A DNA stretch of 64,000 nucleotides from Thermoplasma acidophilum DSM 1728 (GTDB taxonomy: Archaea; Thermoplasmatota; Thermoplasmata; Thermoplasmatales; Thermoplasmataceae): NCBI RefSeq assembly GCF_000195915.1, contig NC_002578.1, positions 1,421,644 through 1,485,643 on the forward strand. The letters are read 5' to 3'. The position numbers and the translations under genes were made by a program. Shown in pieces: positions 1 through 64,000 of the stretch (its first letter is position 1; every line of letters begins with the position of its first letter). Below the pieces are notes generated by a model that worked only from the letters and a program-made list of their open reading frames with translations, was not told the origin of the DNA and made no database searches.

Positions 1-1095
1 CTTTGTCGCGCCCGCGACATACAGAAGCGAAGGAGGCATGGCATCTATCAGGAAACCGCCAATAGCAGGCCCGGAAACCTGGCCGATCGTGCGTACAGTT
101 GTGAATACCGAGTTGCTGTTTACCCTGTAGTCCGGAGGTATGATCGTGTTCGTGAAGCTGTCCCTTGCAGGAACGTCCATCTGGCTGGTTGTCTGCCGCA
201 GATACAGAAACACCTGGCTGGCTATCAGGTTCGGTATCACCGGCATGAGTATCAGGGATACGTTGCTTATCACGTGCGTATAGACCATCGTTCGTATGAG
301 GCCTATTTTGCCGGAGATGTGAGAAGATATGAGTATCGATATCGCAGTCACGATATTTACAATAATGAAAATGAAACCTGCGTATCCAAGCGATATGTGA
401 TAAACGACCTTGAACCACAACGTGAGCATTGATGTGGTGACGAAGCCTCCACCGAACGCGTCAACTGCGAAGAGCGCGGAGAGCGTCGATACATGCCTGC
501 GAACATCCTGAGGAATCCTGTTCGCTGCAGACGGCCTGTTGTACTCCGGAAATGATATTGCAAGGTACATCGCAAGCTGAAGCAGCGATAACACGAGCAG
601 AACGATGAAGATGTAGGTGAACACGTAATGCACATAAAGGAACAGGAAGAGAGATGCCACAGCCGCGCTCCCATACGATCCGAAATTGTAGATGGAAAAA
701 GCGGAATTCTTTGCCTTCTGTTCCTGCTCATACCTGCTTATGGCGTACTGCTCGACCGGCTGGTACGCTGAGAAATCCCGGCCAGTCAGCGATATTCCGC
801 CTATGAATATTGCAGCCACGAAAACGTAAACGCTATGTGTAATTATGAGTATCACGAAAGCCAGGGCCATCAGGGCGGACAGTAGGATCATCTTTGCTTT
901 CAGCTTCATCCTGACGTAGGGGTATAGTAGTATGAAGACGGCCCCGGACACCAGGCTTACGAAGATCACAAGAGATGTTTCCACGGCGTTCAGGCCAAGC
1001 GATGAGAGATAATATGGAACTATTATGGCCATTGCGGCGAATATGAACGATCTTATCGCCTTGCTTATGGTCAGCATAAACGTATATCTATGCAT
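1..1095 (-). CDS. MFS transporter, 3' end cut by window edge
   Basis: Reading the minus strand from the ATG at 1093-1095 gives 365 open codons running off the left edge, so the C-terminus is missing. The product is almost wholly hydrophobic helices separated by short basic loops, for example RMKLKAKM after the second helix. A central charged loop, roughly residues 100-125, contains GRDFSAYQPVEQY. This layout fits the major facilitator superfamily; the substrate cannot be told. An AT-rich stretch at about 1115-1125 lies 26 bases upstream of the ATG, so the transcript is probably leaderless. The gene is divergent from the amino-acid permease at 1394. Confidence 0.8.
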   Translation of the reverse strand, partial: MHRYTFMLTISKAIRSFIFAAMAIIVPYYLSSLGLNAVETSLVIFVSLVSGAVFILLYPYVRMKLKAKMILLSALMALAFVILIITHSVYVFVAAIFIGGISLTGRDFSAYQPVEQYAISRYEQEQKAKNSAFSIYNFGSYGSAAVASLFLFLYVHYVFTYIFIVLLVLSLLQLAMYLAISFPEYNRPSAANRIPQDVRRHVSTLSALFAVDAFGGGFVTTSMLTLWFKVVYHISLGYAGFIFIIVNIVTAISILISSHISGKIGLIRTMVYTHVISNVSLILMPVIPNLIASQVFLYLRQTTSQMDVPARDSFTNTIIPPDYRVNSNSVFTTVRTIGQVSGPAIGGFLIDAMPPSLLYVAGATK

Positions 1096-1393
1096 GGAAA
1101 AAGATGATAAAAAATAATAAAAAACTGTCGGCGCTTTTTATGTTTTCAATGCCTTCTGAACACAGTTATTGATATTGCAAGGAATGTTTCTTCAGATCGG
1201 TGCAACACGCTGAATATCCATAGAATAGCATAAAGACATATCGAAAGATTTGATAAGACGGACTGAGGTTCTACCCAGATGTGATTTTATACGCGTCAAG
1301 ACCCTTCGCATTATAACAGACATAGATGTTTTTATCTTAATTGTCATCTTTTTTACATAAATGTTTATATAATAAGTATATATCACAAATTTT

Positions 1394-2785
1394 GTGAACA
1401 ATCATAGATATTCATCCCTTAAAAGAAATGCCATAGGATTCAAAGAGAACATGTTTCAGGGGGTTGCTGGATCTGCCCCAGCCGGTGCTGCAGTTGCTAC
1501 ACTCACTGGCGCGGCGGCCTACGCCCTTGGTTCCCTCCCACTTGCAGCATTCATCGCCTTTCTCGTGGTCTTCCTGAATGCCTTCATAATCAGCAGACTC
1601 TCAACGAGGATAGCTGGTGCAGGCGGCTATTATTACTACGTGAGGGACGGGTTAGGTAACCGTCCAGCAAGGTTCACCGGTTTCCTGTACATATTCTACC
1701 AGATAATGGCCCTAGCATTCATATCGCTTAGCGTCGGTGTCTTCGTGCCGGCAGTTCTCGGTGCAGTCTTCGGAATAGCCATACCGGGATACCTTATGTA
1801 TCTGCTGATAGTTGCTGTTTTGGCCGCTGGCTTCCTAATATCATACAGCGGCGTGCGTGAATCGACAAGGTACACCATGTACATGGCGATAGCGGAGATG
1901 GCAATCGTAGCCGGCATGGGCGTCATCATACTTGTGATGAAGCCCTCCATAAACACGATCTCTGTCTTCACGCCGAAATTCGCCTATGGTGGCTTTTCCG
2001 GCGTCGGAATAGGAGTTCTTCTAATGTACACCGCATTCTCCGGATTCGGTGCTTCAACCCCACTTGGCGAGGAGTCTATGGATGCGGAAAAGACCATATC
2101 AAGATCTGTTCTCTTCACGGTCGTCGTGCTAGGCGCTTTTTTTGTCTTTGCATCCTACTACTTCACTGTTGCATGGGGCCCTGCTAACATGGCGAGCTAT
2201 GCAAACCCAAATAACCTTGCACCTGGCATAACCATGATAAGAAACTATCTGGGCACCGGGGCCGCGATACTGATAACCGCCCTATTCATCAACAGCCTGC
2301 TTACAGGGACAGTGGTGGTGACAAACAGCACCTCCAGGGTCATGATGGCAATGGCAAGGGATGGCATAATTAATGAGAGTTTCAGCGGCGTTAGCAGGAG
2401 AAAGACGCCCCATATTTCAGCCGCATTCGTATCAGCCGGATCTGCTATCATAGCCATCGTATCAGCTGCTGTGCTAGGAGGGTTTGGAGCATTCATAATG
2501 ACTGCAACCGCAGCTACACTCGGCGTTCTGCTTGTCCACGCACTCATAAATATTTCCCTTCCAGCATCGGATATGCATCTTCACAGATCATTCTATGGAA
2601 GCATGATCCTGTCTGTGGTATCGGTAGCTGTTCTTGGCTTCATATTCTACAGCACGTTCATGTCCATAAGCCTTCCAGTCATAGTCGGATCGCTCGCATT
2701 CGCAATATTCTCTGTATCGGCGCTAGTTTATTCGCTTAAAAACAGAACAAGCGAGGTACATTCTGAGATGGCAGTAGAATCATAA
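1394..2785 (+). CDS. APC-superfamily amino-acid permease
   Basis: This 463-residue integral membrane protein has about twelve hydrophobic segments. The first helix carries the broken GVAGSAPAG pattern typical of amino acid-polyamine-organocation permeases, followed by a conserved GGYYYYVRDGLG loop near residue 75. It probably imports an amino acid or related amine by proton symport; the substrate is not predictable. The start is GTG at 1394: a TATA box (tttatata, 1364-1371) is centred 26 bases upstream, which gives a leaderless transcript beginning at the start codon. An internal ATG (residue 20) is a poorer choice because it would cut into the conserved N-terminal region. The downstream neighbour is convergent. 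Confidence 0.85.
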   Translation: MNNHRYSSLKRNAIGFKENMFQGVAGSAPAGAAVATLTGAAAYALGSLPLAAFIAFLVVFLNAFIISRLSTRIAGAGGYYYYVRDGLGNRPARFTGFLYIFYQIMALAFISLSVGVFVPAVLGAVFGIAIPGYLMYLLIVAVLAAGFLISYSGVRESTRYTMYMAIAEMAIVAGMGVIILVMKPSINTISVFTPKFAYGGFSGVGIGVLLMYTAFSGFGASTPLGEESMDAEKTISRSVLFTVVVLGAFFVFASYYFTVAWGPANMASYANPNNLAPGITMIRNYLGTGAAILITALFINSLLTGTVVVTNSTSRVMMAMARDGIINESFSGVSRRKTPHISAAFVSAGSAIIAIVSAAVLGGFGAFIMTATAATLGVLLVHALINISLPASDMHLHRSFYGSMILSVVSVAVLGFIFYSTFMSISLPVIVGSLAFAIFSVSALVYSLKNRTSEVHSEMAVES

Positions 2786-2839
2786 CATAATTGAAATAAA
2801 TATTATAAGAGTATATAATATAAAATTTAATTCGTATTT

Positions 2840-4270
2840 TCAGGCCTTTACCGTATACCTCTTCTCACCTGACGTGTCCTCAAGATTCCTTCCCTTTGTC
2901 TCAGGAAGCAATACCAGCGTCAGTGCGAAACCTATAACTGCGAATACGGCGAGGAGCGAGAACAGGAATGGTAGATGCGCAGACGCATCTGTGCCGAGTA
3001 TTATCGCATCGGCAAAGGTACCGATGAATGCGCCTATCTTGCCTCCTGCCGCCGACATACCTGTTCCAAGCCCCCTTGTTGTGACCGGAAACACCTCGGG
3101 CGGATACACGAACGTGGTGACGTTTGGCCCGAACTCTATGAAGAAATAGCTGAGCCCGTACAGCGCCAGGAACATGCTTATGTTGCCTATTATCGAGTGG
3201 TAGCCTATCGCAATTAGTGCATACGAAAGTGCCATAACTGCGAATCCAATGAGCTGTATGGTCTTCCTGCCTATCTTATCCAGCACTGAAGTTGCTATCC
3301 AGTAGCCAGGGAATGCTGCACCAGCAAATATCAACAGGGTGTATTCTGTGGATCTTATCAGAGCTGGAAGGCCTTTAATCGTGGATGGTACAAGTGCGGA
3401 AAGTATCGTCGATGACATTATCGAGTTGCCGTACAGCGCCCAGTCCATCATGAACCAGGCACCCATGGTACCGATCAGCGTAAGGAGAAAAGTCCTGTCC
3501 TTGAAAAGTGCGGTCCATTTGGCCTTCACAACGTATTTATCCTTGGATGATACTTCAACATGTATTCCGGTGTACTCCTTGAGATCCTTTGCAGCCTTGT
3601 GTACGTCTCCCTTTGCTGCTGCCGTGTATCTAGGCGGCTCGGGCATCTTCAGCCTGAAGTATATCACGATTGCTGCCGGTATGGCCCCTATGGCCAGCAG
3701 GGCCTTCCAGGTTATTGCCGGCGGAATACCGTGAAGCATGAACGCAAGCGCTACCAATGGGCCTGCAACCAGTCCAAAGCTCTGCATTGAGAATACACTG
3801 CCTATGAGCTTGCCCCTGCTCTTGGTATTCGAATACTCTGCTATTATGGTTGAGCTAGTGGCGTAATCGCCGCCGATACCTATACCCAGGATGAACCTCC
3901 ACGCTATTAAGGCTATAACGTTGTTGTAAGGCGTCAGGAAAGCGCTGCCCAAGGCACCGACTATAAGGATCGCCAGCTCAAGCCCGTAGACTCTCTTCCT
4001 GCCCAGGTAATCGAGGAGCCTGCCGAAGATTATGGCTCCTATGACTGCAGATATTAGCGCAGTTGAGCTTATGAGACCCTTGTAGAAAGTGTCCACGGTC
4101 GTCCAGCCTGCCAGCGAAAGCAGAGAAACGACCACACCGATTATGAATAGATCGTAGGCATCCGTAAAGAAGCCCAATCCGGATATAAGAACGGTCTTCA
4201 GATGGAAACTACCATGAGACGTGTTGATAGCCTCATTTATAGCGTCCAGACCTCCGTTGTTTTCTGTCAT
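2840..4270 (-). CDS. MFS transporter, phosphate/sugar-porter type
   Basis: The 476-residue protein has twelve predicted membrane helices and the classic MFS loop 2-3 motif GRLLDYLGRKR at about residues 83-93, repeated after helix 8 as DKIGRKT. The segment RFILGIGIGGDYATSS and a PEPPRY motif before the central loop match the phosphate:H+ symporter and organic-acid branch of MFS. The substrate is unresolved. A TATA-like stretch at about 4289-4299 sits 26 bases upstream of the ATG at 4270, consistent with a leaderless mRNA. The gene is divergent from nre, and the region between carries several TATA-like tracts, presumably one set per direction. Confidence 0.85.
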   Translation of the reverse strand: MTENNGGLDAINEAINTSHGSFHLKTVLISGLGFFTDAYDLFIIGVVVSLLSLAGWTTVDTFYKGLISSTALISAVIGAIIFGRLLDYLGRKRVYGLELAILIVGALGSAFLTPYNNVIALIAWRFILGIGIGGDYATSSTIIAEYSNTKSRGKLIGSVFSMQSFGLVAGPLVALAFMLHGIPPAITWKALLAIGAIPAAIVIYFRLKMPEPPRYTAAAKGDVHKAAKDLKEYTGIHVEVSSKDKYVVKAKWTALFKDRTFLLTLIGTMGAWFMMDWALYGNSIMSSTILSALVPSTIKGLPALIRSTEYTLLIFAGAAFPGYWIATSVLDKIGRKTIQLIGFAVMALSYALIAIGYHSIIGNISMFLALYGLSYFFIEFGPNVTTFVYPPEVFPVTTRGLGTGMSAAGGKIGAFIGTFADAIILGTDASAHLPFLFSLLAVFAVIGFALTLVLLPETKGRNLEDTSGEKRYTVKA

Positions 4271-4398
4271 CAGCTTACAATGATCTCTGGATATATCATA
4301 TTTTTCTATATATTATATATCAGATCGATATCCATATGTATTATATATATTGCAGGAGAATCTTTAACCTTAAATATCCCCTGGCATTGATTAACCAT

Positions 4399-5652
4399 AT
4401 GCCTGTTAAGGCAAAGATGAGCATACCCGCTTCGCTCTGCATGAGGTGCAGGGGGGCAAAGAGGCTGTGCGGACTCTCATACTGCCCCATAGAGATAGAG
4501 ATGATAACGAGATCGAAGATCAGCGGCAGGAGTAACATAAAGGAGATCGATGGATCATCGCCACCTTCGGTTTTTGTGGGCCGCTATGGCTACCCAAAGG
4601 TCTCCGTATATCCATCTGCACCGCCGATCAGGGGCGATACCAGCAATCTCTCAGTCAGCGCATCATGGCTGGACATGCCGCTGGAAGAGTTCATATCAGC
4701 CAGGCTGTCCATGCTAAGGGGATCCAGGGAGTTTGCCGTGGATGCAGCGGTCGATCCAGATGCGCTGCTCCAGAGGATACAGGAGATATCACTCTCAAAG
4801 GGTTCCGTTGATGTGGACATACTGCTTGAGAGGCCCATAGACACCTCGAAGATCGAGATTGACGATCATGTGACGCCAATGGGCCCTGCATCACCCATGA
4901 AGACCTTCAGCCTGGACCCGTCAGGAACTGAACAGCACATAGAGAAGGTCTACTACGATACGGACATGAAGGCAAAGGATGCTGTGATGAAACTGTATGA
5001 AAACGGCATAGACATCGAACGAATATCGCAATCACTCAGTGTTGGCATCATGGGCGAAGGAAAGAACAGGAAGATCGTGCCAACAAGGTGGTCGATAACC
5101 GCAGTGGACAGCATGATATCCGACGATCTCATAGAGGAAGCTAAGCAGAGGCCCACAATAGATAAATTCCTAGCGTACAGGATGAGGGTGAACGGAAACT
5201 ACTTCATGGCCATACTGACGCCATCGAACTGGATCTATGAATGGGGAGAGTCCTGGTTCCCGGGCAGCACATGGAACATGTGGGGAAACCAGGCGGAGGT
5301 GGAGATTGATTACGAGGGCTACAACGGCAGGAAAACTTATCCTGATATCGGTGGATGCTACTATTCCAGCAGGGTGGCAGTGGGCGAGGCTTTCAAGAAG
5401 CTGGGCAGAAGCGGTGGTGCGATAACCTGGAGGGAGATATACCCGGGCTTCAACATTCCTGTCGGAGTATGGTTCGTCAGGGAGAATATGCGGAGGCTAT
5501 TCGCACAGAAGCCGGAGGTGTTCGATACCATCGATGAAGCCATGAACTACGTATCTGAATGGATGAGAGTACCGCCGGAAAAATGGAAATCTAATTCTTA
5601 CGTGTACAAGACGCTGAAGTACAACAATCTCGAGAGGTTCTTCAGCCTATGA
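4399..5652 (+). CDS. nreA: Archaeal DNA-repair protein of the Nre family
   Basis: The 417-residue product starts with a cysteine cluster (Cys14, Cys17, Cys24, Cys29; CxxC-x6-C-x4-C), the N-terminal zinc-binding signature of archaeal Nre proteins, followed by the long conserved Nre core. Nre proteins are implicated in survival of DNA damage and bind the sliding clamp PCNA through a C-terminal PIP box. Here the last residues are YNNLERFFSL, a PIP-like ending that has the LxxFF core but not the leading Gln. The ATG at 4399 is chosen over the upstream in-frame ATG at 4336 because a TATA box (cttaaatatc, 4369-4377) lies 26 bases before it and the family begins with the Cys cluster. The stop overlaps the next gene by 4 bases. 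Confidence 0.87.
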   Translation: MPVKAKMSIPASLCMRCRGAKRLCGLSYCPIEIEMITRSKISGRSNIKEIDGSSPPSVFVGRYGYPKVSVYPSAPPIRGDTSNLSVSASWLDMPLEEFISARLSMLRGSREFAVDAAVDPDALLQRIQEISLSKGSVDVDILLERPIDTSKIEIDDHVTPMGPASPMKTFSLDPSGTEQHIEKVYYDTDMKAKDAVMKLYENGIDIERISQSLSVGIMGEGKNRKIVPTRWSITAVDSMISDDLIEEAKQRPTIDKFLAYRMRVNGNYFMAILTPSNWIYEWGESWFPGSTWNMWGNQAEVEIDYEGYNGRKTYPDIGGCYYSSRVAVGEAFKKLGRSGGAITWREIYPGFNIPVGVWFVRENMRRLFAQKPEVFDTIDEAMNYVSEWMRVPPEKWKSNSYVYKTLKYNNLERFFSL

Positions 5653-6464
5653 ATGTGATCGAAATAGAAGTGAAGACGGCGCTGCAGAATTCAGGCCTGA
5701 AAGAGCTGGATTACAGCCTGAACCCGTATCTGGGTTGCATGCACAGATGCCTTTACTGCTATGCAATGGATATGACCAAGGATGCCAGAGCAACACAGGA
5801 TTGGGGGTCCACTGTCATGGTGAAAAAGAACATTATAGAAGTTCTGAAGCGCGAAATTCCGCACAGGCGAAGGGGCATAGTAGGGATATCCACCATTACG
5901 GATCCATATCAGCCCGTAGAATTCAGATACAGGATCACCCGGCGATCGATCGAGATACTGCTCAGAGAGGGGTTCCGTGTATCGATCCAGACAAAATCGC
6001 CGCTGGTAGCAAGGGATCTGGATCTGATATCGAAGTACAGGCCGATGGTTGACGTCGGCATGACCATAACCACAGCATCGCCGGACAAGGCCAGGGCCAT
6101 TGAAACGCAGAGCCCGAGTCCTGAGGCAAGGCACAGAGCTCTGTCCGCGCTGTCAGCTGCCGGCATACGTACGTGGATTTTTTTCGGGCCGATAATAAAG
6201 GGCTTCAACGATTCGGATGCGGACATCGAGGGCGTGGTCAGGATTGCATCTGACACTGGATCACGTGTGATATTCGACGCTTATTCGTTTTATCCGAAAT
6301 CCGCCAGCCTCATGATAGAAGGGGGCATAAGGCCGGCCGCGCCTGACATGGATGCGATCGGGCCAAGGATACGGAGGATCTGCGAGGAATACGGCGTGGA
6401 ATGCAACAGCGAAGACGAAGATTATGTAAAGGAAAATGCAAGGATAAACCGAACGCTCTTCTGA
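5649..6464 (+). CDS. Radical SAM protein, spore photoproduct lyase-like
   Basis: The 271-residue protein has the radical SAM triad Cys30, Cys34, Cys37 in the sequence LGCMHRCLYCY, which ligates a 4Fe-4S cluster and S-adenosylmethionine. The surrounding pattern (NPYLGCMHRCLYCYA, then TDPYQPVE and the later TTAS and FGPI strands) is that of the SPL-like/Rv2578c family, often annotated as a DNA-repair photolyase but with unproven activity. The ATG overlaps the nre stop as ATGA, so the two are translationally coupled, which supports a DNA-repair or DNA-maintenance role. It ends back to back with the convergent acetyltransferase gene, with no spacer. Confidence 0.85.
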   Translation: MNVIEIEVKTALQNSGLKELDYSLNPYLGCMHRCLYCYAMDMTKDARATQDWGSTVMVKKNIIEVLKREIPHRRRGIVGISTITDPYQPVEFRYRITRRSIEILLREGFRVSIQTKSPLVARDLDLISKYRPMVDVGMTITTASPDKARAIETQSPSPEARHRALSALSAAGIRTWIFFGPIIKGFNDSDADIEGVVRIASDTGSRVIFDAYSFYPKSASLMIEGGIRPAAPDMDAIGPRIRRICEEYGVECNSEDEDYVKENARINRTLF

Positions 6465-7010
6465 TCAAATGTATATTATCTTCTCGTTGAACCTCTCGAA
6501 AAGGACTTCGTCTGCAAAGCCGTAGCCAGGAACGTAGCCCTGCCTTCGGTAACGGCCTACCTCTTCGAAACCGTTTTTCTCTAGAACTTTCCTGGACGCC
6601 ACGTTTGGTTCAAATACGCTGCTGATCAGCTTGCGCAGGTGCATGGTGTCGAAAGCGTATTTCATCATTAGCGATACCGCCTTTGTTGTAATGCCTCTGC
6701 CCCAATATTTCTGGTCTATGCCAAACGCAATGTAGGCATAGCTGTTTTTCGTGTCGATGTCGTAGAGGCCGATTGTGCCAATGAAATCCGCGGCTTTCCC
6801 GTACAGAATGGCATAGATCCTAGTTTTTTCCTTGTTTTTACGTAAACTGTCATAGAATTCATCAAGATCCTCAGGGAAAAATATCTGGGTTGGATCTCGG
6901 ATGAACCTGGCACCCTTTGGATTGTTGAATATCTCGTACAGACGCTGAAGATCCTCTTTCACTATCAGGCCAATCTTGACGTCTTCACTTTCGATTATTA
7001 CCGGGCGCAT
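6465..7010 (-). CDS. GNAT-family N-acetyltransferase (RimJ/RimL-like)
   Basis: The product is a 181-residue acetyl-CoA dependent acetyltransferase. The acetyl-CoA binding motif is at about residues 98-118 (YWGRGITTKAV), preceded by the beta strand AYIAFGID and followed by the C-terminal NVASRKVLEKNGFEEVG segment typical of the RimJ/RimL subgroup that acetylates protein N-termini or small amines. The ATG at 7010 is used rather than the upstream one at 7118 because the fold begins there (MRPVIIES) and a TATA-like element lies near 7031-7038. The substrate is unknown. Confidence 0.87.
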   Translation of the reverse strand: MRPVIIESEDVKIGLIVKEDLQRLYEIFNNPKGARFIRDPTQIFFPEDLDEFYDSLRKNKEKTRIYAILYGKAADFIGTIGLYDIDTKNSYAYIAFGIDQKYWGRGITTKAVSLMMKYAFDTMHLRKLISSVFEPNVASRKVLEKNGFEEVGRYRRQGYVPGYGFADEVLFERFNEKIIYI

Positions 7011-7059
7011 GATTAATGAATTGTATATTCTATAAAAATGATGTGAAATAACGTTCATT

Positions 7060-7747
7060 ATGGTGATTACGAAATCGCAAGACCCGTAAACCAATAGGCA
7101 TTTCAAGCAAGGCCTCACCGGGCCGTGTCAAGGAGTTCATCGAGGAGAAGAGGAAGGAAGGCCTGAGCGATGAGGCAATCGAAGAACTCGTCAGGGAGAA
7201 GTTCAATCTTTCAGGCGGAGGTGTAACGCATGTATTCGGCACGGGCAAGGTTTACGACATCTCGCAGACCATGCCGATTCCAGGGAAGGAGATGCCCGTT
7301 GAGGAGGAAATCAGGGCATCATCGCTGTACAGCGTTCTTAAAGGAATAGCAAAGGAGCATTACGAAGTCGTCGAATCGCCGGTAAGGGATGCAAGGGGGT
7401 ACACAGCGCATTCCGGAGAGGGCCAGAGGATCGTGGTCATGAAGGTGCCCGGTGAAGACATAAACGCCCTGCACACGCTGATCCATGAGATGTCGCATGC
7501 GAGGCTCGAACACCTGTACAGGAAGGACATTACGAGAAGCATTGCCGAGGCTGAAGCGGAGCTTTCGACTTACCTTGTCCGGGCGCACTTCGGATTCGAC
7601 TTCCGTGAGGATTCCGCGGCGTACATCAAGGGATGGCTTGACCAGGCAAAGGCCGAAGGCAAGGACCTTGACAAGGAAAATATCGACCGCGTGATGAACA
7701 ACGCAAGGTGGCCGATCAACGAAATCTCCGCTGGTCTGATGAAATGA
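7060..7747 (+). pseudogene. ArdC-like zincin metallopeptidase, frameshifted
   Basis: The C-terminal half has an HEMSH zinc motif encoded at 7484-7498, followed by a downstream acidic helix (EAEAELSTYLV) and an FGFDF segment. This is the zincin peptidase domain found in ArdC-type antirestriction proteins of mobile elements. Homology-like coding (GRVKEFIEEKRKEGL, then VFGTGKVYDIS) continues in the same frame upstream of the ATG at 7271 to about 7085, where no start exists. A good start, ATG 7060 with tataaaaa 26 bases before it, encodes MVITKSQDP in the neighbouring frame. One extra base near 7087 would explain the break. Either the gene is dead, or translation begins at 7271 and yields a 158-residue peptidase domain only. 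Confidence 0.65.
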
Positions 7748-7907
7748 TGCGATCAGAATAATATCATAAGCAATTCCATGCACTTCGCTGACTATTTTTA
7801 CGAAATGAAATATCTAAAAAAGACGCACGATGCAGTTTAGGAGATCCTTCATACCAAATAATCCTTCTGAAAGAAACAACCTGAAAGTAAAAAATAACAT
7901 TTTTGTC

Positions 7908-7934
7908 GTGTGTTGAAAAAATCCTAACATCTGG
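7908..7934 (+). repeat. Short repeat copy 1, left of the PNGase A-like gene
   Basis: The word gtgtgttgaaaaa followed by a related tail (atcctaacatctgg) recurs at 9911-9936 as gtgtgttgaaaaa plus tcttaatatttgat. The two copies are direct repeats sitting just outside either end of the glycoamidase gene, and the second abuts an IS256 terminal repeat. They may be ends of an old mobile unit; the match is short. The rest of the 7748-8026 spacer is AT-rich with no gene seen. Confidence 0.4.
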
Positions 7935-8026
7935 TCAGTTTATAAAAAATTTTAATAAATATATCACAATAAAAATATTTTTGACTATTTGCGACATCTG
8001 TGCCATCTGCGACGGGCGAGGATTAA

Positions 8027-9877
8027 TTAGTGTTGTGATATAATGTAATCATTTAGCACAATTATGAGCCTCTCATATAGGATCGGCTGTATGTAGTCCG
8101 GGCCGTATAGGTCACTGCTACCAGCCACTATCTTATGCTCGTAGCCGTGCACTATACCTGACGAAACTGACCTCACAGAAACCCTTAGATCCTTGGATGT
8201 GAACCCGGAGGCGTGCGATACCGCACCAAGGAGGCCTCCAGTTGGGCTTATAAGTTCAAGCTGCGAGGTGACGAAGGAATCGTTACTAGTCACTGTGTTC
8301 TCTATGGTTGTGATCATATGGTTCGAAAGGCTGACCTGCTGCCATGATTGCAGCAGATCCGTAAGGCCAAACGTCGCGAACCCGTACATCGGATATCCAC
8401 CGTTGGTAGTCTTGGTGATCTGTATCTCGAACAGCGTGTCCATCCTAAGCGGGAAGTTATACTGCACGAACGAGATGCTGCTGTAGTGTCCAAACCATAC
8501 AATATTGACGAACTGCATCCTCTCGCTCTGCGTGAGGTTCTCCCATATGGGCGTCAGGCTCTGGTTGTTCATGAACGACCCCGACGCGATGTCAGTTGCA
8601 ATGGTCAGCCTGCCGTCCATGCGGAAAACGGATGTAGAACTGTACGAGTAGTCCATCGACTGGTTGAAGTAAGCCTGCTGCGAAACGCCTGGAATCCCCA
8701 CCTGCACCGTCCTCACAGGAGACATGCTGAAGTGATAGGGGCCGGGCGTCGCGGGAGACGCATTCGGGCTGGTGTACAGGAGCAGCGAGGCTGTCACCAC
8801 AAAGTACGGGTAAGCGAGATCTGGCATGCTGAAGTTCCACTCATGCGTTCCTTCTATGAACCCTAGGTCTCCAGTAACATCCTCGAAGTAGAACCTGTCA
8901 TGGAGTGTGAAGGCACCAGTCACCGGCCTCCAGGCAAAGAGGTCGATGCCGCCCGTGTTGATGTATGGGAATGGCAGCACAGACGCCACGGCCCTGCTGG
9001 AGACGTTCACGAAGAGCATGTTGAAGGAAGGCTCGTTGGCGTACCAGAACTCCTGGGAGGAAAAGCCGTAGAGCCATATCTGTATCTCTGCCCTGTACAC
9101 ATCTTTCGGCACTTTCACCTCAGAGGTGACGTATGGCTTAGACGGCGTTAGGTGGTAATCGAACGACGACATGCTCGGCAGGATCGGTATGATCAGGTTC
9201 GGTTCCTTGGGTGCCGGGAACTGTGCGTCCGCAGGGTAGAAGTAAAGGGTTATGTTGCTCTCGAAGCGCCCCTGCACTATCGTGCCTGGAGAGTTCCACT
9301 GCCAGTATACCTTGCCGGTGAAGAGGGCCTCGTACAGTGTCAGGTTCTTGTAAACAGTCCAGTTGCCATATTCAGGTGATGTACCCCAGAGGAGCGTGTT
9401 GTTGTCCACGTTGAACGAATACCCAGAGTCGTACACGATGCCTGAGGCGCTGCCATTGAATTTGAGGAGTATGAGGGCCCATCCCGTTGGGCTCTGCGGA
9501 GCAATGAAAGAGCCAGAGATTGCTGCCCTGCTCGTAGGCACAGAGGTGTTGTTCCTGTACACCACGAAGTCATGCACAAGCCTAACCACTACTGGCTGCG
9601 TGTTCGGTATAACGGGCGGCAGTGAGGCCAGAACGGTGGATGAGTTGTATATCGGGTATCCCGATGGATCACTCTCACTCAGCGCATCGGAGGAGAGGTT
9701 CAGCAACCTCGACTTGCTGGAATATGGCATTGAATGGCTGCCTAGAAGTGCCTCCCCGGAAAAGTTATTCAGGGTTCCCGAACGCTGAAAGCCCTGCTGA
9801 GCAAGACCGAACCCCAAAATCACGAGTGCTACCACAACCGCAACTGCAAGTGTTAGGGTACGCAATATCTTACCCAC
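8027..9877 (-). CDS. Secreted PNGase A-like peptide:N-glycanase
   Basis: The 616-residue protein has an N-terminal signal or anchor helix (about residues 8-26, rich in Ala/Val/Leu) and is otherwise extracellular in character, with many N-x-S/T sequons. Its landmarks match the plant/fungal PNGase A family: a region with the spacing of the DR-type strand, then a YKNLTLYEALF segment, an EFWYANEPS motif, and the hallmark LPFPYINTGGIDLFAWRP near the middle. PNGase A releases whole N-glycans from glycopeptides by cleaving the Asn side-chain amide. The likely role is removal of glycans from food or from surface glycoprotein outside the cell in acid. The start is GTG at 9877, with a TATA-like element near 9901. 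No operon partner is visible. Confidence 0.72.
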   Translation of the reverse strand: MGKILRTLTLAVAVVVALVILGFGLAQQGFQRSGTLNNFSGEALLGSHSMPYSSKSRLLNLSSDALSESDPSGYPIYNSSTVLASLPPVIPNTQPVVVRLVHDFVVYRNNTSVPTSRAAISGSFIAPQSPTGWALILLKFNGSASGIVYDSGYSFNVDNNTLLWGTSPEYGNWTVYKNLTLYEALFTGKVYWQWNSPGTIVQGRFESNITLYFYPADAQFPAPKEPNLIIPILPSMSSFDYHLTPSKPYVTSEVKVPKDVYRAEIQIWLYGFSSQEFWYANEPSFNMLFVNVSSRAVASVLPFPYINTGGIDLFAWRPVTGAFTLHDRFYFEDVTGDLGFIEGTHEWNFSMPDLAYPYFVVTASLLLYTSPNASPATPGPYHFSMSPVRTVQVGIPGVSQQAYFNQSMDYSYSSTSVFRMDGRLTIATDIASGSFMNNQSLTPIWENLTQSERMQFVNIVWFGHYSSISFVQYNFPLRMDTLFEIQITKTTNGGYPMYGFATFGLTDLLQSWQQVSLSNHMITTIENTVTSNDSFVTSQLELISPTGGLLGAVSHASGFTSKDLRVSVRSVSSGIVHGYEHKIVAGSSDLYGPDYIQPILYERLIIVLNDYIISQH

Positions 9878-9910
9878 ATATTCATGAACATGGCTAATAA
9901 AAGGTTTATG

Positions 9911-9936
9911 GTGTGTTGAAAAATCTTAATATTTGA
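9911..9936 (+). repeat. Short repeat copy 2, right of the PNGase A-like gene
   Basis: This is the direct-repeat partner of 7908-7934 (13 identical bases, gtgtgttgaaaaa, then a similar tail). It runs directly into the terminal repeat of the IS256 remnant at 9935. Confidence 0.4.
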
Positions 9937-10192
9937 TAGTGTCCTGAATTTTGTGTAATACATTCAACGAACATAATCGAGAGGATGAACAAGGAGATAC
10001 GTAGAAGGATAGAGATAATCGATTCACTTCATTCAGAAGAGAGCGCCATGAAGATAATATACCTCAGTATAGCGTATTAAACGAAAAATGGTCTCTCCGA
10101 TCCATAAAGGGATTCTATAAATGCCAGGACACTATCACGGACATGTTCCAGAGGGAGTATCCTTGAGCATACATAAAATCTGGGACGCTACG
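9935..10192 (+). mobile_element. Internally deleted IS256-family element with both ends
   Basis: The left end (gatagtgtcctgaatttt, from 9935) has the look of an IS256/mutator terminal inverted repeat. Bases 10170-10191 (tacataaaatctgggacgct and on) match its reverse complement at 16 of 22 positions, all differences being transitions. Between them is only the last part of a mutator transposase in two frames: TNIIERMNKEIRRR and then LNEKWSLRSIKGFYKC to a stop after EYP at about 10166. Everything upstream of that catalytic-domain tail has been lost, so the element is non-autonomous. The reading frame shifts near 10079. The bases from 10193 to 10312 hold no gene. Confidence 0.7.
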
Positions 10193-10312
10193 GTAAAAAT
10201 TGAGCGGTTTAGAGGTTTTGCTTCAGAGAATACAGGAATCTACTATTCTTTTCGATCATTCAAAAATGATGATCCGATAATATTTGTACCATAACTCATT
10301 GAGATATAAGTT

Positions 10313-11113
10313 ATGGATAGGACTCTTAAACAAAAATTCAGGCAGCCCTTTGGCTTCTATATGGAAAATTTAATTGGAAGGCATTTGACAACGAAGGGGA
10401 TTTTCACTATGTATCATGCACACAGTTATGCATTTGAATGGGGCCTTGATTTGAATGATGAGGACCTGAACCAATTGAAGTTCCTCATTAATATTCTAGA
10501 AATAAATACAGGGGAATTAAGCGAAAGAGTAAGATTGGTTCTAAAGGGCAATAATGGGTATTATAATCAAACTTATGCAGAACTCATTAGGAGAAACTTT
10601 TCTTTCAAGGATAATAAAAAGCTATTCAATAAAAAAATTATACTATTGGCCGTCTCAGATCTCATATCTTCTAATATTTTGGAGCTTCTTAGAATTGAAG
10701 ATCATAGGCTAATAGTCAGCGAGGTTAAGAGTCAATATGGCCCTAAGGTTGATTATAGGATAGAGTTCGAAAGATCACAGCTTAACAGATTATTAACCTT
10801 AACCAATACAGGCATAGAAACTTCGCTCATATACTGCATTGCTTTACCTGCACCAAGGTTTGTTGAAATACCATTTATCAAGCTATATGAAGAATTCACG
10901 AAATATACCGACTTCAACGGCAGGGAATTTACCACCGATAATTGGGCAGACCTTCGAATAAAGATTCCATTGGAATACAGGAAAGATGAGAAATTTGAAA
11001 GAATCCATGAATCTCTTTACAGTTTTAAGGATGAGAAATCCTTATACAAGTCGATACTGGATGCGTTTCCTGGCAAATTTTCTAGGTTAGAGAAATTTCT
11101 AAATTTATTTTGA
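10313..11113 (+). CDS. Unknown protein, possible PD-(D/E)XK-like nuclease
   Basis: I do not recognise this 266-residue soluble protein. The centre contains EDHRLIVSEVKSQYG: Asp130, Glu137 and Lys139 with a following Gln156, an arrangement reminiscent of the E-x-K strand of PD-(D/E)XK nucleases, though the spacing is tight and the match unproven. It is strongly AT-rich and Lys/Asn/Ile-rich compared with the flanking core genes, which suggests acquisition by transfer. It lies just inside the left IS256 remnant. The ATG at 10313 follows the ATA-rich run gagatataag. The following 275 bases (11114-11388) hold a T-rich tract and the promoter of the next gene. Confidence 0.6.
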   Translation: MDRTLKQKFRQPFGFYMENLIGRHLTTKGIFTMYHAHSYAFEWGLDLNDEDLNQLKFLINILEINTGELSERVRLVLKGNNGYYNQTYAELIRRNFSFKDNKKLFNKKIILLAVSDLISSNILELLRIEDHRLIVSEVKSQYGPKVDYRIEFERSQLNRLLTLTNTGIETSLIYCIALPAPRFVEIPFIKLYEEFTKYTDFNGREFTTDNWADLRIKIPLEYRKDEKFERIHESLYSFKDEKSLYKSILDAFPGKFSRLEKFLNLF

Positions 11114-11388
11114 TTATGGAATACTAAAGACTTGAAGACCATCAATGGATTGGTTACGATTTTGTGGTTTATTTTCAGAATGATTTCGAACACGATAATC
11201 ATGGAAAGTTTTATTTTTGTCAGGATAGAAAAGGGAAATGGAATCACTATCAGGTCACAAGAAAAGCCTTAGAATTTTAATTGATAATAATAGGAGCTTT
11301 CCTTTGCGAGGGACTTATTAGAAAGCAGTTTAATTAAGATTACTATAAATAACCAAAATATATAACATATAGAGGAGTCTGCAAGCAA

Positions 11389-12603
11389 ATGGTTGACAAG
11401 GCAATAAACAACCTGCTCTTATGGATGGACAGAGGCGGAAACATAGATAGTTTTTATCAAATCTTTGGAATTCCGTTCCCAAATGAATTAGGAATAGAAA
11501 ATGCCATAAAAGATTTGTATTCAACGATGGAAAGTTATATAGCTCTTCGTAGTGGCGTTGAGAAGAACGAAATACTCCTAACAAAATATGATCCATTTCT
11601 GTCTTTTTCTGCGGACATCCTGGGATATTCCGCCACAGCCATAAAACTTGCAGGGGAAGGGTATATAGGGGAGTCCTTGGCTGCTATCAGATCCAGTATC
11701 GATATTTTTATCACATCTTTGTTTTCATCCGTAATCTGGAAGCCGTCTTCGATCGAAGACTTTAACCCCCTTGGGCAATTGGACTCACCTTACTATCACC
11801 TATTAAAGGAAATAAGTTTGGACGATGTGATAATAAGTAAAATTGGTGTCGGGGAAGAAGAAAATGGGTTCATGCTGAAAAACAAAATCAATGAAGCAAC
11901 TAATCTGTGTCTTCAGAGATTTTTCGATGTATTTGACATAAATCAAGAAGAAATTGAACCAAAAGAGCAAAACGCTTTCGGAAACATCATGCGAAAAGCG
12001 ATAACTGACATATCCTTAGAAATATTGAAAAAGCATGGAAATACTTTTAAAGAACTAGGTATAGAGATTACCAAGCCAGAAAACTTCTTCAGGTCGCTAA
12101 TTAGTGACGAACAATACACGTATAAGGCTTGTGAGAAGTGTGAAGGCGAATTAATAGAAGATCTGAAGAGTTTATTACAAATCAGCGGTGAAATGACGGA
12201 AGAAATTAAGAACGATTTGAGGAAATTAACTTTCGAATGGGATTTAGGCGCAGATAAAAACAATGAAAGCGACCTCCCACTCTGCGATTATTGCGGTAAA
12301 AACCTAGCCGCGATATGGAGCATTCATGTTAGGTTTAACAAAGATAGTATGCTCAAATACCTGAAATGGCACCTGGATACGGATGCATTTAATGAAATTA
12401 ACAATTGCGTAATGAAAGTATTCGATTCAAGAAAGAAGGAGTTTTTTGGAGATCTTTTGAATTATAAAATTTATAGAGAGTTGAACCCTTACGCCCACGG
12501 CGATCCAAAGTCAGAGCCTACCATCGAGGAGTGGTACGAGAAGTACATGAGGCCATATTTAGAATCTCTTGACTGCGTTTATAAACATCTAGTCAAAAAT
12601 TAA
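11389..12603 (+). CDS. Unknown 404-residue protein with two CxxC zinc knuckles
   Basis: I do not recognise this protein. It has two CxxC pairs (Cys248/Cys251 and Cys299/Cys302) that could together bind one zinc ion across a 48-residue insertion, within an otherwise helical, acidic protein. Near the C-terminus is YRELNPYAHGDPKSEP, resembling the His-Gly stretch of some HEPN-like and DUF5677-like proteins of defence loci; this is a resemblance only. The N-terminal half has a SLAAIRSSIDIFITSLF helix also seen in such proteins. A TATA-like run (ataaataaccaaaatatata, about 11345-11364) lies upstream of the ATG. The base composition is AT-rich like its island neighbours. Confidence 0.6.
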   Translation: MVDKAINNLLLWMDRGGNIDSFYQIFGIPFPNELGIENAIKDLYSTMESYIALRSGVEKNEILLTKYDPFLSFSADILGYSATAIKLAGEGYIGESLAAIRSSIDIFITSLFSSVIWKPSSIEDFNPLGQLDSPYYHLLKEISLDDVIISKIGVGEEENGFMLKNKINEATNLCLQRFFDVFDINQEEIEPKEQNAFGNIMRKAITDISLEILKKHGNTFKELGIEITKPENFFRSLISDEQYTYKACEKCEGELIEDLKSLLQISGEMTEEIKNDLRKLTFEWDLGADKNNESDLPLCDYCGKNLAAIWSIHVRFNKDSMLKYLKWHLDTDAFNEINNCVMKVFDSRKKEFFGDLLNYKIYRELNPYAHGDPKSEPTIEEWYEKYMRPYLESLDCVYKHLVKN

Positions 12604-12752
12604 ATCAATTTTTGCTTGGGGTATCTTGACTTCGATTACAAGAAACGCCCTACATGGATACGCCTTAAATATGCCTGAAACTTTTCCTTAGAGATGATCG
12701 GGATAGCCATTGCATAAATAATTGGCGTGCTTCTGATGATCAATCCTCCAGC

Positions 12753-13376
12753 TCAACGATTAAGTATTTCTCCTATCAATGGGGCGATCTCTTCGTGTAT
12801 CTCAAGGTCTTTATAGTCATATGATGGTATTATTCCTGCCAACTGCAGCTCCGAAAGTATTTTGAACCAGTTCTTGCCTGAAAAACCTAAACTCTCTGCC
12901 TCTGTCTTTACCATATAATAATTTTTAAATCTTGTGCCCTTTTCCACGCTGACATAATAGATCGCAGAGAGTACTTTGATTGCATCTCCTGGATACTTGG
13001 ATAGGATATTTTCTATTTCCTCCCGCTTTTTATACCAAACTGAGGAGTTCTCTAGCACCTTTTCCTTGCAAAGTAGCGTATAATACCTGCCGAAGAAATC
13101 ACGATGGCACTTAATATTTTCCTTATGAGAATTAAAATAGGAGAGAAAGGTATCTTCATCAACTCTACTTATAATCTCTGAGATGAGTGTGTCGTTGTTC
13201 AGTTCATTGTACTCGCTATCCATCCCTCTATCGTTAAATCTTTTGCAGTATTGTGAACCTAACCTTTGACACTCGTGTAACAGGAATGGATCCCCGCCAT
13301 AATGCGGATTAGAGAATACATAAAAATACGATAACAGCAGTCTTCTTTCATCTTCCATTGTAAGGTATTTAACCAT
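12753..13376 (-). CDS. Unknown 207-residue protein with a helical C-terminal domain
   Basis: I do not recognise this soluble protein. It is Tyr-, Lys- and Glu-rich. The last 80 residues (from about KVLSAIYYVSVEKGTRF to the stop) read like a winged-helix-type domain: helix, short turn, then a helix ending LSELQLAGIIPSY. The start may be the ATG at 13376 or the internal MEDERR six residues on. The gene is transcribed against its neighbours within the IS-bounded island. The spacer 13377-13623 has no gene; it is AT-rich and carries the promoter of the HNH gene. Confidence 0.5.
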   Translation of the reverse strand: MVKYLTMEDERRLLLSYFYVFSNPHYGGDPFLLHECQRLGSQYCKRFNDRGMDSEYNELNNDTLISEIISRVDEDTFLSYFNSHKENIKCHRDFFGRYYTLLCKEKVLENSSVWYKKREEIENILSKYPGDAIKVLSAIYYVSVEKGTRFKNYYMVKTEAESLGFSGKNWFKILSELQLAGIIPSYDYKDLEIHEEIAPLIGEILNR

Positions 13377-13623
13377 GAGAATAGATCAACAATGATATTA
13401 AAAATCTTCATTTGATAATGCATTACTGCACGTTTTTAGGAAGTCAGCAGGATGTTGTTTATAGAGAGTTATGGCCTGCCGCGCATTATCCCTCGCTTTC
13501 GAACCTATTTTGAAAGTGCTCCAGTCCAGCTTATCGCGTTTTTCAAGCTATGCTTGGCTATACTTTATGTTAACACTTGGGCATTATGCCAAAAAATAAT
13601 AGCCCCTGTGACTTAATACTGAT

Positions 13624-14566
13624 ATGCCAACACTCTACGATATGATAAAGGAAGCAGTTCGCTTTATAAAATGCCCCTGCAGCAATTCGGCTATAATCAA
13701 TTACGTACTAAGCAAGTGGTCGGATCAGAACCATGATTCTATACAAGATCAAATCAATTCTGCTAGTGTCAACTTACCATCTAGGGTGGACTATCCGGAA
13801 AATCAAAAGGAAGTGAGTTCAGCGAGGGAGAAGTATGATTTCCTCTATAGGACGGCCAAAGGAGTGGTCGAGGAATACGATCCGCATAAGCACGGCATAT
13901 GGGGCATATTGCAGTTCCAGGGCATGTATAAGATATAGGGGCGAAACGCCTCCAGATACTTCCGATTCTAAGAAGAAATACGGCATATTGTGTCATACCG
14001 ACTTAGGCTGGATCAAGTCCCTAAAAGATTCTAAAATTAGAAACATAAATTTTTGGAGCACAAGGACAACCATACTTGATTACCCTTATGAAGGTATGCC
14101 TTTCTTTTTCAAAACTGAGAAGCAGAGGATCGAGGGATACGGCAACTACGTTAGATTGGAGAGGCTGACTCCAGCTGAGGCCTGGGCTATGTTCGGCCAG
14201 GGAAACGGTGCTCCGGATCTGGAGACACTCTTAAGCCTGCTGAAGAAAGACGGATGGGAGGCCTCGGACAGGAATGATGGCAAGATAACATGCTTTGTAC
14301 TCCGGGATCCAGTTTTCTTTGCCAACCCACCCTCGTTATTGGATTGTGGCATTTCTCCGTTCGAGACTACGAAATACATTGATAGCATCGAGGGCTCAAC
14401 GATATCCGGACAAATAGAGGAATTCGCCCCCTTGGACATCCGATATCCTTCTGAGGTTAATGGACCAGTCCATTCAATATCTACCGCTGATGGCAGGCCA
14501 TACCAGGCAGAGCTGAGGAATGAACTCTTTAAAATATATCGAGGTAAATGCGCGATCTGCGGGTAG
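13624..14566 (+). pseudogene. HNH restriction-type endonuclease, frameshifted and truncated
   Basis: Two frames together make one protein. The first (13624-13938) encodes an N-terminal winged-helix-like domain ending with EEYDPHKHGIWGI. The second continues from about 13930 with KKKYGILCHTDLGW, an EVE/PUA-like segment (FFFKTEKQRIEGYGNYV, AEAWAMFGQGNGAP), and the approach to the HNH domain, LRNELFKIYRGKCAICG, where it stops. In this family the catalytic HNH core follows that CxxC, so the nuclease centre is missing. One inserted base near 13930 would account for the frame change. Family members are modification-dependent or type II-like restriction nucleases. The break at about 14563 abuts the antisense 3' end of a radical SAM gene. 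Confidence 0.7.
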
Positions 14567-15611
14567 TAGATGAACTTGTCAGCCAGTGCCCTGTACGGCA
14601 CCCACGTCCCCGCAAAGCCGAGGACTCTCCTGACATCCGCTATCATCTCCAGCTTTTCCGGCGTCCACAGTGGCGATACGTAACCTGTCCTGGTGAGCGC
14701 ATCGAGCGGTATGAACCTCATGGGATAGGCGGACGCGCCCCATCTCATCAGGTTCTTTAGCCTCAAAAGGAAATCCTCCGGCGTATCCCCCTTCTTATGG
14801 ATCTCGTCCCAGAAGTTGTAAAGCATGTAGAATATCAGATCCTTCTTCCTGTAGCCTGCTTCGCCTAGAAGGTCGATGGCCTTCTTCACGTATGGCCCCT
14901 CCCATGGCCAGTCGTAGGCCATGTGTATGCTCTTCGATTTTACATCGGCCAGGAGCCCTGCGGTTTCCTCATCGATAAGCCTAGCATCAAGACCCTGGTT
15001 GAAGTCCGCTTCTATGCCATGGTCAATGAGCTCCCTGAGCATGGACTTGGCGTAGGGCGATGCGAGGAAGTTGTTGTCCCATATCGTAACCTTCCTGTGC
15101 GATGGGTGCATGAGGTCGATTATTGACGGCTTCTGGTCCCTCATTCCACCCTCCACCTTCGGGACAACGCAGAATGGGCACTTCCTTATGCACCCGCGTG
15201 AAGTGAACACTATGGACCTGTCCCATGATCTCCACTTTTCCACCTGCTGCAGGAGGTGGTAGGCGGAGATCAGGTTCTCTGCCTCTGGGTAAAAGCCCAC
15301 ATGCATCTTTACGAACGGGAAGGACGCCCTTATGTGTTCCGGCATCAGGCTGGCGTATATGCCGCCCACATATATAGGCACGCCTGGAAACTGCCTGTGA
15401 TAGAATTCTATGGCCTCATGCATGGGCTTCCATGAATAGGTGAAGAGTGAGCTTATATATATCTTAGATGGTGAATGATTGAGGGTTTGAAGGCCGCAGA
15501 ACAGCATTACCTCATCTCCTCCATTTTCCTCGAGCCTTTCAAAAGCTTCAGGAGGTCTAAAGGAGGATATCTGGAATAATATAGCATTTCTATTAATAAT
15601 ATCCTGATCAT
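14146..15611 (-). pseudogene. B12-binding-type radical SAM protein, frameshifted, 3' end replaced
   Basis: The genuine start appears to be ATG 15611, encoding MIRILLIEMLYYSRYPP, typical of cobalamin-binding radical SAM proteins. The frame breaks in an A-run at 15524-15527: one lost base, giving KNGGDEVMLFCGLQT when restored. Then follow the B12-domain VGGIYASLMPE and the radical SAM cysteines in GCIRKCPFC (CxxxCxxC). Coding that looks genuine ends at about ALADKFIYY (14563). The remaining 139 codons to 14146 are just the antisense of the HNH gene and are not native. So the gene is broken at both ends. The substrate class is unknown. Confidence 0.68.
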
Positions 15612-15689
15612 TTAATTATAGGATCCTAGTTATAGATTTGGATCCATATTCCCTCTATGCATGCTATGAAGGGGTGGCGGTCGATATGA

Positions 15690-16021
15690 TCTATCTTTCG
15701 CGATGTTTACGATACTGTAGGTAGGTCTTGGAAACCTTGTCCTCACGATAGTTTTTGAAATACTACGAGCATCCAGAAGTGATCAGAAGACTGATACATT
15801 TCACAAATCTGATCGAACGAATGAACAGGGAGATCAGGAGAAGGATCAAAACATACTTTCACTATCATCTGAGAAAAGCGTAATGAAAATAAGCTATCTG
15901 CAGGGAATTGAACTAGCAATGGTCTCTCCGATCCCTAATGGAATTATATAAATGCCAGGACGCTATCACGGACATGTCCCGAGTAGGTCTTCTTAAGCGT
16001 AAATAAAAAATGGAAAACTAC
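15690..16021 (+). mobile_element. Decayed IS256-family transposase 3' remnant
   Basis: Fragments of a mutator-type transposase tail can be read in shifted frames: FRDVYDTVGRSW, then YYEHPEVIRRLIHFTNLIER and MNREIRRR, then a match to the copy at 9935-10192 in the words atggtctctccgatcc and aaatgccaggac. A degenerate right terminal repeat (about 16000-16021, 13 of 22 positions like the other copy) closes it. No intact left end is seen. With the element at 9935 it brackets the accessory island. The stretch 15612-15689 shows no gene. Confidence 0.6.
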
Positions 16022-16055
16022 GCGTCGAATAGCAATTCTCAAAAATTATATTAAA

Positions 16056-17423
16056 TTATATCTGAAGGTTTATGTCTTTTTCTGAAATCTCTTCCAGCCC
16101 TTTTCTCTTAGTTTCTGGAGCCATCAGTATTGATAATACAAGTCCAGCTATAGAGGTTAGAATTAATATTAACAGCTTATCTCCTATCACCAGACTTGGG
16201 AAGAACAGACCTGTAAGCACTCCACCTAATCTACCTATACCTTGTTTCCATCCCTCCGCAGTGGCTCTGATTCTGGTTGGAAAGAGCTCTGGAGAATATA
16301 CCATATGAAGACTACCAGGCCCTATACCCTGGAACATTGCAAATAGTATAAATGCACCAAGAGAAAGTAATTTTAGATTTGATGGAGCGAAGGCTAAGAT
16401 TATCATAGTTATCAGCATACCAGCCCAGCCTGTTAGCGTAGAATTTCTTCGACCAAATGAATCGATTACTAGTATACAGATGATGTCTCCTACGACGAAA
16501 AGCAACCAATATAATGAAGAACCGATAAGACCAGCTTCTCCAAAGGATGCAAGGATTGAAGGCCCATACAAAGAGGCGTTTACAAATGCAATTGCGAAGA
16601 AGAAATAGAAAAGACCTATGAAAATTGCACTTTTAGTATATTTCGTAAGAAGCTCTTTATAATAGCCTGATACCGGTGGTTTTACGTTGGAATCCATTAT
16701 GAATTTTTGGGTATCATCTGGCAAGGTGCTCTCTGTTACTCTTTCAATGGCCTGTATAGCTTCTTTTTTCCTTCCATGCTCAAGTAACCATCTTGGAGAT
16801 TCTGGAGTTCGTATTCTTCCAGCTATTGTAATGGCGGCTGGAACTGCAGCAGACATTAACATATATCTCCAGGCAATCGTTGCACCCAATGGCAAGAGTG
16901 AGTATCCAACTATAGCTGCAACAACTCCTGCAATATTGAAGAATGTTATATTCATGACCAAGAATTTTCCCCTTGGATTAATTGGGGTATATTCACTGAG
17001 ATATGAAGTGGCTATTGGATAATCTAATCCTATTCCTAAACCTACCAAGAGGCGCGCTACTACGAGTTCGTATGCATTTGTCACTAGCCCGGATATTATT
17101 GCAAAAAATACAAATAATATAAGATCAATTATAAATATCGTTCGCCTTCCGACCTTGTCGACAAAATAACCTGAAAGCAAGGCTCCTACTAAATTCCCTA
17201 TAATCACCGATATTCCTATGAGCCCAACTAAAAAAGCATTGTGTTGTAGACCGAACAGTGTTTCTATTCCTGCTAAACCGAAGGATATGATGACTATATT
17301 GTATCCATCAACGAATATGCCACCTCCAGTCAATAATAGCATTTTATAGTTGAACCATTTTGATTTTTGTTTGTCCATTGGGCCATAAGCTCTTTCTTTT
17401 AATTCCTCCCATGATTCAGTCAT
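16056..17423 (-). CDS. MFS sugar-porter-family transporter
   Basis: The product is a 455-residue permease with twelve predicted helices. Sugar-porter hallmarks are GYFVDKVGRRT after helix 2, the RLLVGLGIGLDYP segment, PESPRWLLEHGRKKEA at the start of the central loop, and PETKRKGLEEI near the C-terminus. The start MTESWEELK at 17423 is preferred: a TATA box (atataaatat, 17445-17455) lies 26 bases upstream. It is divergent from the altronate-type dehydratase genes and shares their regulatory interval, so it most likely brings in the sugar acid or sugar that those enzymes degrade. This link is inferred from position. Confidence 0.85.
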   Translation of the reverse strand: MTESWEELKERAYGPMDKQKSKWFNYKMLLLTGGGIFVDGYNIVIISFGLAGIETLFGLQHNAFLVGLIGISVIIGNLVGALLSGYFVDKVGRRTIFIIDLILFVFFAIISGLVTNAYELVVARLLVGLGIGLDYPIATSYLSEYTPINPRGKFLVMNITFFNIAGVVAAIVGYSLLPLGATIAWRYMLMSAAVPAAITIAGRIRTPESPRWLLEHGRKKEAIQAIERVTESTLPDDTQKFIMDSNVKPPVSGYYKELLTKYTKSAIFIGLFYFFFAIAFVNASLYGPSILASFGEAGLIGSSLYWLLFVVGDIICILVIDSFGRRNSTLTGWAGMLITMIILAFAPSNLKLLSLGAFILFAMFQGIGPGSLHMVYSPELFPTRIRATAEGWKQGIGRLGGVLTGLFFPSLVIGDKLLILILTSIAGLVLSILMAPETKRKGLEEISEKDINLQI

Positions 17424-17435
17424 TGAGGATATCAT

Positions 17436-17822
17436 GGATTACCAATATAAATATTTGACGCTTAAGAGATTTTATTAATAATTACTGTTTACATTTTATA
17501 ATGAAAACTAACATATATTATAATATCTTATATCAGCATTTTAGCAGGATCATGAAATAAAAAATAAAGTAAGTGAAGCTTTGAAGATCTATCATTGATA
17601 CAGAAATTATATACAATTATTAATTTTAATGAATTGAGCTTAGCATAATATGTAGCTTTATAGGAATAAAGTAGTATTAACCCATCATGTCTTTTTTAAA
17701 TTATAAAGTTTCATCATTTTGACGCCTATTTTATTTTGTGTATATTGTTTGTACATATTTCGTTATAGTCATTTTTAATAAAATTCTTTATTAGAAATGC
17801 TTAAATATGTCAATCTAATAGC
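17436..17822. promoter_or_regulatory. Divergent AT-rich promoter region, permease / dehydratase
   Basis: The 387-base interval is very AT-rich and holds no gene. A TATA box at 17445-17455 serves the permease. ttaaatat at 17801-17808 precedes the dehydratase gene and is 26 bases before the second in-frame ATG (17829). The long middle stretch is the natural place for operators of the GntR/FCD regulator encoded at 19313; I could not pick out a convincing palindrome. Confidence 0.5.
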
Positions 17823-18110
17823 ATGCTTATGGAAGTAAAGGCCTTAGCGCATGCTAAAAATGACTCAGTTGCCGTTGCAACTGATGATCTAAAGGAAGGA
17901 GAAGAGATACAAGTGGCATTTTTGGATAACAATGAAAAAACTAAAATAACTACGGCAGAGGTTATACCTCTAGGCCATAAAATATCCCTAAAGGATATCA
18001 AGAAAGGCGAAAACGTCATTGAATACGGAGAAGTGATTGGCGCAGCCACAAAGGATATCAAAAGGGGAGAACATGTGCATATACACAATATAAAATCGTT
18101 GAGGTGGTAA
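17823..18110 (+). CDS. Altronate/sulfolactate-type dehydratase, small (SAF) subunit
   Basis: The 95-residue protein is a stand-alone SAF domain equivalent to the N-terminal part of UxaA/GarD or to SuyA. The signature is IPLGHKISLKDIKKGENV, then EYGEVIGAATKDIKRGEHVH and HIHNIKSLRW at the end. In the family this domain binds substrate and metal with the large subunit and helps remove water (altronate, galactarate) or sulfite (sulfolactate). The start is ATG 17823 or ATG 17829; the TATA position favours the second slightly. The stop TAA at 18108-18110 overlaps the SD of the large-subunit gene, so the two are coupled. Confidence 0.87.
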   Translation: MLMEVKALAHAKNDSVAVATDDLKEGEEIQVAFLDNNEKTKITTAEVIPLGHKISLKDIKKGENVIEYGEVIGAATKDIKRGEHVHIHNIKSLRW

Positions 18111-18112
18111 TA

Positions 18113-19267
18113 ATGAGCAGCACGTTTATGGGTTATGAAAGGGAGAATGGCAGGATAGGGACAAGAAATCATGTATTGATTATTCCAGTTGACGATCTCT
18201 CAAACACGGTGGCCGCTGCGGTTGAGAACAACATATTCGGTACAAGGGCAATACTTCATCCCTATGGCAGACTTCAGTTTGGTGCAGATCTTGATCTGAC
18301 GTTCAGAACCCTGGCAGGGTATGGCAGGAATCCAAATGTAGCGTCTGCAATAGTCGTAGGCATAGAGGACAACTGGACTAACAGAATCGCTGACCAGATC
18401 TCGCAAACTGGGAAGCATGTTGAAACTGTTAGTATAGAGGGTAGCGGCGATCTAAAGGCGATAGAGAAAGCATCAAGGCTCGCCAAGGAAATGGCCCAAG
18501 AATCGTCCACAAAGACAAGGAAGGAATTCGATGTTTCGAATCTAATAGTTAGTACAAAATGCGGTGAATCCGACACCACTTCTGGACTCGCTAGCAATCC
18601 AACTGTAGGCGTTGTATTCGACAGGCTAGTTGACGAAGGTGCAACAGTGATTTTTGGAGAGACAAGTGAGTTAACCGGCGCAGAGAAGTACATCGCAGAG
18701 AAGATGGCGAACAACGAACTAAAGGATAAATTCATGAAGATATTCAATGATTATCAGGACGTCATAAAATCGCAGGGTGTAGATCTTCTCGGATCACAGC
18801 CTACCGAAGGAAACATAAAAGGAGGATTGAGTACAATAGAGGAGAAAGCTCTAGGAAACATACAAAAAGCTGGGACCAAGAAGATAACGGGTGTATTAGA
18901 TTACGCCGAAGAGCCAAAAAGTAAAGGATTGAACTTTATGAATACATCCTCTGCGGCCGCTGAAGCCGTTACGCTTTTTGCAGCGGCAGGTGCAGTTGTT
19001 CACCTGTTCACAACCGGCCAAGGCAACATCGTTGGAAACCACATCTTACCTGTGATAAAGACTACGGCGAACCCGAAGACTGCAAAAAACATGGCCGAGC
19101 ATATAGATCTTGACCTTTCTGGTCTGTTGAAGTTCGAATATACACTCAAAGATGCTGGAGACAAGCTGTATAACCTCCTTCTGGAGACCGCATCTGGAAA
19201 GCTGACTTCAAATGAAGTGCTGAAGCACTATGAATTTGCTCTTACGAAGCTTTACATATCGGCCTGA
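18113..19267 (+). CDS. Altronate/sulfolactate-type dehydratase, large subunit
   Basis: The 384-residue protein matches the catalytic UxaA C-terminal/SuyB domain: FMGYERENGRIGTRNHVLI at the N-terminus, VSTKCGESDTTSGLASNP near residue 145, GETSELTGAE, an EGNIKGGLSTIEEKALG segment and TGQGNIVGNHILPVIK. The Cys in TKCGESD and neighbouring acidic residues are the family's metal/active-site region. ATG 18113 is the start: gaggtg at 18101-18106 is a good SD, and the GTG at 18104 lies within it. The substrate (altronate, galactarate-like, or sulfolactate) cannot be fixed by sequence alone. Confidence 0.87.
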   Translation: MSSTFMGYERENGRIGTRNHVLIIPVDDLSNTVAAAVENNIFGTRAILHPYGRLQFGADLDLTFRTLAGYGRNPNVASAIVVGIEDNWTNRIADQISQTGKHVETVSIEGSGDLKAIEKASRLAKEMAQESSTKTRKEFDVSNLIVSTKCGESDTTSGLASNPTVGVVFDRLVDEGATVIFGETSELTGAEKYIAEKMANNELKDKFMKIFNDYQDVIKSQGVDLLGSQPTEGNIKGGLSTIEEKALGNIQKAGTKKITGVLDYAEEPKSKGLNFMNTSSAAAEAVTLFAAAGAVVHLFTTGQGNIVGNHILPVIKTTANPKTAKNMAEHIDLDLSGLLKFEYTLKDAGDKLYNLLLETASGKLTSNEVLKHYEFALTKLYISA

Positions 19268-19312
19268 TCCGTTTAGTTAAACTTATATTTTTTAAATACA
19301 TATCCTTTTATA

Positions 19313-19966
19313 ATGCAAGAAAATGTTATATTATCAAAAAAAATTTATAGTTATATCATTGATGAAATAGTCTCAGGCAGGTTAAGGATGGGGCAGATTA
19401 TAGATGAAAATAAGATAAAAGACGTCTTCAACGTCAGCAAAACTCCGATAAGGGAGGCCATCATATCCCTAGAAAATGAAGAAGTGGTTAAAAAAAATGG
19501 AAAGTCTTACTTTGTATCGTTTATAGAACCTGAGGAGATCGATCAGATATTCGAAGCTAGAAGGGAATTAGAATCCATAGCGGCATTCCTCGCAGCTCAA
19601 AGAATGCAAAGGCAGGAATTAAAACAGATGGAAAATATAATAACAAAACTTAAGGACGTCAATGGGGAGACCGATCCAATTGAACTCGCAAACCTCAATG
19701 GAAAATTCCATTCCCTCATTGCGAAGGCCTCAGGAAACAAGTATATCGAATCCTGCGTGAACTCAATGAGATTAAAATTAAGGATTGTCAGAGTTACGCT
19801 CTTTACAAGCATTGAAAGGAGAGAGGATGAATACAAAGAGCACTTCGGAATATTTGAAGCAATAAAAAATAAAGATGCAGATAAGGCAAGATCCCTTATG
19901 TTTAATCACGAAACAGATGTTTGGGAATATACAAAAAAATATATAATACCTAAACTATATTACTAG
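19313..19966 (+). CDS. GntR-family regulator, FCD (FadR) subfamily
   Basis: The product has 217 residues: a winged helix-turn-helix at about 1-70 (SKTPIREAIISLENEEVVKK is the recognition region) and an all-helical FCD ligand domain after it, with His residues in NGKFHSLIA, KEHFGIFEAI and MFNHET that fit the usual metal-binding set. FCD regulators typically respond to sugar acids or their breakdown products, which suits the neighbours. GntR proteins are common in bacteria and scarce in archaea, so bacterial origin is likely. A TATA-like ttatattttttaaatac lies just upstream, with a leaderless ATG at 19313. The stop overlaps the convergent dehydratase gene by 4 bases. Confidence 0.87.
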   Translation: MQENVILSKKIYSYIIDEIVSGRLRMGQIIDENKIKDVFNVSKTPIREAIISLENEEVVKKNGKSYFVSFIEPEEIDQIFEARRELESIAAFLAAQRMQRQELKQMENIITKLKDVNGETDPIELANLNGKFHSLIAKASGNKYIESCVNSMRLKLRIVRVTLFTSIERREDEYKEHFGIFEAIKNKDADKARSLMFNHETDVWEYTKKYIIPKLYY

Positions 19967-21075
19967 TCATGAAAAATTAAAATTTTCTCATCTTTTGGCT
20001 GTGGAAGTGGCTCTATCGGCTCAATGCTAAGACCAACACCGTTTGGAGCGATCACTTCACTAGTGATCATGGCGTTATACCTAAAATATTGCGATGGTAC
20101 GCCATTTGGAGGTGTTTCAATAAGGGCATCAACGCCATTCATTCTGGCTGCAGCTATGCTCGCGAAGATACCTATCCAGCCATTGTGCGGTCTGTTATGA
20201 AATGCAACCTGCTCATGATTTTTCTTCAGAAGATCCAATATTTTAAGGGTAGGGGTTAAACCTCCAACTTTGGTGACGTCGGGCTGATAATAGGTTAGAG
20301 CCTCCAGATGAACCGCATCTTCAAATTTAAAAAAATCGAAGAAGTTTTCTCCAGCAGCTACTGGAACTATGTCATTTATCTTCTTTAATGAAGCCAAATC
20401 ATCAGGCGGCCAGATTGGTTCTTCGACCCATTTCAATTCATACCTCTGAACAGAGTTTGCGAATTTGATCGCCTCGTCAATGTTCATGGCGCAGTTCAGA
20501 TCCACCATCAGATCTACTCCATAACCGATCTCTTCTCTGAATCTTTTAACGCTTTCGAGAGTATCGTCTTTTGTCTGATGCAACTTTATTGCCTTAAATC
20601 CAGATTCAACGATATTCTTGGAGGCTCTAATTACTGCTTCATAATTCGCATATCTAGAAAGAGAAGCATATCTGGCTATTTTTTGTTCATTTTTTCCAAA
20701 TATATCGCCCAAATAAAGCTTCGATAATTTTGCCTTTAAATCCCATAACGCAATATCAACACCAGATATCGCTCCAATCACAGGACCATAACCCCCAGAA
20801 AAGGTTAATTTTCTAAGTTTTTCCCATATTATGCCTGGTTCTGAAATTTCCATCCCATTCAAGGAAGGTTCCAATCGCTTTACTATATCTGCATAAAGAG
20901 CAGGAGAGTTAAATGCCGCTGGTAGTACTTCTCCCCAACCATATTCGCTATCAATAGATACTTTCACGAATAATTGTTTACTCCATTCTTCCAACCATTT
21001 CTGTTTTGGCTCGGTTTCAGTTAAGGGTATGCCTGCACTAATTGGGATTATACTCAAAATTTTAAACTCATTCAT
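19963..21075 (-). CDS. Enolase-superfamily sugar-acid dehydratase (MR/MLE type)
   Basis: The 370-residue protein has an N-terminal capping domain and a TIM barrel with the superfamily's acid/base and metal ligands: the base strand SGFKAIKLHQ (KxH type), metal ligands in MVDLNCAM, WVEEPIWPPDD and VAAGENFFDF, and a late His in VAFHNRPHNGW. The KxH plus late His arrangement is that of the mandelate racemase subgroup, mostly dehydratases of aldonic acids. It convergently overlaps the GntR gene by the palindrome ctag. A TATA-like ttattatatc near 21098-21107 precedes the ATG. With the split altronate-type dehydratase it forms a two-dehydratase sugar-acid cluster. Confidence 0.85.
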   Translation of the reverse strand: MNEFKILSIIPISAGIPLTETEPKQKWLEEWSKQLFVKVSIDSEYGWGEVLPAAFNSPALYADIVKRLEPSLNGMEISEPGIIWEKLRKLTFSGGYGPVIGAISGVDIALWDLKAKLSKLYLGDIFGKNEQKIARYASLSRYANYEAVIRASKNIVESGFKAIKLHQTKDDTLESVKRFREEIGYGVDLMVDLNCAMNIDEAIKFANSVQRYELKWVEEPIWPPDDLASLKKINDIVPVAAGENFFDFFKFEDAVHLEALTYYQPDVTKVGGLTPTLKILDLLKKNHEQVAFHNRPHNGWIGIFASIAAARMNGVDALIETPPNGVPSQYFRYNAMITSEVIAPNGVGLSIEPIEPLPQPKDEKILIFHD

Positions 21076-21612
21076 ATTATTGTCATTGATAAGTCTTTAT
21101 TATATCTTAGCATTTCAGAATATTGTATAAAATATTTCTTAAATCCCATCAGAAATGAGTATGCTATTTCCTTTTTGGATCTCCTTGTATATTGCAATAC
21201 CTGCCTATCAGGGCAAGATATTCCTATGTTTGAAGTGGAATATAATCGAAGATCTGTAAGATACATCAAATATCTGCAGCAAGATCAGAATTTTAAGTAT
21301 CTGGCGATCTATATACCTTCCCTCCTTATCATCAAGCTGAATAATATTATCTATGATTTCGATTATCAATGGGATATGTTTTGAGGGCATATTTCAGTAC
21401 TTTAATTCTGTTGATAATGTTCGATGTTTGTCTGACTACTAGCGAAATGTAAGACATCTTATCATGATCTATGCATGATTCTACTATACAAAATTACCGG
21501 TCTTCTTTCATCTTCGATTATTTTTTGAAGCCTTAGCTATAATAAAGCAATTCTGATTCAATTCCTATTTAGCTTAAAAAATTATTATATAAACGGTCTA
21601 AATATCTAAGCA
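21076..21612. other. Gene-poor AT-rich interval
   Basis: I see no convincing gene in this 537-base interval. Short open stretches exist on both strands but lack family features. The right end carries the promoter of the PP-loop gene (attatataaac, 21583-21593, centred 26 bases before its ATG). A 16-base word near 21498 (gtcttctttcatcttc) also occurs in the start region of the gene at 12753-13376. Confidence 0.5.
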
Positions 21613-22854
21613 ATGGCTGAAAATTTCCAATTGCCTTATCTCTCTCTCCAAAATGAGAAGGTGGACATGGTTTTCGATCTGTTCAATAAGACCATTAGAA
21701 ATGGGGAAAAAGTAACTTTTGCTTTTTCTGGCGGAAAAGATTCTACTACCTTGGCCATTTTGTTCTATGAATGGCTAAAGATCAGACATGACATCGAATG
21801 TACCATCACGCTGTTACATAATGATACTTCAAGTGAAATCGATCCTATGGAAAACTGGGCAAGGAATTTTATGACTTCTTACAAGACCGAGATAGAGGAT
21901 ATTACCGAAGGGAGGGTCAAGATAAATATAGATATAAGAACACCAAAAGTAATCGATACATTTTATTGGAGGATGTTAATAAGAGGATACCCTGCTCCTT
22001 CGTTCAATTTCAGGTGGTGCGTACATTTATTAAAGGAAAAGCCCGCAAATTTAGATTCGATAGAGGAAACAATGTTCACAGGCCTCAGAGAAGCAGAATC
22101 TTCTGAACGCAGAATTCTAATGAGGAAAAAATATGGTAATTCTTGCAGCGCTAGCCCTGGGGGTTGCATGGCATACTATTACTCTACTGAAGGCAAAGGT
22201 AATAAGGTGGCGCCGATGCGGGACTGGACAGATGGGGATGTATGGTCTTTTCTGACGCTATATCGTAATACGGGTGGTATCAACATTTCGCCGATTTTTA
22301 TGCTTTATCCAAATCCAAAGGTTAGGTATGGATGCTGGCATTGCACCCTTGCAAGTGTACAGTGGGGGCTTCAATCTCTTGGTGGAGGCCTAGAATACTT
22401 TGAGGCGGTAAGGATATTGTATAGAAAATTCTCCGACTTGCCCTATCTAAGAATCAAGAAGAATACAGGTTACAGCAAGCTTGGGCCTCTGAATGCTGCT
22501 GGTAGAGCGCTTATGCTGAAGTCAATAGCCCTAGCAGAGGACTTGTCCAACGTAAAGCTCTATGGGTTAGATATTAATTTGCTGGAGGGGAAGTCTATTA
22601 GAGATATTTTATTCAATTTGGATCCAAAGGAAGCTACAGCATTGATAAAGAAATACGATCCTAATATACCAAGGTTCAGATATATTCCAATTGATAAGAT
22701 CAGAAACATTCAAAAATACAAGGAATTGGCTTTGCGTGCTCTGATAGACGTCAAACGGAACTGCGCCAACGATAAAGCATACATTCTGCTAGATACCAAG
22801 CTTGAGAATCCTCTGATCACGCTGTTGAATCGGATAGAGGATCTTCTCTCATAA
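21613..22854 (+). CDS. DndC/PAPS-reductase-like PP-loop ATPase with Fe-S cysteines
   Basis: The 413-residue protein has the PP-loop SGGKDS at residues 39-44, which activates a substrate with ATP in PAPS reductases, thiolation enzymes and DndC. Further features are VIDTFYWRMLIRGYPAP and FNFRWCVHL (Cys137), MFTGLREAES and a cysteine set, Cys179, Cys186, Cys242 and Cys245 (GCWHC), suited to a 4Fe-4S cluster as in DndC/SspD. These enzymes insert sulfur into DNA backbones; other family members have unrelated roles. It lacks a visible cysteine desulfurase or DndD/E partner. It is leaderless, with a TATA box 26 bases upstream. It overlaps the convergent gene 22817-24028 by 38 bases, which binds it physically to the nuclease-helicase cluster. 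Confidence 0.8.
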   Translation: MAENFQLPYLSLQNEKVDMVFDLFNKTIRNGEKVTFAFSGGKDSTTLAILFYEWLKIRHDIECTITLLHNDTSSEIDPMENWARNFMTSYKTEIEDITEGRVKINIDIRTPKVIDTFYWRMLIRGYPAPSFNFRWCVHLLKEKPANLDSIEETMFTGLREAESSERRILMRKKYGNSCSASPGGCMAYYYSTEGKGNKVAPMRDWTDGDVWSFLTLYRNTGGINISPIFMLYPNPKVRYGCWHCTLASVQWGLQSLGGGLEYFEAVRILYRKFSDLPYLRIKKNTGYSKLGPLNAAGRALMLKSIALAEDLSNVKLYGLDINLLEGKSIRDILFNLDPKEATALIKKYDPNIPRFRYIPIDKIRNIQKYKELALRALIDVKRNCANDKAYILLDTKLENPLITLLNRIEDLLS

Positions 22855-24028
22855 GATCATTTATCATCGTTTTTATTGATGTAGGTATAAGTTCCCCCGT
22901 GGGAAGAAATAGCGATTTATTTTTCATAGCTTCATATAGTAGATTCAAAAACCTGATTTTATCTTGGGATTTAAGAAAACTCTCGACGAAAGACTTATTT
23001 TCGCCATTGATGTAAAGGGAGATTAATTTGGAGAAAACCTTGAATTTTACGAATCTCACATGTATACCAAAATCAAGTGACTCGATACTGGCCATGCCAT
23101 ATGATTCTATAGTCTTGTTGGACCAATAGTCAGTGTCTTCTCCGATTACCTCTAATAATTTCAGTTCTATGGATCTTCTTAGTAATCTATCTATTAAAAA
23201 CGGGTTTTCCTTTTTTGACATGGTGCTATAGTGGATGCTGAGCAAATACGGGTTAATAGGTAATACCTCCAATACTATGTTATAATCTGGCTCGATTAAG
23301 TCACCAAAGGTTCTACTAGATACTGATGCCAGCTTAAAAAAGTAAAATTCCTGATCCAGTCTACCCATATAATTAGAGAAATCCTTCTCATTAAAAGCGA
23401 TCGTTATTGGTATTTCCTGCAACTCTTCATTTGAGGTCAGCCTGAAGGTGCTGCAGTTTACCGAATAGAATTTTGGTGGTGACTTTCCGTAATTCCTTGG
23501 GTAAAACGATATATAATTATTCAAAGCCTTAGGCTTGATCATAACAGGAATTAGATTCATGCTTATATTATATCGTTCAGTTGCCGTTCTTGACGATGAG
23601 ATAGGTATATTCATTTCAGACGCTTTTAAGTTAAACCTTATTCTGTTTCCAACCGCAAGCTCAAATGTAGGTCTATAAAGAGAAAGCCAAATATTCCTGA
23701 GGAACTTATATTCGTCTAGGTAAGTCTTGGGAAGATCTATATTCTCTGGGTCACCTCCACTTATATATCGCTGATATCCACGTTCGTGTAAAGTGGTCAT
23801 GAATAATGGATGATCTATGCTGGTCTGTTCCATAATTCTTGTGTATTTATCATTCGAGGCCATCTTCAGAATACCAAATTTTTCGTCCCCTGGTATCAAC
23901 ACCATAAAATATCTATAGGAAACGTTCAGTATCTTAGGACCATATTCCTCAGAAATGCGAAGGACGTGAGAATAAAAATAATCAAAAAAGGGGACCTTGA
24001 TCAGCTCAACTAAGTCTTTTCCATTCAT
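22817..24028 (-). CDS. Unknown 403-residue protein of the nuclease-helicase cluster
   Basis: I do not recognise it. It is a soluble, beta-rich protein with many aromatic residues (FFDYFYSHV near the N-terminus, EFYFFKLASVSSRTFGDL in the middle) and a helical C-terminal third. No catalytic motif is evident and it has only one Cys (in VNCSTFRL). It follows the helicase gene by 30 bases with an SD (aggag) ahead of the ATG at 24028, so it is co-transcribed. A target-recognition, scaffold or substrate-binding role is possible but only by position. Its 3' end overlaps the PP-loop gene on the other strand. Confidence 0.7.
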   Translation of the reverse strand: MNGKDLVELIKVPFFDYFYSHVLRISEEYGPKILNVSYRYFMVLIPGDEKFGILKMASNDKYTRIMEQTSIDHPLFMTTLHERGYQRYISGGDPENIDLPKTYLDEYKFLRNIWLSLYRPTFELAVGNRIRFNLKASEMNIPISSSRTATERYNISMNLIPVMIKPKALNNYISFYPRNYGKSPPKFYSVNCSTFRLTSNEELQEIPITIAFNEKDFSNYMGRLDQEFYFFKLASVSSRTFGDLIEPDYNIVLEVLPINPYLLSIHYSTMSKKENPFLIDRLLRRSIELKLLEVIGEDTDYWSNKTIESYGMASIESLDFGIHVRFVKFKVFSKLISLYINGENKSFVESFLKSQDKIRFLNLLYEAMKNKSLFLPTGELIPTSIKTMINDLMREDPLSDSTA

Positions 24029-24058
24029 CTATAACTCCTATTTTAACCCCATAACATC

Positions 24059-25642
24059 TCAATTATCGTCGAAGACCATGAACACAGCGTCACCCGATGA
24101 ACGCTTGGGGAGATATCTGCTTCCTTGTTTCTCAAACCCCGACTGTTGTAGCAAATGATCGGCAGTGATGCGCAATGGTGAAAACCTTGATAAACCCATA
24201 GATTGGTCTTGCTTTGCGGCCTGAGACGCAAGAATGGAAAGATTTCCGATGATGGCCAACAACATTTTGTGTCTTGATAACTGTACATTTAGCACTTCCG
24301 GCTCATTGAAATAAATGGTGGATGGATCACCCTCATTGTATGTTGATGTGGAGTAATTCTGAGTGTAAGTAGATATGGAATATTCTTTTCCGAGCACTGC
24401 TACAATGTTATCGTCTTCTGCACCCAGAAATGACTGTGTTGTTGAGAACGATATTTGATCCCGAATGCCATATTTTTCCAAAATATATCCATACTTCCGT
24501 CTCATAAGGAGATCCATTTGGATCTGCTGATCAACATAGGTAGTTATCACAGTCGTATGCTTACCCGTACCTGCAGCTAGTGCAATCGCCGTTTCTATGC
24601 CTAATTCTGCCCTTGTTGGATCATACGTAAGGCCATATTTTCTATAATAATTTGAATCATAGCTCTTTTTCTCATTCACTCTTTCATAGAGGATGCATCT
24701 CCCGGTCGAAATTAACTCTTCTACTTTTTCTGTGATTTTTCTCATTTGTTCTTTCTCTGTAGCTAATTCTCTTAACTTGTTAGCCTCATAGTTGCTATGT
24801 AGTATCTGGCTAGCTGACCTATACGCTCTAAGGTCATTATCATAAAAGCCCTTACTTATTGCCTCTTCCGATGGGGATGGCATTCTCAGAGTAACTTCCA
24901 GAAATTCAAAAGAGCTACCTCTTATAGCTGATCTCTTAGCCTCTGCTAACAATTCTCTATCATTTAAATCTCTGCTTGAATGGTTCAACATCGGTGCAAG
25001 TAGGTAACTCATTATCAGCATTCTTCTGGCGCTCCCTTGGTATGGTCCAAGACTGATAGCCTGCATTGGGTCTCCGACTATGCTTATGGACCCATCCAGT
25101 TCATCCTTAGCTAGTTGGTTAGCCAATCCGATAAATGCAGTATGTAATGGAGACTTACTTGCTTCGTCTATCATTACATTGTAGTTGAACCTGTTGTTGC
25201 CTGGGTATAATCTTTGATAGTTGGTCATCAAGACAATTTTTGTCTCCATACTAGGCGGTTCCCTTATAGATCTAATACTTGGGTCCTGATCGAATATCGA
25301 ACCATATACCCTTACCTCGTGAGATATTCTGTCTATTGCCCCTCTTTTGGCGTATTCAGAACCTACCTTTTTGAACATGTCGTAGACTAACTCGTTCGTT
25401 GGTGCGATATATACTATTATATTCCCGTCACCTAGTTTATCAAAGTATCTGGAAAATGCATTTGCATATATCGTGGTTTTACCTGTCCCTGGTGGTCCCT
25501 GCACAATCCCAATTCTTCCATTATCCATATTCTTTGAAATGACATTAATAGCCTTTTTCCAGGAATCGAGTTCAATGTTATTTTTGCCGGATAATGGCTG
25601 GTTTTCTATTTTCTTTATCTCATCAGATAGGTTTACCTTCAT
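24059..25642 (-). CDS. SF1 (UPF1-like) DNA/RNA helicase
   Basis: The product is a 527-residue ATPase with the superfamily 1B motif order: Walker A GPPGTGKTT near residue 50, Ia APTNELVYDMF, motif II VMIDEASKS, motif III SIVGDPMQA, motif V TTQSFLGAEDDNIVAVLG and motif VI VLNVQLSRHK. It is shorter than full UPF1/Dna2 helicases and has no nuclease domain of its own; the nuclease is the preceding gene. The start is taken as the ATG at 25642 (MKVNLSDEIKK); ATG 25654 is also in frame. It overlaps the nuclease 3' end by 20 bases, so the two proteins are translated together and probably act as a complex on DNA. Confidence 0.87.
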   Translation of the reverse strand: MKVNLSDEIKKIENQPLSGKNNIELDSWKKAINVISKNMDNGRIGIVQGPPGTGKTTIYANAFSRYFDKLGDGNIIVYIAPTNELVYDMFKKVGSEYAKRGAIDRISHEVRVYGSIFDQDPSIRSIREPPSMETKIVLMTNYQRLYPGNNRFNYNVMIDEASKSPLHTAFIGLANQLAKDELDGSISIVGDPMQAISLGPYQGSARRMLIMSYLLAPMLNHSSRDLNDRELLAEAKRSAIRGSSFEFLEVTLRMPSPSEEAISKGFYDNDLRAYRSASQILHSNYEANKLRELATEKEQMRKITEKVEELISTGRCILYERVNEKKSYDSNYYRKYGLTYDPTRAELGIETAIALAAGTGKHTTVITTYVDQQIQMDLLMRRKYGYILEKYGIRDQISFSTTQSFLGAEDDNIVAVLGKEYSISTYTQNYSTSTYNEGDPSTIYFNEPEVLNVQLSRHKMLLAIIGNLSILASQAAKQDQSMGLSRFSPLRITADHLLQQSGFEKQGSRYLPKRSSGDAVFMVFDDN

Positions 25643-27548
25643 CTTTCTTCGCACTCCTTTTGACCAAACTTGCTAGGGTCTCCAAAAGGCCTTCAGACTC
25701 TGCATACTCTATCCCTTCTTTCTCAATCTCCTTTCCTTCTGATTCTATCAATTGTTCTTCCGTTTTGCTTTCCTTTTCCAATTCGTCTTTATTCAATTTC
25801 AGTTCACCTTCGTTTTCCCTTTTCTTCAAAGTTCTTTGCAGTTCGTTAATACTATTGAGCTCCATTTGAGTCAGATCGACTCCAACCTCGAACATGAGGA
25901 TATTAGTTGGTTTCTTGACATTGAGATACGACATGAATATTATCATTTGGAAATCGAGTATCGTGGAAGGAATGCGGATATCATACTCTATCTGGTCCTC
26001 TGAGGAATCAACCTCAAAAATTATGCCGAACATGGATATGGAGAGGAGTGGATTCCATGAGTCCATAATAGTCAAAAGAACCGTCCTACCAGATGGCACT
26101 ACGAAGCTTATTTTGTTGTCCTTTTCAAAATTCCTTAGCTTTCTGATTCCTCTAAGTTGTAGGCTACGAGAATCTGGAATTTCTAATTTATCCAGTAATT
26201 CTACTCTTGACTTCTCGTAATTCTTGATCTGTATCAGCGGGGCGTCGTTTATTTTCGTCGGGAAATCTCCTGGGGAGTACAAGAACCCTCTACCTTTACG
26301 AAAATGGGTCATCGCATCCTCCTCATAAGAGGAATTTCTGTACAATTTGAATATGTCATATATTGCTCTGTATACGGAGAGTGACCTTTCTTTGTTCTCG
26401 AAGACCTTAAATCGCAATAGCCACATATCACGTTCTACATCATCCTGTTCATACAGGGGTCTCCCAAAGTAAAACTTACATGGTTCCATGAGATTGCAGA
26501 ATGAGTTGCCATTCTTTGTTCTGCAAGGCCATTTTTCCTGTTTAGATGGGCTTCCTTTGAATAGCTGGTCGGGCGTCAACCTTAACATATTCACTTTGTA
26601 ATGCTTTCCTCCCCAGCTCATATCGGTATAGCAGAGTTTATTGTTACCACCACCAAAACTTCTTGTATCGGAAACCAATAAGGTGAGATGCTCCGCTTCT
26701 AAGATGACATCGTCAACGAGATAAGAGAAATCCCTATAAGATTCTTCTGAGAAATCATCTGCCAAGAACGGATGCGGTCCTAATGATGCCTTGATATTGG
26801 CTTTAATGACAACTGGTATAACATCGATATTACGAGATATCCTATCACCTAAGACTGCTGCCTTACGATCATTTAATCCCAATCTTGAAGCCTCTAATAA
26901 TGAGTAGGCTATGGCCTGGGCCTCTTCGTATTTCATTTCATTCTGTCCATATGTTTTCCACTCGACGACAATTGCTTTCTTCTTTTCCATAGACTCAAGT
27001 ATTAGATCGGGTATTCCACGCATATGGAGGTCATAATCTATAAGCTGCTGCTCTACAATTGGGTAAATTTCTTCCTTATCAACACCAAGAAGTCTGCATA
27101 TTCTGTCAAGATTAGATATAAGGCTATTCAGCAGAAAGACTGCAAGATCCTGTACGCCCTCTCTACTTTCTTTAAAGCTTTTGTCATTTTCGAAGAGTTC
27201 TTGATTTTCGCTCACTACTTCTTTCACCGTATTTCGGATCGTTTCTTCATTAGGAGATCCAGGCAATAACTTTAAAGCCGAAAGCCCAAGAATTTTATGG
27301 ATTGTTTTTCCCTTTCCGCTATAGTGGTCAATAGAATAATCGAAAAATCTCCTTATGCCTATTGCCTCAGATAGCCTCGCATAATAAGCACAGTATCCTG
27401 CACCTCTTGCAATATTGGTGACGGTGGGTATATGGCCAGTACGGTTTAAGGTATCCTCAGCCATCTTGACGCATCCATAAGATCCTCCAGGCATCTTTGA
27501 TTTGATAAATTCCGTAATGCTACTATAGCTCTTTGTTCTCTCATACAT
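25623..27548 (-). CDS. Cas4/AddB-like PD-(D/E)XK nuclease with Fe-S cluster
   Basis: The product has 641 residues. The N-terminal half is a RecB-type nuclease: Cys53 (GAGYCAYYARL), His84 (GKTIHKIL), then Asp181 in GIPDLIL, Glu196 and Lys198 in VVEWKT, and the QxxxY helix Gln211-Tyr215. Cys342, Cys351 and Cys357 complete a Cys53-led 4Fe-4S site like those of Cas4 and AddB (the last pair has the usual C-x5-C spacing). The C-terminal half is unfamiliar and ends in a long Glu/Lys-rich coiled-coil-like tail (about 560-640). gaggtg eight bases before the ATG is a strong SD. It would cut or resect DNA, driven by the SF1 helicase next door. Confidence 0.85.
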   Translation of the reverse strand: MYERTKSYSSITEFIKSKMPGGSYGCVKMAEDTLNRTGHIPTVTNIARGAGYCAYYARLSEAIGIRRFFDYSIDHYSGKGKTIHKILGLSALKLLPGSPNEETIRNTVKEVVSENQELFENDKSFKESREGVQDLAVFLLNSLISNLDRICRLLGVDKEEIYPIVEQQLIDYDLHMRGIPDLILESMEKKKAIVVEWKTYGQNEMKYEEAQAIAYSLLEASRLGLNDRKAAVLGDRISRNIDVIPVVIKANIKASLGPHPFLADDFSEESYRDFSYLVDDVILEAEHLTLLVSDTRSFGGGNNKLCYTDMSWGGKHYKVNMLRLTPDQLFKGSPSKQEKWPCRTKNGNSFCNLMEPCKFYFGRPLYEQDDVERDMWLLRFKVFENKERSLSVYRAIYDIFKLYRNSSYEEDAMTHFRKGRGFLYSPGDFPTKINDAPLIQIKNYEKSRVELLDKLEIPDSRSLQLRGIRKLRNFEKDNKISFVVPSGRTVLLTIMDSWNPLLSISMFGIIFEVDSSEDQIEYDIRIPSTILDFQMIIFMSYLNVKKPTNILMFEVGVDLTQMELNSINELQRTLKKRENEGELKLNKDELEKESKTEEQLIESEGKEIEKEGIEYAESEGLLETLASLVKRSAKKDEGKPI

Positions 27549-27638
27549 TCTGATCGCACCTCAAATAAGAAAGGGGAAGTTTATCCGAAGCCTTTGAAAA
27601 ACCGACGTAGCTTTCGCTCTTTTCTTCAGGCCTAAATT

Positions 27639-27806
27639 TTATTCCCATTCGACCCTCACCCTCAGTTTCTTTGACTCCTTAGATCTCAATACAGATTTCT
27701 GAGCATATAGGGTATCTATTACAGTCGAGCCAGTATTATTCTCCTGAAATCTGTTTGTATTCTTCGTTTCCCTCTTAAGCTCAAACTCTATCTCTTTTTT
27801 CTCCAT
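27639..27806 (-). CDS. Small conserved-looking charged protein, 55 residues
   Basis: From the ATG at 27806 the product is MEKKEIEFELKR... followed by a TKNTNRFQE stretch, STVIDTLYAQKSVLRS in the middle and a basic beta-like end (KKLRVRVEWE). The pattern E-x-ETK-NT-R-x-QE ... GT-x-D-TLY-QKS recalls a small hypothetical family seen widely in archaea and bacteria; I know of no function. It precedes the nuclease by 90 bases on the same strand. Upstream in-frame ATGs (27863, 27947) exist but would add a basic leader overlapping the membrane-protein gene. Confidence 0.6.
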   Translation of the reverse strand: MEKKEIEFELKRETKNTNRFQENNTGSTVIDTLYAQKSVLRSKESKKLRVRVEWE

Positions 27807-27898
27807 TTTACATCGCCTTATTATATCGCAAAGTGCGCGTCTATACCATTCTCGCTTACGCATTTTTATTTTTTTCAATTGCATAAGAATTCCACATC

Positions 27899-28279
27899 TC
27901 AATGCCAATTTATCACCTCCATATTTTTTATGAATAAAAAAGCGCAAACAGGCACAGAAAAAATATCGAAAACTATGTTTATAATAGAAAATATCTCAGA
28001 CTCATAGAGATGTAATTTGATAACAGTTAGTGCAGCTCCTGTGAAGGATGAAGCTATACCAAGAGGGTAGTAGATCCTAACGTATTTCGCAAGACCTATA
28101 CTTAATACAGAGTATGTGGTTTCAAATATACCTCTGGCAATCAGAATTGGTGATGTGATTTTCAGTACGAATGACCACAGATAATGTATATAGGCTACTG
28201 TTCCTATTACAGCTAAAGCAGCAACTTCAAGATCTCTTTTGGATATTTTTATGTCTGATGCAATAGCATTAGCTTTCAT
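27899..28279 (-). CDS. Four-helix membrane protein, unknown
   Basis: The 126-residue product has four predicted membrane segments: roughly residues 18-38 (LEVAALAVIGTVAYIHYLW), 44-64, 72-90 (IYYPLGIASSFTGAALTV) and 97-118. The N-terminus is short and cytoplasmic in character. No family is recognised. It starts 10 bases after the stop of the winged-helix regulator gene with gagg ahead of the ATG, so the two are one transcription unit. A pairing of a regulator carrying a zinc ribbon with a membrane protein could be a sensor couple or part of the defence-like module behind it. Confidence 0.65.
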   Translation of the reverse strand: MKANAIASDIKISKRDLEVAALAVIGTVAYIHYLWSFVLKITSPILIARGIFETTYSVLSIGLAKYVRIYYPLGIASSFTGAALTVIKLHLYESEIFSIINIVFDIFSVPVCAFLFIKNMEVINWH

Positions 28280-28289
28280 ATTTGCCTCT

Positions 28290-28931
28290 TCATTCTAATT
28301 TTGTCCCACAATTCGTGCAGAATTTTCCTTCCTCTGCATTTTCATATCCGCAAATATGACATATTTTAACCTTCCCTTTATAATGCATCATCATCTTCTG
28401 GACCTCCGGATACGTCCACGCCGCTTTGACGTGCCAGCAGTCATAGGAATTGTCCTGCTCACACCAGAGAAGAAATTCGCCATTTCCGTTCCTCTTGATG
28501 TAAATGTTGAAAAACCTAGGCGATTTTCCTGAAATCTCTTCGGTGATATGATCATCCATGATGTTTATATGGAGAAGGAATGACCACTCCCTGATTCTTT
28601 CTGCTTCCTCGTTGGCCAGTAATAGTTCTATCTTCTCTACCGATTCTTCAATCTCAGCTGAAGGCTTTTGTGCAATTTCCTCAGCTTTCTTTAGTTGTTC
28701 TGCGACGAGGCGACCTTTAGGTGTTAATGAAAAAGAGTAAGATTTGCGTCCGGTAAATTCTCTTTTTATATTGATTAAGCCGGCTTCTTCCAGAATTTTA
28801 CTGAGCTTTTCGATAGTCATATTGCTAGATATGATTTTCAATAGCTCAAACTGTTTAACATTACCTCTATCTAGCAGAAAAAATAGCATTGAAATTGCAT
28901 ATTTCTGACTTAATGGATCTTGAGTATCCAT
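28290..28931 (-). CDS. Winged-helix regulator with C-terminal zinc ribbon
   Basis: The product has 213 residues. Residues about 8-85 form a winged helix (KQFELLKIISSNMTIEKLS, then the wing LINIKREFTGRKSYSFSLTPKG, as in archaeal PadR/MarR-like proteins). A coiled-coil linker follows, then a beta-rich domain with HINIMDDHITEE, and the C-terminus is a zinc ribbon with Cys191, Cys194, Cys205, Cys208. It is leaderless, with TATA-like gaatttaag 26 bases upstream. Two palindromic sites at 28981-29040 sit 50 and 92 bases upstream and are probable binding sites for this protein itself. It heads the minus-strand run into the nuclease-helicase genes. Confidence 0.75.
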   Translation of the reverse strand: MDTQDPLSQKYAISMLFFLLDRGNVKQFELLKIISSNMTIEKLSKILEEAGLINIKREFTGRKSYSFSLTPKGRLVAEQLKKAEEIAQKPSAEIEESVEKIELLLANEEAERIREWSFLLHINIMDDHITEEISGKSPRFFNIYIKRNGNGEFLLWCEQDNSYDCWHVKAAWTYPEVQKMMMHYKGKVKICHICGYENAEEGKFCTNCGTKLE

Positions 28932-28980
28932 TTATGTAGAATATAAAGAATTTAAGCATTTTAATTCTATGGTACTTTCG

Positions 28981-29040
28981 TTTTACATTAATGTAAAATA
29001 AATACATTTATATTGATTGATGTTTTACACTAATATAAAG
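28981..29040. promoter_or_regulatory. Tandem palindromic operators upstream of the regulator
   Basis: Bases 28981-28998 are a perfect 18-base palindrome, ttttacattaatgtaaaa. Bases 29023-29040 (ttttacactaatataaag) repeat it at 15 of 18 positions. The centres are 42 bases apart, four helical turns, so two dimers would bind the same DNA face. The pair lies just upstream of the predicted TATA box of the winged-helix gene, a placement usual for activation or for cooperative autoregulation. Confidence 0.7.
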
Positions 29041-29663
29041 TAATTAATATAATACATACTATAAAATTTTATTTCGATTGAGAGTTCGATGAAATTAGAA
29101 TCTACGTTCCTAGAAACATGATAACCATTGCAAAGGACTCGAACGAAGGCACTTCCATGAAAACTGGGGTTATGGAATTAGCTTTTTCGTTTTCAATGAC
29201 ATGCTGATTATCAAGGAAGGAACACGCCAAGAATTCGATTCTCTAAAAAAATAGTTGGTCCATACCGGCGCCTTTTTGACATACTCGAGGAGCATTTATA
29301 TCTGGAGGAGGATAGAATTGTTTTGATAAGGACAAAGTGCTCCCCATGCAAGGAAATCTAGCCGTTATTCTGGTGATGAGGGTGAGACAATGAATTATAA
29401 ATAATCCTGCAGCAGGTTCGCCCTAAATACTGATCGCATTATCGAAGTATACAAAGATGAAAATTGCAATTATACTAGTGTTGTGCACTGGCGATCGATT
29501 CATATGCCTTCGAAGATTGGTTCCACGGCAAGATGGCCAGATCTATGGTAAAATAAACAATGAGGAAGATCCAGTACCTTGCAAAGCATGCAAACCTGAC
29601 GCCCAAAGATAAGATCTTAGAAATACCTAAAGATCGAGAGTAACGCGAATGCTTAATCCATAA
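29041..29663. other. Decayed coding remnants, no intact gene
   Basis: Over 600 bases there is no open gene. Plus-strand fragments in different frames read like eroded protein: IRIYVPRNMITIAKDSNEG near 29095-29150, FNDMLIIKEGTRQEFDSLKK ending at a stop near 29254, and RRLFDILEEHLYLEEDRIVL followed by IRTKCSPCKEI ending near 29362. I cannot name the families; the first is vaguely like an AbrB-type antitoxin start. The composition is mixed, unlike the strongly AT-rich promoters nearby. Confidence 0.4.
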
Positions 29664-29735
29664 TGGACCGGAGGGGATTTGAACCCCTGGCCTCTTCCAT
29701 GCCAAGGAAGCGATCTACCTCTGATCTACCGGCCC
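29664..29735 (-). tRNA. tRNA-Ala (anticodon GGC)
   Basis: On the minus strand a 72-base cloverleaf folds. The acceptor stem GGGCCGG pairs with CCGGTCC, including G3-U70, the alanine identity pair. The anticodon stem CTTCC/GGAAG encloses the loop TTGGCAT (anticodon GGC), and the T arm contains GGTTCAAATCC. The discriminator is A. CCA is not encoded and no intron is present. Confidence 0.95.
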
Positions 29736-29895
29736 TTCTAAACCTTAATAGTATTCATCTATAAATCTTTTTGACTGTCCTACGATTAAATAAACCTTCC
29801 AAAAGCTTGATCCAAGGACGATGCATCCAGCTATTAGCATAAGAATTGAACCGAAGCCTTTGGGGGTCCTTTCCGATATTTTATCAATCATGATT

Positions 29896-30837
29896 CTATT
29901 CCTTCACTCTCAACGCATCATAGAGATAGGGCAGGGAAACGAGATAACGTTCAGAATTGCCGAAATGCCCACCATGGAACTCCTCGTAATGATGCTCTAT
30001 TCCACCTTCCAGGAGCTTATTATGAAGAGATCTGGATCCTATGTATAGTCTGTATTCATCGGAATCTCCTACATCCAAATACACGGCATCCAATTTTTTC
30101 AGAGCATCAAGATTCTGCTTTACATTTTTAACGGGATCAAGCTGTTTCCATCTTGACCACACATTTTCCTTTATTTCACCGGTATTCTCATCGAAGGGAA
30201 GATCAAAACCGCTTGGATCGTTCAGGTCTGGGGAATAGAATGCAGAGCTTCCGAAGACATTGAGCGCTCTCATTTCCTCATCTGTAGGCCTCTTCGACAG
30301 CAGATGTTCTATAAGTTCGCTTTTCTTGTATTTCTGCAGCATATTGTATGTGTACGCGAAATCATCTGCGTACAGGTAAAAGAAGCAGCTATCACCAAAA
30401 TGGTCGGCAAAACCGTTTATAACTTCGGGATGCCTGACAGCGAGGGTATAGGATCCGAAACCACCTGATGACTTGCCAAATAATGCTGTCTTTCCTGTCC
30501 TGTACCTTTCTCTGAGGTACGGTACAATCTCAGTTATTATGAAATCCTCGTAGTTGCCTACGGCGGGTGAATTTATGTACTGATTAATGTTATATTTTGT
30601 CGAAAAGTTCGGATTCGCTATTACAGCTTTGAGACCTTGGGAGAACAGCTTTTCAACTATATTGGCAAATTTGTTGTGCAGTCTCGGCTTCCAATTGGTT
30701 CCGGCAAGTTCTATCATCAGCGGATAGGAATCCGTCATACTGTCCGGTGTGTATACAAGTATCTGCCTTCGAAACTCGTCCCCTAAATAGTTGTCCCTCA
30801 GTGCATCGCTTTCAAAGTTTATGATCTCCGTGTTCAT
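29896..30837 (-). CDS. Esterase D/feruloyl-esterase-type alpha/beta hydrolase
   Basis: The 313-residue product has the serine nucleophile in ALFGKSSGGFGS (G-x-S-x-G), followed by the conserved HFGDSCFF loop, an acidic residue in YLDVGDSDEY, and the catalytic His in EFHGGHFG near the C-terminus. This is the putative esterase (PF00756) layout, hydrolysing short carboxylic esters such as S-formylglutathione-like or acyl-sugar substrates. The ATG at 30837 is chosen because aatatatatg at about 30861-30870 lies 26 bases upstream; ATGs at 30855 and 30912 are also in frame. No signal peptide is seen, so it is cytoplasmic. No operon partner. Confidence 0.82.
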   Translation of the reverse strand: MNTEIINFESDALRDNYLGDEFRRQILVYTPDSMTDSYPLMIELAGTNWKPRLHNKFANIVEKLFSQGLKAVIANPNFSTKYNINQYINSPAVGNYEDFIITEIVPYLRERYRTGKTALFGKSSGGFGSYTLAVRHPEVINGFADHFGDSCFFYLYADDFAYTYNMLQKYKKSELIEHLLSKRPTDEEMRALNVFGSSAFYSPDLNDPSGFDLPFDENTGEIKENVWSRWKQLDPVKNVKQNLDALKKLDAVYLDVGDSDEYRLYIGSRSLHNKLLEGGIEHHYEEFHGGHFGNSERYLVSLPYLYDALRVKE

Positions 30838-30974
30838 CTTCGGGTAGCTATCCATTTCACATATATATTCATGCATACAATTCACGAACGTGATCGTATC
30901 AGTATCCAGCAAATGGCAGAATTAAAATTCAGTAAAATAATATAAAATCAAAAGTTATAAAATTTTTTAAAGCT

Positions 30975-33260
30975 TCAGAAGAACATATATTCTCTGAAGA
31001 GATAGAACGGGAATCCATGAACCAGGGGTACATAGTCTCCACCGTAATAGATCAGGCCGTTATCGTTGTAAGGTATCGTGCCATTGAAGTTCCACCAGTA
31101 GTTTCCTCCCTGATAGAATGTCCCTATTATGCTTCCAGAGAGCGTGAAGCCGTTAAAGCTGTGCGCTATAAAAGCCGGCTGCAGGCTTATATTCCATTCG
31201 TCGATGTACAATGCAGGTAATCCTGTGTATATGCTATAATCCGGGCTGTACGCAGTTATATAGACCTTGAACTCGTTGTTGTACACCAGGTTTCCACTGC
31301 TGTACATAGATACGCCGAATGGTGCACCATTGGTGTTGATGTACTCGAACTCCTTCGTCTTCGTTATCGGGCTTTGTAGGAAGTAGTTGCCCCATACCAC
31401 GTTGTTCGATCCGCCGAAGACCAGAAGCGAGGAATCCATAGAGTAGAATGTGTTCGATCCTATCAGATCATGGGTGGAGTTCCACATGATTACGTTTGCA
31501 TCCGGAAATCCGCTCAGGAAATATGCAAACCAGCCCGATATGAACTGATCTTTCCACAGCGAGAGATTTGACGTGTTGTAGAATTCAAATGGCAGGTAGT
31601 TGTATGTTGGAAGTTTGAGATTCTTCAGGATCTGAACCTGGTAGCCTGCATACTGCATATAAAATGAAGGCATTGAGATCAGGTTTACCGATGCGTTGGT
31701 GTTGGCTATCATGACGCCGGGGAATACGGGGAATACGAAATCATTGAATTCATCGAAGAGCGGATTTATAGGCATGTACTGCTGGTTCTCAACTACATAC
31801 GGGTTCGCAGAGGATCCAGTTCCAGATACGGATATATTGGCAAGCTGCTGATTGTTAAAGGCGAAGAGTGGTGTGTAGATGCCCATGGTCGGATCCTTAA
31901 GCAGGCTTATCACTGTATCGGATCCGAGATATCCAGATGCTGGCGCATAGTAACTCATCAGCGCCTCATATGCATACGTACCTTCCGGCAGGGTGAAGCT
32001 GAAATGGCCAGACGCCGATGTTGGTACCCAGGCTGCAGTGGAGAGATTCATCTCGTCTGGAGATGCGAAGATGAAGGCATTGCTTGGGCTTATGCTTCCG
32101 GAGAAGTGTTCCATGTTATTCACAGAGCTCATGTTCCACATTCCATATATGAAGGAAGGCCCTGCAGTTAGCTTTGCGTAGTATCCGTCCGGTCCATGAG
32201 ACCATGATACGGCGACGCCTTCACTGGTCTCGCCTGTATCCGCAGCTATGTCGAAGGCAGATGGCACAGTCTGATACGTACCTGTTGTCGAATTGAGATA
32301 GTACAGATGCATAGTGGCATTGATACTGTAAATAGAAGTTGTGCTGCCACCACCAGGGCCGCCTATCATCACCTCTGCATCGTTAATCAGATAACCCGTG
32401 GCATCGTATCCGTAACCATCTATCTGGTATTCTGGCTGGGGGGCCCTGTATCCTGGATGCCCTGTGGAGTTGAATATCACGGTATCATAACTACCGGAAT
32501 ACACCTTTCCAGAAGTGAAAACGCTGTAATTGAAGTATACTGCTGAATTTCCGTTTATGACCGTTGAATTCAGATATAGATCCACGGTGAACGGATAGGT
32601 AACGTTGAACGTCGGCCCGATATCGTAATAGAATACATATGGTACCAGTATACCATTTCCATGAAGCGCATTCGTCGTCATGTTGAAGGCCGGGCTTGAG
32701 AAGTTCCATACGTTGTCTATGAAGGTGATCTGATGCGTCCTTGCTGAATAGAATACAACATTCTGGGTCCAGAACGAGTAAGATGAGTTACCGAGTATGG
32801 ATACGTTGGTTAGCACAGAGTTCAGCTGTATAGTTACGGAATGGGGCCCATCATTGAGCAGATAGAAGTCGCTGAGATTGTCAATTGTTACGCTCGCTTC
32901 TGTGCTTGTGAAGTTTATCTCGTATGGTAATGTCTGTCCGTTTAAGTACTTCAGGCCTATGTCGCCTATGCCCATGGGAGCGGGCGTTGTGGCGTATGTT
33001 GGTGACACTGTATTGCCTTTATGCACGATCCTCTGCGCATTGAAGTCAGGCAGATACGCATACTTTGGGCTTATGCCGCGCGATTCCAATTTCTGCATGA
33101 CGGAACTGTACATCTGCGATTGCTGCGTGGCATTAACATATGATGATGCCTGCACCGCGGGCGTTGTGGCATGTACTGGCGCTGCTGAGACCGCAAAAAA
33201 CAGCGTTGTAATAAAGATCAACGTTACAAGAACAACAATACTCTTCTTGATATCTGTCAT
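30975..33260 (-). CDS. Thermopsin-family acid protease (peptidase A5)
   Basis: The 761-residue protein is secreted: a basic N-terminus and hydrophobic core (VVLVTLIFITTLFFAVSA) form a signal peptide, followed by a propeptide-like region with QMYSSVMQKLESRGIS. The family hallmark PAPMGIGDIGLKY occurs at about residue 99, after which the chain is rich in Asn-x-Ser/Thr, Gly and Tyr, as in Sulfolobus thermopsin. It would digest protein outside the cell at low pH and high temperature to feed a peptide-scavenging organism. A TATA element (ttttaaatc, 33280-33289) lies 26 bases before the ATGs at 33263/33260. It is longer than the founding thermopsin, with extra beta-rich C-terminal repeats. Confidence 0.9.
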   Translation of the reverse strand: MTDIKKSIVVLVTLIFITTLFFAVSAAPVHATTPAVQASSYVNATQQSQMYSSVMQKLESRGISPKYAYLPDFNAQRIVHKGNTVSPTYATTPAPMGIGDIGLKYLNGQTLPYEINFTSTEASVTIDNLSDFYLLNDGPHSVTIQLNSVLTNVSILGNSSYSFWTQNVVFYSARTHQITFIDNVWNFSSPAFNMTTNALHGNGILVPYVFYYDIGPTFNVTYPFTVDLYLNSTVINGNSAVYFNYSVFTSGKVYSGSYDTVIFNSTGHPGYRAPQPEYQIDGYGYDATGYLINDAEVMIGGPGGGSTTSIYSINATMHLYYLNSTTGTYQTVPSAFDIAADTGETSEGVAVSWSHGPDGYYAKLTAGPSFIYGMWNMSSVNNMEHFSGSISPSNAFIFASPDEMNLSTAAWVPTSASGHFSFTLPEGTYAYEALMSYYAPASGYLGSDTVISLLKDPTMGIYTPLFAFNNQQLANISVSGTGSSANPYVVENQQYMPINPLFDEFNDFVFPVFPGVMIANTNASVNLISMPSFYMQYAGYQVQILKNLKLPTYNYLPFEFYNTSNLSLWKDQFISGWFAYFLSGFPDANVIMWNSTHDLIGSNTFYSMDSSLLVFGGSNNVVWGNYFLQSPITKTKEFEYINTNGAPFGVSMYSSGNLVYNNEFKVYITAYSPDYSIYTGLPALYIDEWNISLQPAFIAHSFNGFTLSGSIIGTFYQGGNYWWNFNGTIPYNDNGLIYYGGDYVPLVHGFPFYLFREYMFF

Positions 33261-33342
33261 CATGAAACCATGAAACAATGATTTAAAACTTTTTTGCTAC
33301 GCTGAAATATATTTTATTTTTATCCCATAAGAATGCTGGATC

Positions 33343-34722
33343 TTATCCGGGGATCTCCGCTTTGGATTCTATTGATTCTCGCTTCGAACGCAGAAAACCA
33401 ACTATTGGTATTATGGCAAGCACGGAAAGCAAAGACACCGTTATGAGATAGTATGATGTGCTCGCAGAAAGGTTAGCTCCGAACGCGGTTATGATGATCG
33501 ATGAGGATTTCACATGCGAAAATGCAGAAACAAATATTGGAAAGACGGAGATGCCGAGTATCAACGACATGTTCCTGAGCGTGAAGAGCGAACTGTTAGC
33601 TATTCCCCTGAATTTCGGGCCTGCAGCATCCACCACCATTGTTGTTGATGGAGCCCAGAACAGCGAACCTCCGAAACCGGCTATGAAGAGGTAAATGGGT
33701 ATAAGGGTCATCGTGTATGCGACCATGAATATGCCAAATGCCTGCATGACCAGGCCGATGACGAGGAGGTGTGCTCCTTTGCCGGTCCTGTCGAAGAGAA
33801 ATCCGCTTACTGGGTTGGCTATCATAGATGCCAGCGGGTATGTGAAGAGGTAGAGCGAAGCTGAAAGCGATGACATGCCCCTGGATATCTGCAGATAAAG
33901 GCTCAGTGCATAGAGAACACCAAAGAATGAAAGTGCCTGAAGAGTCGATGATATCGAGACCCTTACGTAGTTCCTGTTTTTCAGGAGAACGGACGGAATT
34001 ATGGGGTTTCTTCTCTGCGCCATAATGAAGAATGGGAATATGATGGCAGAGGCCACGAGGAAGTACACGTTTATGAAAGATATGCCCACGGTTAGCGGCA
34101 GCAGAAAAGCTATCAGCCCTATGAGCGGAATGGGGTCGTACTTCTGCGCATTCTCCTTGGGATAATGCGGTATCCTTGCCAGGCCAAGTATTGCTGCGAT
34201 TATTCCTATTGGCACGTTTATCAGGAATACGTACCTCCAGTCATAGAGTACGAGGTATCCGCCAAGAACTGGGCCAACCAGAGTCCCTATTGCCCATGAT
34301 ATTGAGTTTATGCCCACTGCCCTTCCCCTTTCCTGCGGCGGAAAGGCGTCAAGAAGTATTGGTATGCCAACCGCGCTCAGGAATCCAGCCCCTATGCCCT
34401 CTATGAACCTGAAGATGATGGCCATGATGACATTGCTTGATAACGCTATGACTAGCGATGACAGCGCAAATATAACAAAGCCTATCAGGTAAAGTTGCTT
34501 CTTCCCTATCTTGCGCATTATGTCAGCGCTCGGTATCATGAATATCGTGGCCGATATTATGTACGCAACGACGATCCATGTGAGATAGGATACCGAGGAT
34601 GAGAAATAGTGGCCCATAGCCGGCAGCGCAAGAAACACTATGGTGGAGTCTATGGCGGCCATCAGCGAACCCAGCGTGGTTATCGATAATACAAAATACT
34701 TCCTTGAGTAATCAATAGTCAT
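33343..34722 (-). CDS. MFS drug-efflux-type transporter (DHA2-like)
   Basis: The 459-residue protein has 12-14 hydrophobic segments. Drug:H+ antiporter hallmarks are TTLGSLMAAIDSTIVFLALPA in helix 1 (the D residue and LALP are typical), RFIEGIGAGFLSAVGIP, ERGRAVGINSISWAIGTLVGP and LGGYLVLYDWRYVFLINVPIG (motif C region). It probably exports lipophilic compounds or organic ions. The ATG at 34722 has a TATA box (attataaata, 34745-34754) 26 bases upstream, so it is leaderless. It is one of three consecutive MFS genes on this strand, each with its own promoter. Confidence 0.87.
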   Translation of the reverse strand: MTIDYSRKYFVLSITTLGSLMAAIDSTIVFLALPAMGHYFSSSVSYLTWIVVAYIISATIFMIPSADIMRKIGKKQLYLIGFVIFALSSLVIALSSNVIMAIIFRFIEGIGAGFLSAVGIPILLDAFPPQERGRAVGINSISWAIGTLVGPVLGGYLVLYDWRYVFLINVPIGIIAAILGLARIPHYPKENAQKYDPIPLIGLIAFLLPLTVGISFINVYFLVASAIIFPFFIMAQRRNPIIPSVLLKNRNYVRVSISSTLQALSFFGVLYALSLYLQISRGMSSLSASLYLFTYPLASMIANPVSGFLFDRTGKGAHLLVIGLVMQAFGIFMVAYTMTLIPIYLFIAGFGGSLFWAPSTTMVVDAAGPKFRGIANSSLFTLRNMSLILGISVFPIFVSAFSHVKSSSIIITAFGANLSASTSYYLITVSLLSVLAIIPIVGFLRSKRESIESKAEIPG

Positions 34723-34873
34723 TATAAATTAGGAATTGCTGAATATTATAAATAGTTTTGTTATCAAACTTTCCTCTTGAAACTAAACAGCATTTCAATG
34801 ATACAGAATCTCATATGGCATATTACAGAGAAAATTTGAGGCATACGATCAAAAAAAAGATATTAGAATGAAT

Positions 34874-36244
34874 TTAGGCCGAAATAGCTTCCAGTGTCCT
34901 GTTGGATGTCTTTGGCCCTAACATAGCCAGTATGCCGGCGATAAGCCCTGTGATAGCAATGAACCTGAAACCGAAAGCGAAGGAGTAAGAAGCAACAAGA
35001 ACCGGCAGTAACAGTGCCCCGAACGCACCACCCACATGTCCAATGCCATCTGTCAATGCAAAACCGGAGGATCTTGCCCTTGTTGGATAATTTTCAGCCG
35101 TGTAAGTGTATGCAACCTGGAGGTACATGCCCAGTGCCATAGAAGCGAGGAAAGATCCAGCAAAGATGAATGCACTTATCTTAGCAGAGAAAAGCATGAG
35201 GCCGATAAACCATACAACCGTATCTGCAAATATGACGTACTTACGTTCGAATCTGTCAGCAGAAACAACCATTATGGCTGCACCCACTGGATATCCAATT
35301 GCACCCACAGCCAGATATAGTATTGACGAAGAGATGGAAAAGCCTGCTGAAGCAAGAATGGCCGCCGAATCCCCAAGGAAAGCATAATTTCCAATATACC
35401 AGAAGAACCACATCACTACAAGCAACCCAAGCCTTGTCGAATAAGGTCTCCTGAAAAGATAGAGAGTTGGAAACTTTGGCTCCTCTAAAACCACCTCTTC
35501 TGGTTTCGGGTCTGGCAGCTTTCCTATCTTCTTGACGGCTGTAGCTTCCATCATTTCCAGTACTTTCCTGGCCTTTTCCAGATTATGGGCCTTTGCTGCC
35601 AGCCACCTTGGCGATTCCGGCAATTCAAACCTCAATATCAGGGCAATGAAGGCTATGACGGCCCCGATACCGAACAGATAGCGCCAGCCATTGTAATATA
35701 CCGGCACCAGTGATAGGCCAACAAAAGGAGTTATCGCTTGACCCAAGATACCTATCAAGAACGTATAGACTGTGATCTTCCCTCTTATGGAAGGTGGAGC
35801 GAACTCGCTCACATAACTTGAAACGAGATTAAGATCTGCCCCTAGACCTAGACCAGTTATAAACCTGAATATGGTGAGTTCTGGAACGTTCACAGATATG
35901 GCGTCCCCAAAAGAGCCAAGCGCAGTTAGCCCCATCGTAAGGATCATCGATCTGTATCGACCATAAATATCTGCCAATGATCCTATTATGTATGATCCAA
36001 TCCCATAGCCAATGAGGCCAACGGATAAGGCTATGAAAAGACTTAATGACGTACCTATATCAAACTGCTTGGCTATGGCGGGCATTGCAAGTCCAATATC
36101 AGATATATCGTAGAATGTGAAGAAATAGCCTATGCCTATTATGGCAAGAAAGGCCGTCGGAAGGGACCACACAGGTATCCTGTTGGCTCTGGCTATTATG
36201 TCTTTTACCTGATCTTCATCAGATAGCTGTTTAGTTTCAGCCAT
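34874..36244 (-). CDS. MFS transporter, sugar/metabolite:H+ symporter type
   Basis: The 456-residue permease has a cytoplasmic N-terminus, then GYFFTFYDISDIGLAMP in helix 1, GSLADIYGRYRSM after helix 2, RFITGLGLGADLNLVSSYVSEF, and LPESPRWLAAKAHNLEKARKVLE leading into the central loop. These fit the metabolite:H+ symporter/sugar-porter branch. The D-x-x-D in the first helix (YDISD) is characteristic of symporters for acids and aromatic or sugar substrates. The substrate is unknown. A strong TATA tract (ttatatatataaat) lies about 20-28 bases upstream of the ATG at 36244. Confidence 0.87.
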   Translation of the reverse strand: MAETKQLSDEDQVKDIIARANRIPVWSLPTAFLAIIGIGYFFTFYDISDIGLAMPAIAKQFDIGTSLSLFIALSVGLIGYGIGSYIIGSLADIYGRYRSMILTMGLTALGSFGDAISVNVPELTIFRFITGLGLGADLNLVSSYVSEFAPPSIRGKITVYTFLIGILGQAITPFVGLSLVPVYYNGWRYLFGIGAVIAFIALILRFELPESPRWLAAKAHNLEKARKVLEMMEATAVKKIGKLPDPKPEEVVLEEPKFPTLYLFRRPYSTRLGLLVVMWFFWYIGNYAFLGDSAAILASAGFSISSSILYLAVGAIGYPVGAAIMVVSADRFERKYVIFADTVVWFIGLMLFSAKISAFIFAGSFLASMALGMYLQVAYTYTAENYPTRARSSGFALTDGIGHVGGAFGALLLPVLVASYSFAFGFRFIAITGLIAGILAMLGPKTSNRTLEAISA

Positions 36245-36343
36245 ATATGTATATGAAGTATTATATATATAAATTTTTCTTGGAATTATAATAATTTTTA
36301 TAATAAATTAATACCATTTTAATATCATATATTAGAATCGCAT

Positions 36344-37510
36344 TCAGGTGATTCCATATTTAGCGAGATAGAAGACAGATGTCAGCACTAAAGCCATAGA
36401 AATTACAGAGACGGCAACCATACCTATAGCGAATGATCCATAAACCGAATACGAATATCCCATTATTGCCGGCGATATCATCCCGCCGCTCTGAGAACTG
36501 AGGTTCAGTATTGAACTGGAAGAAGACAGGCTAGCGTCACTTGATGAGACATCAGATGCCATGGACATGGACGGACCAGCATAGAACCCATATAGGAGAC
36601 CAAGCATTGCAGATAGAAAAATGGCTATCCTGAAGTTCACGTACAGAATCGCCAGCATAAAAATAGCTATGGCCAATACGGGAAGGGCCGCAAGAAGTAA
36701 CCTGCCATTTCTTATTCTTGCTGAAGCAGCACCGCCCAGAGGCGATGACACTATTCCAAGGAAAGCGGGTATCCAAGAATAGAAGAATATTTGATTCTCT
36801 GGAACTTTGAAGTCATAAACCAGTATTGAAGAGAACATAGCAAGGAAGCCGATATAGGCAAATCCTGCTGAAAATCGCAAAATAGCAGGAAACAGTATTT
36901 TTCTGGAAATTCCAATTCTTTTTCCTGTTGATTTTGGGTCGCTAATAAATATTATATTTAAAATGGCGGTGATCGCAAGCATAGGGATCACCACCAGAAA
37001 CGGCATGAATTTAGAAATCCCATATGATGAGATAATGAAATACTCTCCAATCGATGCTCCTATGAAAAATCCAGATTGATATATGCCCAGTGCAGTAGAT
37101 CTTTTGGATCTGCTACTCCATTTCTGAACAAGAGAAGCGTCAGAGACATATATTAAAGCAGAGACCGATCCCAAGGCAAGCTGTATGAGAAATACCGCCA
37201 TGTATATATCGATCAAAAAATACAGAAGCGAAAATAGTATTGTGAGAATGGCAAATGAGATCTTGTTTACAACCGCTGTTCCGAAAATATCAGAAAGTAC
37301 CCCTCCAGGAATCTGAAAAACGGTGTATCCGATCCAATACGCCGTTATCAGGAGCGATCCTTGAAATAGATCGACCTTCATGGAGCTTATTATAAATGGT
37401 AACAGGACAGGTACTGAAAATCGAACCATAGCATTTAGAATGAACGATATGGTGGATAATGGAATTATTACTGTATTCGAATACTTCGCAGGATAGATCC
37501 GATCGTCCAT
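36344..37510 (-). CDS. MFS transporter, short (388 residues)
   Basis: The product has twelve hydrophobic segments in 388 residues. MFS features are FQIPGGVLSDIFGTAVVNK after helix 2, YQSGFFIGASIGE, and LGGAAS-type motifs in the second half (SPLGGAASARIRNGR). It lacks the long central loop of sugar porters and resembles nitrate/oxalate or cyanate-type MFS proteins. The substrate is unknown. The TATA-like ttttaag near 37537-37543 is about 27 bases upstream of the ATG at 37510, giving a leaderless transcript. It is independent of the flanking MFS gene by promoter. Confidence 0.83.
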   Translation of the reverse strand: MDDRIYPAKYSNTVIIPLSTISFILNAMVRFSVPVLLPFIISSMKVDLFQGSLLITAYWIGYTVFQIPGGVLSDIFGTAVVNKISFAILTILFSLLYFLIDIYMAVFLIQLALGSVSALIYVSDASLVQKWSSRSKRSTALGIYQSGFFIGASIGEYFIISSYGISKFMPFLVVIPMLAITAILNIIFISDPKSTGKRIGISRKILFPAILRFSAGFAYIGFLAMFSSILVYDFKVPENQIFFYSWIPAFLGIVSSPLGGAASARIRNGRLLLAALPVLAIAIFMLAILYVNFRIAIFLSAMLGLLYGFYAGPSMSMASDVSSSDASLSSSSSILNLSSQSGGMISPAIMGYSYSVYGSFAIGMVAVSVISMALVLTSVFYLAKYGIT

Positions 37511-37609
37511 TACAGTTGACTAATCCTTCTCCCTTCTTAAAATATTCTGGATATAAAGTGCACTAACCATCTGGCGTACACTTTATTTGTCTCAGCCAGC
37601 AATAGGCCT

Positions 37610-38338
37610 TCAGGTTATCTCAATGGACTTCGTTGAGAAAGCCGTCGGCGCATTGAAATCTATTAACGCTGGAGATCCAACCTCCGGCGTTATCTGTCCG
37701 CTGACTGCTGAACCTTGCGTTATGTTGGTGCCGAATGTGTTCGTCACGTTCACTATGAGTGCAGCAACGTCTCCCGTTTCAAGCACTGGATACAGGTTTG
37801 TCATGGAGTGCGATGGATCCGCTTCAACAAGTATGCCGAAGTTCGTTGGATTCTTGTGGGAGGCAGAGAGTTCCGACCACACTGGTGCGGAGAATATGTT
37901 AGCAGATCCTGTACCTGCTATATCGTAGAATATGCTCGTATTGTAAACGAGGACAGCAGTGGTTCCGCCTACTGACAGCGTTATTGTCGTGTTCGAAAGA
38001 TCAACCGAAGACCCTCCTGAGTTTATGGTTACGAATATTGCAAGATAGGAAATACCACCGGCCTCAGGCGGATTGGCATAGTCATAGCCCAGTATCTGGG
38101 TTATGACCACGCCCGAGGCTACCTGTTGTATGGTGGTTGTTCCGGTGCTAGATGCCTTTTGCTGCAGTATCCCTGCCGTGTGTATGAGCACGGATGCGGC
38201 AACAGCAGCAACTAAGATCATCGCGATAAAGACAATCAGTACGCCTATACCCGATTCTGACTTCGAATCGTCAGTCTGGAATATTTTCCTTAGCTTCTTC
38301 AATGATTTAAGTATGGGCATCTGCTTCACTGTGTACAT
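37610..38338 (-). CDS. Archaellin (flagellin) subunit, orphan
   Basis: The 242-residue protein begins with a basic leader ending SKSESGIGVLIVFIAMIL, the type III signal peptide and N-terminal helix of archaellins, followed by AAVAASVLIHTAGILQQKAS and a beta-rich, sequon-bearing globular part. FlaK/PibD would cleave before ESGIG; the residue before the site is Ser27, where Gly is usual. It would polymerise into the archaellum filament. The start is ATG 38338, since a TATA box (tatttaat, 38358-38365) lies 26 bases upstream; upstream and internal ATGs are possible. No fla assembly genes are next to it; the gene is alone beside a dead transposase. Confidence 0.88.
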   Translation of the reverse strand: MYTVKQMPILKSLKKLRKIFQTDDSKSESGIGVLIVFIAMILVAAVAASVLIHTAGILQQKASSTGTTTIQQVASGVVITQILGYDYANPPEAGGISYLAIFVTINSGGSSVDLSNTTITLSVGGTTAVLVYNTSIFYDIAGTGSANIFSAPVWSELSASHKNPTNFGILVEADPSHSMTNLYPVLETGDVAALIVNVTNTFGTNITQGSAVSGQITPEVGSPALIDFNAPTAFSTKSIEIT

Positions 38339-38461
38339 ATGTATGTTAGTGGATAGGTATTTAATGATCCACGATTGAATTGCGAAATTGCGCATGGCCA
38401 TGCACAGGAAAATGACGTGTATCCTACATAGGCTTCTGCAAAAAAGTGCCTTATCCCAACC

Positions 38462-39307
38462 ATGGTTGTAAATTTGACCTACATGTTAAACACCGAGGAT
38501 AGGAAGTTCATAATAGATAGCGTGAAAAAGGGATACAAGGTCACGGAACTCGCAAGGATGTTCAACGTGACGCCAAGGAGGATACAGCAGATCCTGCACG
38601 AAAGCGAGATGCCAGAGAGCGCGAAGGATTCGGAACTGACCGATGAGGAAAAGAAGTTCATAGACGATCTCTGGGACAGGTACAGGATAGGTTCGAGAAC
38701 GATATACTACCTTCTCAGGAGCAAGGGCCTGAACGTGTCGTACTACAAGATATACAACTACATGAAGATGAAGAGGATGGTCCAGATCAAGGACAACGCA
38801 CTGATAGTCAACGGGAAGAAGGCCGAGCCTCCGCTTTCCACAGTGCTGCTTGACTACCACCAGAAGAACTTCAACGACCAGTATGCCATATTCTGCGTTG
38901 ACATGACCACAAAGAAGATACTGTCTTACGCAGAATCGGTGAAGATAACAAGCGATGTTGTTTCTGGAGTTCTGTAGGGCCTGAACGTCACCGGAAAGAT
39001 AAAGAGGCTGATGATAAGAAGCGGTGTTCTAAGCCTCATATACAACTCGTCGAACCTTGGATACATAGCTAGGAAGAAGGGGATATCCGAGGTGATAACG
39101 GACAAGGGGAGCTCCAAGGTACACCTATCCCTTTCCAAGCTGTGGCAGAACTACGACAGGTACAGGTGGACATTCAACAGCCTGGAGGAATTCGTGAACT
39201 GGTACAACGAGAGGCCGGTGACCAGGTTCGAGGACAGGATAGCTTCCCCGGACCAGATATTCGAAGAGTATATCAAGAAGTACGATATGAACGCAGGGGA
39301 AAGTTGA
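38462..39307 (+). pseudogene. DDE transposase (IS481/rve-like) with in-frame stop
   Basis: One reading frame of 282 codons is interrupted only by TAG at 38975-38977. Before it are a helix-turn-helix (ELARMFNVTPRRIQQIL), a second HTH-like region, and the first catalytic Asp in YAIFCVDMTTKKILSY. After it are the second Asp in EVITDKGSS and the C-terminal RYRWTFNSLEEFVNWYNERP typical of IS481/IS3-type integrases. The stretch that should carry the catalytic Glu (family pattern GKIE before KLWQ) is replaced by VHLSLSKLWQ, so the enzyme is dead even if the stop were read through. No terminal repeats were found. It ends inside the start of cobY. Confidence 0.8.
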
Positions 39308-39849
39308 TCTGCCTGATCATGGCCGGCGGCCTTGGGTCCAGGATGAACCGCCCGGAAAAGGCCCTGATCGAGGTTCACGGAGAAGCCCTCGTGGATCGCA
39401 CGATTAGATGCATGAACGGCATCTGTTCCGACATATATGCCCTCATAGATCCCTCCATGGAGAGGCTGCAGGGAAAATTGAGATCCGTGAACGTGAAGGT
39501 CCTTGCCAAGCGCAGGGGCGGCTACATAGAGGATCTGAACCACGCCATGCATTCCATTGGAAAATTTCCTATCCTCGTCATACCCGGCGATATATTCATT
39601 TTTAACTGTAGCGCGTTTCTCGACGCTGTCCGCAGGGGAATGCTTGCTGAAGCCAATGTTGTATCGTTCACGGATGCCGGGCAGTACACCGGCATATCCA
39701 TATTCAATGCCCAGTCCGGATCATATCAGGACATTGATCTCAACGGTTCGGTGGCAAACATAAATACCCCGGAGGATCTCAGGGCAGTCATTGAAAGGCT
39801 GAGGACTTCGGAAAAGCTTGATGGATCGGCGGGTCACGCAGATGGATAG
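39304..39849 (+). CDS. cobY: Adenosylcobinamide-phosphate guanylyltransferase (CobY-like)
   Basis: The 181-residue NTP transferase has the nucleotide loop LIMAGGLGSRM at the N-terminus, EKALIEVHGEALVDR, and RRGGYIEDLNHAM, which is close to the archaeal CobY signature, followed by LVIPGDIF. CobY transfers GMP from GTP to adenosylcobinamide phosphate in cobalamin salvage. MobA-type guanylyltransferases are the alternative, but the GYIEDLN element and the PduO, ABC-ATPase and B12-related context favour CobY. The start is TTG 39304: the frame is open upstream but the fold begins here, and the TTG overlaps the TGA of the transposase remnant. It overlaps the convergent ABC ATPase gene by 16 bases. 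Confidence 0.72.
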   Translation: MICLIMAGGLGSRMNRPEKALIEVHGEALVDRTIRCMNGICSDIYALIDPSMERLQGKLRSVNVKVLAKRRGGYIEDLNHAMHSIGKFPILVIPGDIFIFNCSAFLDAVRRGMLAEANVVSFTDAGQYTGISIFNAQSGSYQDIDLNGSVANINTPEDLRAVIERLRTSEKLDGSAGHADG

Positions 39850-40568
39850 AACCGGACACCCTCAGCCGATTCGTACCTTCCAAATTTCACGCTGAAAACA
39901 TCGTAGAGCGTGCTTTCGTTGATTATCTTCTTAGGGTCTCCCTGGTAAAGTATTTCTCCAGAACGCATCAGTATCACGTTGTCGCACTCGTTGTACAGGA
40001 AGTTTATGTCGTGCGACACTATGACTATCGTCTTTCCCTCCTCCCTGAACCTCCTTATTATGGACATGACCTTGACCGCCTTATCTATGTCCAGGAATGT
40101 CATTGGCTCATCCAGGAGGATGTATTTCGTGTTCTGGTACATGGCCGCGGCAAACATCACGATGCGCTTTTCTCCGCCACTGAGCGTTGAGAACTCGCGC
40201 TGCGAGAGGTGGGCGATCCCGCAGACCTCCAGGCACTCATCCACGCTCGGGCCGGGGGAACGCCTGCTGTAGCCGGATAGAGAAACGATGTCACGAACGG
40301 TGAAGTTCATCGGCACTGGCTGTTCCTGGTGGACAACCGATACCAGCGCTGCAATCTGCTTAGGGCTCATGGTCGATACATCCTTGCCATCGATGTATAT
40401 CGCACCTTCAGATGGCTTCAGGAATCCGTACATGGCCTTCAGTATCGTGGTTTTTCCTGATCCGTTAAGACCGCCTATTCCATTGACCGCATTCTCGACT
40501 ATGGAAAACGAAAGGCCGTTGATCCTGAACGTCTTCCGGTCTATGGATACACGTTCGGCTTCTATCAT
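39834..40568 (-). CDS. ABC transporter ATPase, FecE/BtuD type
   Basis: The 244-residue ATPase has Walker A GLNGSGKTT, Q-loop VVHQEQPVP, signature LSGGEKRIV, Walker B YILLDEPMTFLD and switch His in VIVSHDINF. The LSGGE context, with a HLSQREFSTLSGG lead-in, fits the ferric siderophore/heme/cobalamin importer family. No permease or binding-protein gene is adjacent, so it is an orphan component whose partners must lie elsewhere. The neighbouring cobY supports cobalamin or cobinamide as cargo, by position only. The ATG overlaps the OsmC stop by 4 bases, so it is translated from the same mRNA. Confidence 0.87.
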   Translation of the reverse strand: MIEAERVSIDRKTFRINGLSFSIVENAVNGIGGLNGSGKTTILKAMYGFLKPSEGAIYIDGKDVSTMSPKQIAALVSVVHQEQPVPMNFTVRDIVSLSGYSRRSPGPSVDECLEVCGIAHLSQREFSTLSGGEKRIVMFAAAMYQNTKYILLDEPMTFLDIDKAVKVMSIIRRFREEGKTIVIVSHDINFLYNECDNVILMRSGEILYQGDPKKIINESTLYDVFSVKFGRYESAEGVRFYPSA

Positions 40569-41023
40569 GCTTCCTCTTCCAGCTTTATCTCCTCCACGTC
40601 CACGGAATCGTCTACGGTCTTTCCATTTATCTCAAGGCTGTAGAGGACAGGGACGCCGCCCCTTTCAACTGTTATCGAAACAGAGCAGTACTTCTTCAGT
40701 GAGAGGTGTATGGCCTTCCTGGCCTTATCCGCATCCACATTTCCCTCGAATATGTACTTTATATGGGCGTATTTGAGTATTCTGGGATGTTCATCGCGTT
40801 TCTCGCCGGATATCTCGCACCTGTACGATGTGAACTCCTGGCGCATCTTCTTCAGTATGGATAGGACATCATCGCTAGTGCAGGATCCAATAGCAAGCAG
40901 GAGCAATTCCGTAGGAGCATGGCGCTCATCTTTCCTGTCCTGTGAAAAGTATATCCTTACCTTGTCTTTTCCATCATCGGAATCGAAACCCTCACCTGGA
41001 ACATAGTGAAAAGATACTTTCAT
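40565..41023 (-). CDS. OsmC/Ohr-family thiol peroxidase-like protein
   Basis: The 152-residue protein has the two family cysteines: one in AIGSCTSDDV (helix, peroxidatic) and one in KKYCSVS (resolving), with the TELLLLAIGSC and RRKAIHLSLKKYC-type surroundings of OsmC. These reduce organic hydroperoxides using small thiols or lipoylated proteins. The ATG at 41023 (MKVSFHYVPG) is chosen, with 41026 equally possible; the longer reading from 41065 adds a non-family leader. TATA-like ttttata near 41047-41052 is 26 bases upstream. It is the first gene of a pair with the ABC ATPase; the functional link is unclear. Confidence 0.83.
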   Translation of the reverse strand: MKVSFHYVPGEGFDSDDGKDKVRIYFSQDRKDERHAPTELLLLAIGSCTSDDVLSILKKMRQEFTSYRCEISGEKRDEHPRILKYAHIKYIFEGNVDADKARKAIHLSLKKYCSVSITVERGGVPVLYSLEINGKTVDDSVDVEEIKLEEEA

Positions 41024-41161
41024 CATCAGGCTAAAAAAACTCGGTATAAAAGATTGTTGATACATAGCATTAGCTGTGCACTTGATATCTTATTTCAATA
41101 GGGCCATAATATTTCTATTATGGAAATAGATAGTTAGTTTATAATTTACAAAATAAAAAGA

Positions 41162-41659
41162 TTATTGTACTTTTTTAACTGAAGACACCACGACCTTCAG
41201 GGCATTTATCAGCCCGGTTATGAAGGCCGAAACGTCAGGATCCTTCAGCAGTGCCATCAGTTTAAGCGCGGACAGTGGCTGCGGGTTCTTTACACCGTTG
41301 ACGAACTCCTCCGTCACTCCAGGCAGGTTGAAGGATATGGCCTTCACCAGATCGGACGTCCTCTCCTCACCGAGGCCGTAAAGAAGGCCCATCATGCTGT
41401 TTCCGACCTTCAGCAGCGCCTCGGTCAGCTCCTTCTCCGTGAAGAACTTTGCAAGGAACTCGATATCGGTAGGAGCGTAGTCCTTGGCTATGCCCATAAA
41501 GACGTCGATGATCCCTGCCTCCTTCATCTTGGAAAGGAGGTCCATGAATGCCACTATCGTGTCTTTGTTCTCCACTATCTTGTTCAGGAGCGCCTCTATG
41601 TCGTCCTGATCCTCTGCTGGCTGCATATTTCCCTGAACCTCTTCTTGCTTCTCCACCAT
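41162..41659 (-). CDS. DUF1641 protein of the sulfur-transfer operon
   Basis: The product has about 165 residues and is helical. It has an acidic N-terminal stretch, then DDIEALLNKIVENKDTI, and a C-terminal region LVKAISFNLPGVTEEFVNGVKNP typical of the DUF1641 family. DUF1641 proteins travel with sulfide:quinone oxidoreductase-like flavoproteins and with formate dehydrogenase-type enzymes, and may be accessory or assembly subunits. The start is ATG 41659: gaggtgat lies just upstream, and the GTG/ATG at 41668/41665 are part of or too close to that SD. Last gene of the dsrE-tusA-SQR-like operon, 10 bases from the flavoprotein stop. Confidence 0.8.
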   Translation of the reverse strand: MVEKQEEVQGNMQPAEDQDDIEALLNKIVENKDTIVAFMDLLSKMKEAGIIDVFMGIAKDYAPTDIEFLAKFFTEKELTEALLKVGNSMMGLLYGLGEERTSDLVKAISFNLPGVTEEFVNGVKNPQPLSALKLMALLKDPDVSAFITGLINALKVVVSSVKKVQ

Positions 41660-41669
41660 GTCCATCACC

Positions 41670-42806
41670 TCACGCTACTCCCCTCAGCATGCTGCTGAAG
41701 AACGTGTCACCAGACTGCCACTTCAGGAAGTAGTCAAGCTTGCTGTCATAGTTTGCCCTTGGCGGCTTATTGTAGTTGAAGTACAGGGTGAGCCCCTTCT
41801 CATATCCCGTGACCGTTGTGCATGCAACGTCGCCCTCGTAAAGCTCGTTGTAAACATTTCCTGAGGTTTCTGCAGCGATCCTGTTGGACAGGTAAAGAGC
41901 CTCGAAGTGGGCCGTTGCACCAGCCTTTGACACTGGCAGATTCGTGGCGTCGCCTATCGCGAAGACGTTGTCGTAGTCCTTATAGTTCAGCTTGTACTTG
42001 TCCACGTCTATGTAGCCGCTCTCGTCTGCCAGGCCGGAATCCGTGATCACCTTCTGGCCCCTGTGCGGAGGTATCAGCACGAGAAGATCGTAGTTTATGC
42101 TCTCTCCTTCCAGAGACTGTATCTTCTTGTTCTTCGGATCGATGGACTCAACGTTGAAGAGCGTGTGCGTTATTATGCCGCGCTCCTCCATCCTCTTGGC
42201 GACAAAGTCAGCGACGTTCGGTATGGTGAAGACGCGGTTGAGCGGATAGATATAGTGTATCTCCGTCTTGTCCTTTAGGCCGTGGAAGTTGAGGTACTCC
42301 TCAAGCAGGAATGTGAACTCATACGGTGCCGGAGGGCACATTATCGGTATGCTTGCCTGCCCTATGACGACCTTGCCGCCCTTGAAGCCTTTGATCTCCT
42401 TCTGCAGTTCCAGGGCATGCGGCAGATCGTAGAAGTGCTTCGCGCTTTCAGCGTATCCGGGTACATCCTCAGGCGTGAACCTGTCGCCAGTTGCTATTAT
42501 AAGGTAATCGTAGTCCAGGTTCCTGCCGCCTGTGGTCTGAACGCTGTGATCCGCAACGTCTATCCTTGAAACGGTATCCCTGATATAATTTACACCGTAG
42601 TTGAAGAGAAATTCTGTTGGCTTCACGCTCTTCTTGTAATCCACCATGTTGAAGGATATGTGAACTCCGTCCGGCTTGAAGTAATGATCCTTGGAGTTAC
42701 CAACAACGGTTATGTCCACATCGCGCCTGTCCGTGTGGAACCTGAGCTTGTTTGCCATTATAGTTCCGGCATCCCCGTCACCGACGATAAGGACTCTGGT
42801 AACCAT
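41670..42806 (-). CDS. Sulfide:quinone oxidoreductase-like flavoprotein
   Basis: The 378-residue FAD protein has the dinucleotide-binding GDGDAG at residues 9-14, ATGDRF at about 105 and the second FAD motif VFAIGDATNLPVSKAGATAHF near 281-301. Of the three redox cysteines in classical SQR it keeps two, Cys157 (IPIMCPPAPYEF) and Cys329 (DVACTTVTGYEKG), and lacks the one near residue 128. Such proteins oxidise sulfide or sulfane sulfur and pass electrons to quinone or an alternative acceptor at the membrane. Gene order DsrE-TusA-this-DUF1641, with 1-10 base gaps, points to handling of protein-bound persulfide. SD ggtga lies before ATG 42806. Confidence 0.82.
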   Translation of the reverse strand: MVTRVLIVGDGDAGTIMANKLRFHTDRRDVDITVVGNSKDHYFKPDGVHISFNMVDYKKSVKPTEFLFNYGVNYIRDTVSRIDVADHSVQTTGGRNLDYDYLIIATGDRFTPEDVPGYAESAKHFYDLPHALELQKEIKGFKGGKVVIGQASIPIMCPPAPYEFTFLLEEYLNFHGLKDKTEIHYIYPLNRVFTIPNVADFVAKRMEERGIITHTLFNVESIDPKNKKIQSLEGESINYDLLVLIPPHRGQKVITDSGLADESGYIDVDKYKLNYKDYDNVFAIGDATNLPVSKAGATAHFEALYLSNRIAAETSGNVYNELYEGDVACTTVTGYEKGLTLYFNYNKPPRANYDSKLDYFLKWQSGDTFFSSMLRGVA

Positions 42807-42807
42807 A

Positions 42808-43044
42808 TCACTTCACCTTCTTCATCACTATCTCGTAGTATCCGTTCCTGTCGAACACGCCCACGAGCTCCTGTCCTGACTTCTGTATCCATGCAGGCGC
42901 GTCCTTCTTTGTTCCTGCATCCGTGGAGTACACGGATATTACCTCTCCGACTTTTGCCTGCTTGTACGCCTTTATGAGCTCCATAAGCGGTCCCGGGCAG
43001 TAGCTGCCCCTTGCATCTATCACACGATCCGGTTTCACATCCAT
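42808..43044 (-). CDS. tusA: TusA-family sulfur carrier
   Basis: The 78-residue protein has the TusA active-site motif [13 protein letters not shown], with Cys16 carrying a persulfide. It ends with the family's EIVMKKVK strand. TusA relays sulfane sulfur between DsrE-type proteins and oxidoreductases or thiolation enzymes. gaggtgat immediately precedes the ATG at 43044. It follows dsrE by 9 bases and the SQR-like gene follows it by 1 base, so the set is one operon. Confidence 0.93.
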
Positions 43045-43053
43045 AGCATCACC

Positions 43054-43467
43054 TCATATGAATATGGTTGTGTACGATTCCTCCGTCATGGAGACGAACT
43101 CGCCGACGCCGATGATGTCCTCGATGATGGGATCTAGGTCATCCTTCTTTATGTCCATGACGTCTGCCATGAGCGCACAGCCGTACACATGAACGTTGCC
43201 AACCTCCTTTGCGTTCCTGATCATCTCTATGCCGCTCTGTATGTGCTTCTCAGCCATCTTCTTCATGACGAAGCTGCTTATCTCCGATCCATCGTAGCTC
43301 AGCTTGTTGACCGTATCGTCATGCTTCCTGAACTTCATGAGCGCCCAGAACGTAACGAAGATGTTGACGTCAACGCCGTTCGCAACAGCACCGGATGTTA
43401 TGACGCCAGCAGCGGCTATCTTATCTATTGTTCCGGAGGCCAGAACAATCGACATGGTCTTTGACAT
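43054..43467 (-). CDS. DsrE-family sulfurtransferase
   Basis: The 137-residue product has SIVLASGTIDKIAAAGVITSGAV at the N-terminus, a FVTFWAL strand, and the reactive Cys97 in VHVYGCALMADVMDI. This matches DsrE2/DsrE3 proteins, which trade persulfide with TusA. It is the first gene of the operon reading minus; the promoter lies in 43468-43510, where the strand is AT-rich. The partner rpoL promoter reads in the other direction. Confidence 0.87.
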   Translation of the reverse strand: MSKTMSIVLASGTIDKIAAAGVITSGAVANGVDVNIFVTFWALMKFRKHDDTVNKLSYDGSEISSFVMKKMAEKHIQSGIEMIRNAKEVGNVHVYGCALMADVMDIKKDDLDPIIEDIIGVGEFVSMTEESYTTIFI

Positions 43468-43720
43468 ACGTATCGTAACGTAATTATTGGAAGATTAATA
43501 AAACTTTGTCAATAATTTATAACGATAACGGAAATTAATTATGCGTCTAAAATTGAATGATTTTCAAATTGAAATGTCATTATGATGCATTATCGTGTAC
43601 CGATTTCGTTAACATAACCAGCACAAAGAATCCTTAACGAATCTGGCGTTGCAGTAAACGCAACACGGCTAACGCTCTGCGTAAGTATCTTTTCAGGATC
43701 AATGGATCGCCTGGGTGTCA

Positions 43721-43734
43721 ACCTATAAATAGGT
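43721..43734 (+). promoter_or_regulatory. Palindromic TATA box of rpoL
   Basis: acctataaataggt is a 14-base inverted repeat (6-base arms) that contains the TATA box tataaata, centred 25 bases before the rpoL ATG at 43752. A protein binding the palindrome would block TBP, so autoregulatory repression is conceivable. The rest of the 43468-43751 interval shows only a weak hairpin (gcgttgcagtaaacgc, near 43647). Confidence 0.5.
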
Positions 43735-43751
43735 ATTAAAAATATACCGAT

Positions 43752-44087
43752 ATGCAGAGGGAGAGGACAGCGGAAAGCTCGCTACGTGTCATTTCAAAGG
43801 AGAAGAATTCAATAACGGTTGAGATGATAAATTACGATAATACACTGCTCAGGACGCTTGTTGAGGAGATACTCAAGGACGATCAGGTCGATGAGGCCAG
43901 GTATTACATCAAGCACCCTGTCATCGACAACCCGCAGATCTATGTCAGGGTTAAATCCGGAAAGCCCCAATCCGCCATAAAGAGGGCGGTCAGAAAGCTC
44001 TCGAAACTGTACGAAGACCTCGGGACGCAGTTCCAGAAGGAGTTCCAGAGGTACGAAAGCGACCACATGATAAAAGCTGTAGAATGA
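43752..44087 (+). CDS. rpoL: DNA-directed RNA polymerase subunit L (Rpo11)
   Basis: The 111-residue homologue of eukaryotic Rpb11/bacterial alpha N-domain has the partner-binding segment NTLLRTLVEEILKDDQVDEARY, then HPVIDNPQIYVRVKSGKPQSA, and a C-terminal helix ending LYEDLGTQFQKEF. It dimerises with Rpo3 to nucleate RNA polymerase assembly. Leaderless, with TATA at 43724-43731. The stop overlaps the methyltransferase ATG as ATGA. Confidence 0.95.
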   Translation: MQRERTAESSLRVISKEKNSITVEMINYDNTLLRTLVEEILKDDQVDEARYYIKHPVIDNPQIYVRVKSGKPQSAIKRAVRKLSKLYEDLGTQFQKEFQRYESDHMIKAVE

Positions 44088-45040
44088 TCAGGTATCTTGT
44101 GGAATTCAGCCTGGAGAGGGATGAAGCCAGGCTTGTGGAGATCGCATCTATCCAGGAGACCTACGGAACATTCCTCATCGAACACCTGGACGAAAAGACA
44201 GCAATAATATCCGGCTCCTGGGATCCTCTTCGGAGATGCGCTTTTGTCAATTATGTCGGTTTGATAGTTGGCGAAGCGGAGGATCTTTCGGCGTTCCAGG
44301 AAGGCCTTCCTGCTGGAAAGTTCTACATAAGGTACAGGGACATAGATGGTGATAAGCCGATGAGCGAGGCAGCCATCGGCGACATGCTGAAGGCAAGGGG
44401 AAGGGTATCGTTCAGGGATCCGGATTACGTTGTGCGCGTCGTCCACCATGGCATCTTCTATGTGACGAAGGTGGTATACGAGAGGGATAAGAAGCAGTTC
44501 ATCGAGAGAAAGGCCCCCAGAAGGCCATTCTTCTCCCCGGTCTCAATGGATCCCAAGTATGCAAGGTTTCTGGTTAATACCGCGCATGTAAGGGAAAACC
44601 AGCTCCTGATCGATCCGTTCTGCGGAACTGGGGGCATACTCATAGAGGCCGCGCTGATGGGCATCAGGGTCATAGGCAATGATGTGGCCCTGAGCATGGC
44701 CGCAGGTGCAAGGACTAACCTGAAGCACTTCCATGTGGAAGATTTTCATATATACAACATGGATGTATCGGATCTGCCCGTAAGGGATGTCGACGGAATA
44801 GCAACGGACATGCCATACGGCAGGAACTCATATGCCAGCGAGGATCTGGAAGTGCTCTACGAAAGGTCTTTCAGGAAATTCCATGAGATGCTCAAGCCGC
44901 ACGGCTACGCCTCATTCGTCGTCTCTGATCCGGATCTTGCAGAACTTGCCAGGCCATTTTTCAACATCGTCCATGATGTGCCTGTGTACCAGCACAGATC
45001 ACTCACAAGGCATTTCATAACCGCCATGCGGAAGGACTGA
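44084..45040 (+). CDS. tRNA (guanine-N2)-methyltransferase, Trm11/TrmG10 type
   Basis: The 318-residue protein has an N-terminal RNA-binding THUMP-like part (about 1-150) and a C-terminal class I methyltransferase: SAM loop DPFCGTGG at 177-184, GIRVIGNDV at the acidic-loop strand, and the catalytic DMPYG at 242-246 (the D/N-PP-Y motif of exocyclic-amine methylases). The family makes m2G10/m2,2G10 in tRNA. Coupled to rpoL by a 4-base overlap, an arrangement that joins transcription and tRNA maturation. Confidence 0.88.
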   Translation: MIRYLVEFSLERDEARLVEIASIQETYGTFLIEHLDEKTAIISGSWDPLRRCAFVNYVGLIVGEAEDLSAFQEGLPAGKFYIRYRDIDGDKPMSEAAIGDMLKARGRVSFRDPDYVVRVVHHGIFYVTKVVYERDKKQFIERKAPRRPFFSPVSMDPKYARFLVNTAHVRENQLLIDPFCGTGGILIEAALMGIRVIGNDVALSMAAGARTNLKHFHVEDFHIYNMDVSDLPVRDVDGIATDMPYGRNSYASEDLEVLYERSFRKFHEMLKPHGYASFVVSDPDLAELARPFFNIVHDVPVYQHRSLTRHFITAMRKD

Positions 45041-45151
45041 TCCTCCATGGGATCTTTTAAAATTGCAGATCTGCCATCTTCTCCCTGCGAAAATGATGGC
45101 ATCGTAAGCTGATCTCTCAACGTTAAATACGCTTAGAGCATTGCCATCCAA

Positions 45152-46957
45152 ATGAAGGACAAGGAGAGCTCGATCGACTTTTACGCATTCGTGAACATAT
45201 ACCGCGATAGGTTCGTAGGTTCCTTTGTGAAGAAGGTGTATCAGGTCGGGCCTGACGATTTCATGGTACAGATATACCGATCAGATATAAAGCGCATGGA
45301 CGTCCTGATATCCCTGAAGCACGGCATATTCTTCAAGACGGTCGAGACGCCTGAAACGGCCACCCAGACCGCCATGGTCCTGCGCAAAACAATATCTGAC
45401 CGCAGGATCGTTGGCATAAGGCAGATAAACTTTGACCGTGTTGTGGAATTCACCTTCCACACCGGCCAGAAGCTGATACTTGAGCTGTTCAGGGAGGGAA
45501 ACCTCATAGCAACGGACGGCGATAGGATAACATTCGTGCTCAGGCCAAGGAAGTGGAAGAACAGGGATCTGGAAGTTGGTGGCACGTATCAGCCTCCGTC
45601 ATCATTCGATCCCTCTTCGGCCAGCCCCGAGGATATGTCAAAAATAATCTCAGGCAGCTCCGCCAATATAGTGCAGACGCTTGCAACGAGGCTTAACCTT
45701 GGGGGTGAGCTTGCCGAGGAGATACTCTACAGGGCAGGCATAGACAAGGAAACCCCTGCCAGGGATGCAGCCGGCAGATCCGCCGATATAAGATCCATGC
45801 TGGATGAGCTTTTGAAGGAATCCCTTGCAAACAGATCCTATTACTACAAGAGCCAGGGTCTAGTGTCTCCATGCGAGATGAAGCACTTCGGTGATCCGGA
45901 CAGAATATTCGATGATCTTAACGAGGGGCTTCTGTTCGTGCTCACGCTTTCCAAGGATGAGGCGGAATTCGAAGATCCCATAACAAGGAGGATAAATTCC
46001 CAGAAGAAGAGCATAGAGGAATTTGAGAAAATAGCGAACGAGAAGCAGGAGATCGGGAGGGCGATAATGGAAAGGCTCCAGGAGATCGATGGCGCCATCA
46101 GATCCGCAAGGTCCGGAAACTATGCCGGAAACATAGACCGGGCAAGGAAGGTTATAACCGTGGACATGGATGGAAAGCCTGTTGAGATAGATTACACGGT
46201 CTCCGCTGGCGAGAACGCCAACCGTTACTTTTCACAGGCTAAGGATTACAGAAGGAAGATCGAGGGCGCCATGAAGGCCATAGAGGAGGCGGAAAAGCAG
46301 CGCCTGACCGAGATGCAGAAGGCAGAGAAGAAGAAACGCAGGAAGGTGTTCTGGTTCGAGACGTACCACTGGTTCATATCAAGCGAAGGCTATCTTGTCA
46401 TCGCAGGCAGGGATGCGAAGTCCAATGAGAAGATCGTCAAGAAGCACCTGCAGGAGGGGGATATATACGTGCACGCCGACATGTACGGGGCGCCGAGCAC
46501 CATAATAAAATCATCAGGAAAACAGCCACCCGGTGAGGCCACACTCAGGGAGGCCGCTTCGTTTGCGGTATCCTTTTCCAGGGCCTGGCCAGCAGGCATA
46601 GCTTCCGGAACGGCCTACTGGGTCTATCCCAGCCAGGTCAGCAAGACGCCTGAATCGGGAGAATACGTCGCTACCGGATCCTGGATAATAAGGGGAAAGA
46701 GGAACTACATAACGGATCTCAAGCTGGAGCTCTGCATAGGCATGAAGGATATTGAGGGCCTGCAGATACCCATGATCGGCCCGTCTTCTGCCTTTGCAGA
46801 CAGCGAAAAATGCGTCAGGATAGTTCCAGGAGACAGGAAGCGCAGTAATCTGGCAAAGCGCATCGCAGATATCATCGGATCGGACAGGGAGGAGATAGAG
46901 AAGTTGCTGCCGCCCGGCGGTTCCGAGATCGCCGATCAGGACGGGCGCCGATCGTAA
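45152..46957 (+). CDS. RqcH/NEMF-family ribosome quality-control factor
   Basis: The 601-residue protein has the Rqc2/FbpA/NEMF layout: an NFACT-N domain (SSIDFYAFVNIY at the start, LRKTISDRRIVGIRQINFDRVVEF), a helix-hairpin-helix and long coiled coil (about 290-420), then NFACT-R (RKVFWFETYHWFISSEGYLVIAGRDAKSN, and later PPGEATLREAASFAVSFSRAW). It binds stalled 50S subunits with peptidyl-tRNA and, in bacteria and eukaryotes, adds C-terminal tails. Leaderless: ttaaatac at 45123-45130 is 26 bases upstream of the ATG. It stands alone, followed by PGI/PMI with its own TATA box. Confidence 0.9.
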   Translation: MKDKESSIDFYAFVNIYRDRFVGSFVKKVYQVGPDDFMVQIYRSDIKRMDVLISLKHGIFFKTVETPETATQTAMVLRKTISDRRIVGIRQINFDRVVEFTFHTGQKLILELFREGNLIATDGDRITFVLRPRKWKNRDLEVGGTYQPPSSFDPSSASPEDMSKIISGSSANIVQTLATRLNLGGELAEEILYRAGIDKETPARDAAGRSADIRSMLDELLKESLANRSYYYKSQGLVSPCEMKHFGDPDRIFDDLNEGLLFVLTLSKDEAEFEDPITRRINSQKKSIEEFEKIANEKQEIGRAIMERLQEIDGAIRSARSGNYAGNIDRARKVITVDMDGKPVEIDYTVSAGENANRYFSQAKDYRRKIEGAMKAIEEAEKQRLTEMQKAEKKKRRKVFWFETYHWFISSEGYLVIAGRDAKSNEKIVKKHLQEGDIYVHADMYGAPSTIIKSSGKQPPGEATLREAASFAVSFSRAWPAGIASGTAYWVYPSQVSKTPESGEYVATGSWIIRGKRNYITDLKLELCIGMKDIEGLQIPMIGPSSAFADSEKCVRIVPGDRKRSNLAKRIADIIGSDREEIEKLLPPGGSEIADQDGRRS

Positions 46958-46987
46958 TTTATAATATTGATGCTTCGATCCCACTGC

Positions 46988-47902
46988 ATGGAGTTTTCAG
47001 AAGAGCTGAAGACGCTGAAGGATCAGGTCAGGTTCGATGGATCCTTCAGGACTGGAACGTTCAGCAACATCGTCATAGCCGGCATGGGCGGTTCTGGCAT
47101 CGCGGGAAGGATATTCTCTGAGATGTATTCCGCAAAGCCAGTGTTCGTGTGCGACGATTACCACATACCTGAATTCGTCGACGGGAATACTGAATTCATA
47201 GCGGTGAGCTACTCGGGAAACACCGAGGAAACCCTAAGCGCGGCGGAGGAGGCAATCAAGAAGGGTGCAAAGGTGCATGCCATAACATCCGGCGGCCGCC
47301 TTTCGGAGATGGGTGTAGACACCATAAAGATACCTGGCGGGCTGCAGCCCAGATCGGCAGTTGGCTATCTCACAATGCCCATCATAAACACGTTCATACG
47401 GCCGAAGCATGAGGATATTGAAGAAGCCGCTGGCCTGCTTTCGGATCTTGATAAGAACAACACGGTACAGGAGAATATTGCCACGGAGATATACGCCGGC
47501 CGCAGGATACCAGTGATATATGGATCGACCCCATACAGATCCGTTGCATACAGGTGGAAGACCCAGTTCAACGAGAACGCCAAGATCCTCGCTTATTCAA
47601 ACTACTTCTCAGAGCTCAACCACAACGATACGATGCCCCTGAGGGACACATACAGGAAGGATGAATTCTACTTCATGGCCTTTGATTCCACGGACGAGAG
47701 GATAAGGAAGAGGATCGAGGTGACGCAGAAGATCACCGGCACATCCTTCAAGAAGATAGAGGCCAGAGGGTCGTCCCTGATCGCGCGCATATTCTACCTG
47801 ATCCACTTTGGGGATTACGTTACGTACCACCTTGCAAGGATCAGGAACGTCGATCCTCAGGACGTTTCGGCCATAGAGGATCTGAAGAAGAGGATCTCAT
47901 AA
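46988..47902 (+). CDS. Bifunctional phosphoglucose/phosphomannose isomerase
   Basis: The 304-residue protein has two SIS domains: MGGSGIAGRIFSEMYSAKPVF at the N-terminus, SYSGNTEETLSA (phosphosugar loop), LQPRSAVGYLTMPI with the conserved Arg, AYRWKTQFNENAK with the catalytic Glu, and ELNHND with His; a C-terminal Lys lies in DLKKRIS. It interconverts fructose 6-phosphate with glucose 6-phosphate and mannose 6-phosphate. The ATG at 46988 is chosen because the TATA box atttataat (46957-46965) is 26 bases upstream; the in-frame ATG at 46967 would lie within the promoter. From memory, this enzyme has been characterised in T. acidophilum. Confidence 0.92.
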   Translation: MEFSEELKTLKDQVRFDGSFRTGTFSNIVIAGMGGSGIAGRIFSEMYSAKPVFVCDDYHIPEFVDGNTEFIAVSYSGNTEETLSAAEEAIKKGAKVHAITSGGRLSEMGVDTIKIPGGLQPRSAVGYLTMPIINTFIRPKHEDIEEAAGLLSDLDKNNTVQENIATEIYAGRRIPVIYGSTPYRSVAYRWKTQFNENAKILAYSNYFSELNHNDTMPLRDTYRKDEFYFMAFDSTDERIRKRIEVTQKITGTSFKKIEARGSSLIARIFYLIHFGDYVTYHLARIRNVDPQDVSAIEDLKKRIS

Positions 47903-47908
47903 AACACA

Positions 47909-48682
47909 TCATTTTTCATTTTCGGATTCGGATGCAAAGGCCATACCGAAGTATTTCGCCACATAATAGTAGCGTACCTTCATCCTGCGCCCTGTGCGTT
48001 CAAGTATTCGCTTGAGCATTATCATGTTCTGGTAGCTGTCCGGCTTTGCCTCGTCTATGACCGCCTGCTGCATCCTGTACAGAGCAGAAAAGTCACCGGA
48101 ATCTATGCTCTTTACCACGGTTTCGTCATAGTACGATGACATGTCGGAATAGCCGTATGGCCCGTCCGGGCTGTGGGTGTGGGCCTGATCCGCGCTTATT
48201 ATCAGGCTGATCCTACCCGTATAATTTTCACACACCGAAACCAGATGATCCGAAAAGGATTCGATCCTCTCCTTCGACAGAAGTCTGGGCTCGCCCATGG
48301 CAACGATGCGCTTCGGCCTGAAGAAGGCCAGCGGTATCAGGGACCCGAAGTCCAGGAAGCATGGATAGTTTCCGGACAGGGTTATGCAGCGAAGCCTCTG
48401 CACCGTTTCATGCGACGCCAGCATGTCGACGAGGTCAACGGCATTCTCGTATCTCTTTCTGATCACATGCTTCTTTGTCCTGTAATAGCCCGTTATGATC
48501 TTTGAGTATGTGACCGCTATATAGCTGTCAAGCACTATGCCGTGCGGGCTGATGACCACGAAGGTGTCCGAATCATCACCCGATGTGTACCTCTTTATCG
48601 CATCATACATGGCCTGGTCCTCACGCGTTTCCCTGTCGAGTATCTCGTCACCGTGCGGGATCACGTAGATCCTGTTCAGCAT
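47909..48682 (-). CDS. LigB-like extradiol dioxygenase-family protein
   Basis: The 257-residue product has metal-binding His residues in YVIPHGDEIL (near residue 10) and VVISPHGIVLD (near 47), the SLIPLAFF loop, and ISADQAHTHSPDGPYGYSD near residue 165, the class III extradiol dioxygenase (LigB) pattern. In archaea the same fold also occurs as MEMO/AMMECR-associated proteins of unknown role, so dioxygenase activity is not assured. Convergent to PGI/PMI with a 6-base gap; divergent from the membrane protein at 48770. Confidence 0.8.
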   Translation of the reverse strand: MLNRIYVIPHGDEILDRETREDQAMYDAIKRYTSGDDSDTFVVISPHGIVLDSYIAVTYSKIITGYYRTKKHVIRKRYENAVDLVDMLASHETVQRLRCITLSGNYPCFLDFGSLIPLAFFRPKRIVAMGEPRLLSKERIESFSDHLVSVCENYTGRISLIISADQAHTHSPDGPYGYSDMSSYYDETVVKSIDSGDFSALYRMQQAVIDEAKPDSYQNMIMLKRILERTGRRMKVRYYYVAKYFGMAFASESENEK

Positions 48683-48769
48683 GATTGAGACATGCGCTGT
48701 CCTTTAAAAATATATCTGAACGTAGACCTCATCGCAATATCCGACAATGGAAATGGCTTTATAGCGAAC

Positions 48770-49285
48770 ATGCGTAACAAATACAGGGTTGCGATGGCAA
48801 AGATGGCCAGGCCTTTCAAATATCTTGCCGTTGCGGTTGTGATCGTATTGATCGCAGGTGGCATCCTCTACGCAATTTACAGATCGCAGGAATCCACTCT
48901 GAGGCTTGTAGGGACGTATGAATTTGCCCCAGATGAGATCATGGAAAAGGACTTCAACGTCACCGGGTATTTTGCCAGCTTCAATGTTAAAGGCGTATCA
49001 AGCATAAGGGCGACATCGGCCTTTCAGCTGGTGGTGATCTCGCAGAAATATGCGGATCAGTTCGTGCGCCAGCTTGAGGGAAATCTGAGCAGCGGAAGCA
49101 CTGTTATCGTATCGCAGGATCATTCCATCATCAAGGCATGGATAACATTCACGCCTGGAAACACACTGTCCACAGATGCGATTGTGTACAAAGGATCAAT
49201 ATCTTCCGGTGAATACGCTGTGCTCTTGATAAACTCAGCCGACATGAATAACAGCGTTTCCATGGACGTCACGATAGAATATTGA
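48770..49285 (+). CDS. Single-pass membrane-anchored protein, unknown
   Basis: The product has 171 residues from ATG 48770 (or 163 from ATG 48794). A basic N-terminus and one membrane helix (KYLAVAVVIVLIAGGILYAIY, in two parts) are followed by an extracellular beta-rich domain with sequons (NVT, NLS, NNS). No family is recognised. The open frame extends to 48692, but a TATA-like tttaaaaatatat at about 48702-48714 implies the mRNA starts after that. It resembles small surface proteins of Thermoplasmatales by composition only. Confidence 0.6.
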   Translation: MRNKYRVAMAKMARPFKYLAVAVVIVLIAGGILYAIYRSQESTLRLVGTYEFAPDEIMEKDFNVTGYFASFNVKGVSSIRATSAFQLVVISQKYADQFVRQLEGNLSSGSTVIVSQDHSIIKAWITFTPGNTLSTDAIVYKGSISSGEYAVLLINSADMNNSVSMDVTIEY

Positions 49286-49384
49286 TCCGCAATCCACGAT
49301 CAGCCCGATATATGGCAAAAGGATCAAGTATATTTTTCCGCGCAGATGACCACATGCGCTTAAATATCAAGAATAAATTGATGC

Positions 49385-49672
49385 ATGATGAAGCCGAATA
49401 TCGATTTCAAGCGCCTGAAAGCCTATGTTCAGGCCAATGGGTCCTATTCCCTGGTTGTCAAGGGCGACAGTATCGAGGTGCACTTTTCTCCAAACTTTCC
49501 GGAGGCCATACCCCACCTGCCTGACAACCTCCCAGTGGAGCACATAATGTACGGAAAGGTGGAAAATGGCATCGTCTATTTCTACCGTTTCGAGACCATA
49601 AGCAGCTTCGGCACAACCTACAACGATCTTACCGACGACGATCCCATAATGGAGTGGCTGAAGTACATCTGA
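49385..49672 (+). CDS. Small hypothetical protein, 95 residues
   Basis: I do not recognise it. It is an acidic, aromatic-rich, probably beta-strand protein (KAYVQANGSYSLVVKGDSIEVHF, in parts) ending at a Trp-Leu-Lys-Tyr-Ile terminus. A TATA box (cttaaatatc, 49359-49368) is 23-26 bases upstream of the ATG pair at 49385/49388, which supports a genuine leaderless gene. Convergent to the PUA-domain gene with a 1-base gap. Confidence 0.65.
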   Translation: MMKPNIDFKRLKAYVQANGSYSLVVKGDSIEVHFSPNFPEAIPHLPDNLPVEHIMYGKVENGIVYFYRFETISSFGTTYNDLTDDDPIMEWLKYI

Positions 49673-49673
49673 A

Positions 49674-50135
49674 CTACGGGAAGGCCCTGATCAGTTCGTC
49701 GCCTGGGAAATGGATGATGCGTGCGGCCTTTCCCCTCTTTGTGGCCATGACCTCGCCCGCATCCATCTCCGCCATGCCAACCGCAATGAAGTAGCCCTTT
49801 GAACTCTTCACAAAGATCATGTCGCCTTTCCGGATGCTGTCGTCCATTGAGACTATGCCGGGGGCAAATAGGTCGCTGCCGTTTAGTATATGCGGCTCCG
49901 CGCCCTCGTCCACCGTCACTATGTTCCTGGACGGGTTCCGATAGTTGAGAAGGTAAACGCTCGGTATCAGGTCTCCTGCCTGGAAAACCATCGGTTTTCC
50001 TCCGATGTAGTACGCCGATGCTGATTTCTGCGCTGCCACCTCAAGGCTTTCGCCCGTTATGTCTATGCCGTACCGGGCCATTGCCTCCCATATTCTTTTT
50101 GCTTCCTTCTTAGATATGAAATGCTTTGATGTCAT
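49674..50135 (-). CDS. PUA-domain RNA-binding protein
   Basis: The product has 153 residues: a pre-PUA region (SKKEAKRIWEAMARYGIDI) and a C-terminal PUA domain (VDEGAEPHILNGSDLFAPGIVSMD, then KGDMIFVKSSKGYFIAVGMAEMDAGEV and KRGKAARIIHFPGDELI). Archaeal proteins of this build resemble the tail of archaeosine tRNA-guanine transglycosylase and the MCT-1 protein, and bind tRNA or ribosomal RNA. The start overlaps the stop of the preceding gene by 4 bases, so it is third or later in the secE-spt5 transcription unit. Confidence 0.83.
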   Translation of the reverse strand: MTSKHFISKKEAKRIWEAMARYGIDITGESLEVAAQKSASAYYIGGKPMVFQAGDLIPSVYLLNYRNPSRNIVTVDEGAEPHILNGSDLFAPGIVSMDDSIRKGDMIFVKSSKGYFIAVGMAEMDAGEVMATKRGKAARIIHFPGDELIRAFP

Positions 50136-51475
50136 GGTACATACGCCCTTATTCTTGCAAGGTTTTCCTCCAGATTCTCCGACATGGCCAGTGATCTCAC
50201 GTAGCCCGCTATCTCCGCACCCAGTTTCCTGTCATCCTCATCGAATATGTATCCGACGGAGGTTCCCCCAACACACATGGTGAAGGCATAGAGCATCGCT
50301 CTCTGTATGTGGTTCTTTGCCCTGTCCCTCATGATCATGACGGCGGCCTGGACGCCGCTGGCACGGTATGTCCTTATCAGATCGACCAGGAACTGGGAAT
50401 CCTCCGACCATGCCTCGAAACCCACGCCTCTGTCGCCTTCCAGCTGCGACCTGGCGGATAGCATTTCGGAAAAGGACTTCGCATACCTCCCTATCCTTGC
50501 CTCCGATATCTCCTGCCCGAGAGATGGCCAGACTATCTCCATGAGCTTTGCCAGAGACGGTGTTTCCAGGTATATACCGTACTGATATTTTTTAAGGAAT
50601 TCAGCGTATTCTTCCGATCCATCTATCGCAGAGAGGAAGGATTCCATGCCATCGTAGCATGAATAGCCGATGGCGTATCTGCCGGATTTCACTATCCTGG
50701 ATCTCCTTCCAGCTGCGATCATGTCAACCATGTGCCTGTCATCGATCTCGCCGGCAAGGTACCTTCTCTTCAGATCGGGATCGTCCGGGCCGGCGCATGG
50801 AAGCATGCCGGAATCGACCGCTATATCTGCCTCCGTATCCTTAAGGAGCATGTGGCGGAGGAGAGAGAAACCTGTACGGTATCTCGAATCCGAAAACACG
50901 TTCAGAACCACAGAGGACATGATCGTTATTGAGAATGATGGGTCCTGCTTCCCTATATTGATGATCCGGCCCTGTGCCTCGAACCTTATGCCTTCCTCAT
51001 TCAGCACATCCTCCACGAACTCCACAGGCGGCGGGGTATTCTTGCATGAGGCCAGGTAATAATTTGCTGAGGAGAAAATGCGTATGTTCCTGGACATGAC
51101 CAGGTTGTAGAAGGCAAGCATTCGCCAGGTATCGTTATCCCAGTTCTGCACCCCCGCTATCACACGATCGTCTGTGTTTCCGCGCTTCACGTAGCTCAAG
51201 CTCCCGTAAGGTGTCTTCAGGACCCCCATGAGCGGTATGTCCGATTGCATCGCAGAATATGTTTCAGAGATTGCTGAAAGAAAACTGTCCGATCCGGAAT
51301 AGGAAAAATCCCCTTTTTCGGACATCTTCATGAGTTTCTTCCTGTAGGATTCGATCGGGCATAAAAATGAGGAATCCAGCAGATCCGGGACCAGACGATC
51401 CAGATGATCGAAGAGTTCCTGGAAGCGCTTCTTTATCCTCGACTGTTCATCCTTTGACAGGCTCTTGATCTTCAT
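50132..51475 (-). CDS. Unknown 447-residue protein in the spt5 operon
   Basis: I do not recognise it. It is soluble, mostly helical, with a central strand region (QGRIINIGKQDPSFSITIM) and a C-terminal helical bundle (SQFLVDLIRTYRASGVQAAVMIM, in parts). No catalytic motif or metal site is evident; the Cys residues are scattered. It follows spt5 by one base and overlaps the PUA-domain gene by 4 bases, so it is co-translated with translation/transcription factors and may be a Thermoplasmatales-specific partner of one of them. Confidence 0.7.
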   Translation of the reverse strand: MKIKSLSKDEQSRIKKRFQELFDHLDRLVPDLLDSSFLCPIESYRKKLMKMSEKGDFSYSGSDSFLSAISETYSAMQSDIPLMGVLKTPYGSLSYVKRGNTDDRVIAGVQNWDNDTWRMLAFYNLVMSRNIRIFSSANYYLASCKNTPPPVEFVEDVLNEEGIRFEAQGRIINIGKQDPSFSITIMSSVVLNVFSDSRYRTGFSLLRHMLLKDTEADIAVDSGMLPCAGPDDPDLKRRYLAGEIDDRHMVDMIAAGRRSRIVKSGRYAIGYSCYDGMESFLSAIDGSEEYAEFLKKYQYGIYLETPSLAKLMEIVWPSLGQEISEARIGRYAKSFSEMLSARSQLEGDRGVGFEAWSEDSQFLVDLIRTYRASGVQAAVMIMRDRAKNHIQRAMLYAFTMCVGGTSVGYIFDEDDRKLGAEIAGYVRSLAMSENLEENLARIRAYVP

Positions 51476-51476
51476 T

Positions 51477-52343
51477 TCATTTTAGCTGCCTTATGGATTC
51501 GGCCTTCACCGTGACAGGTATTGGTACCATGCTCTCGACAAGCTGCACGGTAACTTCCTCCTTCACGGAATCTATCGATATTATCTTGGCCTTCTCCCCC
51601 TTGAACGGCCCCTCAACGAGCTCCACCAGCGAACCCAGCTCCAGGCCGGATACGGCTGGCTTTGGCGTGAGATAATGCGCAATCTCCTCCAGATCTATCT
51701 TGCCAGACACCATGCCCTTGTATCCCCTTATATCCCTGGCAAGGTACGATATCCTGTCGGGATGCATGGTCTCCACGAATATGTAGCCCTTTATTTCGTA
51801 CGGAGCCATTATGGCATAAACCTCGCTTGGAAGCTTCTTTCCGTCTCCTGATCGATCCTCCCTGTCCTTCTCTGCCCTGTTGTTGAGGTCTATCGCGACC
51901 TGAACCTCTGATCCAACGGTCGTCTTGAGTGCAACGATAACGGGCTTCAGTACGATCGTGACGGACTTTGTGAACCTGTGCACGCCGTCCTCGGATTCTA
52001 TTGAAAAATTCAGTGTCATTTTATCGTTTGGATACGCACCCTTTGGCGCATTTATGGCCATATCGATATTCTTTGACTTGAGCGGATCTATATCGATATC
52101 GTCCTCCAGACTGCCCTGTCCCAGGAGCGAGACCTCGTTCTTCTTGCTGATGTTCAGCACGGCCTTCCAGTCCACAGTGCTGTCGTTCTCCTCGACGCTG
52201 TAACCTATGCTGACCCTGAACTTCCTCTTCACATTCTGAATGTTCTTTATGCTGAATCGCAGGTTGATCGTTTCGCCAGCACCGACCTCTATGCGGTCTG
52301 GAACGTCAGACGATATCCATTCATATTCCTTGCTGTTTTCCAT
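51477..52343 (-). CDS. spt5: Transcription elongation factor Spt5 with N-terminal extension
   Basis: The product has 288 residues. The C-terminal half is a NusG/Spt5: an NGN domain (EVYAIMAPYEIKGYIFVETM, then DRISYLARDIRGYKGMVSGKI) and a KOW domain (LELGSLVELVEGPFKGEKAKII). Ordinary archaeal Spt5 is about 145-155 residues; here roughly 135 extra residues come first, made of beta strands (GETINLRFSIKNIQNVKRKF, VTIVLKP at its end) like an immunoglobulin-type or CARDB fold. ATG 52343 (MENSKEYEW) has SD aaggtgg and directly follows the secE stop, the usual archaeal secE-spt5 order. Confidence 0.85.
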   Translation of the reverse strand: MENSKEYEWISSDVPDRIEVGAGETINLRFSIKNIQNVKRKFRVSIGYSVEENDSTVDWKAVLNISKKNEVSLLGQGSLEDDIDIDPLKSKNIDMAINAPKGAYPNDKMTLNFSIESEDGVHRFTKSVTIVLKPVIVALKTTVGSEVQVAIDLNNRAEKDREDRSGDGKKLPSEVYAIMAPYEIKGYIFVETMHPDRISYLARDIRGYKGMVSGKIDLEEIAHYLTPKPAVSGLELGSLVELVEGPFKGEKAKIISIDSVKEEVTVQLVESMVPIPVTVKAESIRQLK

Positions 52344-52353
52344 GGATTCCACC

Positions 52354-52576
52354 TTAAGGTATCTTGAAATAAACATCCATAAGCAGGTATATTATGAAAC
52401 CAACGGCCACCTATGATGAGAAGACCAACTGCGGTTATTACCAGCACCTTTATGTATTCATCCCTCGTCGGCTTTCTCGCCATGCGGAGGATTCTCGCAT
52501 ACTTCCCCTTCCCAATGCTGGAAAACCTTCTCTCCAGATTCTGCTGAATTTCCTCAGCCTTATCTTCAATTGACAC
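52354..52576 (-). CDS. secE: Preprotein translocase subunit SecE, apparent frameshift
   Basis: GTG 52576 starts SIEDKAEEIQQNLERRFSSI, then RKPTRDEYIKVLVITAVGLL, the SecE/Sec61-gamma amphipathic helix and membrane segment. After GLLIIG the frame turns into nonsense (RWFHNIPAYG), while the frame one base away continues AVGFIIYLLMDVYFKIP to TAA at 52354-52356, exactly what SecE needs and directly before the spt5 SD. One surplus base in ggtggcc (52405-52411, opposite strand) would explain this. SecE is essential, so this is a sequencing error or recoding rather than loss. GTG is chosen since the TATA box near 52615 puts the mRNA start at about 52590 and ggtgat serves as SD. Confidence 0.8.
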
Positions 52577-52632
52577 CAAATCACCGAAACAAAACATTAT
52601 AAAAAAAGGAAATTTAAAGGTATGGTCTGGGC

Positions 52633-54161
<1,529 letters not shown>

Positions 54162-54430
54162 ACCTGTCAGAAGTGAGCATTACTGACTCACTACTCCATA
54201 TTTACCAACCCTGGAAGAAGAGACACATAAACGCGCACAGGCGTAATTCATCTCTTTCGTAGGTAGGTTGGCATCCATACCTGTTATGTGCAAAGTAAAG
54301 AATAGCAAATCAGTATATATAACTTTCGAAGCGGAACTCCAATTTTCTAGGGAAATCTAAAATAATTATGTTAATAAGAATCTGGCTGAAAAAATCTTGA
54401 AAACCAAGGAAAATGAAGAAAATAATACGA

Positions 54431-55558
54431 TTATTTGGCCAGCGTTTCCTTCTCTATGTCAACAAACCTGTCCTTGAGCTTCTCCATGACCACGGGGAGC
54501 GTAGTGTACTCCATCTCCTGGTCCGGAAGCCTGTGGGGCTCGAATGGGCCCATCCTCCTGAGGTGATCCGTCATCTCCCCTGCAACGCGCCTGGCGTAGT
54601 CGAAGGCCGGATCATCGAACATGTCAACAGGCCCCTCAAGCTTGCCTGACTTCAGAACGTAACCGAGGGCGACCACCCTGGGTGGCCCGTCAAACCTCGT
54701 CATCTTGGCATCCTTCATGCCTACGGGCATCAGCGGGCCATTGAACGATCCCCTCATCCAGCCGCTGACTAGATACGGGAAAGCAAAGGCCTCAAGCGAT
54801 TCTCCAGCGGCCGGAAGACCGGACTGTATCCTTACCACCGCTGCCGGATCATCCTTGCCAACGTATTTTCCAGCTATAAGCGACAGCTTGTCCGTGGAGA
54901 TGACCGCAACGTTCTCCTCAGGAAGCTTCTTGTTCTCCTTCTTTGTGTATACGCGCTTTATCACGTACCGCTCCTTCGATCCTATGAGGGCCAGAAGATC
55001 GTAGAGGTATTCAGGAGCATCAAGGAAGATGGCCTTGTGTTCTATGACGTCCCAGACCTCGAAGCGGAACCCGCTGTGCATGGCCTCATCTATAACCAGG
55101 CCCGGGGTGTTGAACGGATCGGCAAACATCTTGTAGATGGGGAGGTTAAACGCTCCGGGTTCTGTCTTATCCATCATGTATACTATGAATGGCTCTGACG
55201 GCCTCTCATTTATCTCCATCTCCGCAACGCCCGGCCCCATTCCCTTAAGGTTTCCTGAAAATGAATCCTTCAGGAGGTCCTGCCCAGCTCCGTATAATCC
55301 GAGCTTCTTCGCAACTTCAGTACCGGCCTTGAACGCGTTCCACGCGAGTTCATGGATTTCAGAACTATCTATTCCCTTGGTATGGACCATGGTTATCTGG
55401 GCATCATCGCCCACATGAGCCATCCTGAAATCTGATATGAGGTTCTTTCCGTGATCCTCTATATACTCCTGTATCCTCGCCATTACCTTTTCGTCCACTA
55501 TGGAGTGGCCCGGCAAACTGCCTATGTCTGCCTTTATATGGGATATCGTCACCTTCAT
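54431..55558 (-). CDS. fbp: Fructose-1,6-bisphosphate aldolase/phosphatase
   Basis: The 375-residue protein is the archaeal class V FBPase. Metal ligands Asp11, His18, Asp51 and Asp52 lie in the N-terminal KADIGSLPGH and HVGDDAQ segments. STDKLSLIAGKYVGKDDP carries the Tyr232/Lys235 pair that forms the aldolase Schiff base. PPRVVALGY and LPVVMEKLKDRF close the C-terminus. It condenses triose phosphates and then dephosphorylates FBP, committing carbon to gluconeogenesis. Near-identical length to family members. Monocistronic between rRNA promoter and tRNA-Ser. Confidence 0.95.
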   Translation of the reverse strand: MKVTISHIKADIGSLPGHSIVDEKVMARIQEYIEDHGKNLISDFRMAHVGDDAQITMVHTKGIDSSEIHELAWNAFKAGTEVAKKLGLYGAGQDLLKDSFSGNLKGMGPGVAEMEINERPSEPFIVYMMDKTEPGAFNLPIYKMFADPFNTPGLVIDEAMHSGFRFEVWDVIEHKAIFLDAPEYLYDLLALIGSKERYVIKRVYTKKENKKLPEENVAVISTDKLSLIAGKYVGKDDPAAVVRIQSGLPAAGESLEAFAFPYLVSGWMRGSFNGPLMPVGMKDAKMTRFDGPPRVVALGYVLKSGKLEGPVDMFDDPAFDYARRVAGEMTDHLRRMGPFEPHRLPDQEMEYTTLPVVMEKLKDRFVDIEKETLAK

Positions 55559-55609
55559 TAGTTTACTTATCAGAATATGAATAAAAAAGTTTCCTGAATC
55601 TCACGCAAG

Positions 55610-55692
55610 CGTCGGGGGGGAGATTTGAACTCCCGAGCTACGAGAGCAGTAGATCTCGAGTCTACCGCCTTACCGGGCTAGGCTACCCCGAC
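55610..55692 (-). tRNA. tRNA-Ser (anticodon CGA)
   Basis: An 83-base cloverleaf on the minus strand. Acceptor stem GTCGGGG pairs with CCCCGAC with discriminator G. Anticodon stem GTAGA/TCTAC encloses CTCGAGA (anticodon CGA), a long variable arm (about TGCTCTCGTAGC) marks it as class II, and the T arm has GAGTTCAAATCTC. CCA not encoded; no intron. Confidence 0.93.
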
Positions 55693-55824
55693 TCACAAGG
55701 AAGGGCATTTGCCAGCGTCACCACCATATTATGGATAGATATAAACATTTTACAGGGGCGAATTCCGATGCATGCATCTGTGCCTTTTATGTTTATTGAG
55801 CTACAAAATAATTATATGATAAGA

Positions 55825-57375
55825 TTAAATTCCGCCGGCCTTAACATTCTTGCGTACCTCAGCGGAAAGCCTGCCAAGCGGGTAATCACCAGTATCCACG
55901 AATTTTATGATGCCAGCAAGCGATGGATGTACGGACTTGATCTCGTTGTACATCCTGATCGCTATGTCCCTGAGATCAAAATGGGCCTGCGGCGTGCTTC
56001 TGAGTTCGATGAAATACGTTGCCTCGGCAAGGTTCGTGGTGAAAACCACAGGGTATCTGTATGCAAATGGCACCGCATACTGCGCGATCCATGCACCGTA
56101 CCGTTCCTTGATGATGCGGTAGACTCTCTCTGCATCCTTCATGGCCTCCGCATACTCCTCAGAGAGATCCGGCATCTTTGCTATTATCGGCGGGACATCG
56201 AAGCCGTAGCTTACCGTAAGCGGCTTTCTGACTATGCTCAGGAATCTGTGCCTCTGCAGATCACGGAAAGCACCGTAGTTTGTGGTGACTTCGAAGACGT
56301 AGTTGACAGCCTCGAATGGCCTTCCTACCTTCATCCTCCTGTTCTTCCTCAGATCCCTGATCCTTTCCAGAATGGCGGATGCCTCGGAGAGTTCCATCGC
56401 CTTGATCCTGGATATTATTCCGGATGCATCCTCTGCGAATGGATACATCAATAATGCCAGGACCTTCTGCATCTCCTCCCTTTCGTTGCTGTACTTTATC
56501 AGCCTGACCTTCTCGAATCTGCCCCCGTCGGTGTATGGAAAAAGGCTCGCCAAACTTCTCTTATAGTTGATGATGTCCTGGCCATGCTGGGATAATGCAT
56601 CATCTATTATCTGCGGAAATTCACCTTTCAGCTCTTCATACAGATCATGCGCCAGCCTTTCAGATTCCGGAACACCGTATTCCATGAGCTTCTGTATGAG
56701 GTGTATGAACGACCTGCCGTTTCCGCTTACCCCCATGTTTGTCAGCGTTGATGCAGGGAGTATGAACCTGGCGTCATCAAGCGCCCTCGACCTAACCGAA
56801 GATCTGTAAGATTTCTGGGCCAGCTTTCTGCCGTTTTCGTCCAGTTCCTTGTAGTTTCTCGGATTTCCATCGATGTTGAAATCAAAGGATTCGATCGGCC
56901 ACTGTCTGGAAATCTCCTCCTCTATCCTTGGAAGGGTCGATGAATACAGATCGAAGAGCCTGTTGCAGAGATCGGTGTATTCCCTGGCAGCCTCTCCAGA
57001 CAGCCCTATTTTTTCTGCCTGCATGAACAGATAATGGCCGTCCACTTTCCTGTCGTAGGCTACGTACCTTGTTGATTTTTCCAGGTACGAGAGACCTATG
57101 CGTATCTCCTCAATTACCTTTGATATGACGTTGGAAACGTTCTGTATCCCAACCTGTGCAGTTACGAGTTCAGCTATTGATTCATCGCCATACTCCAGAA
57201 AGATCCTCCTGTAAAAGTCCTCAGACCTCTTCTGGTTTCCCTCGAATTCCCTGTGAAAGACCGATCTTATGTCCGGATCCGATGCCCTGCTGTACCTTGA
57301 CATAAGTGCACCGCGATCGATCATGCGATCGGTCTTGATTATGAAGACGTCTCTGTCCTCGTTCGAAAATGACAT
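55825..57375 (-). CDS. Tandem ThyX-like flavin-dependent thymidylate synthase homologue
   Basis: The 516-residue protein is twice the usual ThyX size. The N-terminal repeat has VIEEIRIGLSYLEKSTRY: the S-x-x-E-x-S-x-R-Y half of the ThyX motif at 96-104, without RHR. The C-terminal repeat has FRDLQRHRFLSIVRK: RHR-x-x-S at 375-380, without the N/E-x-S-x-R half. RSRALDDARFILPAS (about 193-208) is the substrate-side segment. ThyX makes dTMP from dUMP using FAD and methylene-folate as a homotetramer whose active sites join neighbouring subunits, so one chain with two complementary repeats could still build sites. dTMP synthesis or a related methylation is plausible but unproven. The spacer to tRNA-Ser has no gene. 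Confidence 0.78.
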   Translation of the reverse strand: MSFSNEDRDVFIIKTDRMIDRGALMSRYSRASDPDIRSVFHREFEGNQKRSEDFYRRIFLEYGDESIAELVTAQVGIQNVSNVISKVIEEIRIGLSYLEKSTRYVAYDRKVDGHYLFMQAEKIGLSGEAAREYTDLCNRLFDLYSSTLPRIEEEISRQWPIESFDFNIDGNPRNYKELDENGRKLAQKSYRSSVRSRALDDARFILPASTLTNMGVSGNGRSFIHLIQKLMEYGVPESERLAHDLYEELKGEFPQIIDDALSQHGQDIINYKRSLASLFPYTDGGRFEKVRLIKYSNEREEMQKVLALLMYPFAEDASGIISRIKAMELSEASAILERIRDLRKNRRMKVGRPFEAVNYVFEVTTNYGAFRDLQRHRFLSIVRKPLTVSYGFDVPPIIAKMPDLSEEYAEAMKDAERVYRIIKERYGAWIAQYAVPFAYRYPVVFTTNLAEATYFIELRSTPQAHFDLRDIAIRMYNEIKSVHPSLAGIIKFVDTGDYPLGRLSAEVRKNVKAGGI

Positions 57376-57399
57376 GAACCTTAATCTACACTATATTTA

Positions 57400-57680
57400 A
57401 ATTTATACCATGGCAGGAACATGTGCGTAGTTTCGCTGCACGTTCATCATCCCGCCAGGATATGCCAGCATGAACCTTGTGGTGACTGTTATGCATTCGG
57501 AAATGATTATCGTGCTTCACGCAATTGGAATATACTTGCGCTTATTGAAAGCAATGCGATCCGAATCATCCAATGCGGATTCTGGCATTTGCACCGTGCA
57601 CGATCATACGCTGAATCAGCATCTCTCTCGTATATGCAGCGGTCATAGCAGAGTGAGTCAATCATCGGTGTTAATCTTTT
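57400..57680. other. Unexplained GC-richer interval
   Basis: Between the ThyX-like gene and the small winged-helix gene are about 280 bases that are less AT-rich than other spacers here. Open frames on both strands are short and lack family features. It could hold an eroded gene or a structured RNA; nothing can be assigned. Confidence 0.3.
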
Positions 57681-57729
57681 AAAAATGATAGATATATATA
57701 TTAATATGATATATCGAACAAGTGGTATT

Positions 57730-57948
57730 ATGCCTGACGATCTAACTGATAACGCAAAGAAAATTTACGATGCTATGAAGAAGCTCGGTGCGACCTCTGA
57801 GGAGAAGCTCAAGACCGCTGACGATATTATGAAGGCGGCAGCGCTTGGAAAGTCCATCGTCAACGCGGCACTCCAGGAGCTCCAGAAGAAGGGCTATGTC
57901 AAGAGGGTCGCAAGACAGAAGAGCGCAGGATACTTCGTGGTAAAATAA
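57730..57948 (+). CDS. Small winged-helix DNA-binding protein
   Basis: The 72-residue protein reads LTDNAKKIYDAMKKLGA, then EKLKTADDIMKAAALGKSIV (helix-turn-helix), NAALQELQKKGYVKRVAR (recognition helix and wing), ending SAGYFVVK. It is a compact winged helix, probably abundant and chromatin-like or regulatory. ATG 57730 is taken as start since the TATA tract (about 57692-57703) is 30 bases upstream; the longer frame from 57685 lies in the promoter. Followed by a T-rich terminator-like tract (57966-57992). Confidence 0.72.
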   Translation: MPDDLTDNAKKIYDAMKKLGATSEEKLKTADDIMKAAALGKSIVNAALQELQKKGYVKRVARQKSAGYFVVK

Positions 57949-58062
57949 CGCTTCTTCATCATTTTAAATCAATTTTTTGTGTATGTTTTTTATACGTTTT
58001 ATAAGCCACAAATATGCTTAAATAAGTGTTTCTGTTAATAAAATCATGCGCTGGGGCCTCGT

Positions 58063-59184
58063 ATGACAACCCTCATCATAAACGTGGATAGAGACAACGA
58101 TTTCGGCGACAAGGCTGGTGTTAAAGGGCCTGTCGTGGGATACACAGAGTGCTATAATGCCGCCGTCAGGCTGATAAGTGTTGATCCTGAGGACTCTGAT
58201 TCTAACGCGCTTTTCGGTGCTCTGAAGGTTTATGAGGATCTGAGAAAAAAGGGCGAGGACGTTGAAATAGCCCTGCTCACCGGCGATAATGATGTGGGAG
58301 AGAAATCCGACGAGATCCTGTCAAAGCAGATAGCCGACGTTGTCGGATCAGGACTTTACACCGACGCGATCCTCGTTTCGGATGGCGCTGAAGACGATTA
58401 CATAGTCCCTGTTATCCTCTCGTACATAAAGATAAGGTACGTGAAGCACATAATAGTGAGGCACAACGAGAACATAGAGAGCCTGTACTACTATATAGTG
58501 CGTGCGCTGAAGGACAAGAAGATCCTCAGCAAGATACTCATACCTCTGGGACTGGTCTTCCTGACCTACGGGCTTGTCTCGCTGATATTCATCCTTTACT
58601 CTGCATACGTTACCGGCGTAAGGATTATCGATCCTACGGTCGGAGCCATAACGTTCGTTACTCTGGTTCTTGGCGCGTATCTGCTTGAGAGGGGCTTCGA
58701 TCTCTTCAACCTCATGGCCAGGCTGATACGCGAAGTACACGAATACGCACAGGATACCAGGATACTGTTCTTCACATACGTCATCGCGGGCCTGCTTGTG
58801 CTCGTGGGAATTGCCTCAAGTTATACGATAGCCGTGCACACGTCAAAGAACGGCCTCGATGCGTTCCTGGTATTCCTCTCGCTGTTCACCTGGTGGGTCT
58901 ATGGATCCATATTCACCACGGAGGTTGGCAGGGTCGCCGAACTAGCCGTGGGAAGAAAGGCCGGCATACTCAAGATATGGTATGGCCTGATATTCTCGCT
59001 TTCGATAGCATTTGTAGTCTACGGCATGTTCAACTACATAAGGTATATTCTGGGCTTCATAACGCTCAAGTCCGGGCTCATAAGCATATTCTTCCTGATC
59101 CTGGGCCTGATAATAGCCATCGTATCCTCCATGGTGCACAGGTACTTCAATGAGAATCCGGAGATACTAAGAGAGGGCACCTGA
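58063..59184 (+). CDS. DUF373 membrane protein
   Basis: The 373-residue protein has a soluble N-terminal domain (LIINVDRDNDFGDKAGVKGP, then ALLTGDNDVGEKSDEIL and AILVSDGAEDDYIVPVI) followed by about six membrane helices from residue 150 on (LIPLGLVFLTYGLVSLIFIL first). This is the archaeal DUF373 family; the N-terminal part resembles a nucleotide- or metal-binding alpha/beta fold. Function unknown. Its TGA overlaps the ATG of mptE, and this coupling is the only functional hint. Confidence 0.87.
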   Translation: MTTLIINVDRDNDFGDKAGVKGPVVGYTECYNAAVRLISVDPEDSDSNALFGALKVYEDLRKKGEDVEIALLTGDNDVGEKSDEILSKQIADVVGSGLYTDAILVSDGAEDDYIVPVILSYIKIRYVKHIIVRHNENIESLYYYIVRALKDKKILSKILIPLGLVFLTYGLVSLIFILYSAYVTGVRIIDPTVGAITFVTLVLGAYLLERGFDLFNLMARLIREVHEYAQDTRILFFTYVIAGLLVLVGIASSYTIAVHTSKNGLDAFLVFLSLFTWWVYGSIFTTEVGRVAELAVGRKAGILKIWYGLIFSLSIAFVVYGMFNYIRYILGFITLKSGLISIFFLILGLIIAIVSSMVHRYFNENPEILREGT

Positions 59185-59846
59185 TGGATCTTCCCAGATG
59201 GCTGGCCATATACAGGTCCATCGCCGACGACTTCTCCTTTGATCCTTCAGCGGATCTTCTTTCATCCATCATACTTTCGAACCTCGTCGGAAAGCCGGAA
59301 CTTCCCGACAGGAAGGGGAGCACGGCATACGTTATCGGAAATGGTCCGAACATAGATGAGGCGATACAGAGCATTTCCAGTGGATACACCATTGTAGCGG
59401 ATTCAGCAATATCGGCCTATTTTGCAGTCCGCGGATGCCCGGACATGATAGTGACGGATCTGGACGGGGATGTCGATACGATATTCAGCTGTGCATCCAA
59501 GGGCACTTCGATCATAATACACGCGCATGGAGACAACATCCACAGGATCATAGGAAACGGACACAGGATAAGAGATGATATGATCGGAACCACCCAGGGC
59601 ATTCCGTACAGGAATGTTGCAAACTTCTTCGGCTTCACCGATGGAGACAGATCGGCATACATAGCAAGCAGGATGGGCTTCGAAAAAATTGTTCTGGTTT
59701 CATTCGATTTCCATCACGTAAACAGATCGAAGCCTGGAAATCCTGCCATAAAGGCGAGGAAGCTGAAATGGGCACAGGCCATAATCTCTATGCTGGCCGA
59801 AGAACGCGGAACTGCCCTTGCAGACGGGGATTTTGCAGAGATATGA
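59184..59846 (+). CDS. MptE-like 6-hydroxymethylpterin pyrophosphokinase
   Basis: The 220-residue protein has the DUF115/MptE signature: AYVIGNGPNIDEAI (nucleotide loop), IVADSAISAYFAVRGCPDMIVTDLDGDVD, IIIHAHGDNIHRI and KIVLVSFDFHHV. MptE pyrophosphorylates 6-hydroxymethyl-7,8-dihydropterin on the way to methanopterin or folate-like cofactors in archaea. It overlaps DUF373 by 1 base. C1 carriers made by this route would feed the ThyX-like protein nearby, an inference only. Confidence 0.85.
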   Translation: MDLPRWLAIYRSIADDFSFDPSADLLSSIILSNLVGKPELPDRKGSTAYVIGNGPNIDEAIQSISSGYTIVADSAISAYFAVRGCPDMIVTDLDGDVDTIFSCASKGTSIIIHAHGDNIHRIIGNGHRIRDDMIGTTQGIPYRNVANFFGFTDGDRSAYIASRMGFEKIVLVSFDFHHVNRSKPGNPAIKARKLKWAQAIISMLAEERGTALADGDFAEI

Positions 59847-59849
59847 AAA

Positions 59850-60512
59850 TCAGGCATCGGTAAGTGCCACAGAATCAGGGCTCTGCACTATTCTGCCATC
59901 GATGTACTCCGGTACGATATTTGTGTGGTCAACCCTGAGGCAGAATTCCAGATCCCTTTCGCCCACGCCTGCTATTATGTTCCTGTTTATCTCCTCAGTC
60001 TTCCTTGTATATTCGCTGACATCAACTTCATGGCCCTCTGCCATCAGCTTGAGCAGGTTGGCGAAGAGTATGTCCTCGGGGGCCTTTCCTATTGGCCTGT
60101 TTGAAGGAAGTATCAGGACGTCCCTCTGCGACCTGATCATCGCTACGGTCGCGCTGAGGTTCACGTACGATGAGAATATTATCCTGCCGCTCCGTATACG
60201 CGAAAGAACGTAGGTACCGTTGGTCGAGGTGAATGCAACAACTTTTCCGGAAAGATCGGCCTCCGCGATTTCCGCAGGGGAATTATCATAATCAAAGTAA
60301 GGCGGTTTTATCCCATACTTTTCCCCCACGAGAATCGTGCCCGGATTCCTTCTCTTGAACTCAATTGCCTTCCTGACATCGCGGAAAGGCAGTATGTATT
60401 TCGCACCCCGAAAAAGTATCATCGGAATCGTGGTAGTGGATCTGAATATATCAACGACCACGTTGATCTCCGCCCATGAGTCGCTCTTCCTTCCGTCGCC
60501 TATCCTGATCAT
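59850..60512 (-). CDS. ComB-like 2-phosphosulfolactate phosphatase
   Basis: The 220-residue protein reads EINVVVDIFRSTTTIPMILF near the N-terminus, LVGEKYGIKPPYFDYDNSPAE, and VVAFTSTNGTYVL, the ComB pattern. ComB removes phosphate from (2R)-2-phospho-3-sulfolactate, a coenzyme M precursor step in methanogens; homologues occur in non-methanogens where the substrate is unclear. Convergent to mptE with a 3-base gap. If the substrate is conserved the product would be sulfolactate, the substrate of SuyA/SuyB-type enzymes. Confidence 0.8.
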   Translation of the reverse strand: MIRIGDGRKSDSWAEINVVVDIFRSTTTIPMILFRGAKYILPFRDVRKAIEFKRRNPGTILVGEKYGIKPPYFDYDNSPAEIAEADLSGKVVAFTSTNGTYVLSRIRSGRIIFSSYVNLSATVAMIRSQRDVLILPSNRPIGKAPEDILFANLLKLMAEGHEVDVSEYTRKTEEINRNIIAGVGERDLEFCLRVDHTNIVPEYIDGRIVQSPDSVALTDA

Positions 60513-60588
60513 CTTATACTATCCCAGCATTATGGATAAACTGGATAAAATATTTCGCGCAGACGATGCGATGATTGTGAAGCGATCG

Positions 60589-61719
60589 TCAGCCGGGTGC
60601 GTTTCTTCCTGCATACAGGCTGTCCGAGAGCACGGATGAAACGTTGATCAGGCTGAAGCCCATTATCCTGAACTTCACCATATCCTTTGGGTCCACGACA
60701 AGTACCCTTACCTTCTGCCTGTTTTCGTCTGATATTACGCTCTTCATGGCTGCGGCTATTATGAGGTTATACGCATCGTCATCCGAACCTATTATTATCT
60801 CCCTGGCCGACGAAAAATCGAATGATGACAGGAGATCGATATCGTCAGCGTTGTGGTCGAAGACTATGTATCCCTCATCCCTCAGAGACCTAGCCTTTGC
60901 CTCGTCACGTTCTATCACCACAACAACCGTTCCTGTTGCCTTCATCTTCGACAGGTACTCCTGCAGCAGATTTGAAAATCCACATACCAGAACGTAATCT
61001 TTAAGCGTTTTCAGCTCCCTTTTCTCCATCCTGTTCACCAAGCCTCCAAGACGGCGTTCAACCGAAGGCAGTATGAGAGCGGTGATCGAGCTAAAAAATA
61101 TTGCCACTCCAAGGAAGGCAAGCGATATGGTGAATATCTTCGCATCCATGGTCACCGGCAGTATATCGCCGAAGCCAAGCGTCGTTATTACTTCGCCCGT
61201 GTAATAGAAGGCGTTGCCCAGGTCAGTTATTGGCGGCCTGAACTGATCTCCGAACAGCAGCGATCCCCCTATGCCGTACAGTATGGTAAACGCTATTGTG
61301 ACCAGTGCAATGGCCACCTCAGGCCTGCCAAGTATGCGGGCCGGATATACGTATTCCCTGCGCCGCCTAATGAGCATGAATATAACGAAAAATGAGAAGG
61401 CCATGCCAAGTATGGTGATATGGTAGTGCCTTCCAGCTCCAAAGGCCAGTATCAGCACCGTGATGAAGGAGCCTGAAACCATGATCCACCAGGCGGTCTT
61501 GGTCTTCTCCTTCATCAGAAAGCCGAAAATTGAGAGGACGAAGCCGTCAAATACGGCGATGAATGCCATCGCCTTGATCGATACCCCAACGGCCAATCCA
61601 ATCACGTGTATCACGACGACATGCGTTGAGGATATCAGAGACAGACCGAGGAGTATCGTTATGATGCCCTGAATCAGGACTAGCCATCTGGATTCCATTA
61701 TCTGGTTTGGCCTGGCCAC
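60589..61719 (-). CDS. Potassium channel with cytoplasmic RCK/TrkA-N domain
   Basis: The 376-residue protein has several N-terminal membrane helices, then a pore loop with selectivity filter TTLGFGD (179-185), an inner helix (KIFTISLAFLGVAIFF), and an RCK domain starting KDYVLVCGFSNLLQEYLS (about 239-256). More transmembrane segments than two-helix MthK suggests a six-TM build, though the S4 charge pattern is weak. It conducts K+ and is gated by ligands on the RCK domain. GTG 61719 is leaderless with TATA at about 61738-61746; ATG 61698 is possible. Confidence 0.87.
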   Translation of the reverse strand: MARPNQIMESRWLVLIQGIITILLGLSLISSTHVVVIHVIGLAVGVSIKAMAFIAVFDGFVLSIFGFLMKEKTKTAWWIMVSGSFITVLILAFGAGRHYHITILGMAFSFFVIFMLIRRRREYVYPARILGRPEVAIALVTIAFTILYGIGGSLLFGDQFRPPITDLGNAFYYTGEVITTLGFGDILPVTMDAKIFTISLAFLGVAIFFSSITALILPSVERRLGGLVNRMEKRELKTLKDYVLVCGFSNLLQEYLSKMKATGTVVVVIERDEAKARSLRDEGYIVFDHNADDIDLLSSFDFSSAREIIIGSDDDAYNLIIAAAMKSVISDENRQKVRVLVVDPKDMVKFRIMGFSLINVSSVLSDSLYAGRNAPG

Positions 61720-61882
61720 GTAAAAAAATGCCTGAGTTGGATAAAGCTTTTTGTGATGCTACCCGATGGAAAATGAAAAAGATGCGTTACATCCGATCAA
61801 GATCTTTTTATCTGGCGTTTCTGATCATGTTTTTAAGATGGCTGCAATAATGTGAAGCCAAGTTTAGTGAGATGGTATAGAG

Positions 61883-62416
61883 ATGTTCACAAGGAGGGGC
61901 GATCAGGGCGAAACGGACCTTGCAAACAGGGCCAGGGTAGGCAAGGACTCTCCAGTTGTTGAGGTCCAGGGCACAATCGATGAACTCAACTCATTCATAG
62001 GATACGCACTGGTGCTGAGCAGATGGGACGATATCAGGAACGATCTTTTCAGGATACAGAACGATCTCTTCGTTTTGGGTGAGGATGTATCAACCGGCGG
62101 AAAGGGTAGGACAGTAACGAGGGAGATGATAGACTATCTCGAAGCCCGCGTGAAGGAGATGAAGGCAGAGATCGGAAAGATAGAGCTTTTCGTTGTGCCT
62201 GGCGGTTCGATAGAATCCGCCTCGCTCCACATGGCACGTGCTGTTTCGAGGAGGCTTGAGAGGAGGATAGTTGCGGCGTCTAAACTCACGGAGATCAACA
62301 AGAACGTTCTGATATATGCCAACAGGCTCTCATCGATACTATTCATGCACGCATTGCTTTCCAACAAGAGGCTGAACATACCAGAGAAGATATGGAGCAT
62401 ACACCGCGTCTCATAA
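61883..62416 (+). CDS. ATP:cob(I)alamin adenosyltransferase, PduO type
   Basis: The 177-residue protein has the PduO N-terminal ATP motif TRRGDQGETDLANRARVGKD, VEVQGTIDELNSFIGYAL, and the C-terminal VVPGGSIESASLHMARAVSRRLER and NKNVLIYANRLSSILFMHALL segments. It forms a trimeric helical bundle that attaches the 5'-deoxyadenosyl group to cobalamin. With cobY at 39304 it belongs to B12 salvage. The promoter lies in 61720-61882. Confidence 0.95.
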   Translation: MFTRRGDQGETDLANRARVGKDSPVVEVQGTIDELNSFIGYALVLSRWDDIRNDLFRIQNDLFVLGEDVSTGGKGRTVTREMIDYLEARVKEMKAEIGKIELFVVPGGSIESASLHMARAVSRRLERRIVAASKLTEINKNVLIYANRLSSILFMHALLSNKRLNIPEKIWSIHRVS

Positions 62417-62506
62417 TCCAGACTTTTCAGTAAAATGATGTATTATTCAGGAAATGAAAGTTATGATCTTCTCAGATTTTTTAAAAATGGAATAAAATGA
62501 GATGGT

Positions 62507-63817
62507 TCAAATTTTGAAGTGCAGGGGCTTTCCGTAGGCTTCTTCTGCAGTCTCCTTGACGCCCTCGCTGACGGTCGGATGCGGGTGTATGGTCAGCCCT
62601 ATGTCCATTGCCATCAGCCCGGATTCAACCGCAAGGGACAGTTCGCTTATCAGCTCGCTTGCGTGAGGTGCGGCAAGGCCGGCACCTGTTACGATGCCCT
62701 TCTCATCGTAGTATATATTGAATGTTCCGATGCTCTCGTTCATGGTAAGCGATCTCCCGTTTGCTGCAACCGGAAATCTGGTTGACTTCGCTGACTTCGA
62801 TCCGGTGTACGCTATCTCAGGATCAGAGTATATGACGTATGGCATGGCCCTGTATTCTACTACGCTGTCCATGCCGCATATGTTGTCCGCAGCAATATCC
62901 GCGTCGTAATATGCCTTGTGCGCAAGCATGGGCTGCCCGGACACGTCGCCTATGGCGTAAACGTTCGGCACGCTTGTGCGCTTGTGCGCGTCCGTCTTTA
63001 TGAAGCGCCCGTCCATCTCCAGCTTCAAGTTCTCGAGGCCGAATCCCTCCGTATTGGGTACCCTTCCAACGGTCATGAGGACCTTCTCGGCCTCTACGTA
63101 CTCTCCGCCCTCCATGTTCACCCTTATCTTATCGCCGTGCTGCGTGTTCAGAACCTTCTTGCCGGTCATAACTCGGACGCCGAGCTGGGACAGCCTCCTC
63201 TCAACATGCCTTACAAGCTCCTGATCCGTGCCGGGAAGTATGCTGGGCATCATCTCAATTATTGTCACCTTGGATCCGAGCTTCGCAAGCGCCGTCCCAA
63301 TCTCAACCCCTATGTAGCCGCCGCCTATTATGGCCGTTGACTCCGGTATGTGATCGAGATCGAGCACTTCCCTGTTGTACATCACATCGTCGATGCCCTT
63401 TATCCTGACCGGCTTGGAACCGGTGGCTATGACCAGGTTCTTTCCCTCGATCACCTTCTCCCCTATTTTAACATGGGTTGCGTCAACGATGTAAGCTTCG
63501 CCCCTTATGACGTCGACGCCATAACCCTTGCAGAGCGTTTCCACGCCGCCGGTCAGCCTGTTGATCATGGACCACTTCCATTCCTGCCATTTCTTCATGT
63601 CTATGGAATAGTTCAGGGATACGCCTGGCATCTCCCTGAGGTAGTTTATCGAGTTTGCGAGTTCTATCAGTGCTTTTGATGGTATGCAGCCGTAGTTAAG
63701 GCATTCACCGCCAATCTTGTCCTTTTCGATGAGAGCGACCTTCTTCTGCCTCTGGCCCAGGCGTATGGCCGCTGCATAGCCTCCCGGGCCGGAACCTATT
63801 ATTATTGCATCGTACAT
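62507..63817 (-). CDS. lpd: Dihydrolipoamide dehydrogenase (E3)
   Basis: The 436-residue flavoprotein has GSGPGGYAAAIRLGQ (FAD), the redox disulfide GGECLNYGCIPSKAL (Cys39/Cys44), an NAD domain (AIIGGGYIGVEIG), VYAIGDVSGQPMLAHKAYYD, and the interface HPHPTVSEG (catalytic His near the C-terminus). It reoxidises dihydrolipoyl groups of the 2-oxoacid dehydrogenase complex. Starts 1 base after the E2 stop, in the order E1-E2-E3 expected for this operon. Confidence 0.96.
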   Translation of the reverse strand: MYDAIIIGSGPGGYAAAIRLGQRQKKVALIEKDKIGGECLNYGCIPSKALIELANSINYLREMPGVSLNYSIDMKKWQEWKWSMINRLTGGVETLCKGYGVDVIRGEAYIVDATHVKIGEKVIEGKNLVIATGSKPVRIKGIDDVMYNREVLDLDHIPESTAIIGGGYIGVEIGTALAKLGSKVTIIEMMPSILPGTDQELVRHVERRLSQLGVRVMTGKKVLNTQHGDKIRVNMEGGEYVEAEKVLMTVGRVPNTEGFGLENLKLEMDGRFIKTDAHKRTSVPNVYAIGDVSGQPMLAHKAYYDADIAADNICGMDSVVEYRAMPYVIYSDPEIAYTGSKSAKSTRFPVAANGRSLTMNESIGTFNIYYDEKGIVTGAGLAAPHASELISELSLAVESGLMAMDIGLTIHPHPTVSEGVKETAEEAYGKPLHFKI

Positions 63818-63818
63818 A

Positions 63819-64000
63819 TCAGATCTCGTAGATTATAGCGTTCGGATCCTCAATAACCTTTTTCAGATCCACGATGAACCTGGTTGCAACCGCTCCGTCT
63901 ATGAGCCTGTGGTCACAGGACAGCGATAGGTACATGTATTTCCGCCCCTCTCTTTCCAGGATCCGGTGCACACCCAGTATTGCGACCTCAGGATAGTTGA
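63819..64000 (-). CDS. 2-oxoacid dehydrogenase E2 acyltransferase, C-terminal end (partial)
   Basis: The last 60 codons of E2, cut by the right edge: YPEVAILGVHRILEREGRK, YLSLSCDHRLIDGAVATRF with the catalytic HxxxDG (His and Asp of the acyltransferase centre), and VDLKKVIEDPNAIIYEI to TGA at 63819-63821. Forms the core of the complex with E3 downstream. Confidence 0.93.
   Translation of the reverse strand, partial: NYPEVAILGVHRILEREGRKYMYLSLSCDHRLIDGAVATRFIVDLKKVIEDPNAIIYEI

What the first reader, a model, noticed from the sequence alone, without database searches (positions are those of the whole stretch)
21613..28931. Candidate undescribed sulfur-transfer / nuclease-helicase module
Seen: a DndC-like PP-loop ATPase (SGGKDS plus a GCWHC-type cysteine set) converges, with 38 bases of overlap, on a minus-strand run of six genes: winged-helix/zinc-ribbon regulator, 4-TM protein, 55-residue protein, Cas4/AddB-like Fe-S nuclease, SF1 helicase, and an unknown 403-residue protein. 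Known: DndC/SspD insert sulfur in DNA; AddB/Cas4-type nucleases act with SF1 helicases on DNA ends. Inference: a DNA-modification plus resection system, or a defence module that pairs backbone sulfur marking with degradation of unmarked DNA. No DndD/DndE, cysteine desulfurase, PglZ, Cas1 or methylase was recognised in the block, so it does not match Dnd, Ssp, BREX or CRISPR as I know them.
Basis: partly seen in the sequence, partly recalled or inferred. Interest (0 to 1): 0.85.

Follow-up and report, generated by a model that had tools for sequence, protein, structure and literature searches.

The report
Archaeal DndC-like/nuclease-helicase defence module
An archaeon of the Thermoplasma group carries a horizontally acquired gene set that pairs a sulfur-transfer enzyme like those that mark bacterial DNA with sulfur with a DNA-shredding nuclease and helicase; the trio recurs in ten archaeal genomes of two phyla, and in five others the nuclease-helicase pair sits with DNA methylases instead, so it is probably an undescribed restriction-type immune system.

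Summary
Core: a DndC-like PP-loop ATPase, a PD-(D/E)XK nuclease with a four-cysteine (Fe-S type) set, and an SF1 Upf1/Sen1-class helicase. The trio occurs in 10 genomes of two archaeal phyla, in shuffled orientations. Nuclease and helicase co-diverge (r=0.96); nuclease active-site residues and the four cysteines are kept in 15/15. The trio-linked PP-loops form one clade (100/98), apart from canonical DndC, phage homologues and CysH/CysD. In five further loci the nuclease-helicase pair has no PP-loop and sits with the DUF1156 methylase and DUF499 ATPase of Hma/BREX-related systems, so the PP-loop fills a modification slot. The module is patchy (2 of 390 Thermoplasmatota genomes), low-GC, and beside a tRNA-Ala where four sister genomes lack it. 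Best reading: a restriction-modification-like defence system; PP-loop = self-marking enzyme (probably DNA phosphorothioation), nuclease-helicase = restriction machine. The sulfur mark is untested. DndA/D/E, SspB/C, PglZ and BrxC are absent from the locus. The 55-aa and TM proteins have no counterpart elsewhere; the 403-aa protein has one weak relative. No prior description was found in the library searched. New variant of a known kind.

The parts
21613..22854 (+). DndC-like PP-loop ATPase (413 aa): SGGKDS, FRWCV, RYGCWHCT; proposed modification enzyme
   Evidence: PF01507 over cut-off; all 8 relatives scanned match DndC models best; 11 relatives form one clade (100/98)
22817..24028 (-). 403-aa protein of unknown fold; the MAG locus L010 has a positional and weakly similar counterpart (392 aa); possible specificity or partner subunit (inference)
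   Evidence: no family or PDB hit; 20% identity to L010, z about 4, best of 54 ORFs of similar length
24059..25654 (-). SF1 helicase of the Upf1/Sen1/SMUBP-2 class (531 aa)
   Evidence: GPPGTGKT, DEAS, GDPxQAI and NVQLSRH conserved in 12 relatives; PDB profile hits Upf1, Sen1, SMUBP-2
25623..27548 (-). PD-(D/E)XK (RecB/AddB/Cas4-like) nuclease with a four-cysteine set C53, C342, C351, C357 (641 aa)
   Evidence: PDDEXK_1 over cut-off; H84, D181, E/D196, K198, Q211, Y215 and the four Cys present in 15 of 15 relatives
27639..27806 (-). 55-aa ORF, no relative found; may not belong to the core
27899..28279 (-). 126-aa hydrophobic (TM) protein; may not belong to the core
   Evidence: no family above cut-off, not seen in other loci
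28290..28931 (-). winged-helix regulator with C-terminal zinc ribbon; relative (45%) without the ribbon in L010
29664..29735 (-). tRNA-Ala(ggc), candidate integration site; its 3' end faces the module
   Evidence: tRNA + esterase pair conserved in four other Thermoplasma genomes that lack the module; no direct repeat of the tRNA end found in the window

Best explanation
A restriction-modification-like defence system. The DndC-like PP-loop enzyme activates its substrate with ATP and transfers sulfur (most likely a phosphorothioate in the DNA backbone) to mark the cell's own DNA. The Fe-S nuclease and the SF1 helicase act together, like a split Dna2/AddAB machine, to unwind and degrade DNA that lacks the mark. 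The 403-aa protein (in other lineages an AAA ATPase plus another unknown protein) may give sequence specificity or couple the two halves; the winged-helix protein regulates. Shown: families, conserved catalytic residues, linkage, co-divergence, exchange with DNA methylase modules, patchy island-like occurrence. Inferred: DNA as the substrate, sulfur as the mark, restriction of unmarked DNA, the roles of the accessory genes.
For: Trio in 10 genomes of two phyla, with convergent, divergent and co-directional layouts. NUC-HEL distance correlation 0.96 (p 1e-4), HEL-PPL 0.78 (p 2e-4). PP-loop clade 100/98, next to but separate from DndC; DndC motifs SGGKDS, FRWC, GCWxC kept. Nuclease active site and 4 Cys 15/15; helicase motifs and Upf1/Sen1 profile hits. 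In 5 Thermoproteota genomes the pair sits with Hma/BR DUF1156 methylase, DUF499 ATPase and a small methylase, with no PP-loop, so pair and modification enzyme are separable and the modification chemistry is exchangeable. Absent from four other Thermoplasma genomes, GC 0.39 versus 0.48 in flanks, next to a tRNA. BREX type 4 is a published precedent for a PAPS-reductase-family enzyme taking the methylase's place (PMC12839542).
Against: No direct evidence of sulfur in the DNA or of activity. No desulfurase, DndD or DndE in the locus, and no IscS/DndA-type desulfurase recognised in the genome, so the sulfur donor is unknown. NUC-PPL co-divergence is weaker (r 0.43, p 0.04 without G452). One PP-loop of the clade is fused in a 1122-aa protein beside a 2091-aa protein with no NUC/HEL seen on its short contig (L125), and one is a decayed remnant (L127).
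Confidence: 0.6

Rival explanations
1. The trio is itself the modification machine (analogous to DndCDE or SspBCD): the helicase opens DNA, the nuclease nicks it and the PP-loop enzyme inserts sulfur; restriction is done by other genes (for example the HNH protein next to the PP-loop in L010).
For: Known PT systems pair DndC/SspD with an ATPase and a DNA-scanning partner (PMC10853773) and none is encoded here; minimal loci (L014, L062) hold only the trio; an HNH_2 protein adjoins the PP-loop in L010.
Against: The same NUC-HEL pair occurs in five loci with complete methylase modules and no PP-loop, where nicking for sulfur insertion has no purpose; a RecB-like Fe-S nuclease with a helicase usually degrades DNA (established for AddAB, RecBCD and Dna2).
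Confidence: 0.17
2. The PP-loop enzyme makes a different modification (a thiolated or adenylylated base, or a nucleotide) or acts on nucleotides, while NUC-HEL restricts.
For: The clade is distinct from DndC; its best PDB relatives by profile are FAD synthase and CysD; crenarchaeal loci add two SAM methyltransferases beside it.
Against: DndC models score best for all 8 members, over BrxP and SspD, and the FRWC and GCWxC cysteine motifs are kept.
Confidence: 0.13
3. The nuclease-helicase is a DNA-end repair module (Dna2/AddAB-like) and the PP-loop gene is an unrelated sulfur-metabolism gene that happens to be adjacent.
For: The protein families resemble Dna2/AddAB; the PP-loop belongs to the PAPS-reductase superfamily.
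Against: Adjacent in 10 genomes and two phyla with shuffled orientation; very patchy; exchanged with defence methylases; PP-loop far from CysH/CysD.
Confidence: 0.06
4. The module is an addiction or abortive-infection cassette: NUC-HEL is a self-destructive effector held off by the PP-loop's product rather than a discriminating restriction enzyme.
For: Fits a toxin-antidote logic, island location and a linked regulator.
Against: The helicase-nuclease architecture and exchange with DNA methylase modules fit marking and restriction better.
Confidence: 0.04

Closest known systems
Dnd phosphorothioation systems (DndABCDE)
   Same: DndC-like PP-loop enzyme with SGGKDS, FRWC and GCWxC motifs; mobile, defence-like occurrence
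   Different: PP-loop is a separate clade (100/98), TIGR03183 75 bits against cut-off 290; no DndD, DndE, DndA or DndB in the locus; paired with an Fe-S nuclease and SF1 helicase
Archaeal DndCDEA-PbeABCD (PMC6459918)
   Same: archaeal, DndC-based, with a separate restriction arm
   Different: none of DndD/DndE/DndA in the locus; PbeA matches only a helicase stretch weakly (E 0.003)
Ssp and BREX type 4
   Same: PAPS-reductase-family enzyme in the modification role
   Different: SspD and BrxP models score far below DndC; no SspB, SspC, PglZ, BrxL or BrxC
Hma / DUF499-centred BREX-related systems (PMC8565338, PMC12839542)
   Same: the same NUC-HEL family sits with HmaB and HmaC relatives in five Thermoproteota loci
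   Different: in the window the DUF499 ATPase and methylase are absent and a DndC-like enzyme is present; the usual HmaA helicase was not seen in those five loci
Dna2 / AddAB / UvrD-Cas4 fusions (PMC5704561)
   Same: Fe-S RecB/Cas4-type nuclease with an SF1 helicase; UvrD-Cas4 fusions sit with type III RM and Dcm genes
   Different: here two separate genes, with an Upf1/Sen1-class helicase instead of UvrD, linked to a DndC-like gene

Membership tests
Dnd (DndABCDE) | PP-loop protein is a DndC orthologue | tested here: not met
   separate clade next to DndC, 100/98; TIGR03183 75 bits, cut-off 290
[quoted passage not shown]
   not seen in the trio loci by ORF content; window genes give no such PADLOC hit
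Dnd (DndABCDE) | DndE anywhere in the genome | tested here: inconclusive
   no PF08870 hit, but the controls did not ring either
Dnd (DndABCDE) | cysteine desulfurase (DndA or IscS) | tested here: not met
   PF00266 hits in the genome read as aminotransferase-like, GcvPB, SelA-like and AspC-like proteins (naming by eye)
Dnd (DndABCDE) | phosphorothioate in DNA | not testable with these tools
   needs LC-MS or iodine cleavage
Ssp / BREX type 4 | SspD/BrxP as best match, with SspB/SspC or PglZ/BrxL | tested here: not met
Hma / BR (DUF499-DUF1156) | DUF499 ATPase and DUF1156 methylase in the locus | tested here: not met
   absent in the window; present only in the alternative loci L066-L070
RecB/AddB/Cas4-type Fe-S nuclease | H, D, E/D-x-K, QxxxY motifs and one N-terminal plus three C-terminal cysteines | tested here: met
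   15/15 relatives; an Fe-S cluster itself is not shown
SF1 Upf1/Dna2-class helicase | SF1 motifs and profile similarity | tested here: met
Assimilatory PAPS reductase (CysH) / CysD | clusters with CysH or CysD | tested here: not met
   separate from E. coli CysH/CysD, 98/98

The most novel reading that the evidence does not exclude
An undescribed archaeal immune system family in which one Dna2-like restriction machine is combined with interchangeable self-marking chemistries, DndC-like sulfur transfer or DNA methylation, and in which sulfur marking runs without DndD/DndE and without a cysteine desulfurase, possibly from free sulfide.
Probability: 0.5. Interest if true: 0.85.

Novelty: new variant of a known kind. 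Interest (0 to 1): 0.72.

Why it matters
DndD-DndE is regarded as the obligate core of Dnd modification (PMC10853773). A DndC-related enzyme that works with a nuclease-helicase pair would show that sulfur marking can be built on a different scaffold. The swap of sulfur-type and methyl-type modification around one restriction pair shows how modular these systems are, and the locus sits in what appears to be the reference genome of a cultured thermoacidophile, so phosphorothioation can be tested directly.

Tried and rejected
AlphaFold2 models of the 403-aa protein (pLDDT 35) and of the nuclease (pLDDT 40) were too poor to interpret, so no fold search was run. Profile search of the 403-aa pair against the PDB: nothing. 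Viral contigs with the 403-aa, nuclease and helicase queries: none; four weak PP-loop hits only. Nuclease in plasmids: none. Homology of the 403-aa protein to the c8 family of Thermoproteota loci: not supported by global alignment although local scores hinted at it. Homology of the c5 ATPase to DUF499: not supported. A tRNA-end direct repeat as attachment site: not found in the window. In one search the Wolframiiraptor row was mislabelled as methylase type; corrected. Chance neighbourhood and assimilatory PAPS reductase: rejected. Library searches for an earlier description found none, but subscription journals are mostly not held.

Full report
What is there. The window lies in a single-contig archaeal genome of 1,564,906 bases; that length matches Thermoplasma acidophilum DSM 1728 as I remember it, which no tool named. 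The ORFs of the finding are all present at the given coordinates, with the stated 38-base convergent overlap. The PP-loop protein passes Pfam PAPS_reduct and its best specialised models are DndC (PADLOC 81 bits; TIGR03183 75 bits against a cut-off of 290), ahead of BrxP and SspD. The nuclease passes PDDEXK_1 and the helicase passes several SF1/SF2 P-loop models. The 403-, 126- and 55-residue proteins have no convincing family.

Is the neighbourhood real? Among 101 genomes of the order, only the window's genome and one MAG (G068, JAKATN010000015.1) carry the nuclease. That MAG has the same block: winged helix, nuclease, helicase, a 392-aa protein, then the PP-loop gene convergent with it. Identities are 45% (regulator), 40% (nuclease), 42% (helicase), about 20% (403/392-aa protein) and 67% (PP-loop). 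A scan of bacterial and archaeal genome contigs added Ca. Wolframiiraptor sinensis, from another phylum, with nuclease, helicase and a convergent PP-loop. In 390 Thermoplasmatota genomes only the two known ones match; in 398 genomes of the Wolframiiraptor phylum 11 match. Their neighbourhoods show the nuclease and helicase adjacent in every case.

The PP-loop partner. In G444 (Wolframiiraptor), G630, G689, G510, G715 and G452 a PP-loop of the same family lies beside the pair, in convergent, divergent or co-directional order. A reverse search with the PP-loop profile found four more strong members. Two of them (G616, G479) also have the helicase and a more divergent nuclease beside them; one (G842) is a decayed remnant with a broken PP-loop and broken methyltransferase genes; one (G524) is fused within a 1122-aa protein next to a 2091-aa protein, with no pair visible on the short contig. 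So 10 genomes hold the full trio. A tree puts the trio-linked PP-loops and the fused one on one side of a branch (100/98), with the sampled DndC proteins on one side of another (100/98); E. coli CysH and CysD stand apart. SGGKDS, FRWC and GCWxC are shared with DndC.

The exchange. In the other five genomes (G489, G600, G465, G653, G793) the pair has no PP-loop nearby but sits with a large DUF1156 methylase matching HmaB, a DUF499 ATPase matching HmaC and a smaller methylase-like protein (the Pfam and PADLOC scans were run on the L069 proteins and one L066 protein, the rest assigned by similarity). These are the components of Hma or DUF499-centred BREX-related systems (PMC8565338, PMC12839542). 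Leaving out the long-branch G452, PP-loop-type and methylase-type pairs separate on both trees (96/97 for the nuclease, 87/96 for the helicase); with G452, G616 and G479 in, the helicase tree needs two changes. The pair is thus a portable effector arm and the PP-loop takes the place of a DNA-modifying enzyme. This is the main ground for reading it as a modification enzyme; BREX type 4 is a published parallel.

Enzymology. In 15 of 15 nucleases H84, D181, E/D196, K198, Q211, Y215 and cysteines 53, 342, 351 and 357 are conserved; one N-terminal plus three C-terminal cysteines is the arrangement known for AddB, Cas4 and Dna2 (established knowledge). The helicase profile retrieves Upf1, Sen1 and SMUBP-2 structures. 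The pair therefore looks like a Dna2-type machine split over two genes. Nuclease and helicase distances correlate at 0.96, helicase and PP-loop at 0.78.

Mobility. The module is absent from the four other Thermoplasma genomes held. The tRNA-Ala(ggc)-esterase pair on its right is conserved in all four. GC is 0.39 in the module against 0.48 in the flanks. This fits acquisition at a tRNA, although no attachment repeat was found.

What it is not. No DndD, DndE or DndA is in the locus; class-V aminotransferase hits in the genome read as other enzymes, so an IscS/DndA-like sulfur donor is missing. Ssp, BREX, Hma and CRISPR components are absent from the window locus. It is therefore not filed under any of these families, although it may work like a Dnd- or BREX-4-type marking system joined to a Dna2-like restriction machine.

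Limits. The accessory genes differ between lineages: a 403-aa protein in Thermoplasmatales; an AAA-type ATPase, another unknown protein and two SAM methyltransferases in some Thermoproteota. These are the likeliest source of specificity but that is inference.

Noticed in passing
L010:2736-4852: Between regulator and nuclease in the MAG locus lie a 372-aa protein that resembles TcmP (three-Cys-motif partner; recalled, no Pfam hit) and a convergent radical SAM protein.
   Followed up: no
L010:11433-12209: An HNH_2 endonuclease follows the PP-loop gene; an HNH gene also adjoins dndC in the Rhizobium phaseoli plasmid record L093.
   Followed up: no
L064:6019-7669, L065:5961-7755, L124:7091-8805, L126:9657-11424, L127:6533-8236: Two tandem SAM methyltransferases (about 400 and 180 aa) recur next to the PP-loop gene in five Thermoproteota loci; broken together with it in L127. 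Could they methylate the sulfur mark?
   Followed up: partly
L125:2232-11895: PP-loop of the same clade fused at the C-terminus of a 1122-aa protein, beside a 2091-aa protein without family: possibly another architecture of the system.
   Followed up: partly
L011:3984-10894: A Thermoplasmatales genome has a more distant PP-loop convergent with a 622-aa ATPase-like gene, a 589-aa SIR2-like gene (reading by eye) and a winged helix similar to the window's regulator (E 2.7e-8).
   Followed up: no
L082:1710-2669, L084:1031-4170, L090:2968-4883, L091:2950-5879: Phages carry DndC-related PAPS-reductase genes, in three of the four next to DNA methyltransferase genes, which may be a viral modification or counter-defence pair.
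   Followed up: no
window 10501-31000: Low-GC stretches (0.34-0.43) with mobile-looking metabolic genes (enolase superfamily, GntR, altronate dehydratase-like, transporter) beside the module; part of it is found elsewhere in two sister genomes.
   Followed up: partly

Follow-up and report, generated by a model that had tools for sequence, protein, structure and literature searches.

A one-base frame break in secE of Thermoplasma acidophilum, probably an error in the deposited genome sequence

The secE locus and its frame break

The analysed window comprises 64,000 nucleotides and corresponds to positions 1421644-1485643 of the single-contig genome of Thermoplasma acidophilum, which has 1,564,906 bases. 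Coordinates refer to this window unless the genome is named. On the minus strand, the genes for 16S rRNA (52656-54127, Rfam RF01959), secE and spt5 occur in this order. Between the 16S rRNA and the GTG start codon of secE (52576-52574) there is a gap of about 79 nt. This stretch (52577-52655, minus strand; ACCTTTAAATTTCCTTTTTTTATAATG) is strongly conserved across the genus and probably represents the promoter of secE, the terminator of the 16S rRNA, or both. The Shine-Dalgarno region of spt5 (AAGGTGG) lies directly after the secE stop codon or overlaps it. The spt5 gene, which codes for a protein with Spt5-NGN and KOW domains, is intact (51477-52343, minus strand, with its ATG at about 52343).

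The coding region of secE is found in two frames. Codons 1-57 (52406-52576, minus strand; VSIEDK...LLIIGG, protein VSIEDKAEEIQQNLERRFSSIGKGKYARILRMARKPTRDEYIKVLVITAVGLLIIGG) are read normally and are matched by the SecE models. At the junction GGT-GGC-C-GTT (GGTGGCCGTTGG, 52411-52400, minus strand) a +1 shift is required, and the remainder of the gene (52354-52404, minus strand; VGFIIYLLMDVYFKIP) continues in the +1 frame up to the stop codon TAA (52356-52354). Including this stop, secE has a length of 223 nt, which is not divisible by three. The initial annotation had described a secE with a single-base frameshift at this position, with 57 normal codons and with the completing part and its TAA in the next frame, just 5′ of the Shine-Dalgarno sequence of spt5. 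This description, including its coordinates, could be confirmed.

When no shift is assumed, the 0 frame continues past the junction (RWFHNIPAYGCLFQDTLRWNPW..., RWFHNIPAYG...; 52289-52405, minus strand), enters spt5 and ends at 52289, so that a product of 95 residues is obtained from the GTG. The continuation has no counterpart in relatives, with which its tail agrees at only 2 of 17 residues. The joined halves (full-length peptide VLVITAVGLLIIGGVGFIIYLLMDVYFK) score above the curated cut-offs of both PF00584 (24.2 bits, gathering cut-off 22.7) and TIGR00327 (52.1 bits, cut-off 36.2), whereas the 0-frame product (peptides VLVITAVGLLIIGGR and WFHNIPAYGCLFQDTLR) has no match to PF00584 and reaches only 32.8 bits for TIGR00327. 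As the joined halves pass both cut-offs and the 0-frame product fails both, the SecE match of the joined halves is not due to chance. According to hydropathy, the conserved amphipathic helix of the joined product is followed by a single complete membrane helix, and the best 19-residue Kyte-Doolittle mean of this product is 2.79, compared to 1.86 for the 0-frame product. A further characteristic shared with SecE/Sec61-gamma is the position adjacent to spt5, which is found here and in the congeners. What differs is that the gene in this record is broken by one surplus base, and that its 0-frame product stays under the cut-offs.

SecE in related genomes

SecE was searched for in 117 genomes of the order, and 104 of these have a match. 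Only in the genome analysed here is secE split between two frames. The initial annotation had suggested a comparison with other Thermoplasma strains, and this was made with other species of the genus. All four congeneric genomes have, at the same locus, an uninterrupted secE of 222 nt, one base shorter than the copy in T. acidophilum, a result which favours a sequence error. A second copy of secE was looked for in the T. acidophilum genome, and none was found. Pattern scans for the same site in collections of genome contigs and viral contigs (genome_contigs and viral_contigs), from which records very near the window may be absent, also retrieved no second copy.

The nearest congener has a secE with 91% DNA sequence identity, and its protein is 100% identical to the two joined halves over residues 2-73. 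Upstream of the junction, 16 codons differ synonymously and none non-synonymously; downstream of it there are 4 synonymous and again no non-synonymous differences (20 versus 0 for both halves). The unchanged protein sequence points to purifying selection which acted on both sides of the junction until the present or very nearly so. The lack of non-synonymous changes and the identity of the protein thus indicate that purifying selection has maintained the proper frame of the downstream half until very recent times, if not to the present day.

DNA alignment also bears on which base is surplus. At the junction, all four congeners encode Gly-Gly-Val (protein ...IIGGVGF...). For this reason, a coding-strand C is the most plausible surplus base, one of the two in GGCC (52406/52405, minus strand), a position which agrees with the length counts. 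The corresponding form of the site without this base is GGTGGCGTTGG, and the restored SecE would therefore contain Gly-Gly-Val. The extra base had initially been given as a G; this holds for the plus strand, and the congener alignment refines it to the C on the coding strand.

One-base frame breaks elsewhere in the genome

We compared 800 kb of the T. acidophilum genome (two 400-kb blocks) with 1.58 Mb of a congener (G004), the genome of which is complete (1,584,804 bases). In this sample, 8 clean single-base frameshifts were found in 668 conserved genes, which represent 543 kb of aligned coding DNA. The count of eight is approximate, because weaker candidates (transposase copies and short or antisense ORFs such as those over rRNA) were excluded by hand. 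It corresponds to about 1 frameshift in every 68 kb of these alignments, or about 1.5 per 100,000 bases, and such a value is compatible with the error rate expected of a genome that was finished in 2000. The scattered distribution of the eight frameshifts is what a background error rate would produce, although some of those outside secE may instead be genuine mutations in genes that the cell can do without.

Besides secE, the affected genes code for a RecJ-like DHH protein (448 aa), an EtfB-like protein (260 aa), an ABC-type ATPase (305 aa), a protein of 201 aa, a peroxiredoxin (157 aa), a membrane transporter-like protein (431 aa) and a homologue of SBDS/SDO1 (230 aa). These names were taken from comparison with PDB chains or from the sequence itself. 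In the SBDS/SDO1 homologue, one base is missing near codon 188, at about genome position 1343151. The other sites (RecJ-like, EtfB-like, ABC-type ATPase, 201-residue, peroxiredoxin and transporter-like genes) are located at about genome positions 1200133, 213342, 86757, 1223497, 1415910 and 174716. In six of the eight cases a base is missing, and in two there is one surplus base. The sites are unrelated, and no motif common to all eight is apparent by eye. The genes for the SBDS/SDO1 homologue, the EtfB-like and the RecJ-like protein are intact in all four congeners. Among PDB chains, none from the same species could be recognised that covers the SBDS, peroxiredoxin, EtfB-like or RecJ-like protein.

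In the reciprocal comparison, about four to six conserved genes of G004 were found to be interrupted by a similar single-base frameshift, at about 64564-65239, 226417-227999, 274592-275033 and 1371749-1372755 of that genome. A tRNA for which ARAGORN reports a two-base anticodon (genome 1240259-1240347) was considered as another error in T. acidophilum and was rejected, as its sequence is conserved in the congeners. It is best read as a putative intron-containing tRNA-Met.

Sequence error, recoding or mutation

The initial annotation had left it open whether the frame break is a sequence error or a programmed shift in a core gene. The first of these is favoured by the congeners, which do not have the base, by the intact selection and by the background of frameshifts, while none of the defining features tested supports a programmed shift. 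If ribosomes shifted by +1 at GGT-GGC-C-GTT, in a programmed or constitutive manner, the two halves would be joined into full-length SecE, and the completing frame is indeed intact up to its stop. Shine-Dalgarno-like elements and uncommon codons help frameshifting elsewhere, and secE has a Shine-Dalgarno-like AGGTGG directly at the shift site, followed by an uncommon 0-frame codon (CGT, 3.2 per 1000). No other features of the site favour a shift. The purine run can be explained by the Gly-Gly codons, which are also present in the in-frame relatives: AGGTGG or AGGAGG arises from them in the congeners, where it is read in frame. The nonamer GGT-GGC-CGT is itself read in frame in two full-length conserved genes (genome 1298661-1299491 and 45784-46539), GGC-CGT is read in frame in further genes, and the expected reader of CGT, tRNA-Arg (gcg), is present. 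The site is not a slippery sequence, because a GGC-reading tRNA that has moved by +1 onto GCC would have a mismatch at the middle base. Downstream RNA structure is also not unusual and folds no better than shuffled sequences (z = -0.15). The shift is not conserved, with all four congeners being in frame and the break being unique among the 104 genomes with a match. Programmed frameshifting is known in archaea, from fucA1 of Sulfolobus solfataricus (-1) and possibly from the haloarchaeal virus HSTV-2 (+1) (PMC8211752). As in secE, fucA1 is an archaeal gene in two frames, and its uninterrupted relatives differ by one base. At the fucA1 site there are an A-rich slippery heptamer and a rare codon, together with a putative stem-loop; the shift is found in two strains and has been tested by in vitro experiments (PMC8211752). 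In contrast, secE has neither a slippery run nor such a structure, its break is not shared, and the required direction is +1 instead of -1. We therefore regard a programmed shift as very improbable, and this applies equally to what it would entail, namely a lineage-specific +1 shift at GGC-C, with no classical slippery features, on which an essential translocon subunit would depend in one archaeal species.

Frame restoration by transcriptional slippage, which would drop one base from the mRNA, does not require a ribosomal signal. The site (GGTGGCCGTT) has no run of more than two identical bases, whereas characteristic slippage sites are, for example, runs of A or T (PMC3711429), and this explanation is so improbable as to be nearly negligible. 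An unlikely explanation, to which we give a little more weight, is a genuine insertion of one base that arose very recently in the sequenced strain and is tolerated, with SecE being made as a 95-residue variant. Private indels are possible in laboratory strains, and tolerance could be explained because the conserved cytoplasmic helix is encoded within the first 57 codons, as are about 14 of the hydrophobic residues that form the membrane helix; the 0-frame product keeps a moderately hydrophobic stretch (1.86, with 2.79 being normal). On the other hand, Arg, His and Asn would be placed mid-way in the sole membrane helix, the tail is unlike that of any relative (the 2 of 17 residues mentioned above), and the product stays under the curated SecE cut-offs. 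Furthermore, SecE has proved to be essential in those organisms in which it was studied, this genome has no second secE, and the downstream half of the gene shows no decay.

We consider it likely, with a probability of about 0.88, that the frame break in secE is a single-base sequencing or assembly error in the deposited genome, and we infer that the surplus base is absent from the DNA of the organism. The gene would then be an ordinary, functional secE in which a C of GGTGGCC (coding strand) has been called twice. It would encode a standard 73-residue archaeal SecE/Sec61-gamma, which would be read in one frame and without recoding. An error is by far the most likely explanation because an essential gene, the protein of which is identical to that of the nearest neighbour, is broken only in one record which has other such breaks. 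The lesion is isolated and motif-free, shows no decay on either side, and occurs in a record with other such lesions. Its context is not especially typical for an error, since GGCC is not a long homopolymer.

No publications were found that deal with SecE or with errors in this genome. Comparable cases have been described. Singleton frameshifts that are validated by BLASTp are expected to be sequencing errors (Antonov et al. 2013, PMC3711429). The secE break resembles these GeneTack singletons in being validated by homologues while not being common to them. In S. solfataricus P2, the aIF1 (SUI1) gene had been annotated with a frameshift and proved to be full-length upon resequencing; a peptide ascribed to a shifted product has also been reported (PMC8211752). 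Like secE, it is a core archaeal gene whose frame was broken by one base in a genome record of early date. The two cases differ in that the aIF1 sequence was checked by resequencing.

In summary, the secE frameshift is almost certainly not a new biological mechanism, because four relatives do not have the base, the surrounding code is preserved and there are at least seven similar slips in the same record. If the surplus base were real, an essential archaeal gene would depend on recoding, which would be notable. As it is, a core gene of a reference genome is probably broken on paper only. Automatic annotation may omit SecE from this genome or label it as a pseudogene, and at least seven further conserved genes, found in half of the genome, are exposed to the same risk.
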